Positions 1 to 64,000 of a DNA stretch of 64,000 bases are shown here, piece after piece. The position numbers and the translations under genes are program-made. The DNA comes from Lophium mytilinum (lineage: Eukaryota; Ascomycota; Dothideomycetes; Mytilinidiales; Mytilinidiaceae). The notes beneath the pieces are model-generated. The model was given only the letters and a program-made list of their open reading frames with translations, did not search any database and was not told the DNA's origin. The stretch spans positions 932,708 to 996,707 of the forward strand of contig MU004195.1 in assembly GCA_010093605.1 (NCBI GenBank). The letters are read 5' to 3'. Each line of letters begins with the position of its first letter. Positions within the stretch are counted from its first letter, which is position 1.

Positions 1-899
1 GGCATGGCCGGGGCTATTGCGAGAATCTGGAGTCGTGGAGGGGTGCTTGGATGTAAGCTTTCCCAGCCGCAAAACTTCACTGGAGACAACTCCGAGCTTG
101 TGCTAATATATGGATTATAGTCTACCAAGGTCTTATCCCATGGGCGTGGATCGAAGCCTCCACCAAAGGCGCCGTCCTCCTTTTCGTCGCCTCGGAAGCC
201 GAGTTCTACGCCAAAAGCTTCGGCGCGCCCGACTTCCTGGCCGGTATAAGTGGAGGCATGACGGGCGGTCTCGCCCAGGCCTACGCGACAATGGGCTTCT
301 GCACCTGCATGAAGACGGTAGAGATCACGAAGCACAAGGTCGCGGCCTCGGGGCAGAAACCGCCAGGAACCCTCCAGACCTTCATGGGCATCTACCGCGC
401 CGAGGGTATCCGCGGCATCAACAAGGGCGTCAACGCCGTTGCGGTGCGCCAGGTCACCAACTGGGGCTCCCGCTTCGGTCTTTCGCGTGTCGCCGAGAAT
501 GGGATCCGCAAGATGACGGGCAAGGGCGACACGGAGAAGCTGGGGGTTTGGGAGAAGATTCTTGCTAGCGCCGTGGGTGGTGGCCTCAGTGCTTGGAACC
601 AGCCGATCGAGGTCATCCGCGTGGAGATGCAGAGCAAGACTGTGGACCCCAACCGGCCGAAGAAGCTGACTGTTAGCACGGCGGCGAAGTATATCTACAG
701 CAACAACGGGATGAAGGGCTTGTATCGCGGCGTTACTCCTAGAATTGCGCTCGGCGTTTGGCAGACGGTCTGCATGGTTGCTTTGGGCGATGTGTAAGTT
801 CCCAGTGTTCTATTGACGAGAGAGCATAGCTAACGGATGAATAGTGCCAAAGATGCTGTTGAGAGGCTCACTGGCGACAGCGTCACGGCGAAGCACTAA
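1..899 (+). CDS. YHM2: Mitochondrial citrate/oxoglutarate carrier YHM2, 5'-partial
   Basis: Mitochondrial carrier (SLC25) family member of the YHM2 type, which exchanges citrate for 2-oxoglutarate across the inner membrane and so supplies cytosolic NADPH. The window opens inside the gene. Exons read 1-52, 121-793 and 845-899 in one frame (introns 53-120 and 794-844, GT..AG). The protein shows the YHM2-typical stretches GGLAQAYATMGFCTCMKT, GINKGVNAVAVRQ and NQPIEVIRVEMQSK, and ends in ..TGDSVTAKH. Two of the three carrier repeats are visible; the N-terminal part lies left of the window. Family assignment is by recalled similarity and is strong. Nothing looks broken. Confidence 0.93.
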
Positions 900-1842
900 A
901 AGGGCGTCTGGATGGCTCGGTCTGCCTGCGAGCTACTGAGATACCAGATGTGCTACTCCGTCTTTTAATTGCTTGTCGTTGCATTTGCTTATATGTTCGT
1001 TCAAGCTCTTGGTTCCAAGTGTTGATAGACGGTGGAAATGGGAGTTTGTTGGTAATCACATGAGCCTGAGAGGCTTTTTCCTTTCTAGTTTCACAGATGT
1101 ATCCTACCACCATAATATCAAATGTTGAAGGACACGCTTGATATCTGCTTGCCCATGGCCCTGTGAAATCCTCCTGAACCCGTGGAGATCTCACAAGCTA
1201 CCTGTGAAATCTCTCCCTGGATCAGATAATCACCATGGTATTCTAGCCCAACGTCTTTAAACACTCTCCTTCCCACTCCACATAACTTCAGTAAAGCACC
1301 ACCCCCATCGTACTTTTAGAATCCCTTACAACATCCTTACAAATCTCTCCGCCACCCCCTCGCCCCCACACGCGTAACAAACCCCGCCAAGCTTTCTTTG
1401 TAAACCACCAAGCGTATCGCGCTCGGGCAGTCATGCTTACTCATACTCCAGCGGATCCCCACTTATCCAATAAGAACGTCCCTGCCAAGCCCAGCCACGC
1501 TTCTTTCAGCTGGCCCAATCTGGGCGGAGATCTGGGCGGAGGTGGTTTATGTCCGGGAGAGCGCCCTGTTTGTACTCCAAGTACGCTCGGGAAGTAGAAC
1601 TGCGAAGCTCCTTTTCTTTCGCTTTTTCGTCGCTGGTTATAGGTATTGTAAGGGCGACGCGTAGATCTTTCTAGATACCTGCGTACGGTGAAGGGGATAG
1701 CGAAAGAGCATAGGATAGCGAGATCGCCTTGTTCACGCGCTGGGAAACTCGTCTCTTCTACTTCTCATTTCCCTTTTATCTCAACCCTCTCCCATCTCCT
1801 CTCATCTCATCAATACTCCACTCCCGACCTCAACCTCAAAAA
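900..1842. other. Intergenic, 3' region of YHM2 and promoter of the LtrA-like gene
   Basis: No coding region is supported here. The last 150 bases before the next start codon are pyrimidine-rich (runs of CTC and TCT), as is common in promoters and 5' leaders of filamentous fungi. I see no repeat or RNA gene. Confidence 0.6.
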
Positions 1843-4269
1843 ATGGCCACCACCCCCACCCCGGCCGACAGCGTCTCCATCGCCCCCACAGCCGTCTCGC
1901 ACCAACACCAACACCAACACCCGCATCTCCACCACACCGGCCGACGGCTGCGGCATTTCCTGCGGCCTGATGGGCGGAAAGTGCATATCGCGGGCTCGCC
2001 AGACGAAGCGGAGAAGCTGAAAAGAACGCTGAGTGTTAGCGAGAAGGAGGGCACGTTTGATCTCGTGATTCATGGGACGGATGAGCATATTGAGGCGCTC
2101 AGGGATAGTCATCAGTGGACGGAGGGGAGGCAGAGGAGGATGAGGGAGGAGCATGGTGGGTTTTGCTGTTTTGTTTTGGTGGATTGATGGGAGAGCCCAC
2201 CCGGATGGAGGAGTGTGCCCGCCCACCCGCCACCCGCTAATGTTTTCCAGGGAATGTTCTGGATGAGTTTGAACGCGTGATTAGGGAATTGGATACGCTG
2301 TCGGAGGAACTGCATGCGGTTTCGCAGCATGCGGTGCAGTTGGATGCGAGTTTTTCGAAGTATGGGTATTCGGCGCATTTGAGTGAGTTTGTTCGTTTTC
2401 TCGCTCTTTCTAACGTTTCCATAAACAGGCTGAAGTGGTAGTGAATTACTCGTCTTTCATCTTTCGTTTTCCTCCAATTTCCCTTTTCGTCCGATTTATT
2501 CCTCGGGCATTCTCTAATATATCGAAAAGGGACAAGAGATAGCCCCGAAGGTTCATCAAATAACTCCACATATGGCGATGGAGCAAGTAGTATCCCTGAA
2601 TCAAAAGCAGACTGGGACGCTGAAAGGGGCCATGGGCAGATCATGAGGTATTTCCGATTTCACCCTTCCATTTTCAAGATACAAATTCTTACACTGTAAT
2701 GTAGTTTCTACAAGAAGCCAATCGTTCGACAATACTTCCACAAAGGCCTACTCTGGCGTGCCCAGGAAGCCCAAGAGGTCGCCAGCTACGAACTATTCGT
2801 CGACCTCCTCTACGTTGGTATTATTGCCATCTCTGGTGATAATGCTGCCGAACACGCGACCGGCCAGTCTCTCCTCAAGTTTGCCATTACTTTTATCTTG
2901 GGATGGAAGTTCTGGTCTGATATCTCGGTTCTGATTGCTTGGTTCGACTCCGATGATATACTCCGGAGGTTCGCTGTGATATGGGTTCTTACTTGTAAGT
3001 GACTTATCACCTATCAATTTGAATGTTTATATATTGACCATGCTACAGGTCTTCTCGGTTTTACCACCAACATGGCAGACTTCTGGGAAGAGACGTATGC
3101 CTCTCTCATCGGCTTCTACCTCGCAGCTAGGCTGTTCATGGCGTGCGCTTACGTATGGCATGGCTATGTGATACCAATGGTCCGAGGTGCAATGGTAAGC
3201 CTCGTTTCTCTTCGAAGTAACCTAAGATCAGTCTAACAGTCTATAGATAGCCAACGCGATCAGCGTCGTCGTCCCCTCAATACTCTGGATCGGCAGCATC
3301 CACGTCGAAGAACCCAACCGCCAAGCCCTGATCTGGATCGCTATCTTCTTCGACCTCTTCGGTGCGAGCATAGTCGTCGCCTGGCAGCGTGCCGGCAGCT
3401 GGCTCAACTTCAGCCCGCGCCTGCTCGAATGGACCAAGAAGCGCTTCGAGTTCTTCCCCGGCGCCAACATCGAGCACAAAATTGAGCGCACCGGCGCCTT
3501 CGTCACCCTCGTCTTCGGCTACTCCGTCGTCGCGCTGCTCTACGAAAACAACGCCGCCTTCGGCATCAACGCCTTCTTCGGTAAAGCGGTTCTCGGCCTC
3601 CTCCAAGCCTTCGCGTTCAACTGGCTCTACTTCGAAATCGACAGCTTCAACCTGCACACCCACGCCATTCGCCGGCATGTGTTTAGCGCGTTGACGTGGA
3701 TGAGCATCCACCTCCCCTTCATCATGTCCTTTGTCATCTCCTCCGCCGCTCTCAGCAAGCTCGTGCTCGCCCACGACACGCCGAATTCGGATCCTGAGAC
3801 TCTCTACGAAACCTACCTCCCGCGCTCTGAAGAGGCGATTAGCGCCGGCCAGCGCTGGTTCTACTGCGCCGGCCTCGGTATCGCCCTCGCGTGTATGGGC
3901 GTCATCTCCAAGACGCACGTGTATAAGACGATCCCGAATCAGCGCCTGCTCAAGAACAAACGCCTTGCCGTGCGTTTCGCTGTCGCTATCATCTTCATTT
4001 GCTTACCGCTTGCGGATGGCCTTAATTCGCTTGAGCTGATCGCCACGACTACGGGGTTGGTGTGGGTTGTGTTAATCGTCGAGTTGCTGGGGAGCACGTG
4101 CGTGCACGAGACGTTCTGGAACGACTGTCGCGGGACGTGCCAGTATAGCGCGAAGTGCCGGGTGACGAAGAAGGAGCTGGAGGCGAGCATGAAGAATGGG
4201 ACGGTGATTAATGTGGAGGATATTGCAAAGCGGGAGAAGGAGGAGAGTGGGGGGATTGGGGGGTTTTAG
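1843..4269 (+). CDS. LtrA-like (low temperature requirement A) membrane protein
   Basis: Six exons join in one frame: 1843-2155, 2251-2382, 2530-2647, 2705-2994, 3049-3194 and 3247-4269, giving 673 residues. The start is in good context (AAAAAATGGCC). Residues 1-190 are hydrophilic and begin with a His/Gln-rich run (HQHQHQHPHLHH). The LtrA domain starts near VRQYFHKGLLWR and ELFVDLLYVGIIA and has roughly eight to ten membrane segments to the C-terminus, which ends in a charged cytosolic tail. LtrA proteins are widespread in bacteria and fungi, but the transported substrate or role is not established; the name comes from a Listeria cold-growth mutant. The fungal form with a long soluble N-terminus is usual. 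Confidence is high in the family and low in any function. Confidence 0.9.
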
Positions 4270-4586
4270 GGGGGGTAAAGGGTGGCAGGTGATAGCGACG
4301 GTGTTTAAAACGTCTTGGCTGGCTTCTGATATTCTGCTACGTCTTCTGGAAATCATGCGCTATGATGCCTCCTCGAGCCTAAACTACGTGTTCTCCGGCC
4401 AAATCATGTTACCGTCCCGCAGACTAATCTTCTTTGCTCTTTCCATCCGACTATAGAGCCCCACTGTGCGTCAAACCCCTCATCTCCTTAACAGTGCTTC
4501 GATTGCCATATCCTTTTCATGACGCGGCCGTCGGGCTGAACGACGACAAAGGAAAAGAACGATAGTGGGTGAATCAAACTATTACA
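4270..4586. other. Short intergenic gap between converging genes
   Basis: About 300 bases between the 3' ends of two convergent genes. I see no coding potential beyond chance open frames and no clear repeat. Confidence 0.5.
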
Positions 4587-5103
4587 TCAAAATTGATCTA
4601 TATGTTGAGCGCGAGTCTGAGAGAAAGTTTCGGCGCCGCCAATATTCACACTGCCGCTTGAGTTGTTTATAACAAATATTCGCCAGTTCTCATCGATAGT
4701 GTTAAGGTAGGACGGGTCGATGTTCACCTGTCCGCCAGCATTGTTGATGGTCACGGCTGGTCTGTTAGATGTAGCAGCAATCTCTACTAGGTCGAAAGCT
4801 TGGTCGAATGCAAATAGGCCTGGAGCTGGGTTTGGGGTCTTACCAGTATATTGTGAAAAACATCTTCATCAAGACGAACAACTTACTTTGACCTCCGGGA
4901 GCAACCGCCCGGCATCCACGGGCAGCAGCTTCGGGTGATACAAACTCGTCGTCTGCTAGCTCGGGTGTGTTTGACGGGTTTTGAAAGAATGAAGAACTCT
5001 GAAGAGGCAACCGCCTAGATCCGTGACGCGATCCATTATTGGATTTACGGCCTGACATATCTTCGGCTGTAGATTCCGCTGGGAGTTTTTGTGTGATGAT
5101 CAA
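4587..5103 (-). CDS. Small protein with two INN..VNI repeats, unknown function
   Basis: Two exons, 5103-4887 and 4825-4587, with a consensus donor (GTAAGT) and a 61-bp intron, give 151 residues. The first 75 residues are polar and probably disordered (Ser, Arg and Asn rich). The second half is ordered-looking and holds two related segments 26 residues apart, VTINNAGGQVNID and FVINNSSGSVNIGG, joined by a hydrophobic/aromatic linker (LNTIDENWR). Paired short beta-prone motifs with N, G and V-x-I-G resemble the layout of amyloid signalling motifs (HET-s repeats, RHIM cores), but this is resemblance only. A second possible start is Met16. The gene lies 257 bp downstream of the kinase gene on the same strand. 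Stop is TGA. I do not recognise a named family. Confidence 0.65.
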
Positions 5104-5360
5104 CCGAGTGCTTGATCGTCCGTCCAGTTAATAGAAGTAGAGTAGCTCTTCTTCTTCTTCGCAAGGTAGACAGGGTCGATTTGAAGAGTGAGAAAGCGGG
5201 GGGCTGTAGCTTTCTTTATACATCTCTGTTCTGTATCAAGGCTGATACCGTGCCGGAATCCCGGATGAAACACAAGATCAATGATATTGATTGCCAAGGT
5301 CTCAACTTCACGCTGGAGTGGGTCCAGCAGAAAATACTCGCTCTATTGGAGGCGTTAAAG

Positions 5361-8293
5361 CTAATCTGCCAAAGGGTCATTATCGGACCCACTGTCAGAA
5401 GATTCATCGTCGTGAATGCAGCATTCTCCGCATAACGGGTTTGTCGCATTGACCTTGATATCTCCCGCCCTGATCTTAAATTGTGCGATCCTGTTGAACA
5501 GTGTTCGAGCTGTCTGCCGTTTCTCGGGCTCTTCTTGAAGCATTCCGCTAATCCAGGTCTCCATAACCGCCAGAATATCTCGTGGCACGTCTTTAGCGAT
5601 CTCCGATGATGCCAACTCGGTCAACCAGTCTGATATGGACGGTAGGTTTTCATAGAATCGATGGCTCTCCGTCCTAGATTTGAAGAACTGGCGCATTTCA
5701 TGTACTGACCTAAGAAGAAATACACTCCACATCTCCAGGAAAACACATCCTAGAGACCATATGTCGGATGACGAATTCCGCTTCTCATAACGAGCGACTT
5801 CAGGCGCACAGTACACAAGGCTCTTGGCTGTGTCCTGCGTCGTGGTACTTCTAGTAAGACTTTCCCAGTCCAACGAAATGCCGAAGTCGGTGAGGAATAC
5901 CTTTCCGCCTTTGACTAGGATATTTTCCGGCTTGATATCCCGATGCCGGATTTTGGAGTCGTGGAGATAGCTCAAGGCACCAGCGAGGCATCCGAAGAAG
6001 GTGGGGAAGGACCGAAGCCTCGACGGCTCGCTTTTTAAAAAATCGTAAAAAGCAGCGAGGTTGTATTCCGCCACAGGGGCTAGGATAATGCCGAAGTACT
6101 TGGAGTCAGTATAACTAGCGATCTGCAGGGCGTTAGTCACGGTGCCACGCATCCTTTGTTGATATAATGTACCAATTCCACGCAATGGCTGTGTCGGATT
6201 CGCTTCAAAATCTCCAGCTCGTTCTTGAAGCTTTTCAATTGGCTGTTGCTGAATTGACCACGGCCTCGGCGAAATCGTTTCCTTGCAAATTCGCGACCAC
6301 TCAGTGAACTCACCACCTTGTCCACGTACCCATAACCGCCTTCGCCAAGCTTTTCTCTTTCGGTGAACGGGAAGACCTCATTCTTTCCGAAGTGCGCATG
6401 CCTCGCCAAACTCGAATTCTCCATGTCGACCGCTTTGGTGAGGACCATTTTCTGTGTCTCGAGGAATTGGTCACGAAGCGAAACACTGAGGCTGCGAGGG
6501 AGCAAGTTGCTGCCTAAGGGTAGCCAAACGTCGTTGATACCTTGGTCGATGAACGTGTCAAGATCTTGTAGCTGACCGATGCGGCGGAGTACGATGTATA
6601 TTCGAGGCGAGTGGCTCCAAGCATGCCTCCCGCTTTCTTTTAAGAGATGGGCAATGTGAAAACAGTCGGCATCAGAATAAGATACTTGAGAGTCAGTGAA
6701 ATAGCTGCCAAGAGTTTTGCCCGGGTTACTGTTCGAGGAAGAGGCTGGTGATTCTAGGGCTGGTGGCGAAGAGTGTTTTTCGGGTGCTGCTAATGATGAA
6801 GATGAGGACAAGCCTCTCCTGGTCTCGAGGTTTGGCCTTTCTTTGTGAGACCCAGCAATAAGCTCACTACAATTCTCGGTACGGTGAGTTCCCGTTTGAG
6901 GAAGCAAATCTGAGGAAACGCTAGATTGCCGATTTTGAGACCCTAAAAATGGGTTCTTGGAACGAACGATGTTTGGGAGTTGCTCGTCAGTCATTTGTGG
7001 CGAGACGTGTTCGCTATTGGCGATTGTCTCCGAGCTGAAGGGCGTAGCGCGAGGGGTTGGGTGAACCCAGGTTTGGATACCCGTACTGGTTTGGACGTAG
7101 TAGTACTCTTGATACCTGTTCATAAAACAACGGTAAGCAAAAGTGAGCCTATTCTGGTGGGAGCGGCGAAGCCTCTATTCTGGTCCTCAATGAACAAAAG
7201 TACGCCAGCGAAAACCATAATACTTTAAGAGCATTGTCGAGAGATCGATGAACTCACTCTTCAGACCAATGGGCAGTCCACCCTGAAGGCAAACTTGGGA
7301 GCAACCTGGAGCCTTTTCGATGGGCAGTCCGCACTGGAGGTAAACTTGGGAAGTCCTTGCTCAAAAGCGCCGATCTGTACATGTTGGACCAATCATCAGA
7401 GCTATCAAACTGATTCGGATGGGATTGATCAGAATCCTGTAGGCCCTTTGCAACCTGAACATCGCGAAAAGAGTTAATTTCGTTTTGCTGCAGCTCCTGA
7501 CGGCGCCTCTCTTCCTCCTCTTGACTCAGCTTTATGGCTAACTGAAGTTCAACCTCCTCTGAAGTTACCCGACCCTCCTTGACTGCGTCTTCCAGAAGGG
7601 CCCCACCTTTAATCAGTGTCCCACCAAGGGTCCGAGGAGAAGGTAAAGGTTTAGAGTATTGAGCTCCACCGTATTTTCTGAGGTGCCGTTCCCGTGCACA
7701 GAGAAGTCGTTCGTCGTCCATGATAAACGCCGTGAGGTCCTTCGCGTAAACTCGTACTTTGTGAGGCTATTTATCATACCGCTGCCATGTGTTGTAGATG
7801 ATTCCAATTACCATCATGCCCCACATCGCGGCCCTCATCGTCAATATACAGAAACTCTTGGGGAGCTTTTAAGATATGTATGTTTTTTCGAGCCCATGTC
7901 ACGCATAGTGTCTTGTCCTCGCGCACGATGTAATCAAGCACTTTCAGAGATTTGAGGACATGACGCCAGTTTCTCCCCTTATCTTGAAGCCGAGCGTCAA
8001 GGGTGTCCATAACCTGATAGAATTCGATTGAACTGTATTCCAATAGTTAGAGGAGCTGGCGAGTCACTGAACAATTTGCAGTACATACTGATTATGAGTG
8101 AACTGTGCTATTTCCGCCAGCTGAGTCTCGTCAGGAGTTCTCCATGGATCATTGCAAGTTGCTAACGCAGTAAGTTTATGCTCGAACGGATCCATAGATT
8201 GAACTTGTGTAGTCTCATACCATCACGAACTTTGATTTCTACAGCTGAATAGCCCTTGGTCACGTTTTTAACGGACCTGAGCAGCTTGGACAT
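5361..8293 (-). CDS. ENTH-UIM-WW-protein kinase fusion
   Basis: Six exons in one frame (8293-8221, 8161-8089, 8032-7812, 7756-7258, 7115-6173, 6122-5361) encode 856 residues. Residues 1-150 are a canonical epsin ENTH domain (MSKLLRSVKNVTKGYS, GRNWRHVLKSLKVLDY), which binds phosphoinositides at endocytic membranes. Residues 188-208 form a ubiquitin-interacting motif (EEVELQLAIKLSQEE). A WW domain spans 275-308 (LPSGWTAHW, YYYVQTSTGIQTWVHP) and straddles the fourth intron. Residues 430-535 match the helical segment typical of an expanded fungal kinase family (HFGKNEVFPF). The kinase looks active: Gly loop GEGGYGYV near 546, ARKRF lysine near 568, HRD near 663, DFG near 682, APE near 709. Introns are 50-59 bp except the one inside the WW domain (142 bp). 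The alternative is two genes (epsin-like and WW-kinase) whose transcripts read through, but the split WW domain argues for one. Confidence 0.8.
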
Positions 8294-8944
8294 CTTGAAT
8301 CGTGGATGAAAAAGCAACGAACTCCGCTCAGAGATCAAAGCTGATTGTGTGACTAGCTCACAGATCCCGTGGCTTCCACCGCTGTGGGTCTGTTGTGCCC
8401 GGATGGCGCTATACTGCGGAATTTCGATTGCGAGCGCCCTCTTCGTCCCCGCAATCTCAGACGGAAGGGTAAGAAGACAGCTCAACACGAGGCCGGCTAT
8501 ATTGAGCTTGATCAATGTAGAGAGACGGACGGTGCCTCTTACTATTATCTAGGAGCTGGCATGTTGATGGAAAGTAGAGGCCCTCGAGAGGACGGATGCG
8601 TTGAGCGTCACGATTCACCAGCCGCCAGCCTTGTCCAGTGAGGCTGAAGTGATTGCCAAGCGGGATTCCCGAACTGGACTAGCGTCAACCTGCGTCTTGC
8701 TGCAAGCTGAGTACCCCGTATAGTGTTTTTGCATTGCAATCTAGGACGGATTGGACTGAAAGCTGGGCTGACTCTACTCTGTACCGACATTCCTTGATGG
8801 GCTGTGTATGCTGTATCTTTGTGTAGTGACACATGCTTTCCGGCCCGTTTCCATCATCCTTCGCTCTTCTGCCCCGATCACATGCCCCCAACCCCGATCA
8901 CGTTATGCTCCGCTGACTAACCCTCTTTTCCCTTCTCTTCTGAC
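8294..8944. other. Intergenic upstream of the ENTH-kinase gene
   Basis: Several short open frames overlap here on both strands, none with recognisable composition, domains or splice support. It probably holds the promoter of the minus-strand kinase gene and the distal promoter of the repeat array to the right. Confidence 0.45.
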
Positions 8945-8952
8945 TATAAAAG
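8945..8952 (+). promoter_or_regulatory. TATA-like box facing the repeat array
   Basis: TATAAAAG lies 79 bases upstream of the first ATGGCTGGGAGGTGATCAAC unit of the array and points toward it. A similar box in opposite orientation lies on the far side at 10298-10306. Function is inferred from sequence only. Confidence 0.45.
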
Positions 8953-9030
8953 CCCGATCCCCCTCAGGCCTCTAATTTCCTCATGGGAGTTCGACAGGAG
9001 TTGATTAAAAATCGCAACCGACATTGCATT

Positions 9031-9840
9031 ATGGCTGGGAGGTGATCAACAACTGCAGCATCGTCTACTATGGGAGGTGGAGGTCCGTGTGGTGGATCAA
9101 CAACAGCATGTCCCCTACGTAATGGGGTGCAGTGCTGGTGGTGCATCAAAAAGGGTATGCGCAGAATGTCATGGGTGGAGTGCTGGCGGATCAAGAACAG
9201 CTATCAGTAAGCTCTATGGCTGGGAGGTGATCAACAACCGCCAGCTGCGTATGATATGGGAGGAGGAGGTTGGTGTGATGGATCACGGAGTGCTGGTGGT
9301 AGATCAAAACGGTCCTGTGTCGAATGTTATGGGTGGAGTGCTGGTGGTAGATCAAAAGGCGCATGCATTGAAATGGAATGGGTGGAGTGCTGGCGGTGGA
9401 TCAACCCCGACCGCGAAGAATGCGATGGGTGCAGTGCTAGTGGATCAAAATGAGATCATAGGAGACTTGATGGGTGGTGGGGATCAAATCCACACATCGT
9501 CCATCGCTATGGAGGGAGTCGTGGTGGGAATAAAACTTTGTAATCGGTCCCGCTCCATGGGTGGAGTGGTCGTCGTTGGGAATCAAACCCTAAAGCAGCA
9601 TATGCTATATGGTTGGAGTAGTGGTCGCTGTGAATCAAATCTCCTGCGCCGAGGACGCCATGGGCGGAGGGGGGTAGGAGTGTTCAAAGATATGGGAAGG
9701 ACTTTCTATGGAGTGGAGGTGCAGGCTGGTGGAGGATCAACACCTCCGGGCAAAAATCCAGATGGGAGGAGGTTGGGAGTGGGTGTTCAACAGAGCAGCT
9801 TCAGGCCCGCGATGGAGCTGGGTGGAGTGGTGCGAGACTT
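9031..9840 (+). repeat. Degenerate tandem array, left (plus) arm, about 16 units
   Basis: About sixteen imperfect units of roughly 40-70 bases follow each other. Each begins ATGG and has a core close to ATGGGTGGAGTGCTGGTGG followed by GATCAA, then 15-25 variable bases. Two units (9031 and about 9213) are nearly identical over ATGGCTGGGAGGTGATCAAC. A 305-codon frame from 9077 runs through much of the array, and a second frame (9256-9453) gives a shorter YGWSAGGRSK repeat, but unit lengths are not multiples of three, so no single frame keeps the repeat. A noncoding or decayed repeat is therefore more likely than a repeat protein. Confidence 0.7.
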
Positions 9841-10087
9841 CTGTGATTATGATGTGGAGCACCGCGTTTCAGTGTCGAACGACAACTTCGAGAAGAGAAG
9901 GGGTATGTATGACACAGTTTCGTTGGAAAGGATTAATATCAACCTTCCGAGTGCTCTCACCAAGTCCAACACTGTGAGAGATGATAAATACTAAGATCGC
10001 TTGATGATGGGTGCTTTCAGTCTTATACAAGATGATTACAACGAAAGGAACAGAATGATGAAGATCATTAACTCAGTGGTGTGCAGA

Positions 10088-10258
10088 CCACCCTCCACAC
10101 ATGGAGGTTGTCGAGGTATATGTTGCTCCATGCGGAGATTGAACGGCGGGTTTTTCCACCACTCCGAGTCCACTCCGACACCATCATTCGAGATCCCCCC
10201 CATATCTGATGGTGCCACATCATCGTCTTCTCCATTTCATTGATCACCTCCAAGCCAT
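10088..10258 (-). repeat. Inverted right arm of the same array
   Basis: Read on the minus strand from 10258 there are about five units of the same kind: ATGGCTTGGAGGTGATCAAT, ATGGGGGGGATCTCG, ATGGTGTCGGAGTGGACTC, and a GTGTGGAGGGTGG core. They face the left arm, so the two arms converge on a spacer of about 250 bases. Identity to the left arm is clear in the ATGGCT.GGAGGTGATCA unit and weaker elsewhere. Confidence 0.55.
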
Positions 10259-10297
10259 TCCCTCCTCCTATCGATCCAAGAGCGGAGGACGACAGAA

Positions 10298-10306
10298 GTT
10301 TTATAC
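10298..10306 (-). promoter_or_regulatory. TATA-like box facing the inverted arm
   Basis: GTATAAAAC on the minus strand lies about 40 bases upstream of the first right-arm unit (10258), mirroring the plus-strand box at 8945. Inferred from sequence only. Confidence 0.35.
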
Positions 10307-10310
10307 CGCA

Positions 10311-11274
10311 TTCCCATCTTCAACACGTTACGGTCACCTGACCTACATCCATCAATAGCGGAATACCCCTCCGATAGCACCCGTGTACATCATTTCTCGA
10401 GTGATCAGCTGGGATCTACACCACTGGGTTCTCATTAACAATAGATTTTATCACCACGTGCGATCTACTTGCCAGGACCACAGAGCCGCCAGGAGACCAG
10501 AGCTCCTCTCTTGATCGATGAGGAAGAGCTATGATAGATTCTAGCACTTCGACAAGAGAGAGGTATCGGCAGTTCGCAACTGGGTTGAGAGCGATGATTT
10601 GCGAAAGATCATTGGAGTACTTAATCCCTGAGCCAGAAACACTGCCCACTAGAGCACGCGTGCGTATCAAATCGTTCCGTAAATACATACACAGGAGAAG
10701 CGACATGATATCGGGCTGCCTGGAGACGATGCAAGCTGGTGCGCCGCGCCGTTTGAGGGGGCGAGAAGGGGGTGTGATTCCATTGCTGGGAGGGTTTCAG
10801 TCTTGTACTTCGGGTCGCGCTGAGACTCCTCTATAATTCTTGTCGATTGTAGTTTGAGGGCTGCTGGATCTTCGCATATGCCTGTTGCATATAATTAGTT
10901 TGGTTCGTCATATCCGAAACAGTGATAGAAAGAGATGGTGCCATGCAAGTTCAAAGGGCCCATAAGGTGGGTGGGACCTGAGGGCCTATATGTATATGTC
11001 CGCAAGGGGGATAGATTGGCATAAGGAAATGATGAACGCCACTAACAGGCTATTGCAAGCGATAATTGACAGATACGTTTTCGGGCTATACCCTTGCATG
11101 GGAGTATGTTCTACAGCGAACAGAATTTGAGAATGTAAGAACAGTCTGACTATATGCAACTTACAACCTACAGCGCCTTCCATATTTCAATTTGATCATT
11201 CACACACTACCTGCCGTCACATCTGGAAATCCATCCTACTCACCAGCCATACTAAGACCTCCTTCTAGGAAACC
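10311..11274. other. Intergenic, nothing recognised
   Basis: A 101-codon plus frame at 10531-10836 and a 96-codon minus frame at 10416-10706 overlap each other. Neither shows a domain, a plausible start context or splice support, so I do not call a gene. The right end is the 3' flank of the antiporter gene. Confidence 0.45.
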
Positions 11275-13266
11275 TCACAACTCCTTCCTCACACTCCCCC
11301 CAGGACTCGTCGGCCCCACCCCCTCCTCATCCGGGAACCGAATCGCCCTCGGTCCCATCGGCGGAAGATTAGACAGATCCGTCTCAATACGGTCAACCCG
11401 GTCCTGCGAGCTCAACTCCGCAGGCGAACCCCCGGGTGCACTCGACGACGCCCCCTGGCCTAGATTCGGCATTGAGATAGACTGCAGCCTGCTCGGCGAC
11501 GAGCTGCGCGATGTCTTCTGGCTCACAGACGTAATATTGCTCTGGCTAGTCCCGATCACGCTGCGGCCGATGCGGTAGACCCTTCGTGGGAGGGCAGTCG
11601 CGCTGTTACCGCCGGTGCGGCGGCGGAGGGTGCTCTCGTTAGCCGTCTCAGCGTCGATGGGCCCGCTGATGTGGAAGGGCTCGGGGTCGCTCTGCTGGCT
11701 GACGGCGTTGGAGATGGTGCGGGGGAGGTAGAGGCCTAGTTTGCCGAGGGGGATGCTGAGGCCGTGGACGATCTGGGGTGTGTTAGTGTGGGTGTGAGAG
11801 GAGTAGTGGCCGACGTACAATGCTGCAGCAGACTAGGAACCAGATGACGACGTTCATGACCTCGGAGAGGACACGAGCGTCCTCCCGGATTTCGCCGTCG
11901 ACTTGGATCCCTCTGAGGAATTCGAGGCTGATGTAGAGGTAGAAGACCGCGCTGACGCCGATGGGGCCGAAGAAGCCGACGAATAGAGCTTGCTGGACTT
12001 CCTCGATCTGGTGGATTTTCTTGTGCATGGCGAAGACGATTGGGAGGCGGCGAAGGAGTAGGACCAGGATTCCGAGGAATATCAGTCGATAGATTGGGAT
12101 GACGCTGTTGTGGGCGAAGCTATACCATGGACAAACCGCTCCGAACCAGATGAAGACGGCTACGTTGAGTAGCATGTCTATAGTTGGTTGGAAGGAGTCG
12201 TCGAGGGTCTCCAGGCGGAACCAATCACTATGAGTGGTATTAGCAAGAGAAACAGGATGACTATGTAATGTGGCTGAACTTACTCCCACGTGAATGTGTT
12301 GCCTGCAATAAAGCATGCAAGAACGTCATCACTTCCAATCATGCCGACAGTACCTACAATGAAGAGCTAATACGGGTGTCAGTCTCAATACACATACATT
12401 TCCGCGGATCTGATAATGGATACTTACAGCTAATGTAATTGCAAACACAAGGAAGCTCTCTCTATCCACATATTTGCGCGCCTCGGCCCAATGAAGCAGC
12501 TCCTTAGCGACCCACCCGACTACTGCGCCATAGACAACACTGAGAAGTATTGTGTAGGCCCATGTCTCACCAAACCAGTCTCCCATTGCATTGCGAGCAC
12601 TATTATCCTGGCCAAGGCCGTTTGATCCAATGTGTTTCATCAAATAAAGTGGAAGAAAGAGAAACGGATATCCAAGACCATCATTAGCCCCAGACTCAGC
12701 AATGATGATCTTCTGCAGCTCCTTTGGGATATTCTTGTCCGCAAACTTACCCTTGACGATTGAATTGGACAGCACTGGATCAGTGGGCGTCACGCAAGCT
12801 CCAACCGCCAGAGCATGTAGGAAGCTCAAGTGCGGAACAAAAGCATACACTAGTAGGCTCGTAGATATCCACATAACAGTCATGCCCGGCCCTAGAAGAA
12901 GAGCCAAAGCTTTCCATTCTGTCTTCAAGTATTTGCTTGGCAACTGCACCCCAGCTAGCACTAATTGCACTCCCAGTACGAGACGAGTGAAGTATAAGGT
13001 TATGGTCTGCAGCGTCTCTTCATCTCCTAGCGCATATTGTAGAGGCCTTATGAGGTTCGTGGCATGCGGTGAGAATATGATCCCGGCAATCATAGATATG
13101 ACTATAGGCTTGTTAGATTTGATCGCAAGGGTAAGATTTATGACGTACGAGCTTCAGAAAGGTAGAATTTCTCCTTGCAGAGGTAGGATACCAGTCCAAA
13201 CAACGTGATGAACCCTCCTAGAGTAGCACACACAATGTTGAAGTTTACTACAGCTAGGGTAGGCAT
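11275..13266 (-). CDS. NHA1: Plasma-membrane Na+(K+)/H+ antiporter, Nha1/Sod2 type
   Basis: Five exons in one frame (13266-13149, 13101-12428, 12366-12284, 12227-11819, 11772-11275) give 593 residues. This CPA1-family antiporter exports Na+ or K+ in exchange for protons and sets salt tolerance and pH. The first exon gives MPTLAVVNFNIVCATLGGF. Conserved stretches are ACVTPTDPVLSNSIVKG, ESGANDGLGYPFLF (with the acidic ND pair of the transport site), GTVGMIGSDDVLACFIAGN, and DWFRLETLDDSFQPTIDMLL. About twelve membrane segments are followed by a hydrophilic tail of about 150 residues rich in Ser, Arg and Pro. That tail is shorter than the several-hundred-residue tail of yeast Nha1, as in many filamentous fungi. 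Introns are 46-61 bp. Confidence 0.92.
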
Positions 13267-14419
13267 GTCCGTAGATGTTGCAGTACCCGGTAGATATTGT
13301 TGTCCAGATGTGACTGATAGGGCGGATTAAAATCCGAGTAACCCAGACTTAGGCAGAGTCGCGTCAGCGACGGTAATGACTGTTAGGGAATTCTATCCTG
13401 GCTTCTTGGTGAAAGCCAGCGAACCCGCAAAAGAGTGGGCGGAGCTTCCTGTTGTGTTATTGAATCATGTGGAGACGGGAGGCTTGGGACCGTTTGACCG
13501 TAGGTAGACGCCACTTTGACAGGACCGTCTGTCGACGAAGTGGAGACGGTAATCAATGAAGGAAACGCAAGCACGAAAGCTGGCTTGCTGCAAGATCTGT
13601 TTGCTATTAAGAGGAAGAATTTTACGCAACGTGAGGGAGCTGCACAGCTGATAAGATATTGAGAGCCAAGCCGCTAAGTTCGGAAGCGTTGCCGAGGCTG
13701 CGGGGTATTGTGTGTACTTTTCACTATACCAAAATTCTCTTAAAGCTGTTTGGACTGTTGCATCGATGTATTAGAGGCGATGTTTGACAATGACGTGGAT
13801 GGGACATGTAAGAAAATAGATCTGACACGTGACGCAATCTAATAAGATCATCAGCTTGAGTGGGAATCTTCAGACTTATATCCACAGGATGCTAGCGAGA
13901 CTATGTTTTGTGTAAATATCGTAGTGCGCTTGACAATACAAGAATAGCAACGAACGGGTGAGCTAGCAACGAAGAGCATACTCTAACATGACACTCGGCA
14001 TTTGTATTGATGTATTGATCAGGCGTAGCCTAGTATATCTACTATGGCCTAGGAAATTTATAGTAGTGCAACTAAGTAGAACCATGTTTATAGGAAGCTG
14101 GATGAACAGCAAATATACTGAGCGATGGGTCATATACCTTTAGCAGCTCAGATCAGCCATAGCGTATTGGGCAAACATGTATCGACATAAATGCATTCCT
14201 ACTGGCTCCAGGCAGCCCTCCCTAACCATACAACCTACACAAGACAGAATACCAGCTCGATGGTCGTCCTATCCGAGAGACAGGCCCTAGGCATGTTCGT
14301 CATGCCACGAACGAGTGACTTGGGGTCTGCGGGCCGTCCTGCAAGCCTTGTGTGGAAGCGGCAAGTTTCCGATTACTGGCGTTGGGCCAAGGGTGGCTGT
14401 TGGTGCGTCATTTTTGGTA
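13267..14419. other. Intergenic upstream of NHA1, nothing recognised
   Basis: No reading frame of convincing length or composition. The sequence has ordinary base composition and no obvious repeat until the duplication at 14.4 kb. Confidence 0.45.
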
Positions 14420-15016
14420 CTTACAGTACATCGTGGAGAAGTGTTGAGGACTTCGATTAATCCCAGACATGTCCAGTTCGGGATCACGAGCCGAAGATGC
14501 GTCGAGGGAGAGACATGCCCTGCTTCCATGTACGATTCAACAAAGCAGGACACGGAGTGATTCCCGGTGGGAGCTTCGCATGTGAAGTGCGACGTCGTCC
14601 ACTGCCAGAGATACGTACATAGCTCCACCGTGATGTGCTGAAACTGCGTTGATGCATGATAAGAGCAAAGTGTTGGGTTCGTGAAGAGATTGGATGCGCC
14701 AGTATCGGTCCTCACATCGAGGAGAAGTGTTGAGGACTTCGATTAATCCCGGACATGCCCAGTCTGGGATTCCGAGGCGAAGACACGTAAATGGGGAGAT
14801 ACGCCCTGCTTTCATGTTGTGATGCTCAAATCAAAATAGAGGGACCCGGAGTGATTCCCGGTGGGAGCTGTGCAGACACAGAGGTGAAGTGCAACAGTCC
14901 ATCCACTGCCAGAGACATACGTACTCAGCTCCATCGTAATGTGCTGAAACTGCATTGGGGCATAAGAAATCGAGGAAAATGTTGGGTTGGCGGAGAGATT
15001 GGGCGCGCCCGTAATC
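14420..15016. repeat. Direct tandem duplication, unit about 286 bp
   Basis: Two diverged copies lie head to tail, about 14420-14706 and 14707-15016. Shared segments include GAAGTGTTGAGGACTTCG (14438 and 14724), GGAGTGATTCCCGGTGGGAG, CCACTGCCAGAGA, ATGTGCTGAAACTGC and GTGTTGGGTT-like 3' ends. Copies differ by scattered substitutions and small indels. No frame is kept through both copies. Confidence 0.75.
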
Positions 15017-16390
15017 TGCTATCGATAGCATCAAGACAGCACCGTCCAAGAGATCTGATCAGGACCAGCTGAAGATCAGCACTTCCTATTTGGTGGTTGC
15101 ATGCAGCTGGCGACGATTTTGCTGCACTGTGCTGGCGACTAGTGATCAGTTTGCTTTTGGCCGAGCGCAAGACAACAGACCAGTGATCAGATTGGCTATA
15201 TTCCATCGTCAATGTGGGTTCACAGGTTCGATCAAGGTTCGTGGCGAGCTGGAGGGGTCGATTGACGTTGAGGCCGCGAATACCTCGGACAGTACGTCGC
15301 TGATATCTTCACATGTCAGCATAGCTCGACGACGGGGAGAGTAGGAGAGAGATAGCAGTCTAGAGCAAGGCTAGAAGAAAGCACCTCGGAAGACGCTCAC
15401 GTGTGGGAGGCTGGCGCGCAGGGGCAGGTGGAAAACCGACGTCCCCAACAAAACTAAGACGCAGATCACGGCGGCTGTCCTGAGTCTTGACCCTGCAGCT
15501 CCAGATCTGATCCCGACTCGTGGTGCGCTGCAGGCCTATGAGGACCGGGTGCTGGAGCACCAGCCGTCATGCGGATTCACATGCACCCACAGCTGGGCCA
15601 CTGGCTCCAACTCACCTCTCAGGGTTCGTCAAACCCTTCCAGGCCCGTCTCGACGGCCTACCACGCCTGGAATGTCGAGCACGGCGTGACGATGGCGGCA
15701 AACTGGCGGTCAGTCCCTCAACACCAGACCTGCCAAGCCCGGCGGGCGAGAGGAGTGGCACATCACTACTGCACCTGCGGAGACTCGCTGTTTCGGGGGT
15801 GTAAAATACTGCCACCAAGCGGCAGCTGTGCATGTCCTGTCCCCATCTCACGCCCCCTACTGGCACCGCTTAGAAGAAGCTTTTCTAGGTGCTTGCACGT
15901 ACAGCTATAGGCGTTGGGATGGCGTCAGCTGGTGGAGGGGCCCCGCAGAACAGAGCAGTGAATGGAGCACATAGAAATACCGAGGGTGCGGCAAAAGCGT
16001 AGGTGTTTTGTATCAGTGTATCAATTCCTCTGATAGATAGTCCGCGATCTCGCCCGGCTCGCTAAACGGCCCGAGCGCCACCGACGGAACAAGGGACGAC
16101 CATCAGATAAATTTCCCACCACGCCCATAAAACCGTGTCCCCCCTCCCGCTGTGCTCAATTGCCCTCTGCACCCTCTCTCCTTGTTGCCCGCAGAGTGTG
16201 TTCCAGGACTGCCTCCAGCCTGTGCGAATTGCCGTCGTTGTGCCTTTCATTGCCTGCTCCCCAACCGAACCGTGGAAACCTCCAGGGCTCCTCAACAAAA
16301 AAGTCCGACACGTACCTCATTAATACCTCCTCGCCCACCCACTCTCTTCCCTCGGACAGCTTTGTCGAAGAAGCAACCACCATCACCATC
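15017..16390. other. Intergenic and promoter/5' leader of the desaturase gene
   Basis: Short frames here lack support. From about 16130 to the start codon the plus strand is rich in C and T (for example CCTCTCTCCTTGTTGCCCG), typical of strongly expressed fungal promoters, and could contain a leader intron that I cannot place. Confidence 0.45.
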
Positions 16391-17942
16391 ATGGCTACCA
16401 CCACAGCGAGAGCCCAGAACCCCGTTCTGCGGAGAACCGTCACCTCGGACTCGTCCCCCTCGTCGTCCAACCCCTCCGTCGCAGCGTCCCCTGCCGACAC
16501 TCCCACCCAGTCTCCCTCCGCCTCGTCGTTGTCGTCTCTTGACTCTTCTGACGACGGCCCGGTCAAGAACACCCGCGGCACTCTTCACGACACCTACGGT
16601 AACGAGTTCGAGATCCCCGACTACACCATCAAGCAGATCCGCGATGCTATTCCCGCCCACTGCTTCCAGCGCTCTGGTGCTCGCGGCCTTGCATACGTGG
16701 CCCGGGACATCGCGTCTCTTGCAGCCACCTTCTACCTCTTCCATGACTTCGTAACTCCGGAGACGATTCCCTCGACGCCGATCCGAACAGGCTTGTGGGC
16801 GCTATACACATTCGTTCAAGGGCTATTCGGCACTGGGCTTTGGGTTATGGCCCACGAGTGCGGCCACCAGGCTTTCTCGCCCTCCAAGACGCTCAATGAC
16901 ACCGTTGGCTGGATCTGCCACTCCGCTCTGCTCGTGCCCTACTTCTCCTGGAAGATCTCCCATGGCAAGCACCACAAGGCGACCGGCCACATGGAGCGCG
17001 ACATGGTCTTCGTGCCAAAGACTCGGGACCAGTACGCCTCTCGTATCGGGAAGTTCGCTCACGAGTTGACCGAGCTGACTGAGGAGACTCCTATCGCCAC
17101 CGCCATCCACATGGTCGTTCAGCAACTCGGTGGCTGGATTGTGTATCTCTCGACCAACGTCACTGGACACAACTACCATGAGCGTCAAGCCGAAGGCAAG
17201 GGGAAGGGCAAGAAGAACGGCTACTTCACTGGTGTCAACCACTTCCAGCCGTCGAGCCCTCTGTACGAGAAGAAGGATGAGCATCTTATCTTGTTGAGCG
17301 ATCTTGGCCTTGGAATCACCGGTACCATCCTCTTCCTCATCGGAAAGAACTTCGGCTTCACCAACCTTCTCGTTTGGTACATCCTCCCGTACCTATGGGT
17401 GAACCACTGGCTCGGTAAGCATATCCACCGTGACATGATGCGACGGACACAATACTAATAAACCCATAGTCGCCATCACCTACCTCCAACACACCGACCC
17501 CACCCTCCCCCACTACGACGCTCATACCTGGACCTTCGCTCGTGGTGCCGCCGCAACCATCGACCGAGAGTTCGGCTTCATCGGCCGCACCCTCATGCAC
17601 GGCATCGTCGAGACCCACGTCCTCCACCACTACATCTCGACCATCCCCTTCTACCACGCCGATGAAGCCTCCGAGGCCATCAAGCCCGTCATGGGTCGCC
17701 ACTACCGCTCCAACACCGCAGGCGGCACCGTCGGCTTCCTTAAGAGCATGTGGACCAGCGCTCGCGTCTGCCAGTGGGTCGAGCCCAGCGCGGAAGCCAA
17801 GGGCGAAGGCAAGGGTGTCTTCTTCTTCCGCAACCGCAATGGCACCGGCGTTCCGGCGGTCGTCATGCAGGCCCCCAAGGCCAAGCCCACTGCTGGCAGC
17901 GCGGCGAGAATGGTCATCGGACCCGATAGCGACGCTGAGTAG
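16391..17942 (+). CDS. fad2: Delta-12 (oleate) fatty acid desaturase
   Basis: Two exons, 16391-17414 and 17470-17942 (55-bp intron), encode 498 residues. The ER enzyme introduces the delta-12 double bond of linoleate into oleoyl chains. All three histidine boxes of the membrane di-iron centre are present: HECGH, HGKHH within SHGKHHKATGH, and HVLHH in the second exon. The first 60 residues are Ser/Pro-rich and probably cytosolic. Membrane segments fit the FAD2 pattern. Length and order match fungal delta-12 desaturases (odeA/FAD2). A delta-15 or bifunctional delta-12/15 activity cannot be excluded from sequence alone, but the close match to single-copy fungal delta-12 enzymes favours the call. 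Confidence 0.94.
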
Positions 17943-19661
17943 ATTATCGTCTCTCATGATTCATACTCGGGCAGAACAAGAATACGAAGTCTTACGAAAC
18001 AGAACGGATGTTGTGAGCGAAAGAGCACCAACAATACGACACACTACAAAAACAACACGACGCATTGCGTCCTTGGCATGAGGATCTGAGAAACCATGAT
18101 CTGTCACCCATCTTCCTTGGATCGTGGGCGGGAGTCTTATCTTTCCTAAAATATGGGGGTGCGAGATGATAGGCCGTTTTCCTCTGGGCTTTTGGGACGG
18201 AGTATAGTGGCCGCATTTCTATTCTTGCTTTCGCTATGGCCCATTCGTATCCCAATACCGGGGATGGGCTGGAGAGGGATCTGGGTCCAATCGTGCGTGG
18301 TTGCTTTAGATTAGAAGTAGACCGATATATCCCCTGCATTTTGCGCTGTGGTGCCCTGGTGGGATGGGTGGTTTGTAGAGCAGAGCAGTTTCCAACCGCA
18401 TTGAAATGAAAGTTACCGGCAATTTCTTGAAAGCAAAAGGGGTCTTTGGTGCGGTGTTTCTTCATACGTGTGAATAACGTCAGCGTGATCATCTTCTATC
18501 GTGTCGCAACTCAAATCTCGCTGGCATCCCAAGCAATAGCAAAACAACACACGCAGAGTATAGCGAGTTATAACGGTATCTTCCCCCAGAAAAGGATGGG
18601 ATTGAAGCTGGGAATCTGGTAATGGGATGAGATGGGGGAGTTGGTAGTGTGGCCGGATACAGACGGCTCCGCATCTTGAAGATGCACCCCGCAGTTTCTT
18701 ATACGGAGTCCTGCGCAGGGGTGCTACGACACCTTGCCCACCAACTCGATTGGCAATCAACGCAAACAACAAAAACAAAAAGAAGGTGACGCTGTACTAG
18801 ATGTGAGTATGTGAGTCACCTAGGTCTCGTCGGCGTGCAAACTACTTATTCCCCCGCGTGTTGTTGAGATATGCAATCACTTTCGTCGATGATGCACCCA
18901 GCAAGCAGCAACTAGGTACTTCGTAGCACTTAAGAGATGGATTGGTTTAAAGGTAGAGAGGGTTGTGAATGTAAGTCCCTTGCATCGTGTGAGGGGGTTT
19001 TGCTTGACCGGTCAGAAGGTTTGATTTCATTTAACGTTGGTTGACGCGGATCCCCTTATCCTATGTTCCAGGCAGTGGGCTGTGTTGTGACAGGTCAGTC
19101 TTTCTAGGGAGATCAGTTTCCATCATCGGCGGAGTGAGTACTGTTCGAAAATCTGGCGCGGAGTCTCAGAGAAACCATATGCTGCTGTGCCACACTGGGC
19201 GAGAAGACGGGGCCGTGGAAGAGCGGCCGTATTCTAGTGGAGGTGATAGGTAATTGGTATTCTTTCTTCGTTTCCGTTTTCGAGGATTTCTATCTCGACA
19301 GCCGTAAATCATATTGATTCACAGTTTGGAGTCGACTTTTCCTCTTCTTCTTTTCCTTCTTCAAAAGCTGAATGGTATTCGACGAACTGCTATCGCGACG
19401 CTGGGGAGCTTGAGTGTTGGTGGCGTCTTCTTGTCTGTTGTGTGACACGAGAACTGCACATCTGTGTAACGTATCACATACATACTGCATCAATTGATAC
19501 ATACGAAGGTGGGTCGATTCTAGGCAGCAGAGTTTTGTTTTCTTCTCCTCTCATGTACTGTGCTTTCTCAAAGGTGAACGTTTAGTAGCCGTCGTTTCGC
19601 TCGTTCATCCTCGGTATCTCTGTACGAATCTCAATTCGTTGTTTCCCTGATACGCTTCACA
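17943..19661. other. Intergenic, nothing recognised
   Basis: Scattered frames of 60-166 codons on both strands overlap one another and show no domain. The first few hundred bases are the desaturase 3' region. The right end is the upstream region of the next gene. Confidence 0.45.
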
Positions 19662-20291
19662 ATGCGTCCCACTCTAGCCCTCGCCGCAAAAAGCAGAAGC
19701 AAGAAAGTAGTAGCGAACAATCCTTTCCGCCTCGAACGCCCTAGGCTTACCACCCAAAATTTGAATGGCCCGTTTGATGGAATTTTCAATGGGTTTTTTA
19801 AATCAATCAAAGCCCAAAATAAGTCACGGCGCAAACTAATCGTGTATGACAACGTTGTCGATGCGTTTAAAGACTCGGTCACCGAAGCTCTCGGAGATTC
19901 AAGCCAGGTCCATGAGCTCGTTGTACAGGCCGCTGGCAACCCGGGAAAGACGAAATGGGACACAATTATGGGGAAAGAGTTCGGCTGGAGCGACGACGAT
20001 AAGACAGTGAGATCTGGCATCAAGATACCATCGATGGGAGCAATTTTCCCCCCTGCAAGAAACGGCTCTCTTAAGAAGTCATACACCTCCTGGATCCGCC
20101 TTCTCCAAAGGGAGAATCCCGGGGTGGAATTGACGCGCGAGGTATGCGATGCAGAGCTGAACTGCCTACATGAGAATATCTCGAAAGGTATCAATACAGA
20201 CACGGCCGATTCTATCAAATTTGTGATTCGACGACTATTGAGCGAGTCTGCCAAGTATTGGGCTGAACGGGATAAAGCGTCGGAGGAGTAA
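19662..20291 (+). CDS. Hypothetical protein, intronless, 209 aa
   Basis: A single exon with a clear start (CACAATGCG) and a TAA stop. The protein is basic at the N-terminus (MRPTLALAAKSRSKKVV), which could be a targeting signal, then mixed alpha-helical without membrane segments. Notable segments are NGPFDGIFNGFFKSIKAQ, VHELVVQAAGNPGKTKWDT and a C-terminal helix IKFVIRRLLSESAKYW. I do not recognise the family. An antisense frame of 235 codons covers the same stretch but has poorer composition. The gene has no partner nearby that hints at its role. Confidence 0.6.
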   Translation: MRPTLALAAKSRSKKVVANNPFRLERPRLTTQNLNGPFDGIFNGFFKSIKAQNKSRRKLIVYDNVVDAFKDSVTEALGDSSQVHELVVQAAGNPGKTKWDTIMGKEFGWSDDDKTVRSGIKIPSMGAIFPPARNGSLKKSYTSWIRLLQRENPGVELTREVCDAELNCLHENISKGINTDTADSIKFVIRRLLSESAKYWAERDKASEE

Positions 20292-22287
20292 GGATTGGAG
20301 GAGATGTAACTAGTAGGGGAGGAAGATAGTGGCTCCAAAGCTCAACTTGAAGTTTATTCAATCGCAGTGCAGAGCCTGGACCGTCGTTTCCTCACTATCA
20401 CTTCGTAGAAACAAACGAAGCTCTTTCTACCTAGGTGGCAGTATGGATGATTCAGTCCGTTTTTTCCACCTTCAACATATACCCTCTTGCTCACGCTACG
20501 ACTATCCATCATCAACGCCAGCTGTGCACATTCGCATACAGCATACCTCAAAGTTTCCCAAGATGCTCGCGCTATTCCATTCTCGTTTGCCTACTCTTCA
20601 AAGCACTGCTCCGCAGCTTTAGCCCAATTTGCTCACGACACATGATTCTAAATGGACATTGCATTAACGGAACTAGTAAGCCTCTCCGCCGCCGCACGTT
20701 CTCGATTTTATTCCATTCTACACCAGACATCGAGACCTTTTCCTCCTCCATCCTCCATCCTCCATCCTCCATCCTACACCCCCAACTCCATGACTTACAG
20801 CCCGCGCCATCCCGCATCATCTCTCAGCAGCACGTCAACACGCGACTTCTCCTATGCATCTCTACACGAAATTTTTCGAGTACCTCCATCGGCCTTCGTG
20901 TCACGCATCTCCGGTGTCCTGAATATGAAAACTTCCTCTTTGGGGCGTCCTTGTTGGCCTCGGCAATCGTCTGCAAACCTCCAAGCAATGGAACCATATC
21001 CCCATCTTGGACCCTCAAATAACACCGAGTTCACCCCCCTCCTTGCACGCTCGAATGCTTCATTCGTAGAACCAATCACCGAAGGGCTCTAGACCTCCTC
21101 GGATTCGGCTGAGGCGGTAGAGAACCCCATCTTCCCACCCCCAGGTACGGCGGAGTGGGAGTAGTTGCGGCTGTATGGGAGCGGTAACGGGGGTGGGGTG
21201 GGAGAGGGAAGCTGGGCGGGCTACGGCGGAGGTTGAGCGAGGGGGGTATAGGGAGGGTTTTGAGGTGGGGACGGGTGGGGCTTAGAGCGTTTGGGGGGTT
21301 TGGTGTCTGGAAGGTGGAAGGGGGGCCTCGGAATTTGAGGCGGGCATCGCGAATTTTCTAAAGTTCATCGGTATAGAGTTGGCGAGGTGCGCTGAGGTGG
21401 CGGCGGAGGCGGCGGAGATGATCGCGAGCCTACGGGTAAATGAGCCCGCCGGGCAGTGGGTGTTCTTACGTGGGTGTGCGGAAATTCCTCTGCATATTAT
21501 GCTGCTGGAATCTCCCTCTACATTAAGTTTGTTACGCAGAAGAATGAGAGCACCATGAAAATGTTACGAAGATTGGGGCTTTTGGAGTAAGAGAGGAATG
21601 GTTTGGCTACGCATATTAATCGTCCCTGGCTTCTTTGGGGATGTAGTGAAACAGGCTTGTAGCTTGTTTTGGTATGACAATGTGTGCAAACCGCCTGCCT
21701 ATTCTATTAGGATATTAATGGTTGTGAGTACCTTCTCCACATGAGAGCAGAATAGAAACGGGTACTCTAGTAGGCTTAGAAATCATCTACGCCCTTACGC
21801 GCAGCGCGCGGTTGTATATAGGCTGCTGGAAACAGTAAGAATACACAATGAAATGGTGAGGCTGCGCGGCCTGCCTATAGAACACGAATGCGCGTGAGAA
21901 TTAAGCGCCGGAGCAGTGATCCGAGCCCTCCGAGCCAATCAGAAGATTAGACGGGAGGGGGGTGTGGTTGCATTACAGAAGGGGTGTTGGCGTAGAGAAA
22001 AGGGGGTGCGAGATTAATGGCGCCCTTGATGGATCAATTTTTCTAGATTTAGATAGACACGTGCGCGTGAGTTAGAAGACTCTACGATAAATACATCAGG
22101 TCATGCATCCTACATTGTAGAGTTTGAAGCTATGGAAAGCGTCGCAAACCCCCAGTTTTGGCGAGTCTCATTTAATCTGTCGCCATGCCCTGCCCCCTGC
22201 GCCTCGTTTATATCTGAACTACATATAGTCCGTACAGCCCCATCATCTTCAAGAGTCATCATCCTTTTCTTCCCAACTTCATACGCA
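20292..22287. other. Intergenic with G-rich tract, no supported gene
   Basis: Short overlapping frames between 20.4 and 21.1 kb lack support. From about 21140 to 21440 the plus strand is strikingly G-rich (GGGGGTGGGG-like runs, GGCGGCGGAGG), so the minus strand would read as proline/serine-rich, possibly a decayed or unrecognised exon. From 21500 to 22100 the sequence is AT-richer. An in-frame ATG at 22132 precedes the next gene's likely start. Confidence 0.4.
20744..20776. repeat. Short 7-bp minisatellite (CCTCCAT)n
   Basis: About four and a half copies of the heptamer CTCCATC in direct repeat, with no coding frame that uses it. Confidence 0.8.
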
Positions 22288-23355
22288 ATGCCTCGACTCG
22301 ACCACTCCCTCGAGTCCCGCAAGTACTACGACAGTTCACGAAGAAACGCATTAGGGTTAGGCGGCCTCCAAATCACCTCATTCCGCAAAATCGCTCGCAA
22401 AAGTATCAGCTCAATACAATCACTTCAGTCACTCTCATTAAGCAAGAAAAAGAAACCATCTCGTTCAAAACCAAAAAAAAGTCGAGACAAACCCACCCCT
22501 TCCCAAACCCGTCCTTTACCCACCAACATCTCCGACCTCCCCCCATCCTCAAAACAGCCCCAATCCCCCCTCTTCCGCCTCACCCCAGAACTCCGCCAAC
22601 AAATCTACCGCCACGTCCTCGGAACCTCAAACATCCACCTCACCCTCCGCCACGGCGGCCAGCTCCTGCGCCACACGCGCTGCAAATGCCCCTCCTGCCC
22701 CGGCACCGTCAAGTACCGCGACCGCGTGCACCCGGCGTGGACCCTGGACTGGCAGTGCGACAGCGCCACGTACGACTACGGCGGCGCGCTCGCATCTCCG
22801 CAGCTGCTGCGCACCTGCCGAGCCGTGTATGCCGAAGCGATCGAGTTCCTCTACTCTGCGAACGTCTTCAGTTTCCGTTCGCAGAAGACGCTGGCGCGGT
22901 TTTTGGCGGACGTGGCGCCGGAGAAGCTGGCGCTTGTAAGAGTCGTGCATCTCGACGTCGTGCCGTGTCAGAATGCGACGAGTCTGGGCTATCATCATGA
23001 GATGGAGTGCGCGTTCAGTGCGATACGCGTGGCGGCAAGGCTGCCTGGGTTGCGTGAGTTGGAGGTTAGGGCGCATGCGGCGGAGAAGAGTGTGCAGCCG
23101 GCTGGGGTGGGGTATCATCGGGAGGATACGCTGCCGTATCAGTTGCTAGCAGTAAGGAAGAGGGTGTTTGAGAGGGGAGGGCTGGAGGGGGCGACGCGAC
23201 TGAAGGTGTATTTGCCGCCGGGAGTTGATGCGATGGTTAAGTGGATGAGGGAGGAGGGGTCGTATGAAGTGGAGGAGCTTGAGGAGTGGGAGTGGTCGAA
23301 GGGAAGGGACTTGTATCAGTGGAAGGTGGAGAGTGAGCCTGGGGGATGTCGTTGA
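22288..23355 (+). CDS. DUF7730/2EXR-like fungal protein
   Basis: Intronless, 355 residues from Met at 22288 (CGCAATGCC). A start at 22132 would add 52 residues of unlikely composition, so I prefer the shorter form. Residues 1-85 are basic and Ser/Lys-rich. The core begins LFRLTPELRQQIYRHVLG, the F-box-like opening typical of the fungus-specific DUF7730/2EXR group. It continues with a CxCPxC pair (TRCKCPSCPG), then LLRTCRAVYAEAIEFLYSAN, a conserved signature of these proteins. The molecular role of this large family is unknown; links to ubiquitin ligase adaptors are suggested only by the F-box-like start. Confidence 0.8.
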   Translation: MPRLDHSLESRKYYDSSRRNALGLGGLQITSFRKIARKSISSIQSLQSLSLSKKKKPSRSKPKKSRDKPTPSQTRPLPTNISDLPPSSKQPQSPLFRLTPELRQQIYRHVLGTSNIHLTLRHGGQLLRHTRCKCPSCPGTVKYRDRVHPAWTLDWQCDSATYDYGGALASPQLLRTCRAVYAEAIEFLYSANVFSFRSQKTLARFLADVAPEKLALVRVVHLDVVPCQNATSLGYHHEMECAFSAIRVAARLPGLRELEVRAHAAEKSVQPAGVGYHREDTLPYQLLAVRKRVFERGGLEGATRLKVYLPPGVDAMVKWMREEGSYEVEELEEWEWSKGRDLYQWKVESEPGGCR

Positions 23356-23909
23356 CCGCGGACGTCGTTGAACTGGGATGCGTTGGGATGGGAGTGATGC
23401 GACTAAAGATTTCGAAATGGGGAGTATAAAACCATAGTTTGTGGGTTGTTCCGTCGAGGTAGGCTGTAGAGCCCTCATAGGAAGCCATGGCATCGACAAG
23501 CGTAGAATACAGACAGTGATACCCCTTTACTTATTCGAGGACTCCCGTGCACAAGCCCGTGCCGCCTTCTAAGTAAGTCACATCTCTCTAACTACCGATT
23601 AAGAAATGGCCTCGTGCGAATATTACCATTTCAAAGCCAGTTTGTTCGGGACATTCCATTTATATATGTAGATGCTGTTCATAATCATAACGTAACTACC
23701 AACCCAAATTGCCCCGACAATACCTACGTCCACTCCGTCCATCTATATGCTATATCTCCCCCCCCACACACACGTTGCGCCATACCCATGAAATGCTCGC
23801 CTGAATCCAAACACGAAGTACACATGATATACGAGAACCGCCACTGTATACCACTCTCCATCTTCCAAACCATTAACAAGTCCCTCAGACACCACCAAAC
23901 ACTGCTCAC
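23356..23909. other. Intergenic between converging genes
   Basis: 3' regions of two convergent genes. A 117-codon plus frame at 23614 has no support. Confidence 0.5.
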
Positions 23910-26900
23910 TCACACCGCTCCACTCCTCAACGCCGCAAACGCACTAATCATCGCCGGCGTCACATGAATCGCCAACGGCGCCGCCGCCGTACTCGAAAAC
24001 AAAAACACATACCTCACCATCACAGTCCCAGGATCTTTAATCACATGAATACCCGGAGAGACACTATTCCCGTTGCCCGCGAGCTCACACCCCAGCAACA
24101 CACGATGATTGTGGAAGCTCGAGTTCCGCCATGACGCCTGCAGCGGCGAATACGAGAACGACGTCCCCGGATCCTCAGCCATGTAGATTCCGTTCCCATG
24201 GGCCGCGCCTGTGCGTTGGAGCGTCGTCCCGCTGCAGATCTTGAGGCCTTGGGAGAGGATCGCGGGCAGGCGGTCGAGGGACGTGCCGTGGAAGAGGACC
24301 TTGGTGGTGCCGTTGCGGCCGACGCGGGTGGCGAAGGCGGCTTCAAGTTCGGGCGCGGCGTTGGCGAGAACGAATTGGTGGACGCCAGGCATATTAGGGA
24401 TCTTCAGGATGCCAGAGGTGGATGCAAGATAGCCGCGGTAGCTGCTCAATACCCACGTGATGAGTTGCTCAGCGGAGCTATGGGAGGCGCGGAGAGCGGT
24501 GGAGACGTCTATAGCCTTCCAGTTTGTGGATGTCATGGCCGGGAGGGCGTTTAGGATGGTGGTTACGGTGGGTAGGCTACTGACGGCGCAGCCAGGGAGG
24601 AGGTCAGCGCGGCCGGATTGCGCTGCGGCGAAGACCCCAAAGAGCAGCATGTCGACGACGTTGCGGTCGGTGCGGATGTCGGTAAGGCGGACATCGGCGC
24701 CTGCACGATTCCAGACGGTGGTGCAAACTGCTTTTTGGCAGGCGATAGGCCGGCGGAGGCGAGCCTGACGGGCTCCATGGGGCGCTCCACAAACGATGCA
24801 GCTGTAGGCGAGATCGTTGATTTGCTGGGTGATGTATTTATGAATGTTTTGTAGAGAGGTGTATCCAGAGTTTTTCAGATGGCGTGCTACTATGCGAGAT
24901 AGTTGCCAGGTCATACGGGTGCTACGTCCGTGGCAAGAAGGCCTTTCAGGCTCGGCAGCCTCTCGAAAGACCACCCAGGGGTAGTGTTCATCTAATGATT
25001 CCGCGACCTTGTCGTCTCCGAGGTGTATGCAGAAGCCTGGCGGAAGGTCTCCAATGGTGTCTATGACCAGTCGTACAATCACGCTTTGTGCCTCGCCAGC
25101 TCCTAGAGCAGCCTTCTCAAGATCCGAAAGATGGCTGATTGGGAAGCTCATCTCGACCTCTTGATCACCATATCGCTCAATCAGATCCATCAGCTCTGAC
25201 GGTAAGTCGTCAAACTCATCGTCCAAGGGAGACGAGTCTTCAATTCCTAGAGATGCCAGTAAAGCCGCAGTCCCTTTCGGGTCTCGCGCTTTGAGTCCTC
25301 CTCGAAGACTATCCAGACGTGTCGCTTCTTTCAATACTTCTGCCACCTGTGCCTCAATATAGGCCGCCGCAGCCTCCACTTTCTCATTCGATTGCACCTC
25401 GCTAACTTCTAAATGAAGTACTGTAGCAAGTGCTTTTACGGCCTCTTTATCATCTTTCTCCAGGTCCTGGATCCAACCGGTCAGGAAGACTTCTACTATA
25501 GCGGCAGGCGTTTCCTGGTGTAAGTCTATTAGACCTTGGTAGACTTCAACGCCTTCGGGAGAGCTAGTACTCAAAGCGCAGATGGCCTTGGAGACATCGG
25601 TAACATTATCTCCATTTTCAACTAAGCGTTGGATGGTCCAATACATCGGAGTTTCGTAGAGGCTTCCCTGGTGCATGTATTTCTTGACGGAATCCAGGAT
25701 GCGAGTCAGATCCGCACGGTCCGTTTCTCTGCCAAATAATATGCAACGGAGTGGCGGTGCTCCCTTTTGGTCGGGTGAAATTAACATTTTTTCCAGATGT
25801 GTAATTACGGGGACATAATCGGCGAGACAATGGGCCCAAGTGTGGAGAGCTGGCTGCAATGGGGCGGGAGAGATCGAGGTCGATGTAGGGATGATGTCGC
25901 CAAAGATAGTGCTGAGGTTCCAAAGTAACTGAAGCCATTCTTTTGCTCTGAGTTTTTCAAGCGCAAATGGAAGTATGGCATCGTCTCGTTGCTCGATGTA
26001 TTGAAAGAGAATCCACCGCCAGCATTCGACGATGTCAGCATCATCAATCTTAGCCAAAAGATCAACTAAGATAATGCATGCGCTGTCCGGATCTTTCTGG
26101 TGTTTCCACATGCAGGCGCCCAAATTTTCAGCAGTGGTGTTAGTTAGAATCATTACCTGGTCCAAGCATCGGGTGCGAAGATCAGTCTCTATTGCCGCAT
26201 TTCCGGCCACTAGGAGGCTTAATCCGCGCCGAGGCGAGTCGGAGGCTGTAGCTTTCCATATCAGAGTCAGGGAGTCTAGCAATTTGGCGGAGGGAGCGTC
26301 CAGTCTGCCGGGCTTGATGAGACGATCCATAAAGAACATATCGATGACCTGGGTCAAGGGAACAGGTGTAGCTTTCTTTAAGTTATCACCTCGAGACTCG
26401 GCTCTTATCTCAAGTAAAGTAAGAGTATGAGCTTCGGATGGCCAGGCACTCAGCAGAGTGCGAAGAGATACATCGAGGAGCGGGTGTAGTGTAGAGGCAT
26501 CTTGTGCAGTTTTGCCGAACTTCTGTAGCTCGAGGATGATTCTTGTGCTCGGGCTGCCATCGGTGAGTGACTTGTGGACCCGAACTTGCATCTCATGAAT
26601 ACAATTCTGTACGCCTTTCGTGATATAAGGGCAAAGGACACCACGAAGAAGTTCGCTGCTCGGATCCTCGAGGGCTGGGAGCAGTCTATTCATGGATTCC
26701 CACTGGTTTTGGCCAAGTTGGTCTCTATCGGTGACAACTTTTAACACAGATGGAATGACCGAAGGGTCCGCAAGTTTACTGGTTCCTATTAGTATCTGGA
26801 GAGCTTCCTGGGTGACATGCTTTCCTGCGCAAAGGTGCACAAAAAGCTCGATCGAATCCATTCCAGCCTTGCACACAGTCTCAAGACAAGTTGAGAGCCG

Positions 26901-27887
26901 ATTGAGGATAGTCTTAAATTCATCAGCCGTCTGAGTCTTGACTTCGATGCTGAGTGTCCCATAGCGCACGTGCGTCTGGCTGATCTCGGTGATGCAAGTT
27001 ACAAGGGCCTCCCTTATCGACGAATATCTTTTACCCAAGAAGTCGGGACCCTCGAGTGCCAGCATGTCGTGGAGAACACCTCTTGTGTGGCTAGGGAGGC
27101 TCTCTAAGAGACGTAGTCTATCCAGGTCCGGTTTCCACAAGGCCCATATCCTCCAGCTAGGCAGTTGGCTGTCCAAAAGCTGTTCCGGCCCCAGACTATG
27201 GGACGGTGGCGAAGGATTGTTGAGCAGTTTTGAAAGCCATACCACGGCTGCATGTGCGGCTACCCATTGATTTTTCAACTTGAAGCCTTCTAAGCTAGAA
27301 GCAAAGTCGACCAGAGCCCTGCGAGTTAAAAAGGCGAAGTTAGGCAGAGACTGGAGGTTCTGCAAGGATTTGTCCCTCAGAATGTTGGTGACCCCATCAA
27401 GGAATCGCACTGCGGCTTGTGGACCGGGAGAGGCGTAAGGGACCAACCCTCTCGCCCACCTGGCCTCTAGATCCGACACTGTGCCGAGCTGCCCTCGATA
27501 GTTGACTGCGATTAGGGACTGAAGATACGCATATAGACCGTAATAGGTGACTGGAGCGACGTTGGTCTCAACGTTGAGCAGGATTCGCAGGGCCTGCGAG
27601 GACATGGCAAATGCACACGCGGCGATAGCGACATCTCGGTCATCATAATCGTCTACCAACGCAGCGAGCTTGAAATCGCGTTCCGCTGGGGTGATTTTCC
27701 CTTTTTTCTTCAGATAAAGATCTGTGTGGGCTTGAAGTTGGTCCCACGGGAAATTGGGGCTCGAAGGGTGCTCGTGGTTCGCCGTGGCGGTGACCTTCGA
27801 TCAGTTAGCTTTGCGCAGTTATGAAAGAAGAAACGAAGTTACCTGAATCTTCCAGCCATCGCTCTTTCTCTTGCCGAATAAGACCAT
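23910..27887 (-). CDS. Large PARP6/8-like ADP-ribosyltransferase
   Basis: Exon 1 is 27887-27843 (MVLFGKRKSDGWKIQ) and exon 2 is 27794-23910, with a 48-bp intron carrying a CTAAC branch site; together 1,309 residues. The first ~900 residues are helical with no named domain. From about residue 1014 a Cys-rich segment (CIVCGAPHG, then two further Cys) leads into a PARP catalytic domain at about 1181-1290: VLFHGTSLDRLPAILSQGLK, HGNGIYMAED, VMVRYVFLF. This layout is that of PARP6/PARP8, mono-ADP-ribosyltransferases. His and Tyr of the H-Y-E triad are present; I see no Glu at the third position, as expected for the mono-type. Many fungal relatives carry a UBC/RWD-like region; segment LVIDTIGDLPPGFCIHLG may be its remnant. 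The start was chosen because it alone gives an ATG, good splice sites and frame. Confidence 0.85.
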
Positions 27888-29100
27888 CGGTCACTTTTGA
27901 TTCGGTGCCACTAAACAATCGTTGCGAATTTGCCCAAGATTGGCGAGATTTTTTACATAGATATCCTTGAGTAATTGGAATTGATTGCTCCCAGGCGCAG
28001 TAATAAGATCTCGTGAATAGTATGCAAATTGAAGCCTCTGCGGTCCTGTGGTATTTTTTACCTAGGTTTCGCGGGAGAACGGGAGCAGAGTTCCGAAGGT
28101 AGCCTTGTCCAAAAAGAATGAATGTTCCAGCAAAGGAAAGTCCTGCGACCACGGTAGTAGAATATGCACACGTTTCGTACCACAAAGACGCAGAGGTCGA
28201 GAGAACTCCAACCAGAGAAATAGAAAGGCAAGATATCAGGCGTTTGACCAGGCTGCTAAACACCATGCACTAGCGCATGAGGCTGTGCGGAGGCTGAAGT
28301 TCTCTAGTCGAAGCCTCACAGAAGCCGGGCGATTTCTCCAAAGAATCCGTGCGTACTTCTAGAAGCGATGCAGAAGGCCGGATGAGCAGTTTTGTCGGGT
28401 TAAGCGGCACTGGGACATGCTGCGCATCTCCACGTAGACGCTCCCAAAAGTGCCTCGCGCCAAGTCTCTTGAGTTGAGGTCCGTGAAGTACGAAACAGCC
28501 AATGAATCGCCACCAACCTCGCTCACCCTCGACTGCGCTGGAACAGGGGCCAATCTACGCGGTCAGTCAAAGTGCATTAGCTTGGGGGCCGCTTCTTCTT
28601 GGGAACGATAACGTCAAGGGTGGGCGTCTCAGCCTTGGCGGTCTCCTGTCCACTTTAATGCGGCCACGTGAGCGCGTGTTGAAGGTGCATAGGTGGCTAG
28701 GCGCACAGTCCACAAGCGTGGTCTCCCAAGGCTGATACATAGCGATTCCGTGGGTGGCAGGTGGTGATGCAGGAGGCAGAATCTTAGGCCGGTCGGATAG
28801 CCCAGGAGCGAGAAGCCAAGCCGATTTAGTCACTAGTGGTACTCACAGTGTCCTTTATCGACTAAGAGCACATTACGAATTCAAAAGATTTCACAAAGTC
28901 GCAGATGTACAAATGTTGATAAGAATGTCTCAACTTCCAGGGCTTAAGCTGTCGAACTGTTATGCCCGCCTCAATAATTCCAAGATGTTTACCAGTTCGC
29001 CGCCCCCCGAGGTTCATTAGTCGTAAATGATCCTTGCCCGATCAACCCGAATCTATGGTATCTACATAATCCCAAGGAAGCAAAAGGCGCTCCCAGGACC
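27888..29100. other. Intergenic, one weak minus-strand frame
   Basis: A 153-codon minus frame (28266-27805) starts MVFSSLVKRLISCLSISLVG and has two hydrophobic stretches, but its 3' half overlaps the first exon of the PARP-like gene. It could be a short membrane protein with an intron after LPRNLG; the evidence is thin. Remaining frames to 29100 are unsupported. Confidence 0.35.
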
Positions 29101-30615
29101 TTACATCACCGCACACTTCTCTTCAGCTGCTGTGGCAGGTGCTCCGCGATTCTGGCGCAGATGTTGGGCAGCTTGGTTGATAAAGTCGCCCGTCTTATGG
29201 AAGCAGACTCGATTTCCCTTCGCATCGAGCACAGCCTCGCCAATGGAGAAGTCATAGGACTGACCCGTGTGGCTGTCTCGAGCCGGGCATCGAAGCCCAT
29301 TGAGCGCCTTTTGTTCAGCCTCAGGCACTACATAGGGTCAGCCTCTCGCACGTTCTCAATTGGGAAGGTGGAACTTACAGGTCGCGCAGTACGCCATGAA
29401 CTCGTCTATAGCATGACGGCTAGGTAGCTGGTCGCTGCTCTGATCCTCCAGGAGAACCTTGCCCAACTTGTCGAGGTGATCGATGGTAGAAGGTCGAACG
29501 CCTTTCGACATCTCGTGCTGCTCGATCGCTAATGCTTTCAACCGCTCACCGGCTGGGTGCTGTACTATTGCACGAATATCCTTCGGCGTGAACATCTGCC
29601 TGCTCAGAGGGTTGCGCATGATACCGCCATTAGCAGTAATAGCCTGGGCCAGTTCGTCCATATCCCACGCATACCCGTCTTCGGTAACCCAGAAGTTGGC
29701 TCGTTCGATATCCACAACTCGGTCCCCTAGCATAGTTTCATCATTGACGTAGCTGCGTGTATGTAGAATCTCATGCTCCGCATGCATGAGCGCCGTTTCA
29801 GAATGCTCTTGCATATTCTCGGGCAGAGCGGCGGCCAGCGCGCGAACGCGCTTGACGAGAGCCTCCCGGATAGCATCGTTGTCCATCCCAGAGGGTTTTC
29901 CATGAGGCGCTCGAAGCCATCGTATCATATCCTCGAGATCGATGACGGCAATCTCAATTGCGTCATCTGGCTTTGCTTGCATATTCCGAGCTACTGCACG
30001 GGCGCTACTAGGTCCTTTGGATCCGGCGACAGCACGCAGCCGGCCATCGACAATGGCTTTGACTGCAGAGTCGTCTGTACGCGCCGGTGTAATGCCGTTT
30101 TGGTGTTGTAGTGCCCGGATGTGAAGGAGGTCTCCCAACAGGCCTTTTGCTCGACTTTGGAGCTTTTTGTAACTTTGCGAGAAATCTTGCTTCGCGGGTT
30201 CTATATTGGCTGGTAACTTGACCGGTGGAGGCGCGGAGATTTTGATAGCTTGAGGCACTTTGGGGGCTGCTGGAGCTGGCGCCTTTGCCGTCTTCTTGGT
30301 GAGCATAGTGACCCAGGTTTTGACATCAGCATCTCCAGGAGAAAGCTGCTTCAACTCTTTGACATTGTCATTGGCGGCATCGAGCCATCCGACCGCGATG
30401 TATTGCTCGACGAGTAGCTTCCTCGCTTCGATTGCTGGTGGATTTCTTGAGATCTCCTCAAAGAGCTCGCCGATTAGAACCATATCAGGCTCGCCAGCTG
30501 CGCCCGCCGGAGCGGCCATCGCTTTAACTACATTATCTATTAGTATTGAGTTCCTCGTCTGCGTTACTAGTGGTGCCTGGTTCCCGGCAAATTTGGAAAC
30601 TGTTGGCGTGGCCAT
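29101..30615 (-). CDS. Fungal protein with helical repeat N-part and U-box-like C-part
   Basis: Exons 30615-29379 and 29327-29101 (49-bp intron) give 487 residues. I chose Met at 30615 (ATAATGGCC) because the frame upstream, about 120 bases, has no ATG before a stop. The N-terminal third is helical (EARKLLVEQYIAVGWLDAA), TPR-like. Residues about 175-330 are helical and may be coiled. The C-terminal part has the U-box/RING-like outline NPLSRQMFTPKDIRAIVQHP, then LRCPARDSHTGQSYD and RVCFHKTGDFINQAAQHL, where Cys and His are few. A ubiquitin-ligase role is an inference from this outline only. The family appears widely kept in filamentous fungi under hypothetical names. Confidence 0.75.
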
Positions 30616-31516
30616 TATTGGTCTTGTCGGGGCCGTCGGACTTGTCGGGGTGACCTTCGTGGGCTTTGACACGCCGGGGGGTGTTGTCCTCGTGGTAGGC
30701 GACTTCCTCAGATGACCACGTCCATGAAGCTGACAGAGAGGTGCATGTTTCCCAGAATGTGTTCAAAAGATACTCAGACCTAGAGTCTGAACGCACAGCA
30801 CAGCCGGTGCGTTGTCTTGATGGGCGAATACGAAAGCGACCGAAACTGAACCTTGGTACAGCACACGAATAAGAACAGTCTTACCGTGGAACCAGATCAA
30901 TTATAGCACAACCCGAAGATAGTGTTACCAACTTTGAAGACAAGGTACAAGAATTGCGACGCGCCAGACTCGATAGCCTCGGCGGGGTAATTGATGGCAA
31001 GGCTGTTAAGAAGTGTGATGAAGGTAAGAAAGATGAAGCAATGGCATAGACGACCGATCGCTGGATTACATTAATGGCGCCTTCCGATGAATAAGTCCCA
31101 TCAGTCATTGCCTATGATCAAGTGCTAAAGAGGTTGATTAGCGGGGAAGGGAGGGCGGTGCAGGGAGAGTTGCGGCCTAGACAGGGCGTGAGGCTGAGGT
31201 TGTCGCTCTGGCCAGTGGATTGAGGCGCAAGTCGGTTGGCACCCTGAAAGGCAGAATCTGTAGCCTTGCGACTCGGAAGGGTACTATGGTGGTGAATAGT
31301 TGGTACGATTATCAGTATTAGGACGGTAGGGACAGACTGGACAGAAATGATATGCTTTTAGATAGGGACGGGGAATTATCACGTGATCTGGCAATATTCA
31401 GGCATCAATATCAGGCCGTCGGCCAAACGTATGAACGTATGAATTCTCTTTCTCTAAGTCTAAGTACTACTGATGATGCTGCTTAACAAGGAATCTAAGT
31501 CTAGGATATTCGCAAA
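30616..31516. other. Intergenic, nothing recognised
   Basis: Promoter of the preceding minus-strand gene and 3' flank of the thioesterase gene. Frames of up to 87 codons have no support. Confidence 0.5.
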
Positions 31517-32717
31517 TCACCAAAGTATGTCAGCAAACTTTCCCAGAACCCCATTCTTCCCCCCATCGAACTCGTCATGCAACCCATCCAACTGTCCAAA
31601 CATCTCTGCAAACTTCAATCCTCTCCGCCTCTCAGCCTCGATAGTATCCCAGTTCCACTCCTTATTATCATTGTCTTCCGGCAGTATCGCGTCATCCAAA
31701 ACCGTGCCATTACTTTCATCACTCCCCTCCTCCCCGTTGTAAATCCACCCCTCCGGCTTCGGCGGCAACATCTCACTCCTCAACAGCACCACCTCCGGCG
31801 GAATCGTCAGCCTTCCTTTCTTCGTCACATACTTCGCAATACTGCTCGCAAACACCGCACCCCTCAGCTTCTCCATCCTCTTCTGCTCCTCTTCCTTCGC
31901 TTCCCCATTGCCCAAGGCCCCATTTTGCTCCCTTTTCTCGGACCCATACCCCCTCCGTCCCGGTTGTAGCGTATAATGTTTCGGTCTCGCGACCCCCGGC
32001 TTGACCATATGGCTCACCATATACAACCACTTCTGATCCCAGCATAGCACTCTTGTCCAGATCTCAAATTTCTCGTACGGCTTGATCTCCCGCTTGAAAT
32101 GGCAGCTGACCGCGCCCAATGCGAAGAAATCCTTCCCCTTAGTCGCGAGCTCGGCAGCGCTCGGGGGAAAGGTGGAGTGTCTCTGGGCGACGCTTTTACG
32201 GAACCCCGTGCGGATGATCTGGGAGACGAGGTGGGTACGCGAGATGTCGAAGTCGGAGAAGTAAGTTGAGTTGCTCTTGTGTAAGTTGAAATCCGTCTCC
32301 GTGATCGGAGAGTAGGTGGACATTATCGAGGGTTCGAAGAGGGACTGGGGGGTCAGTTTGGGCGCGGGAAAGTATAGGTGGGCGAAGTAGGAGCGGAAGA
32401 AGCGCCACTATGGGTGAGGGTTAGTGGAGCCATGGCATGACGCGTGTAAACAAGAGGGACAGAATAGGGGGGGGGGGGTTCTTGAAGGGGCGGTCCAGAT
32501 GAAATGGAAAGAGACGTACATGCCACATCAGCGGGAAATTCTTGATGTTCGCAAGGACCATGAAGATCGCGAACGCGCGCCAGGCGCCTCCTGGGGCATT
32601 GAGTCCCAAAGTCCGGGAGACATAACTCCTCAGCGCGGGCTGTGTTACTAACGCGACGAGAAAGCTGCCCAAGCCAGTCAAACTGACGACTTGAGGCAAT
32701 CTATGGAGGCTTGGCAT
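31517..32717 (-). CDS. THEM6-like thioesterase superfamily protein
   Basis: Exons 32717-32520 and 32407-31517 (112-bp intron) give 362 residues. The N-terminus has hydrophobic segments (VVSLTGLGSFLVALVTQPAL and FAIFMVLANIKNFPLMWH), so the protein is probably membrane-anchored. The hotdog-fold part follows: LHKSNSTYFSDFDISRTHLV, AVSCHFKREIKPYEKFEIW, and WLYMVSHMVKPG, as in PF13279-type and THEM6-like acyl thioesterases. A charged insert of about 60 residues rich in Glu, Lys and Arg separates the last strands. Fungal relatives occur both as housekeeping proteins and in biosynthetic clusters (atnL type); no cluster is visible here. Confidence 0.83.
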
Positions 32718-33409
32718 TGCTAGGGGGGAGGTATTCGAGGTACACAAAGAAGGGACAGGCGCCTGCGCCCAGGGAAGTAGATATCTAAAAGACTGACACA
32801 GGATGAGAGGCCACGCAGGGTCCACATTCACGTTCACTTCTGCCGACCCCTGCTCGTGCCGAGGTTCGGATGGTGGGTTTATCCGCATCCGCTATTCAAA
32901 GCTTCGCCGTGTAAGGAAGTCAACTAAACTCGCTGGGGGATAGTTTGCGACACTGCGATAGTTGAGTAATCACTATATGGATCCCCTCGGCATATATATA
33001 AGGGATGCCTTTCGAATAGGAAATGGTAAATCCACTTAAGCCCCAAAAGCATTTAGCTTACGGACGAAAAAGGCTTTGATACTGATTTAGGCCAATCGCA
33101 GTCCGGATTGTGCCGGATAGTGCAAAAGTGGTAAACTAGTGGAACCGATAGCAATCGAATGAATCGGGGAACACTCGAGTGAATCTGAAGAGACTGGAGT
33201 TACACATTGCGCGTTTGCAAATATTAGAGCGAGGAAGACATCACGACTTCATAGGATATACACTTCGAATGAATTACAATTGCTAGTCTCTAACTTCGCT
33301 CTAACGCTCGTTATACAACCTTATCTTAACCGCACCCTCCCCAATCCGCCCAAACCTCGCTTTTCCAATGATTCACCGTCTTCTTTACGATGATGTTACC
33401 CTGAAATCC
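32718..33409. other. Intergenic, nothing recognised
   Basis: Upstream region of the thioesterase gene and 3' flank of TRS120, without supported frames. Base composition is ordinary. Confidence 0.5.
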
Positions 33410-36400
33410 TTAATCCAGCCTACGATGCTTGGCAATGATGGTGCACGGCTCTTTCGAATGCCATGCCCTCAGCCCAGCCTCTGCGAGAATATGCCCTTGG
33501 AGCAGGCCCGTTCCACTGCGGACTCTAGCTCCTTCTCCTTTCTCTTCTTCGTCGACCCAGACCTGGATTTCATCAATACTGGCGCTGACTTCGAATACTC
33601 CACTACATAGCAGGACTATGCCAAGCTCGGACTCCACTGTCTCGGCAGGCTGTAGCAAAGGCAGCTTTCTTTGGAGTACCCCTGTCCACGAAAACCTCTT
33701 GTCCAAATCAAGTGCAGCATTATGCGGTAGATTAGCAAGGGAAGGCTGAAGTCGAAGCAGCGGGTAGATTGGAGCTGAAGACCGGTTGTGTATCCTCGTC
33801 TTCAGGGTGAGAAACTCGTCGACATAAACCTCGAACTTGGCAGCTCCCGTCTGCCGCACCGCTTTATCATCATCTTCGTAATCAGAAGCAATGTGCATCG
33901 TGATCTTCAGGTCGTCGAGTCTAATGGCTTCGACCATTCTGGAGGTTAAGCGGATGCCTCGCAGGTCAATATCCCCGTGTCGAGCATTGCCTTCCTCCTT
34001 CCAGGAGCCGCGAATGCATTTCAATAGGCCATCACGGTACCAAAATGCTTCCCGGTTGGCCCTCTCAATTTCCGGAGAAATTTGACTTGCACTGACGACG
34101 AATTGGCGCTGGTTTGCGGGGTTCAAAGATGGGATCGCAGCAAACGGATTCTTGAGGTATGTTTTGGGTAATAGAACGGCGATTCGGTTGATGTGGCCTG
34201 GTTGAATGACCTCATGGACGGTATAGGCTCTTGACCATTCTTTGTCGTTGATCTCGTGGTTTGGGGGTTTATCTCGTACTTGAATCGATATTGACAACGG
34301 GTTCGGCCAAGCGTTCCGCAGATCAAGAAGAAGCATGCAGTGCTCATCGTCGTGTCCTGATAACCCGATTTTGCTTAGCAGTGTGTGAAATCGATTGTCG
34401 CCCTTCTCAGTAGACTCTGCTCTTGGCCTGGAAGGAGTTGATTGACCCTGGCCTGACTTCCGTAATTGGTTCGACCATGCAAAATCGCCAGTAAAAGGCA
34501 GTATATCAGGTCGGTGCAACTGTATGCTAGCATTGACCGTAACAGAAATAGGCACAGCCAGTTGTCGAGTGAAGAATCTATCTTTGACCTCTGATCGTGG
34601 CTTCCCTAAATTCGCGTAGTCAAATTGGATGATGCCATCGGTCAGTCGTACCCTTCCCGTAACCTCGATCTCGAATGAGGCCTTTTCGCCAGGCTTGATT
34701 TCGAACGCCTCGTCTTCACTCGCTTTACACCAGCGAAAAGATGGGTAATGTGCTAGTTGTACCTCTAGCTCGTGTAGCTCTGATGGCGGGAGATCCTTAT
34801 TTGACATAGCTGCCTGGATAGCTGCGCTCGCTGAATCTTGGAAGGATATATGGATGAAGTCGACGGAAGTAGTTTTGGAGATATTGTGGAGAGTGATTGA
34901 GAATTTTTTCCTTTCGCCTTCAAGAACCATCAAAGCTGATTGCGGAAGAGAGACGCTAGAAAGTACAGCGAGAGGCTGTTCGGGAATGACAGTCATAGCC
35001 ATCGACACAGGAGTGGGGAGTTTCGTTGATGTTGTCTCTGTGGCCTGTGATGTGGTTGACTCACCAGAGACTGGACGTGAAGGAGGTGAAGGTTTCGAGG
35101 CTTGAAGCCCAATGTTCTTTATTTTCGTGTCTGGTTCTGGTCTCCACGGATCCGCGTAGATGGGAAACGTACGTTCTCTGCATCCTTTTATTTTAACAAC
35201 GCACCCAGAGATGTTCAGGGTTCCTGAATTACCAGCAGTTGCCCCCAGCGAGAATTTTTGGGTCCGATACGGTCCCAATATCAAAGATCTTCGAAAAGCC
35301 TTGAAAGTGGTACCATCACCAGCGAGTCTCAAGGATTCAACCTCTACTTCGAAATCGTAAGGATTTTGGAGCGCCACAACAAATCCATACTCCTCATTCG
35401 CTACCATGAAGTGCTCTGCGAAATCAGTATCGACTTGTTTGAGAAACGGATTGTGTATGAATGGGCCGTCTTTAGCCGAAGATATCTTGCTTAGATCGTC
35501 CTGGCGGTGTTGAATGAGCAAGCGTGGTCGGGGAGCCTCTATGGTGTACAAACCCCGAAGGAGAAAGTCGTCCCAGTAGTCGGTTTCAATGTTTTGTAGG
35601 CCTAAGCTGCTGGCAGCTCCAACCATACGTGTGATTTTGGTCGCTAGCCGAATCTGCTCCTCTCTAGCTAAAGATACGAACACCTCCGTACTGTTTGGAT
35701 GAGGCGCTGTCCCAGGGCCCGCAATCCTCAGAAGAGCCGCTGTGTAGTGAAGCACACCCTGGAAGTCAGGCAACGCCTCGCAGAAGTCTATGCACATCCT
35801 CAAGATGTCAAGTTTGAGATTGAGATTCCCAAACGATCTCATAGAGGAGGCATTTAACAGTGCTTTGAGCGAAGTATCGTCTCCATTGACATTGCAATGG
35901 TCGTAGTGTGTAGATCCGTTCGTCATGCTAGGCTGGCCTAGCGCACCCAACGATGGCGCTCTTTGATCAGGAATTCCATATATAGCGCACAACAAACCGA
36001 GGAACGCATCAATGCCACTTTCGACTTCTCCGTCTCCAAGGTTGATCGATCCAGCACCTGAGGCACCTCCACTGGCCATATTAAGAGCGGCTAGACCTGC
36101 CGCCGGGTGAACACCCATCTCCGCGGCCCCAACCTTTCGAGCTTGAACAAGCCCAGGAATCAACGAAGCGACAAATTCTTTCATGACAATAGCCTTCTTT
36201 CTCTGAAGCCCGAGTGACGAAAGCACTGATGCCAGTCCAGCTAGTATCATAATGCGGTCGGTCGCAGTCATGCTCCCGGTTTCCAAAGGAGTGGGAAACG
36301 CACGGAACACTAAGGCGGCAATTTCATATCTCGTTGGAGAAATCGTGGGCCTCGGTAACGATAGTGTGAATGTAGGTACTAGTGGACTACCTCGAACAAG

Positions 36401-38128
36401 ATGCTGAAGTGAATCATCGTTCAACTTACCACCGCAAAGATTCATCGCAGTAAGAATCTTGGAAAACCGTATAATGCACTCTGAAAAAGCCAGTTGGGGC
36501 GGAGCCTCGCCAGGGAAATTAGCTGCTCGGGAGTAAAGATTAAGAGTCATGTTTATTAGGTCCGGAAGGACGGAGTTGAGGTTTTGCATCGCAACCGAGT
36601 GGCTAGCGGGCTTGGGAAGGGTGGCAGCAGATAAATCTGAAACGCTGTTGGATGGCGTATGCTGTGGCGATTTGGTAGTTGATGATTTTTCTGACGCTGG
36701 ATAGCAGATTGATGGAACCTGGGAATTTGATATGGTTAGCAGATGATTGAAGAAATTGAGCGCCAGACCTTTCCGAAGTTAGCGTCTCTTGATAGGCACT
36801 ACTAACCTGAAAGTCCATTCCCGACCACGCAAATAGTAGCAGGCAGACGAGTATGTTTTCGAGCCCTTTCGCGTGCCACAGATGATCGCTAAATGCACGT
36901 GCTCTTGTAGCATTTTCAACTAGTTCTTTCATTGCGTCTTGCCATCGGCCCGCACACAGGTACAATGTGCCAATAACGATACCAACTCGGCCCCGGCCCT
37001 TGTTACGTGTTCTTTCTCCAACGCCACCAGGCCCAAACCCATGGACTGAAACTCTATCACGACTCGAGTCTCTATTAGTCGCATTCGACTGGGACGTAGA
37101 GCTGTTGGTACGTGATAGAATATTAGAAACGGACACTCCCGGTATCTCATCGAATGTTCTTGCTGGTGGTATCTGTGTATCTGAAGTACTTGGCGACGTC
37201 GACCTCGAGTCTCCCGTCGAATCGCCACGGATGCTCGTAGCTGCGGAAGAGGAAGAAGGTAATACTGGCATCGACATGCGTTGAAGATTGTTCGGTGGAT
37301 TGGTTGCGGGAGAATCCGGCCGGGAAGTTGATATTGCCTGCGAACTTCTTCTTTGAAGCTGAGTAAGAGAATCCGGCATCATCCAATCCGAAGCGTCCGA
37401 GTTGCTACCATGGTGAGACGATGTAGGCGACTTCACCGTTGGGAGTGCCTGAAGCGACTTTGCCAACGTGGTCATTTCCGCTAACAGGGTAGCTGTCAAA
37501 TCGCACATGAATGTTTTCATTGTAGTTGTTTTAAGCTGTGATGGGGGAGGAACAAGTATGGTTTCCTCGAGTAGACCTGTCGGACGTGCTTGATGAGGAC
37601 AATCAAACACCATAAGCCTGTGTAGATACACCCGAGGGTACTGTTCACGAAGATCATCAACAGCCTGTCGAAGTTCTTCTGCGCTCTGATAAGATTCTTC
37701 AACATTCGCATGTCCATCTTTGGATGCGACATCTGCAGCATCGGGCACGGCTGACAGCCAGGCATATTCCTTGGCGTCAGCGATTCCAATTACCAAGAGT
37801 GGTTCTCTGAACTGCTCGAAAGGCGACAATGCGAGATGAGACGGCGTAGGTAATGATGTTGAGAGTTCATAAAGCAGCACACCGGTAGGGAAAGCCAGTG
37901 GGGAGAACATATCTACAGGGGTCGTGATCAGTAACTAGCTTGACATTCTCCTCAGAGGGACTCCGTACTTCTATCAGGGCGAGCATCAGGACTGATGTCT
38001 CCGAGACGGACCATGCATTCTGGCTGCAGGCGATCCACGAAATTTAGGAACCGAGATCGTTTGATTCTTCCCACCGGCAAGAGAAGGGTGCGGATTCTCG
38101 CCGGCGCGATGGGTGAAAGAGGATCCAT
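33410..38128 (-). CDS. TRS120: TRAPPII complex subunit Trs120 (TRAPPC9)
   Basis: Exons 38128-37969, 37912-36807 and 36718-33410 give 1,524 residues, normal for filamentous fungi. Trs120 is a TRAPPII-specific subunit; the complex is the exchange factor for Ypt31/32 (Rab11) at the late Golgi. The N-terminus shows SPIAPARIRTLLLPVGRIKR and, over the first junction, NMFSPLAFPTGVLLYEL; later SGMDFQ joins VPSICYPASEKS. Residues about 160-300 are a Ser/Thr-rich, likely disordered insert. The C-terminal half is beta-rich with immunoglobulin-like repeats (for example VSLPQSALMVLEGERKKFSI), as in the family. An ATG 12 bp further upstream (MEMVMDP) is a possible start; I prefer MDPLSPIAP by family comparison. 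Confidence 0.93.
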
Positions 38129-38911
38129 CACCATCTCCACATCGGGAACGTTCGTCAGGGTGGCAGGAATCTATGTGTCGATGAAGTTCGATCTGAATCT
38201 GATCATTGTGCAACCTGGGAGCAGTGTAAACACCTGGAATATCGAATACCGTTGTTAATTCTGGGGTTGAAGTTCCGTCGGTGAGGCCTAGGGCTTGGCG
38301 CTGCTAGGCTGCTTTTAGAATGGCGCGTGTTCTATTCTAACGGCTTCAGCACATCCCTGAAGACCTCCTGCTGTCAACAACCTTGGACATCACAGCTCCA
38401 AACCTGCCCCTTCACACGACCCAGCTCTCTCTTTCCTCATTTTCCTTGTCTCAGGATTGCTTGGTGTCTTTCTACAGCGTGCACGCATACTCTCCTACTA
38501 GTGGTTCTCGTGCATCCTCAGCTCGACTTGCCACCTAGGCTGCGAGATACGTCAGCTTAAAGCGAATGTTCGAGAGACAACTCAGCCACGGTTCCACTCT
38601 CTCACCCAATATTTCCTACCTTGGGGACGCTCCAGTGGAGCCTCTGAATACATATTCAGAGCCAAGTACCTCCCCCATCATCTAGATTATCATCATCACC
38701 CCGGCAGCTTCCTCTTCTATAAAACTACGCCTCGCACCGACCCCCCGTACGGAGCTATTGCTCATCATTATTAGCAGGCCGTTGATCGGTTCTGCCGCTT
38801 TGGACGACGCCAGCCAGCGTGCTCCGCGACTACCGCTTCAAGGCCCTGTTCAGATTTTGATCAAATTAACTGTCTGGGGTGCCAACGTGCTACTCTTATC
38901 TACTTGTAGCT
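38129..38911. other. Divergent promoter region
   Basis: About 780 bases separate two divergently transcribed large genes (Trs120 and the ATPase/protease-like gene), so it probably holds both promoters. C/T-rich patches occur on the plus strand near 38360-38540. Short plus frames are unsupported. Confidence 0.5.
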
Positions 38912-41900
38912 ATGGCCACTATGGATTTTGCGCGACTGCGCAACCAGGCTATGAACGATGGCCAAGACAGTGAAGTCACCGTGAACACACGAGCGCTCAT
39001 AGACAAAGTCTTGGCGCGTTACTCTTCCGAACACACGACGCTGAGAGAACTGATACAAAACGCCTCCGACGCTGGAGCAAGCACTGTCGTCATAAAGTAC
39101 GAGACAGATCCATCCCTAAATGTCCCCGCGCCGCAATCCTCTGATGAGTCCGTACTGCTAAAGCACGTGATTCAGCATCACACGCTTAGACGACTTACTG
39201 TTTCCAACAACGGACAGCCATTCTCGAACGCAGACTGGAGTCGACTGAAGAGCATCGCAGACGGGAACCCCGATGAAACTAAAATTGGAGCGTTCGGAGT
39301 CGGCTTTTATAGCGTCTTTGCCGACTGCGATGAGCCTTTTGTTGTATCAGGAAATAAGATGATGGCTTTTTACTGGAAAGGGAATACACTTTCGACGAAG
39401 GTCGCGGTTTTGAGTCCTGAACAGTCTTCGTCCGACACGACCTTCTCCCTGAAATATCGTCAAGCCAACCCTTCGTCACCCTCTTACAATCCCTCCAAGG
39501 CGCCCAACCTCCCCTCACTATGCCAATTTCTCTCCACTAGCCTTACTTTTGTTGGGCTTAGCTCGATAGAGCTACACCTGGATGGTCATAAGATTGCCTC
39601 TTTTGGAAAGAAAACGTCTCCACCTTCGGACATCCAAATTCCTGCTGGCTTAAATCCCAAAACCGAAGGTGGCCTCATGACAGTATCACGGGTATCCCGG
39701 CAGAGCTCACAGATAGATTCTGTGTGGAGTAATGTTATAGCTACCGCACAGAATCCTGCTAGACGCGTCGTTGATGCAGTACCTGCAGAAATAAAGAACG
39801 CGGGCTCTTCTTTAAAAAGTTTCTTCTCGAAACTTTCAGGAAATGCACAGACGAATTCTAGAGCGGCAAGACCTCTTATTCCCGTCGAAAAGCCTGTCAC
39901 ATTTGGAGAGGATATCTCGGGTGAATCTCGTGCGGTCATTTTCTTGCAAGTCTGTACCGTAGAGGCCGACACGCATGTGACACGTGGATTCTCTGCCGAG
40001 ATTGAACGAGCAACCAAGAAGCCGCCACCAAAGAAGACAAAAGTTGCGCTACTGACGTCTCCTTTCCAAGAGATATCAGAATCCCTTTCAACGGCGTCCG
40101 GCACAACATCCGGGCTCTCGGCAAAAATCTTTGCTGACATCCTTCCCACGAATGCTGGCCGGATCTTCATTGGATTTCCGACCGCTCAAACCACTGGCAT
40201 TTTAGCGCACGTATCCGCGCCTTCTTTAATTCCCACTGTGGAGCGGGAAAGCATCGATCTCAATGCTCGTTACATAAGTAACTGGAATTACGAGCTTTTG
40301 AGGGTCGCTGGATTGGCGGCCCGCATTTCCTACGTGCTGGATATATCCGAGATCAAAGCTAAGACCGCAAGCGACGGTACTGGTGTGCCTTCTTTGATAC
40401 CAAAGGCAGCCTATGTACTTCAGCAGTACAGTTCCAGTCTCTCAGCTCCGTCAGGACTAGTCGGACAGACGATCGAAGATGCGTTCTGGTCTTGCAGCAA
40501 GGAGCGTTCCATCGATATATTATCCTCGAAAGGTGTTCTGCCGAGCAAATCTGTTCGAATGCCTGCTGAGACTTTGAGTTTCCTGGGTGAAGTTCCGATG
40601 GTACCTCAAGAATTAGCAACTGGGGCCATGGCGTTTATGCTTAGCCTCCACAACCGCGGATTTATTTCTGATTTGACTATGGAAGATATCAGAAAGGGCC
40701 TTGAAGCACGTGCCTTGACCGATACAGAGCTCATGGAGTTTCTCAAATGGTGCAGTAGCAAGCTGGACTCCGGAGAACTGGATCCCCCTAGTGTACGAAA
40801 TCTCTTTGCCGTTACCATTGCTGCTTTACAGGATAACAGCACGGATGCTGGTTCTGGCACTATCCTTCAACTATCCACAGTTGAGAGCTATGTCAACTCT
40901 TCGCGAATCAATCCCACTTTGCCAATTCCATCCTGGACGATGCCGTTCAAATTCACGAACTCGATTCCTGTCAAGCAACTACAGATGTTCGGGTGGCAAG
41001 AGTTGTCCATCGTGGGCTGGCTTCGATTCATGACTAGCGGGAACAATCTCGCCAATCTCCTGGCATCCGAAAGTCTGGCTACTCAAACTCTTACACTGAT
41101 TTCCAAAGGCTGGGACCAGATAGATGTAAGTTCGAAGGAAGCCGTGCGAAACATTCTCGCCCCGCACCCCGTTTTACCAACCAAAATGGGAATGAGGCGT
41201 CCAGAAGAGGCCTATTTCACAACGGTCAAACTTTTTGACGACCTTCCGACGGTGAAGCCGTTTCCAGGAGTAAAAGATAAGTTTCTCCTGGCTCTTGGAG
41301 TACGTAAGACGATCGAGCTATCCGTTGTGTTCGAGCGAATGAAAGCGCCCCAAGGCGGTCAAGATGCCAAGATCAGCTGGAGCCATATGGAACTCATTCG
41401 CTATTTTGCCTCCGTGCTGCAGGAAATTCCACAGCAAGACTTGGAGCGTCTACGAGAGACAGCCTTTCTCCCCGGAATTGGTTCTGCATCGAAACCAGAT
41501 CAGCTGTTCAAGGCCAGAGATCTGTATGCGCCCGCTCCTTCCATCGGCGCCCTAGGCTTAACGCAAATCAAACTACCTCAAGAGCTCCAATCACAGCCTC
41601 GCGAAAAGAAGTTCCTTCTCGCTCTTGGATTGATGGAATACCCATCCGCTTTGACCATAATAAAAATAATGGAAGGGGCGGGCCGAACCAATAATCGTCA
41701 TCTTTACGATCTTTCGTTGGTATACTTTTTGCAGAACTACTTTGTCAATGGATACGAGAAGGACAAAGCAAAGATATCTACGCTTAAGATTCCGTTCCTG
41801 CCAACCGAGCAAGTCGACTTCCCAACTCTCGTAGCGCCGTTCCAGTGCTACAGCAATGAGGCCGCCGATTGTTTTGGTTATGCAATCATCCGAGCTGATA

Positions 41901-44164
41901 TATCTCCACACGCAGATAAACTTGGGCTACAAAGGGACCCTCCGATCAGGGATGTCGTGCAAAAGCTGTTGTCGCAGCCTGTTAAGAGCAAGATTGAGGC
42001 CGAAGTCAAATTCTCGTATATAGCCACCAGATTAGGGGATCTAGATTTCACCAAACCCATGTTGACAAGTTTGAGTAGCGCCAAGATCGTTCCTATCTTC
42101 AGGAAGTACCATAGCGCTGGAGGATTCGATGGCCTCAAGGAGAAACAGTCCGGTATCTCGGAGATGCGGATACATCACTATGTGTCCCCAAACTCGGTCT
42201 TCCTCGGTATGGATCAGGAGTATCGCGACTTGATCGAGTACGTCCAGTACGGACCAGAAGCAACGACTTTTCTTCTGAAAGCCGGCGCCAAGCATGAGCC
42301 TTCTATATCCGAGCTCGCGAGGCTTCTAGCTGAGAACCCACCCAAGTTTCTCAGTACTATGGGACATGAAAAGTATCTTGGTCTACTGAGGAAGCTTGCA
42401 GAACAGGCTTCCCAGCTCTGGAAAGACAAATCGTTGGCAGATACACTCCGAAAATCCAAGATCCTACTTGGCTACAAGGATATCAAGACCGAAACGAAGA
42501 AAGAGTATGCCGATGATGACAATTATGAAGACGACGACGTTGCGGGCCTTCGTGAATGGCTATTAGTCAGCGGAAACGAGGTCACAATAATAGACGAAGT
42601 ACATTGGTATTCAAAGTTCCGGGATTATCTCATCGCAGCGCCACAAGAGGAGGTCTTGGAAACCTTCTATGAGAAATTTGGTGCAAAGAAAATCTCAGAC
42701 CAGGTGAAAGAAGAGCCGCGGATCGGAAATCCTCTCCGCGACCAAAAGTCTGCCTTGAAGCTGCAGGAAGCAATCTTCGAACGAAGTAGGCTCTTTCTCC
42801 ACGAATACGAGAGGGATGCATCTTCTCATGTGGTGCGCCATGACGCTAAGTGGCTCACCTCGAATCTGAAGGTTGAACTTGTCTCGTGAGTTCTGAGCAC
42901 GAACATTTCTTCTCACATGGTACTGACTCATATGATACATAGGGACATTTCGATACGCGTCTCGCTGCTAGACCACAACGTTGCCTATTCCCAGCGACGC
43001 ACCGCTTTCATCCGCCGTAGTGGCAGGCATCAGCGCATACTCTCCATTGTTCAGAAATACGACCACTACGACGTCAGCAGTCAGCTTATCCCTCTATTGA
43101 TCAAGCGTCCGAAGCAAAACGATGTGATTGCACTGGAGCAGATCCTGACTGAACCTCTTCGACGACTGCAACAGAAAGGCATTAACGTGGAGCGAATCCT
43201 TCGCAAGCAAGAGTACGAAGCGCGCATAGCGCAGCAACAAGAACTGAAACGTCAGGGCGAAGAGAACGCTCGAAGGGCAGAGGAGTTGAAAAGGAATCCC
43301 ATTCAGGAACAGCCCGCCAACGGTCACGTCAAAGAGCAACCTTATGAGGAGCCGTCTCGCAATGAGCTAGAATCCCCAGATCCAGCACCAACCATGCCCG
43401 GTGCCTTCGGCAGTCCCGAGCAGCCTCAACCCTCGGCTCCTCTAAACAGAAACCAACCTGCTCACAAGAACCTCTTCAATAAGTTTGCCAAGACCCTCGG
43501 CTTCGAACAAGACAAGCGGCTCTCATCCACCAACCCTCCCCAGATCTCAAAAGACCTCCAAGCCACCAAGAAGAACATCCAAAACGCCATCAGCGAGTGC
43601 CGCCCCGCGGGCCGCGACGTAATCGACTCCAAGCACCACGCCGACGCGACTGAGCTAGACAAAGGCGGCTACTGCAACGACGAGCAGGCCGAGAACATCG
43701 CGAAAGCGTACACTGTTCCCATCGACGGCATCAGCATTGATGTATACTTCGGCAAGTTCCAGCTTGAAAAACCGAGAGATATCGAGGAGCCCATTTCCGC
43801 CTTCCTGCCCCTCATCCTCTCTCTCACCAAGATTTTCGGCGTCGATCCGTCTGCTATCAATATCTTCCTCGATAGCAAGTCGAATACGGTCGCTTTCAAT
43901 CTCTCGGGCTCGCTCTTCTTCAATTTGGCTTGGTTCATGGAGCTGCACTGGAGTGAGTGGGGGACGGAGGCCGGGAAGAATAGGGCGTGGGATGCGTGGT
44001 ACCTGACGTACTGCCATGAGCTAGCGCATAACCTGGTGAAGGATCACAACGCGAGGCATCAGTGGTACCAGCAGCAGATTGCGGTCGAGTTTGCGAGGGG
44101 TTTCAGGACGAGATTAGGTGCGTACTTAGGAGGAGAGAAGACCCAGGCGAGTTTGCTCGACTAG
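38912..44164 (+). CDS. Sacsin-like HSP90-type ATPase protein with C-terminal HExxHxxxxxH motif
   Basis: Exons 38912-42885 and 42943-44164 (57-bp intron) give 1,731 residues. The start (GCTATGGCC) is preferred over an ATG 33 bp upstream by context. Residues 20-190 carry the GHKL/HSP90 ATP-binding fold: RELIQNASDAGAS with the catalytic Glu and Mg-binding Asn, DGNPDETKIGAFGVGFYS with the glycine-rich lid. This matches the fungal DUF3684 group related to sacsin and plant NO VEIN. The middle is long and helical. After a coiled-coil (about 1400-1440, rich in Gln, Glu, Lys, Arg) and a Pro-rich linker comes a conserved C-terminal domain holding HELAHNLVKDH at about 1683, with a third His at the metzincin/Wss1 spacing. 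Chaperone-like ATPase plus possible metalloprotease is inferred; no activity is known to me. Confidence 0.88.
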
Positions 44165-44813
44165 AGGTGTATGTGAATTAGCTGTTGATCAGCCGGGGAA
44201 AGAGGCTCTTGGGGTGGGGTGAACTATAGGCTTGGATAGGCGTGCATGGTTTGGAATCGGGGTTTTGTTGTGATTATAAGACTTGGCCTTGGGCTTAGAC
44301 GTTAGAGACGTAGACAAGCGTGCATATTAATACTCTACTCATGTCCCCTAGTGTAGCATCCCAGGTTTTAGCACCCTTTTAGATTCTGGTACTTCAGTAA
44401 CAGCCTCCGTATAGCCATCAACGAATGTGTCATCCCCGAAGATGTCTCGTTTGAACCCCCAAGAGCAAAGCAGAAGAGCTTGTTTATTGACGTTTGTAAC
44501 AGCCACGCGGGATATAGTTTTCTCAGTTTGGCCGCCTCTTCCATCCGGTGTAGTTCAGTGTAATGGTTAGAACACAGCGGGACCGCGACCTTCCGGTCGT
44601 GGGTGTTGAGACCCAAGTTCGATCCTTGACATCGGACACGTTCATGTCGCTTTTCTTTTGCCATTCAAGCATGTCTGAATGGTCTTTTGTGAGGAGATTA
44701 TGCGGTGTTCATTTTGGGGTATCTAGTATCTGACTAACTTATACAGGCTCCGAATTAGGTGAGTGGAGTGTCGCTAAGGCCTACTTGGAAAATCGGTCGA
44801 AGGCCCATAGCCC
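44165..44813. other. Intergenic with a tRNA-like segment
   Basis: 3' flanks of two convergent genes. The only structure seen is the tRNA-like segment at 44544-44637. Confidence 0.5.
44544..44637 (+). pseudogene. tRNA-like segment, probably a decayed tRNA
   Basis: A 94-nt stretch has a 7-bp acceptor pairing (TCCGGTG with CATCGGA, one G-U), a D-arm-like GTTC..GAAC around GTGTAATGGTTA (A-box-like), and a T-arm-like AAGTTCGATCCTT (B-box-like). Between them no proper anticodon arm forms: instead an 8-bp hairpin CCGCGACC/GGTCGTGG with loop TTCC sits inside an outer AACAC/GTGTT pair, and position 33 would not be T. I therefore treat it as a tRNA relic or tRNA-derived sequence and assign no amino acid. 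Confidence 0.35.
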
Positions 44814-46820
44814 TCAAACAGAATTAGGCCCTTCCCTAGCTTGCTCTTTCTTTTCGTGGTCCAAAAGCCACCGCATCGATTTCTCTAGGTCTTCCCGATC
44901 TTCCTCTGTGCACTCCGGGTCTTCCTCGGAATCCTTTCGTGCATGCTTCCGGATCTCTGTAAACATCGCAACTGCCGTTTCGAAGAGTTCGTGTAGAATC
45001 CAGCCGTCGGAACTCAAGCCGAAGTCTTCAGACAGAGCCTGCCATACGTATTGGCAGCCGTTAAAGCTTTCTGCTTGATCCTTGTGTTTCTTAAGCTCGG
45101 TGGCGGAGAATTGATAGGGGCAAGGCGCAGCAATGCCTAAGCTTTCCCAGTCTCTAGTCGAGTGAGTCAGTTAGACTCGATAGGTAGAAATACGAGGATG
45201 AAGTATAGAAGCTCGTACCTTTCCAGTCGTTTCAGAATCTCCCGGAGCCTGCAGAGCTCGCCACTCCATGTGCCCACCGCGAAGCACATAAGGTCCGTTA
45301 TTCTATCGCGATGAGGATACGTGAGTGCTTTATGAAGTAGAGGGTTCCGCGCTTCTGTCTTCTGGCTGTAGAGGCGCGATTGTATAGATCGAGCTATCTT
45401 GTCACGTATCTTTCCCTTCTCTTCGTCATCCAACTCCTTGAAGTTTTCCGGTAGCTCTAGCATTGAATCTCCAGTATGGCGTAAACAACGAGGCACTTCC
45501 GCTGAAGCAAAAAGCGGCTTGACGGAGATAGCCTGCCAATCAAAAATGTTCGTGATTTTGCCTTCGTGAACTAACACGTTCTGGTCGTGAAGCTCTGTGT
45601 TCCGCAGCCGGAACGACAAGAAATCCGGCTCTTTAGGTGCGATCAAGGGAGTTACGCGAAGGTACTTGCGGAGCATCTCGATGTGAGCTTCTGGAAATCG
45701 CTGGTTGTAGCCCACGCTCCATCGATTGGTCATGTCAAGATTTTCCGGAGCCGCAAATCGGCGGAGCCAGGCGATTTCAGTATGGGCGATGGATTCGTAG
45801 TAGTCCTGAGCTGTGTGCCCTATTGAGGTATGAGCAAGTCTCTGAAGAAAGTAGATCAAGAGACGACGAACAAGGACCACGGCTGAGACCCATATCCGAT
45901 TTTCCTTTCTCTGAGAATTCTCTCTCGGTCGTGGGACCGATGACAAACCTAGGAAGGCTCACTCTAGTATCTTCAGAGAAGTCGCCGGTAATATTTACTT
46001 CTTCACAACCAGGTAAGTCCTGATCAGCATAGTATAGAGCACCAGACCTATATATAGATTTTCAGTATTGACCTACATATCAATTACCATGATACTGACT
46101 TGCTGAAAGACACCGAAAGAAATTTCTTCTCAAGATCAACAAGCTCGTCGATGATCTTCTCTCTCTCATAAAGGCTCATTTTGTCCCAAAGATACACCAG
46201 CTTAGTACCTGTTTCCTCCCGTTAGATTTCCACGAATGTCGATCTTCTCCAATGGAATTACGCATACCTTTCACCTTCTCCGTAACTACATATTCCGCCC
46301 CCACCGCATTCTCCTTCGCACACCATGCAAGCACCTTCGGCACCGGCACCCCCATGACGCTGCTCGCAAAATCCATAGTCGCGACCTCTGACGCGATCGT
46401 ATACGTCTCTACACCCGCGATAGGATGAGGCACTCTCACCTCAACCTCCGAGCCGTCATCCATCACAAGATCAAAGAGTTTGAAGTAATGAGTCTCCCAC
46501 ACTTTCTTCATGGAAACACATGACTGCGCGCCAGCGGCCTTAGCGGCTATTTTCTTGAGCTCATCGACGTTGAATTCGCGGTGGCGATCGCGGAGACTTT
46601 GGGTCTCGTTCCAGAGGAAGCGGCCATACGTGTAATTGAAGTAGTCTTCGGAATGGTCTGGGGTTTGGTTCGGTATGGAAGCTGGGGATGGGGATGGGGT
46701 GGATAGATGCCTGATTTGCTGCGCCGCAATCTGGGGAAGCGTTTTAGGAAAGATTCTGAAGGACGGAGTGCATTTAGGGAGTATTGCGGTGACTCGAACG
46801 AAAGCTCTAGGGGCGAGCAT
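44814..46820 (-). CDS. AIM9-like mitochondrial phosphotransferase (APH fold)
   Basis: Five exons (46820-46268, 46208-46100, 46047-45872, 45819-45219, 45153-44814) give 592 residues; junctions restore SKSGALYYADQDLP and RGPWHTAQDYYE, both typical. The N-terminus MLAPRAFVRVTAILPK with many Arg and no acids looks like a mitochondrial presequence. The kinase-like APH fold follows (RFLWNETQSLRDRHREFNV, VASEVATM-like SEVATMDF, VPVPKVLAW). It fits the 'altered inheritance of mitochondria protein 9' group. The catalytic loop reads NTELHDQNVLV where aminoglycoside-phosphotransferase relatives usually have HxDLHxxNI, so the His is Asn and the catalytic Asp is Glu; the metal-binding FDWQ is intact. Activity is therefore doubtful. 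One donor (GTTCGT) is weak. Confidence 0.87.
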
Positions 46821-47283
46821 TTCCCCTTTGAAGTGAAAGGAATATATGCTGCTGTTGAGAGCGAGCAAGTCGCGAGGTTCAGCTATGATTGAGGTTAGCG
46901 TGCACGGCCCAGCAAAAGGGCTACTTGCTACGCTTGACGCCGGGCATCAAAAAAAGTGGTACATTAGGAGGTATTATGTTTTATATACACTGGTCTGCCC
47001 CTGCTAGTGTACCCTTGTAGCTAAGGTAAAAGCAGTCTACGGCTCTAGCGATGCTCACACATGAGGTTGTCGAAGTTACGGATTTGAGGCACATTCGGAA
47101 ATTGATCAACTCGGCGTAAACTTAACATCCGCATGATTTTGTTGAGCACTATATATGTACAAAGAGGACACCTAGCAAAGTTTGCAAGGTCCATAAATTA
47201 GAAGACAAAATATGTAGCAGAGAAGCGAAACAGGCTGCAGTAATCGCCTAGACAATCAGATAGCTGTCAAGTGCAGAAATCCT
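46821..47283. other. Intergenic, nothing recognised
   Basis: Upstream region of the AIM9-like gene and 3' flank of the pectin lyase gene. No supported frame. Confidence 0.5.
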
Positions 47284-48553
47284 TCAGACCTTCCCAACAC
47301 CCGCGTTGCCCTTCACGCTAGAAGCGACACCGGTGTTAGCAGCAGCGGTAGCAACCGTCTTGCCACTAAAGTCTGAGAAGAAGCTGGTGACAGAGCCAGT
47401 GAGAGTACCACTGCTTCCAAATGCATTCAGTTGGCACACATGGCCAAGGTAAGTTGAGCAAGCCTTGTTTGTTGTGGTATCGGGGGAAGAAAAAACGCTG
47501 CCAGCAGAGCCAGAAAGAAGCGGTGACACGACGTTCTGAAAAACGTTTCCTTCCGCAACAACGTAACCACCACTGGCAACATCGAAGGCATGGCCGCTGT
47601 TGGCGTACCAGTAGTTGTTGACCGCGTGAATAACAGAGTTACCGCCGACCTTTGGTGATCGTCCGCTAGTGTGGTGGATGTAGTTGCCCTTGAGCGTTAC
47701 AAGGTCATTTGAGCCAGTGAAGTACAAGGCCCAGTAATGGTGGTTATCACAGGTGGCCGACCAGGATGTGGAGCCATCAAACTCGTTGTTGGTGATAGAG
47801 ACGCGGTTAGAGGCAGTGGTGCCCAAAACTACGAACTGGCGACCGATGAGGGAGATCTTGACGTGATCGATCCATACTAGATCTGCACCTGCGATGGTAA
47901 TGGCATCCCCACCCCAAATGTACTGAGGGTTCAGCTCGGTGATATGGATGTTCTGGATGATGACGTTCTTTGCTCCGTTGGCAATGCGCAGACCCTTGCC
48001 GCGAATGACTCCTGAGCTTCCGATGCCAATGATAGACTTGTTCGAGCCGACGTCGATGGAGCTAACGCCGGCTTTGTCGTAAGTGACGCTGATAGAAGTC
48101 GCTCCGGTTCCAGCGTTGCCGTTGGTACACCTAACGAGCATGTTAGATTAAATCCATGTACAGCAACTTTGGGAAAATGTAGTACCAGTCAGCGTGATTG
48201 ATGGCATCCTGTCCACCATCACCCGGGCACTTGTTCGAAGCAGGTCTGCATCCTGTCTCGGTCACGGAACCCTCACTACCGATGAAGTTGTACCTAGAGA
48301 CTTGACATTAGGACGGTATGGCAATGGTTGAGAATGAGAATGCGCACTCTTTGTTCAAGACGATTACTCGAGCCGTTGAATCAGTGAGCCAGGTCTTCAA
48401 CTCAGCAATATCAGCAGGATACTGAGGGGTAGCAGAGCCTCCACCCGTAGTGCTCGCAGCAAATCCTTCGGGCGTCCCACTGACGCCAACAGCTACGGAC
48501 CGTCCCGCAAGCAACGCGAGAGAAAGAAGCGAGAGGATTGACATGCCCGGCAT
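47284..48553 (-). CDS. Secreted pectin lyase, PL1 family
   Basis: Exons 48553-48348, 48293-48186 and 48130-47284 give 386 residues. Pectin lyase (EC 4.2.2.10) cleaves highly methylated pectin by beta-elimination outside the cell. A signal peptide is plain ([18 protein letters not shown]); Met at 48553 or 48544 could start. The parallel beta-helix fold shows [46 protein letters not shown], and [12 protein letters not shown], which holds the catalytic Arg region, then [17 protein letters not shown]. The match to Aspergillus PelA-type enzymes is close and extends to STYLGHVC near the C-terminus. It is pectin lyase rather than pectate lyase because the aromatic-rich [10 protein letters not shown] segment replaces the Ca-binding acids. 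Confidence 0.94.
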
Positions 48554-49541
48554 GTTTGAAAGGAAGTAATGGGGTTCGAAAGAAAGAAGTAAGGATAATA
48601 CCTTGAATGGTGGGCTTCTAGCTTCACTTTATCATTGTAGTCCCCTGTAAGCTAAAAAGATTGCAGTGAGACTTTCCGGAAAATTTGTATCCATAGCAGC
48701 GGGGTTGAATAGAATTCTCCGGTGACTGCCGTGAGTGTTTCGGCATATTACCTTCGCTTGAAGTGTTCGAAACACACTTCGGGACAGATAGCTTGGCGCA
48801 ATTTAGATTAGTGCCGGAGCAAGGTCTGAGCGAGTCAGATGCGAGGAATAGCCGTCTCTAAGGACGTTTCATTCATGCAGAACATGCGATCGAATCGAAG
48901 TGCCAAGACATGTTGGAACGATCACTCAAAATAGAGGGGTTCTTGCCAAGTACAAGCCTTTGAGTGAGCAGAGGGAAAAGTGCTAAGATAATGTGCAGAT
49001 AATCAGGCCGCAGCACAGAGTACTCAGCACGGAATATTATGAAGAATGCTGCTGCTGTACGTAAGAGCTTTTTGTTTTGAGTCCATTTCCGAGTTAACGT
49101 GGTGCGTGGTGGTGGGAGACGGAGATGAGGTTTTGGAAAGATAGCGATCGGAAACATCCATCAATAGATGGCCCCTGATGCGTAGACCCCTGCTGACTAG
49201 CCACGTGACCTTTGACTTAAACTGTTAGTGATCAATAGAAGGCCCTTTGAAAGAGACAATAGAGTATAAAGCGAGCGCACAGACTGGTCTAGATTGCTTC
49301 TCATGTTCGCCCAAAGGAGTAGGCTCTAGGATAACGCCGAGTTGAACCCCCCACGTGATTATTACTAGGCCCCCTACACGCGAGTCCAGAGAGTTGCTGT
49401 CGATAACGACAAGAGATGCAATGCAAGTATGAGCTATTCTGCTTGTAGCCATCAATATTCTCTGACATTCGAGCCATCGCCATCGCCACGTAAATATTCA
49501 GCACCCTGAACTCCCTTTCCTACACCCCTCCAACGGATATC
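48554..49541. other. Intergenic, nothing recognised
   Basis: Promoter of the pectin lyase gene and 3' flank of the BTB-like gene. Short frames on the minus strand have no support. Confidence 0.5.
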
Positions 49542-50852
49542 TCATCCCTTGCAGTACTCAGCGCCGAGTCGCCTCTTCTTGGCGACCACGACCGAGTCTT
49601 CTAGCTCGACGCCTGAATGGCTTCCAGATATTGACACTGTGGAGTCGCTGTTACCCTGCGACTCCTTCTCGGCTCCGTCATCATCATCGATTTCCGCCTG
49701 TTCCACTTCCAGAGCGTATATCGACGCACGAGACTCACGAACGTTCGAGACCTCCCCCACTTGCTCTACTTGATCACTGGGAGGCGGTAGCGGCTCGTTT
49801 TCTTTGTCGTCGTCAGATGCAGCGTATTCGCGTGTAATACGAGTGGGAGCGGCTTTCGGAGCTGTTGCCAGTTGACCATCCTCATTGCTCGCCTCGGGAA
49901 CCGCACTCAGACGTGGTCGGTGTCCTAACCTCCCCTTAGGTTTCATCTTGACTAAACGTTGGTGCTTTCCACCTTGGGGTTCTTCCACTTCCGGACGGTA
50001 TTCTTGCGCGAGTGGATGTTTGCGCTTTTGCTTCCGCGCCTGGGGCTCTTCAGCTCCTGCGTCGGCTTCTTCAGTTGGCGGTGATCGCTTGCGCTTCGCA
50101 TCAGTAGGTGGTTCGGTCACATGAGTGACCTCTCGATAGCACTCCAAACCTCTCACTGCGTGGTCGTGATACCAGCAGCTTCCCAACTCCGCCACTTTCG
50201 TCGGAAGGTTGCCGAAGCGTGGTATACCAGTAGCCAGACGATCTTTGTTCAGCTTGAGATAACAGTCCTGCACAAGGCACAAGAAGCTATTAGGGTAGTC
50301 ATCCGAGTTCTCAATCCGGCAGCAGGCTGCGTTTCCGCTTCCGCAAACCTCTACGAACAGCTTCCGTAGCATGGAACGTGGCTTTGAGATACGCCACACT
50401 GCATTGACCAGGGCTTGGCCAGGTGGGGCATGCGGCTTCAGCTTGCGAAGCAGCACATCCATGATGTGGTCCATGAAACGGGATGCGCCTATGCGCTCTC
50501 CAAGAAGGTATGTTTCCACCAAGTCTTCAATGCTGTTCCACTCGAACTTCGATCCATCCTTTTCCCTAATGCTGTTCGTGCGGACGAAGAAGTGGAAAAT
50601 AGTGTATGCAGGGACATCTTCTTCGCCAAGTATATCGAGCTCCTCGTTATTCTTTTCGAGGTCCTGGAAGTACTTGGCAAAGGAGCGTGAATTTTTGATC
50701 AGGTCGTCCCTGTTGAAGTTGAAAGTCGCGGCAGGTATGAAAACGGGAAGTTTTCCGCGGTCTGGGTGGTCGAAATACTCGACATGACCGAGCCGGAGCT
50801 CGAAATAGGGGGTTATTGGAATTGGATGATGAGTTGAAGCGCCTCGTGGCAT
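49542..50852 (-). CDS. BTB/POZ-like domain protein with charged C-terminus
   Basis: Intronless, 436 residues, start MPRGASTHHPIPITPYFELR. Residues about 15-130 read as a fungal BTB/POZ-like fold: FELRLGHVEYFDH, LPVFIPAATFNF, IKNSRSFAKYFQDLE, and AYTIFHFFVRTNSI, then a helical segment (LVETYLLGERIGASRFMDHI). The remaining half is highly charged, with basic nuclear-localisation-like clusters (RKQKRKH, KRKRSPP) and acidic stretches (EIDDDDGAEKES). Two short related segments, EEPQARKQKRKH and EEPQGGKHQR, suggest local duplication. BTB proteins of this type are abundant in fungi with mostly unknown partners; cullin-3 adaptor or chromatin roles are possible. It ends EYCKG. Confidence 0.75.
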   Translation of the reverse strand: MPRGASTHHPIPITPYFELRLGHVEYFDHPDRGKLPVFIPAATFNFNRDDLIKNSRSFAKYFQDLEKNNEELDILGEEDVPAYTIFHFFVRTNSIREKDGSKFEWNSIEDLVETYLLGERIGASRFMDHIMDVLLRKLKPHAPPGQALVNAVWRISKPRSMLRKLFVEVCGSGNAACCRIENSDDYPNSFLCLVQDCYLKLNKDRLATGIPRFGNLPTKVAELGSCWYHDHAVRGLECYREVTHVTEPPTDAKRKRSPPTEEADAGAEEPQARKQKRKHPLAQEYRPEVEEPQGGKHQRLVKMKPKGRLGHRPRLSAVPEASNEDGQLATAPKAAPTRITREYAASDDDKENEPLPPPSDQVEQVGEVSNVRESRASIYALEVEQAEIDDDDGAEKESQGNSDSTVSISGSHSGVELEDSVVVAKKRRLGAEYCKG

Positions 50853-51441
50853 CTTGCTGGTTATCTCCAGCTGGAAACAAGTTCTCTTAGGAGTTGAGTC
50901 TTATTAGGAGAGATTGGTGGTGTTTATGGTGGTGGCACTCGTAGGTGGTCATGTTATTGTGCACTTTTAGTAGATGTGCCGAATTCCTAGGCGGCCCTTC
51001 GCCTTGGAAGTGGCATTCCGGTGAATTCTGACCACCTACTCGAACATTGACGCCCGATGTACAAAATTATCACGGAGACTATCGGGACTTGGGAGTGTAT
51101 TGAGCTCTAGTGGATATCAGTGGAGCGTTTCTGCGGTGGGCGACCAACGGTGGAGAGCGAATTAGTCGATGAGTGAAAGAGAAAGAGGGCACACATGGAT
51201 GTGGAACAAGTTCCCAAGATCTCGTATGTTACGACTAGCAAAGTGTTCGAAGGAAGGATCTAGAGCAACGGAGGAAGAGACGCGAAAGATAAAGAGCCAT
51301 TCTGAGAGTTTGACAATCTTCCCTGATTTGCGCCCCTACTTCTTTCGTCGGCATTTCTATAAAGCCCTTCACTTCTCTTCCGTACCTTTACTTGTCTTAA
51401 AATCCGAATCACCGACGGTCGCAGATCACAATCATTCCAAC
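50853..51441. other. Intergenic, promoter of a truncated gene
   Basis: Upstream regions of two divergent genes. A plus-strand TATA-like box (51358-51364) and a C/T-rich leader precede the truncated start at 51442. Confidence 0.5.
51358..51364 (+). promoter_or_regulatory. TATA-like box before the truncated gene
   Basis: TATAAAG lies 84 bases before the ATG at 51442 and is followed by a pyrimidine-rich leader, a normal fungal arrangement. Confidence 0.45.
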
Positions 51442-51548
51442 ATGTCCCAGTCAATAACTCTATACATCGGCACAGACCAGCCAAATGTGTTCGTTTCTGG
51501 AACCCTCTCATGTTTCATTCTTTATTCTTTGTAGTTTACACAAACAAG
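51442..51548 (+). pseudogene. 5' fragment of a host gene cut off by a retroelement
   Basis: An ATG in good context (CAACATGTCC) opens a frame MSQSITLYIGTDQPNVFVSG; after a further ten codons it meets TAG, and an LTR begins at 51549. The promoter and leader look normal, so this is most likely the first coding part of a real gene whose remainder was displaced by the element. The family is not recognisable from so few residues. The last part before the LTR (TTTCATTCTTTATTCTTTGTAG) might be intron. Confidence 0.45.
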
Positions 51549-51800
51549 TGTTAGATAGCAAACAGGATCCTTCTATATTAGAAAGATCACCGCAGTAGAT
51601 AGAAAGTATTAATCCTAAGATATTACTTCTTACTTTCTATAGGTTTAAGCCCTCTTCTATAAGCTGCGCTTACTCCAGCTATATACGTTGGCCCCACTCG
51701 GCCACATTATACGGCTGCGCTTATTCTAGCTACCTACATTAGCTGTGCTTATTCTAGCTACCTATAATTAGCTGCGCTTATTCCAGCCCACGGTCTAACA
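51549..51800 (+). mobile_element. 5' LTR of a decayed Ty1/copia-type element
   Basis: A 252-bp LTR bounded by the inverted ends TGTTAGA and TCTAACA. It holds three to four direct copies of a motif near AGCTGCGCTTATTCTAGC (51667-51790). The bases just left (ACAAG, 51544-51548) would be the target duplication; the partner lies outside the window or is lost. The LTR is less AT-shifted than the interior. Confidence 0.7.
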
Positions 51801-53828
51801 TTAGCTAATAAGTTAGCACTCCTCTTTAATAGATTTCTCTTCCAGCACTATTATTAGGCTTCCGCCTAATTTTAAAAAGCTCTCCGGTCTAGAAAACTTT
51901 ATTACATGGCGCAAGGCCTTTTAGGAAATTGCTTTACTCTATAGTGTCTCTTCTATTATTAATAGCTCTAAGCTAGTTATAAAGAAACCTAATATTAATA
52001 ATTACTTTACCCGTATCTCTTAATAGAATAAAAATGCTTTTAATAGCCCTCTTTATATATAGATTACTACTATAAAGTATAATATAGAACTTTAGAAATA
52101 GAAAGAGAATAATAAGCGCGTGCGTTTTATATTAATACTAATTTAGGCTATAGTTAAACCCTATATCTATAATAAAGTTTCTAAAGCTTCTAGATAAGTA
52201 CTCTCTATACTTGCCGGCCTTATTAAGAGTAATAATAAGCCTACTCTTACTTAATAGCTAGATGCTGTAAGACATTAAATTAAATTAATTTAGTTTTAGA
52301 ATTTTATATCTATTTATAAATATATTCTATAATATATAGAACTATAATAGAATATTAAAGATACTAGGGGTATCTATCTATTAAGTTAAGTAGTTCTTAA
52401 TATACTATATAGTCTCCCTACTTACTTTAACTCCTTTATTAACCTTTAGATATTTAATAATAAAAACGCTACTATTAATAGTGCTAGATATAGAGCGTTC
52501 TATACTAAGCTTATCTAATATACTACTAATTATAAAGAACGCTAGAATTAGTAGAAATAGACTAAGAAACGTAATACTTATTTAAAAGGCAGCTCTAAAA
52601 AGAATAAGAATAATAAGAAGTCTAACTCCGGTAATAGTACTAAGCGGGACCGACCTAAATACTTCTACTATAAAAAGATTAGCTATAAAGAGAATATTTA
52701 TTAAAAAAAGATTATAGATAATTCTCTAGATAATAAACCTAATTCTAACTTATTAAAGCTAAACCTATCTAAAATAGACTCTACTAAGGTAGATACTAAA
52801 TTAGAAAAGAAATCTAACCTTATAGGTATAGTAAACCTAGCTATTTACTAAAATAATAAATATAATAATTTACCTTCCCGTTATATAGCTGCGGTTGCGG
52901 CTAAATTTAATATTAATTAATTCCGTTAAAATCTCTAAGATGCCTATCTATTAACTAGTATATTCTCTCTCTTTATACTTAGCTTTCTTACTAATTAACT
53001 ATAGACTTATTTAATTATCTATTAGAATTATAAAGCGTATAGTGTAGATAATATATATAAGGGTTTAGATATAAAAGGTACTTATAATTTCTATAGATTA
53101 AATAGATAAAAAATCTCTCTTCTACTTATATTACTTTCTAGAACTATTTAGAAGAATATATAGCTAGGCAACTCTAGTATATTAATATATATTATAAATA
53201 ACTAATTATTCTTTTCTTTCTTTATATTTATAAGTATAAAGATTAGTACCTATAAAGAATAAACTTAACTCTTAATTACTAGTAGAGGTACCGCTTTTAT
53301 TACTATCTATAATAAATTAGGAAAGTTAACTAAGCTCTAGCTCTCTAATATTATATTTACACTAAATAGCTAATATAATTTTATTTCTCTTCTAGATCTT
53401 ACTACTAAGGCTAATATTAGCTTTTAGAGTACTAAAACTAGTATAACTCTTTTTAATGCTACTTATAAACTATTTATATATACTCTACTCTAACGCGGAT
53501 TATATTAATTCTATATTATCTAAGTTACTATACCTTATTTCCCTATTATAGCTACTATTATTAACTAGTTAAATTCTATATAGAACTTTTATAGATAACT
53601 TAGTTATATTAGCTTTAAAGCTATATAAAAACTTCTTTTATTAAGTTAAGGTTTCTCTTTTACTAATAAGTAGATTAAAGATAAGGTTAAAGAAATCTAT
53701 TCTATCTATATAACTACTCGCGCTCTTAATAAAATTCTACGCGATTCTATAAGGCGCTATTTTTAAAAGCTTAGTAATCTTCTTTTTATTAATACCTAGA
53801 AACTATATTCTATTCTAGAACTTAAGAG
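51801..53828 (+). mobile_element. Decayed Ty1/copia-type interior, left part
   Basis: A fossil on the plus strand with many breaks and strong RIP-type AT shift. Recognisable in order: a gag-like region just after the LTR, a zinc-knuckle and protease-like region, and a GAG-pre-integrase-like region near 53550-53650. It is interrupted at 53833 by the gypsy element and appears to resume at 62121 for a few hundred bases (integrase-like). It is not whole in this window, and its 3' LTR is not seen. Confidence 0.55.
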
Positions 53829-53833
53829 AGAAT
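53829..53833. repeat. Target site duplication AGAAT, left
   Basis: The five bases AGAAT directly left of the gypsy LTR are repeated directly right of the other LTR at 62116-62120, as expected of a Ty3/gypsy insertion. Confidence 0.85.
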
Positions 53834-54053
53834 TATTATAGTATAATAGTAGATTATAAGAAAAGACCTAATATTAGTATATATAGATAAAGTAGCTATA
53901 AGAGAGAAAGAAGGGCGCGGAGCGCCGGCTAAGAGGTAGGTAAGGCTGGCGCTAAGCCTAGTTATATAATAGTAATTATATACTAGAGAGTATATAACGC
54001 CGTTATATATATTAGAAATATATTATAATAGAAGTTATATTATAGCTATAATA
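53834..54053 (-). repeat. LTR of the gypsy element (3' LTR)
   Basis: 220 bp. Outer edge TATTATAGT and inner edge GCTATAATA. It shares the GC-rich island GGGCGCGGAGCGCCGGCTA with the other LTR. Confidence 0.85.
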
Positions 54054-57000
54054 CTACTCCCCCTCTAAAAGAAACTATATATAGAGCTTCTATTAAACTT
54101 TAGCCTTTCTATTTTATACTTACTATGCGTAAGTACTACTTTCTAATTAGTTCTTTCTTAATTAGTCCTTTCTTAATTAGTTCTTTTTTAATTAGTCTTT
54201 CTATTAATTATATAGTCTTTCTATAATTCTCTATAACTCTTTAGTCTTTTATATAGTATTATAAACTATTAGTATTATAAACTATAGGTATTATAACCTA
54301 TAAGTACTATATAGGTGTAATATAAATTAGTATAGAAGTTTAAATTTATAAACCTTTATATTACCTATTACCTAGCAGTTTACTAGGTTAGCGTCTTCTA
54401 ACTAGAGAAGTTAGTAATTACTTAGCTAGCTAGCGCTAGTTAGCTTTAGTAATATCTAGCTTATAGTCTACTTCTATAGTCTTAATATAATTATAGCTAG
54501 TAGGGGTTTCTAGTACTTAGGTTTCTTAAAAGATTTATAAGGTCTAGCGGCGTTAGGGTATTAATAATAGTAGTCTATTATAATATCGCGGTAATTAAAT
54601 ATGCTTTTATATAACTTCTACTTAGGTTTAGTATTTTAGTCTAGGTAACTAGTATATCTAATTTTATATTAAAGAAGTTCTTTAAGGCCTATAGCTAGAT
54701 TAACTATTACTTTATTAATGCGTAAGTTAATAATATTATTAATATCCTATTACTTAAACCCTTCTTTATTAACTTTAACTAGGCCGGGCTTATTATATAT
54801 CTATTCTTTAAGTAGTTTATAAGTAACTCTATAAAGTAGCTATAGGTAGAAGATATTAAATAGTTTTTTTATAGTTTATAGTAAGGTAAGCTTATAGGTA
54901 CTATTATTAATAACGCGCGTAATCTTATAGGGTTCTAGTTACTTATAGTCTAAGGACTTATTTAGGCGCTAGGTCTTAATATTCTATATATTAAGTATAA
55001 CTTTATCTTCTATTTTAAGCTTAGGCGCGGGTTTATATTTAAGATTTATATAGTAAGCTTAGCGAGCTTATACCTATATAAGTTTATTATAAAGAAATAG
55101 TTATAAATAGTTAATATATTTAGCAAGTATGTTAGCTTTCTCTTATAAGAACTTCTAGGGCCCTTTTAGTTTAACACTATTATTAGTAGGCTTAAGTCCT
55201 AAATATAGATTATAGCCTTTAGTTACTATAAATAGTAACACGCCTATTATTATCTTATTATAATTAGCTTTAAACTTAGCTATAGGTAGGAGGTCTATCT
55301 AATTATTCTATTTATAATTAATATAGGCTTATAAGTATTATTTTAAAGCTATATTTATAATTTTAGTCTAGCTATCTATTTCTAGGTAAAATAATAAGGA
55401 TAACTTAGGTAAGGTGCTAATATAGGTATAGAGGCATTTCTAGAAGTATAATATAAACTATACGCCTTAATTAGATATAATAGTATATAGATAGCCTTTC
55501 TTACGCTAGACCTATTTAATAAATACTTAGATAACTAGCTTAACTTCCGTAGAATTAAGCGGGATAAACTTTCTCTTCTTAGATAGTTAATTAACTATAA
55601 CTATAATATACTTATATTTCCTACCCTATTATTTATAAATAGGCAGCAGTCTAATAAAGTTAACTAAGATGTTATACTAGTAGTAATGCAGAATTAGTAG
55701 TAGGTAAAGAAGGCCTTACTTACCTTCTCTAGAGTACTTTAAGTAGTAATAGGTTATATAAGCGCCTATATACTAATTAATATTAGAGGTTATAAGAGGC
55801 TAGTAATAGTAGTTACTTAACCTAGCGTATATAGAGGTAGTTTCTATATAACTAGCTAGTTTAGGTTTATATATAGAATAGATAATTATAGTATATAATT
55901 TTAGTATAGCTAGAATATAGAGCTTCTTATAAATATAGAGAAAATTATTAATAATATTATAATTACTAAGCTTAATTTATAGGTAATAGTTATAATAGAA
56001 TTAAGCTAGTAGTTATTACTTATTACGGCGCTTAGCGTATTTAACTACTTATATAATAGAATTAGCTTAAGAAGCTTTCTTAACTTAGTATAGAATTTAA
56101 TTACTTATTAGAACTAGCTTTAATGCGTTATATAGCTTAGTATTAGAAGCTTATCTATTATTAGTAGAAGAATTCTTTATCTTATCTCTTACTATAGAGG
56201 TAGTTCTAGAATTCTTTATCTTATCTAGAGGCTTTAGTTATAATCTTATTTATCGCGTGCATATAATAGTAAGCCGTAGCTTATTATTAGGTTAGTTAAA
56301 CTTACTAAGGTTATATATTATAGAGGCTAGGTCTATAATAGTATATTCTAGGGCGTTATCTATAAAAATGTAGGCTAGTTTAATAGTATAGTGCATATTA
56401 GGCTTATAGTTAGTAGGCTTAAGTATAACTTATTCTTAATATTTATAACGGGCGTCGCCTTCTAATAGTTTATTACTAGAACGTCTAGTAAGAAGGTCTA
56501 GTTTATTATTAAGTTTACTAGGTTTATATATAATTTTAAAGTTAAATTTAGCTAAGAATTTAGCCTATTATACTTAATAGCGGTTAAGACGCTTTATTAT
56601 TATAAATATCTAAAGGTTCTTATAGTTAGAGATTACATTAATAGGGCTACTATATTTCTAGCCTTAGCTAGTAAGTTCCGGGCGCTAGTCTTTAAACGCT
56701 AGAACTATAGCAAGAAGTTCTTTATTATAGATAGCGTAGTTAATTTATTATAGAGTTATCCTTTATAATATAAAAGTAATAGGTTATAAGATGCTATCTA
56801 GTTATATTTATAATAGTATAGCGGCGATAGTATAGTCTAAGAAGTTATATTCTATCTATATTTTATAATCTAGATTCTATAGAGCTAGCTAAGAAGCGTT
56901 TCTAAAGTATTCTTTAATGCGTATAAATGTATATACTTTATCTCTATTATCTTTCTAAAGGAATTTAAATAATTTCTTAGCGGATAATATAAGTATAGAG

Positions 57001-60000
57001 AGAGGTACTGTAAACTTAGAGTATCTAGTAATAAAGTAATAGTAGAAGTTATAGAAACCTAGAAAGGCTTAAATATTCTTAAGATTTCTTAAAGTAGGCT
57101 AATTAAGTACTATTTAAACTTTATAAGGGTCTATATAAACACCGTTAACTCCTATAATAACTTCTAAGTATTTAACTTCTTAAATAGTAAATTCTAACTT
57201 ATAGATATTAAGAAAGAGTCCTATATCTTTTAATCTAGTAACTATAGAAATAATATACTTCTTATATTTATCTAGACTATTACTAAAGATAAGAATATTA
57301 TCTATATAGGCTATATAGTAGCGGTCTAGATCTTTATATAGTGTATTATTAATATATACTTAAAATAAGCTTAAGGCGTTATATAAGCTAAATAGAAGAA
57401 CTATAAACTTAAATAGACCCTATTATATTAGAAAAGCTATTTTATACTTATCTTCTTTCTTAATATATAGGGCGTTAAATACGCTAATAATATCTAGCTT
57501 AGTATAGTATTTAGCTTTAGCTAGTAGTATAAGCGTGTTCTTAATAAGAGGTAGTATATTATAGCTCTTAATTATAATATTATTTAGTTCTCTATAGTCT
57601 ATATAGATATAAAGACCGCCTCTAGGTTTCTTAATAATAAGTATTAGAGTAGTAAAGAAGAATAAGCTTAGTTAAATAAAGCCTTTAAAGTGTATTTTAT
57701 TAATAAAAGCTTTTATAATAGTAGCCTAGTCTCTAGAGAGGCTATAGACTTTCTATATAGATAGCTTACTACTAGGCTAAAGGTTAATTACGTAATCTAT
57801 ATCTTAGTAAGGGGGTAATATATTAGCTACTTAGGGGTTCTAGGTATTATAAAGATAGTAAAGCTAATTAAAAAGAAGTTATTTAATTTCTTTATTAGTA
57901 ATGGAAGGTCTATTTATCTTATTAAAGAACTTTCTATAGTTAGCTAGGTTAATTATAAATAGGTTAGATATAAACGCGGCTTATTTTTTAGCTAAGGTAT
58001 TATTAAGCTTAGTAAGCCTATAAAGGGTAGAATTATTAGCTATAGTATAAATAGTCTTATTCTTATAGATATTAAGCTTTTTAAAGTCTTTATTCTATAG
58101 TTAAATAATAGTATTTTCTTTACCTTTATAGGTAAGCTTCTAATATTTAGTAAGAAAGTTATTAGCTTTATTTAGGTTAAAGCTAAGTTTATAATAATAG
58201 TTAATAATTTTATATAGGGCGCTATTATATAGCTTCTTTTCTTTATAGGTAATATCTTAGTTGCGGCTATTACTCTAGATCTATTAGTAGCTATCTATAT
58301 ATAGATAGTTACTTATATAGTAGTTAGAGTTAAAATCTAATATATGCTCTCCCTATATAGAACGGGGCTTATAGCGCTTAAACTAGGGTATACTAAGAAT
58401 AATATTATAGCTCTAAAGGTTAGTAATATAGTACTATAGATATTTAATATAGGCTCTAAGTAATAGCGTAATTTAGGCTTTATATATAACTATTAGCGTA
58501 GAGCGGCTATTAGTAAGCTATAGTAGTATTAGTTTAGTAATTATAATAGTTATAAGCTTATAGACCTTTATAAATATTTATAATATAAAGGTAAGGTATA
58601 AGTAACTAGTATTAGTTAGATATTTACTATTAATAGCGCTTATAGTAGTATAGATTTAATACTTAAAGTTAAGCTACTTACCTTATATAACTTTCTTAGA
58701 GAAATTAAGTGTATAAGTAGAGAGCCGGAGTTTATCTAGCTTAAAAGGTAGTTACTCTAGCTTATAAATATAGGTAACTAGTGTATTTAGATAAATCTCT
58801 ACTAAACTTTAACCGTAACTATAGTTAGAGCCTAGGGAAAATCCTTACTATTAGATAAGTCTTAATTATTATAAGTAGCGTTATTATTACTACTATTATA
58901 GTTAATAGTAGCTAGAGTATTACTAAGCTTAATATTAGATATAGAATTATCTATATAGTAGATTATAGAGAGCTTTAGATCTAGTTCTTTCTAGAAATAG
59001 GCAAGATGTTATTAGACTATCTCTTTAAAAGGAGGGGCGTTCTTTATATAAAAATAGTTGCGGTTTAATATATAATATTCTATCTTAAGGTAGTTATAGT
59101 AGATATCTTAAGTTTATTTACTTAATACTTTAGTTACTATAGAAGGGAGATAAATGCGGCGTATATTACTATTATAGTTATAGTAGTATAAGCTATTATC
59201 TATAATAGGGCGTAATAAATATATCTTTAGGTTATAGTTAAAGTCCTATTAAAAGCTATAATTAGACTTATTAGTAAATAGCTTATTAGTATATTTTAAG
59301 CTATTACTATTATTCTAGAAGGGGCCGTTAGAATATTACTACTTGCGGGCGCGTTCGCGCTTACTAGTAAGATAGAAGACTGCGCAGTTAATAGTAGTAA
59401 TAAGTTCTAGCTAGTTTATATAGTTATTAGCGGCTCTAAAGACCTAACTTCTAAGTTTAGAGATAATAAGATGCTTAAGCTATTCTTTCTATTTAATAAA
59501 GTTTATATCCTTATTAGAGTCTATAGATACTATTTTCTAGAACTAGAGAAGAAAGATAGTCTATTTTTTATTATATTTTATATATACCTGCTAGCTATAA
59601 AGCTTATTATTTATAGCTATAGCTTTATTATTAATTATAAAGTATAGATCTATTACTTTAAATATTTCTTTAATTATTTTAAAGTTATTACTTATAGAGC
59701 GGTTCTATTAAGTATAGCTATATATAACGCTCTTAGTGTATCTAATATAGTATAATTTAATATACTTAAGCTTAGCTTACTTATTATAGAAGTCTTAAGG
59801 TTTATTCTAGAAGATAGTATAGGCGTAAGCTTTCTATAATTTATACTTAGATATATTATTACGTTCTTTAAACTTCTAAAGGTTGCGGAACTTAGTATAG
59901 AGCTAGTAGAGGCTAGTAGCAAGTTAGGCGTTTAGATTATATAAGAAGTCGGGTTAAGTAAAGTAATTATAGTTAGAAGAGTTATTATCGCCTTTATTAA

Positions 60001-61895
60001 AGATATAGCTATAGTTACCTTAGTTAGTAGTATTATCTTATTAAGAGCGCGCTTTAGGCTATTATTATATAGCTTACTAGTACTTCTTCTTATACTCTAT
60101 ACCTTAGGCGCGGAAGATATTACGCTACTATTAGTATTAATTATAGTAAAAGGTAACTTTTACTACTTTAGTAGTAAGGCCTTTAATCTTAATATAAAGC
60201 TTAGTATTAAAAATAGTCTAAGTATTAGTCTTCTTACGCTTATCTTCTAGCTGCTTAGTAAGACTATTGCGTTTATTAGTAAAGTTCTTAGCGTTAGTAT
60301 ATATTTTAGCTACTTAGCGGCGGAGCTTACTAGCTTAGTCTTTAAGGTTATAGATTATAATACTATTCTACGCGCCTTATTATTCTTAAAGCTATATAAT
60401 TTTATTATCTTTCTATTAAATAGCTGCCGCTATATTTCTAATATCTTTATGCAACTTATCTAGTTCCTTATAGTAGTTAAGTAGTGTAGCGTAAATACTA
60501 ATATATTTATCTTAAGCTACATTATAGAGCTCTTCTACGTTATTAATAGTAATATTAATAGACTAGCCGTCTCTAGTATAGTTAATAGTAAAGACTATAC
60601 TATTATTATTATTATCTATAAGAAGGGACTATTAATAATTAGGCTTATAACCGCTAGTTCTAGTAGAGCTAGCGCCTGTGTTAGCTATATTAGGCTAGCC
60701 TTAAGAGAGTAGATTAGAGTAGGTATTTAGAATTATAATAGTATTAGTAGTAGAAGTAATAATCTAGTCTTCTAAGGTAATTAGTATTTAAGAGAAGACT
60801 AAGGTTATTAGGTTAATAAGGGGTTTAGTAAATTAAACGGCTTAAGGTATAGATATCTTAGTAAATAACTTAAAAACTTCTTTGCCTTTAGCTTTAACTT
60901 TACTTTTATCCTTATTTGCGTAGGCGTTATTATTAGTATTCTACTTAGTAGAGTTAGCTAGGTTATAATAGACTTAGCTCTATAGTAGGTTAGTGCTAAA
61001 TTAATTTAATAGAAGGTAAATATCTAGTTCTAGATTACTAAATTTCTTAGTATGTATAGTAAGAGCTTCTAGGGTTATAGTTAGTTAGTATTATAATACT
61101 CCTCCGCCGCCTATTTTATAGGCGGCTTTCTTTTCTTAGTAATTAAGCTTATGCGCCTTCTAAGAGTTAGATATAAGAGTAGATTAAGTAGCTTATAAAT
61201 TAGAAGGGAGGGTAGAAGTATAAGTAAGAATAACTAAATACTTATTAGCTTTACCGCCGGAAGGTAAACCTATAGACTGCGCGCTTAGTATAGCTATACT
61301 ATATAGAGTTAGAGTTTTTCTACTATAGCTTAGTATAGCTAGTCTTAGGAGTATTATTTATATCTTTACTAGTAAGTATTTATTAACTATCTAATAAGAA
61401 AGGTTAGTATAAGGTAGAGGGTATAGATTCTCTATAAAAGCTTAGAAGTAGGCGTACTTTCTAGAGTAGCTAGTACTATACTTAGCGGCTACCTTTAATT
61501 AGTAAATAAAAATAGAATAACTATATATAGACTAGTTAGTTATATATAATAGTAGTAAGTAGGTATATAGGGCCTGCGCGCTAGCCTATTACTAATAGAG
61601 TATATATAGTTCTTACTCTATTAGTAGAAAATAACTACGCTTATATTAGTTAGTTGCGCGTAATAGTAAGTAGGTATATAGAGCCTGCGCGCCTCTAATT
61701 AGCGGGGTATATAAAGTCCTTACTATAAGATTATAGGGCCTTTTTTTAAGCCTCCCTTATATTAATATAGAGGGTGTTAGGTTTATATATTAAAATTTTA
61801 GCCTATTAAATTAGCTAGGTATATATATAGGTAGGTAGATAGATAGAAAAAAGTACTTCTAGAAACTTCTAGAAGCTAGAAGGGTAGCTACTTTA

Positions 61896-62115
61896 TATTA
61901 TAGTATAATAGTAAATTATAAGAGAAGACCTAATATTAGTATATATAGATAAAGTAGCTATAAGAGAGAGAGAAGGGCGCGGAGCGCCGGCTAAAAGGTA
62001 GGCAAGGCTAGCGCTAAGCCTAGTTATATAATAGTAATTATATACTAGAGGGTATATAACGCTATTATATATATTAGAAATATATTATAATAGAAGTCGC
62101 GTTATAGCTATAATA
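61896..62115 (-). repeat. LTR of the gypsy element (5' LTR)
   Basis: 220 bp, the same length as the partner LTR at 53834-54053, differing by scattered substitutions. AGAAT follows directly at 62116. Confidence 0.85.
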
Positions 62116-62120
62116 AGAAT
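62116..62120. repeat. Target site duplication AGAAT, right
   Basis: Partner of the AGAAT at 53829-53833. Confidence 0.85.
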
Positions 62121-62475
62121 AATATATTCTTTTTACTATAAATAATACTATAAGATATATATAGATAGATCTTATAGTCTTCTCTAATTAACTTAGTATA
62201 CTTTTTCTAGTTTACTATAAGAATATTTCTACAACTTATAATATTATAATTTATTAGCTATAATTTAGTAATAAGTTTAATATTTATAAGATCTCTATAT
62301 AGGCTATATAAAAAATATAATATAATTAAATTTATAGTACCTTAGAAATATAATCTAAAAAGAGCCTTTAGAGGCTACTTAAGGCCCTATAAATATTTAT
62401 ATGTAGTATTAGAGCTCTATAAGCTATACTAGCAGTATTATAGTAGAATTATATATTATAACCCCTATTATATAG
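62121..62475 (+). mobile_element. Continuation of the copia-type fossil
   Basis: The first 150-250 bases right of the gypsy insertion have an integrase-core-like character on the plus strand, matching where the left part breaks off. It is decayed, and the right boundary is unclear. Confidence 0.4.
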
Positions 62476-62481
62476 TATTAT

Positions 62482-62507
62482 TAATAATAATAATAATAAT
62501 AATAATA
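62482..62507. repeat. (TAA)n microsatellite, probably a mutated (CAA)n
   Basis: About nine copies of TAA. In a RIP-mutated context, where CpA becomes TpA, an original CAA repeat (poly-Gln or poly-Asn coding) is a likely source. Confidence 0.7.
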
Positions 62508-62519
62508 CTACTAATAATA

Positions 62520-64000
62520 CTAATAATAACCCTAAAACTAAACCTACTAACTAAAGACTAAGTAGAATATCTACGCTAATATCTAAGCGCTTATTAAAGA
62601 AGCCTATAGTATATAGAACTCTCTATAGAATAAGTCTATATTCTCTAACTTTAAGATAAATAATACCCTTAAGTACCTCTAGAACTTTACCGGGCGTATA
62701 CTAGCTAGCCTCTTAGGTACTATAGAGGACCTATAATAAATACTATAGAGAAAAATAATAAAGATAATAGAGAAAATATAGAAGGGTGTATAGGCGCTAT
62801 CTATATAAGAAATAACCTATATAGTAGTAGCGGCAGTAGAAAGAAATAGTAAAACTATAGAAAATAAAAAGTATATAATATAGACTACCTATAAAATTAC
62901 TATATATATTAAGAATAAAAAGAAACGCATTATAATAAATAAGAACTTAAATGCAACTATTATCTATAAGCTCTAAGTAGTAGAAGAGCCTAATATAATA
63001 AAGATCTATAGTATTAAAAAGCTCTAGAGTAGAGATATAAAGGCCTATATACTAGACGTAACTACTAAGAAAGCCCTATTAAAGAAGAAGGAATAGATAA
63101 AGATTCTAGGTAAAATAGTATAAATCTAACTACCTAAGGTCCTTTTAAAGGTATATAGAGTACCTAAAGAGATAGACCTAAAAAACCTAATACTATAAAG
63201 TAGTATTATATAAAATAATAAGATACTATATCTAGGCCTAGCTATATATAAGATTATATAGAAGCACCTAAATTAAATCTAGGCTATTAGAAATAACCCT
63301 AAATAGCGCGCCTTATTAGCTATAGTTACTATAAGTATAGAGGTAATAGTAAATAAAATTATAGATAGTAGGCTAGTATAAAATAGATATATACTAGAGG
63401 CTATAAAGTATAAGATAGGCTTTATAACTACCTAATACTTCTAATACTAGGGCTATAGGTATATTACTAGATACTATAAAAAGAAGGTAGTATATATAGT
63501 ATATATAGAAGCTTATAATATAAAATAATATATAGAGAAGAGTATTAGAAAGTATACTAACTATAAGAGAAGCTATCTATTATATAGTATAGCGTGCACT
63601 ATAAGAAAGAATACTTAACTAAAAGCTAATATAAAAAGGTAGGTAGTGCTAACCTACTATAGGGCTAATAATAGCCCTAATAATAATACTAATAGTATAC
63701 TAGATATAGTAATATTCTAATCTATAATAGAATTATAAGCTCTTAATATAGTAAGTAGAAAGAGAAAGGCTACTAAGAATAGTAATATACTAGATAGTAG
63801 CACTTTAAGAAGAGTAGAACGCCCCTCTATATCTACTATATTTACCGCGTATAAGAACCTAAAATAACTAAAGATAAATAGAGTACTATAGTCTATCTAT
63901 ACTATATAGACTACCTAATTAATATATACTTTCTATTTAATATAGTAGCCTAACTATAATAACCTATAGCCTTACTATAATAGCCTATAGCCTTTCTATA
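62520..64000 (+). mobile_element. LINE-like (non-LTR) ORF1 remnant, runs off the right end
   Basis: Plus-strand remnants resemble ORF1 of fungal LINEs of the Tad1 type. Between about 63430 and 63640 lie two to three zinc-knuckle-like segments, the last followed by a SIACTIRKNT-like stretch comparable with the RACPxRK seen after knuckles in these proteins. Upstream is a charged region of about 900 bases. The frame is broken by many stops, consistent with CpA to TpA change. No reverse transcriptase is reached before the window ends. A different gag-like origin is possible. Confidence 0.45.

Follow-up and report, generated by a model that had tools for sequence, protein, structure and literature searches.

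A stretch of 64,000 nucleotides from Lophium mytilinum (the window) carries on its minus strand a gene that looks intact and that is predicted to encode, in this filamentous fungus, a protein with the ENTH-UIM front half of an epsin, followed by a WW domain and a protein kinase. The fusion probably brings a kinase activity to places where membrane is taken up, and its epsin part, to judge from the residues kept and lost, is probably a diverged copy that serves as an address label rather than as a working coat epsin. In the reading that we favor, to which we give about an even chance, a single cytosolic protein would be recruited by this borrowed front end to PI(4,5)P2-rich plasma membrane and to ubiquitin-marked cargo. 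The gene and its features, in window coordinates, are as follows:

5361..8293, minus strand: whole gene; start codon at 8293, stop ends at 5361
8293-8221, 8161-8089, 8032-7812, 7756-7258, 7115-6173 and 6122-5361, minus strand: coding exons
8293-8252, minus strand: amphipathic N-terminal helix, immediately preceding the ENTH domain
7704..8251, minus strand: ENTH domain (Pfam PF01417), residues 15-140, exons 1-4
7515..7562, minus strand: ubiquitin-interacting motif (UIM), residues 188-203; below the cut-off of Pfam PF02809, in agreement with the core pattern
7269..7351, minus strand: a 32-nt stretch present in two imperfect copies, 51 nt (17 codons) apart, 88% identity
7058..7292, minus strand: WW domain, residues 278-308, split by intron 4
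7116..7257, minus strand: intron 4, 142 nt, inside the WW domain
6947..6955, minus strand: NPF tripeptide, residues 343-345, a possible EH-domain ligand
6365..6661, minus strand: pre-kinase segment, residues 441-539, with no known domain
5493..6364, minus strand: protein kinase domain (Pfam PF00069), residues 540-813, with intron 5 (6172-6123) inside

Splicing of the six exons yields a single open frame of 856 residues with no broken codon or splice site, and the span, exon joins and protein length of the original prediction were all reproduced exactly. The five introns, each of them GT-AG, measure 59, 56, 55, 142 and 50 nt in exon order, and a branch-point-like hexamer from our own loose list lies 10-33 nt upstream of the end of every one. 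The start codon stands in the context CAAGATG, with A at position -3. A pseudogene reading was set aside because the frame is unbroken, and an assembly-join artefact because the window contains no N and the WW domain is coherent across intron 4.

Three arguments bear on the unity of the gene. The first is the WW domain itself, which intron 4 splits, in confirmation of the earlier claim that the junction of exons 4 and 5 falls inside it: exon 4 holds the end of the ENTH domain, then the UIM and the first part of the WW domain, and exon 5 holds the remainder of the WW domain and the start of the kinase. With the two exons joined, the domain scores 31.8 bits in the full protein over profile positions 1-31 (cut-off 26.9) and 36.4 bits in a 79-residue piece, and the 31-residue match contains the two Trp and the terminal Pro of the WW signature. 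Exon 5 alone reaches 15.8 bits against the 31.8 of the joined exons and covers profile positions 11-31 only, so a split into two genes is hard to make. The second argument is the openness of the connecting stretches under dinucleotide shuffling, where residues 141-277 stay open in 15 of 5000 shuffles and residues 309-539 in 2 of 5000; the Ser-rich residues 309-440, taken alone, do so in 79 of 5000. Codon usage, scored with twelve other open frames of the window as the training set and with six frames ranked over seven segments, is the weakest of the three. The annotated frame ranks first in five of the seven segments with several small margins (0.064 versus 0.062 for residues 141-277), and second in the WW segment of 31 codons. 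It is also second in the linker 309-440 (0.030 versus 0.052), which codon usage cannot tell from non-coding DNA and whose coding status consequently rests on the open frame. A single frame, a WW domain dependent on splicing and connecting stretches open beyond chance uphold the view that the epsin half cannot easily be separated from the kinase half.

The ENTH domain is Ent1/Ent2-like but divergent, as far as its sequence tells. It lies at the N terminus, as in epsins, and scores 123.5 bits in the spliced protein (Pfam cut-off 24); its best match in the PDB is 5ucc (E=1.3e-41), and Ent1/Ent2-type chains outrank mammalian epsin 1, epsinR and Ent3. It was aligned with chains taken as Candida albicans Ent2 (CaEnt2), Saccharomyces cerevisiae Ent1 and Ent2, rat epsin 1 and human epsinR, and over the domain it is 51% identical to the presumed CaEnt2 chain and 46% identical to Ent1. 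The helical moment of residues 2-13 ranks third among the 845 windows of the protein, and the moment of this first helix is 0.76, as compared with 0.63-0.74 in three known epsins.

Lipid-binding residues were taken from sections of PMC8129110 and PMC10128014. Five of the six that could be mapped are kept (K10, R24, N29, R62 and H72), as in PIP2-binding ENTH domains, and the sixth, K61, is replaced by Ala; K3 was left unmapped because the reference chain entered the alignment from residue 4. At the position equivalent to rat K69, which we take to be a lipid residue as well, the protein has Arg. The kept residues are weak proof of function, given that changes of R62 and H72 still allow partial complementation in yeast and Candida, as described in sections of PMC10128014.

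The patch that contacts protein partners is altered. The window protein has His (H101) at Y100, where every one of the five reference domains has Tyr, and Ala (A105) at T104, which is Thr in four references and Ser in the fifth. At these two partner-contact residues it departs from Ent1/Ent2-type epsins. L105, identical in all five references, is Pro, and E54 is replaced by Gln; E107 and F108 are kept. Of the 36 columns on which the five references agree, the window ENTH deviates at 10, more than any reference in a leave-one-out count, where each of the three yeast epsins deviates at 2 of 28, rat epsin 1 at 4 of 30 and epsinR at 8 of 34. Because the yeast references resemble one another closely, their counts come out low, and the comparison leans towards calling the window domain divergent. 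According to sections of PMC10128014 and PMC8129110, Y100 and T104 are required for Ent1/CaEnt2 function: tests in yeast and Candida show that epsin function is abolished by Y100R and by T104D, and Y100R blocks Sla2-epsin assembly. Since these papers tested Y100R and T104D, whereas the window protein carries Y100H and T104A, we only infer a loss of partner binding. The placement of the protein on PIP2-rich membrane, suggested earlier, remains plausible because the lipid pocket is mostly retained, with the qualification that the domain is divergent and that Y100 and T104, through which epsins contact Sla2/Rga2, are changed. The occurrence of changed Y100/T104 beside kept lipid residues may help to part the membrane-binding role of ENTH domains from their partner-binding role.

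Short motifs behind the ENTH domain agree in part with an epsin. Residues 188-203 fit the UIM core pattern L..A[ILVM]..S..[DE], for which 0.015 matches are expected from composition; the predicted motif is therefore present by its core, but it is single and remains under the Pfam cut-off of 21, scoring 12.9 bits when the full protein is searched and 15.6 with the exon-4 frame. The NPF tripeptide lies in the linker (0.058 expected from composition), and the single DPW sits within the ENTH domain. The clathrin-box pattern L[LIVMF].[LIVMF][DE] finds no match in the whole protein, a divergent box being possible, and neither a Prk1-type site nor PPxY is found in it by pattern. CaEnt2 is described in sections of PMC10128014 with two UIMs and two NPF motifs, against one UIM below the Pfam cut-off and one NPF here.

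The kinase domain is recognized at 147.5 bits in the spliced protein (cut-off 31.7). Eleven catalytic positions, chosen by eye from the sequence, all hold the expected residue (G546, K568, E588, H663, D665, K667, N670, D682, E711, D723 and R805). The motif set previously claimed, from Gly loop and Lys to HRD, DFG and APE, was located in full, with the VAIK Lys, the aC Glu, the aF Asp and the aI Arg likewise present. Among the best 60 of 2496 PDB matches, the nearest are CDK2 chains, accompanied by CDK3, CDC2-like and NEK kinases and by one entry labelled rhodanese family protein; the names AAK1, GAK or Ark1 do not occur among these 60. The top NCBIfam match, the MAD6 defence kinase (93.9 bits, cut-off 460), was read as general kinase similarity and rejected as an assignment.

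The helical pre-kinase segment of the original prediction is weakly suggested by a model of residues 430-603 alone, which is mainly helical but has a pLDDT of 42, a quality too poor for fold search; a 118-residue piece spanning most of residues 441-539 has no Pfam match. The large fungal kinase family with which this segment had been associated may correspond to the unclassified, expanded kinases of filamentous ascomycetes, likened here by description only. Sections of PMC6001611 give an average of 41 unclassified kinases for Fusarium genomes, and the main text of that kinome paper names neither the ENTH nor the WW domain, both of which the window protein has.

Directly visible are the single reading frame, its domains, and the residues for catalysis and lipid binding; the location, activity and substrates of the protein we infer. 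The first helix of the ENTH domain, given its conserved residues, would fold into the PIP2 bilayer. The UIM may then strengthen binding to ubiquitinated cargo, and the NPF binding to EH-domain scaffolds, as their motifs suggest, and the WW domain would dock a proline-containing partner or substrate. Finally the kinase, whose catalytic residues are in place, would phosphorylate local coat or cargo proteins. Most of the membrane pocket, the helix, the UIM, the NPF and the catalytic residues are kept, and the partner patch and the clathrin box are changed, a pattern that suggests reuse of the epsin end as an address for the kinase. Because the Sla2/Rga2-binding residues are changed and a clathrin box was not found, an address label is probably a better description than a working coat epsin. 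The predicted epsin-plus-kinase architecture stands insofar as ENTH, WW and kinase occur in one protein, but to describe it as an epsin with an appended kinase would miss the divergence of its ENTH domain and the change of its Sla2/Rga2 contact residues.

In yeast, endocytic adaptors and the kinases acting on them are separate proteins, and a natural fusion would offer a one-gene handle on the placement of kinase activity at ubiquitin-marked, PIP2-rich membrane. With Ent1/Ent2-type epsins the window protein shares the N-terminal ENTH domain with most PIP2 residues, a UIM and an NPF; it differs from them by the added WW domain and kinase, the changed Y100/T104, the single copies of UIM and NPF and the lack of a clathrin box by pattern. 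The Ark1/Prk1/Akl1 kinases (AAK1/GAK) are, to our knowledge, separate proteins without ENTH or UIM. As proposed, the window kinase would resemble them in acting at endocytic sites on coat proteins, the role described for them in sections of PMC5359421.

This resemblance also underlies an alternative that we consider unlikely, namely a working epsin that still builds clathrin coats and whose in-cis kinase replaces separate Ark1/Prk1/Akl1 kinases by phosphorylating coat proteins for release. It agrees with the retained ENTH-UIM-NPF order of epsins and with the listing of yeast Ent1, Ent2, Sla1 and Pan1 as substrates of Akl1/Prk1-type kinases in sections of PMC5359421. In addition, sections of PMC10128014 report that C. 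albicans without Ent2 regained normal endocytosis when given an ENTH domain alone, which makes a missing clathrin box compatible with a role in uptake. Against it stand the change of both residues needed for Ent1/CaEnt2 function (Y100 and T104; sections of PMC10128014 and PMC8129110), the lack of a clathrin box and of a Prk1-type site by pattern, single copies of UIM and NPF where CaEnt2 has two of each (PMC10128014, in part), and the absence of AAK1/GAK from the best 60 of 2496 PDB kinase matches.

Scans for relatives outside the fungi are uninformative for a fungal gene. The 64-kb window contains no second ENTH domain or related kinase at E up to 1. When prokaryote contigs were scanned with the full protein, one of 30 pattern matches was confirmed, a bacterial kinase with 29% identity over residues 539-736. 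In viral contigs, 18 loci were confirmed with the kinase half as query, each aligned within the kinase domain, and the ENTH alignment gave 202 pattern matches, none of them confirmed. The absence of ENTH from one bacterial genome and from all 14 control genomes is uninformative. The lack of ENTH relatives in the prokaryote and viral collections is as expected for a gene of fungal origin.

Against the literature covered, the ENTH-kinase combination would be the new element. An exact-phrase search for ENTH-kinase and epsin-kinase names returned no papers, and no such fusion is reported among the listed titles and abstract beginnings, which also covered queries on fungal kinase content and on ENTH/WW combinations. 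ENTH is absent from the main text, as distinct from the supplements, of all but one of the domain and kinome papers examined, PMC3019232 and PMC6001611 among them; in the exception, PMC1079808, it occurs once in the main text, in a domain list. A dual-kinase protein of Phytophthora infestans also carries a WW domain (PMC3019232, in part), in a paper whose main text, unlike the window protein, is without ENTH. A WW domain on a kinase is thus already known from an oomycete (sections of PMC3019232), and the fusion of ENTH to a kinase would be what is added.

It is a bolder and improbable extension of the address-label reading that the gene represents a conserved fungal class of epsin-kinases, freed from coat building by the loss of Sla2/Rga2 contacts, in which the splicing of intron 4 would choose between a short ENTH-UIM form and the kinase form. 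If so, ubiquitinated cargo would directly switch on local phosphorylation. The splicing element can also be taken by itself, as one gene with two products: the full kinase protein when intron 4 is spliced, and an ENTH-UIM protein without the complete WW domain or the kinase when it is retained. Retention leads to an immediate stop and a protein of 289 residues, and intron 4 is the longest of the five, at 142 nt versus 50-59 nt in the others. We regard this choice of products as doubtful, since an early stop follows from nearly any retained intron, which makes the argument weak, and the retained form might simply be degraded.

At the border of the WW domain, the duplicated 32-nt stretch is in frame and copies the WW start without its Trp, which hints at how this border may have arisen. 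Together with the divergence of the ENTH domain, this partial tandem duplication would suit a recent, perhaps species-private fusion in which a duplicated epsin segment landed before a WW-kinase gene and is now drifting with no settled function. We find such an origin rather improbable, given six exons free of broken codons and splice sites, and given that catalytic and most lipid residues are kept while partner contacts are changed, which looks like selective retention.

Two genes or a mis-joined model, with a promoter or ATG of the kinase's own in or after intron 4, would accommodate the presence, in the last bases of that intron, of an ATG that shares the frame of the kinase half, and also the linker 309-440 without clear codon bias, but such an arrangement is very unlikely because the separate kinase protein would start with half a WW domain whose score doubles on joining, and because the connecting stretches are open far beyond chance (15/5000 and 2/5000 shuffles).

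The surroundings of the gene look unexceptional. Pfam families recognized in 26 further open frames of the window include TRAPPC9/Trs120, DUF3684, LtrA and DUF7730, a content from which we would read an ordinary filamentous-ascomycete chromosome. Just upstream of the epsin-kinase gene, at 9005-9994, lies an imperfect minisatellite with a 48-nt unit (GGAGTGCTGGTGGTAGATCAAAA...), called by TRF at 9287-9404 and contained in a plus-strand open frame of 329 codons. A small neighbor gene on the minus strand at 5058-4587 (exons 5058-4887 and 4825-4587, intron 4886-4826) encodes 136 residues with no Pfam match; it has two similar stretches, RPAVTINNAGGQVNI and WRIFVINNSSGSVNIGG, which presumably resemble the repeat motifs of fungal signalling amyloids. 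Farther away, the plus strand at 38870-44164 encodes a DUF3684 protein of 1339 aa that includes a sacsin-type ATPase domain, directly followed by a 424-codon frame without family match, and the minus strand at 23910-27800 holds an open frame of 1296 residues with a match to the PARP catalytic domain near its end (39.9 bits).
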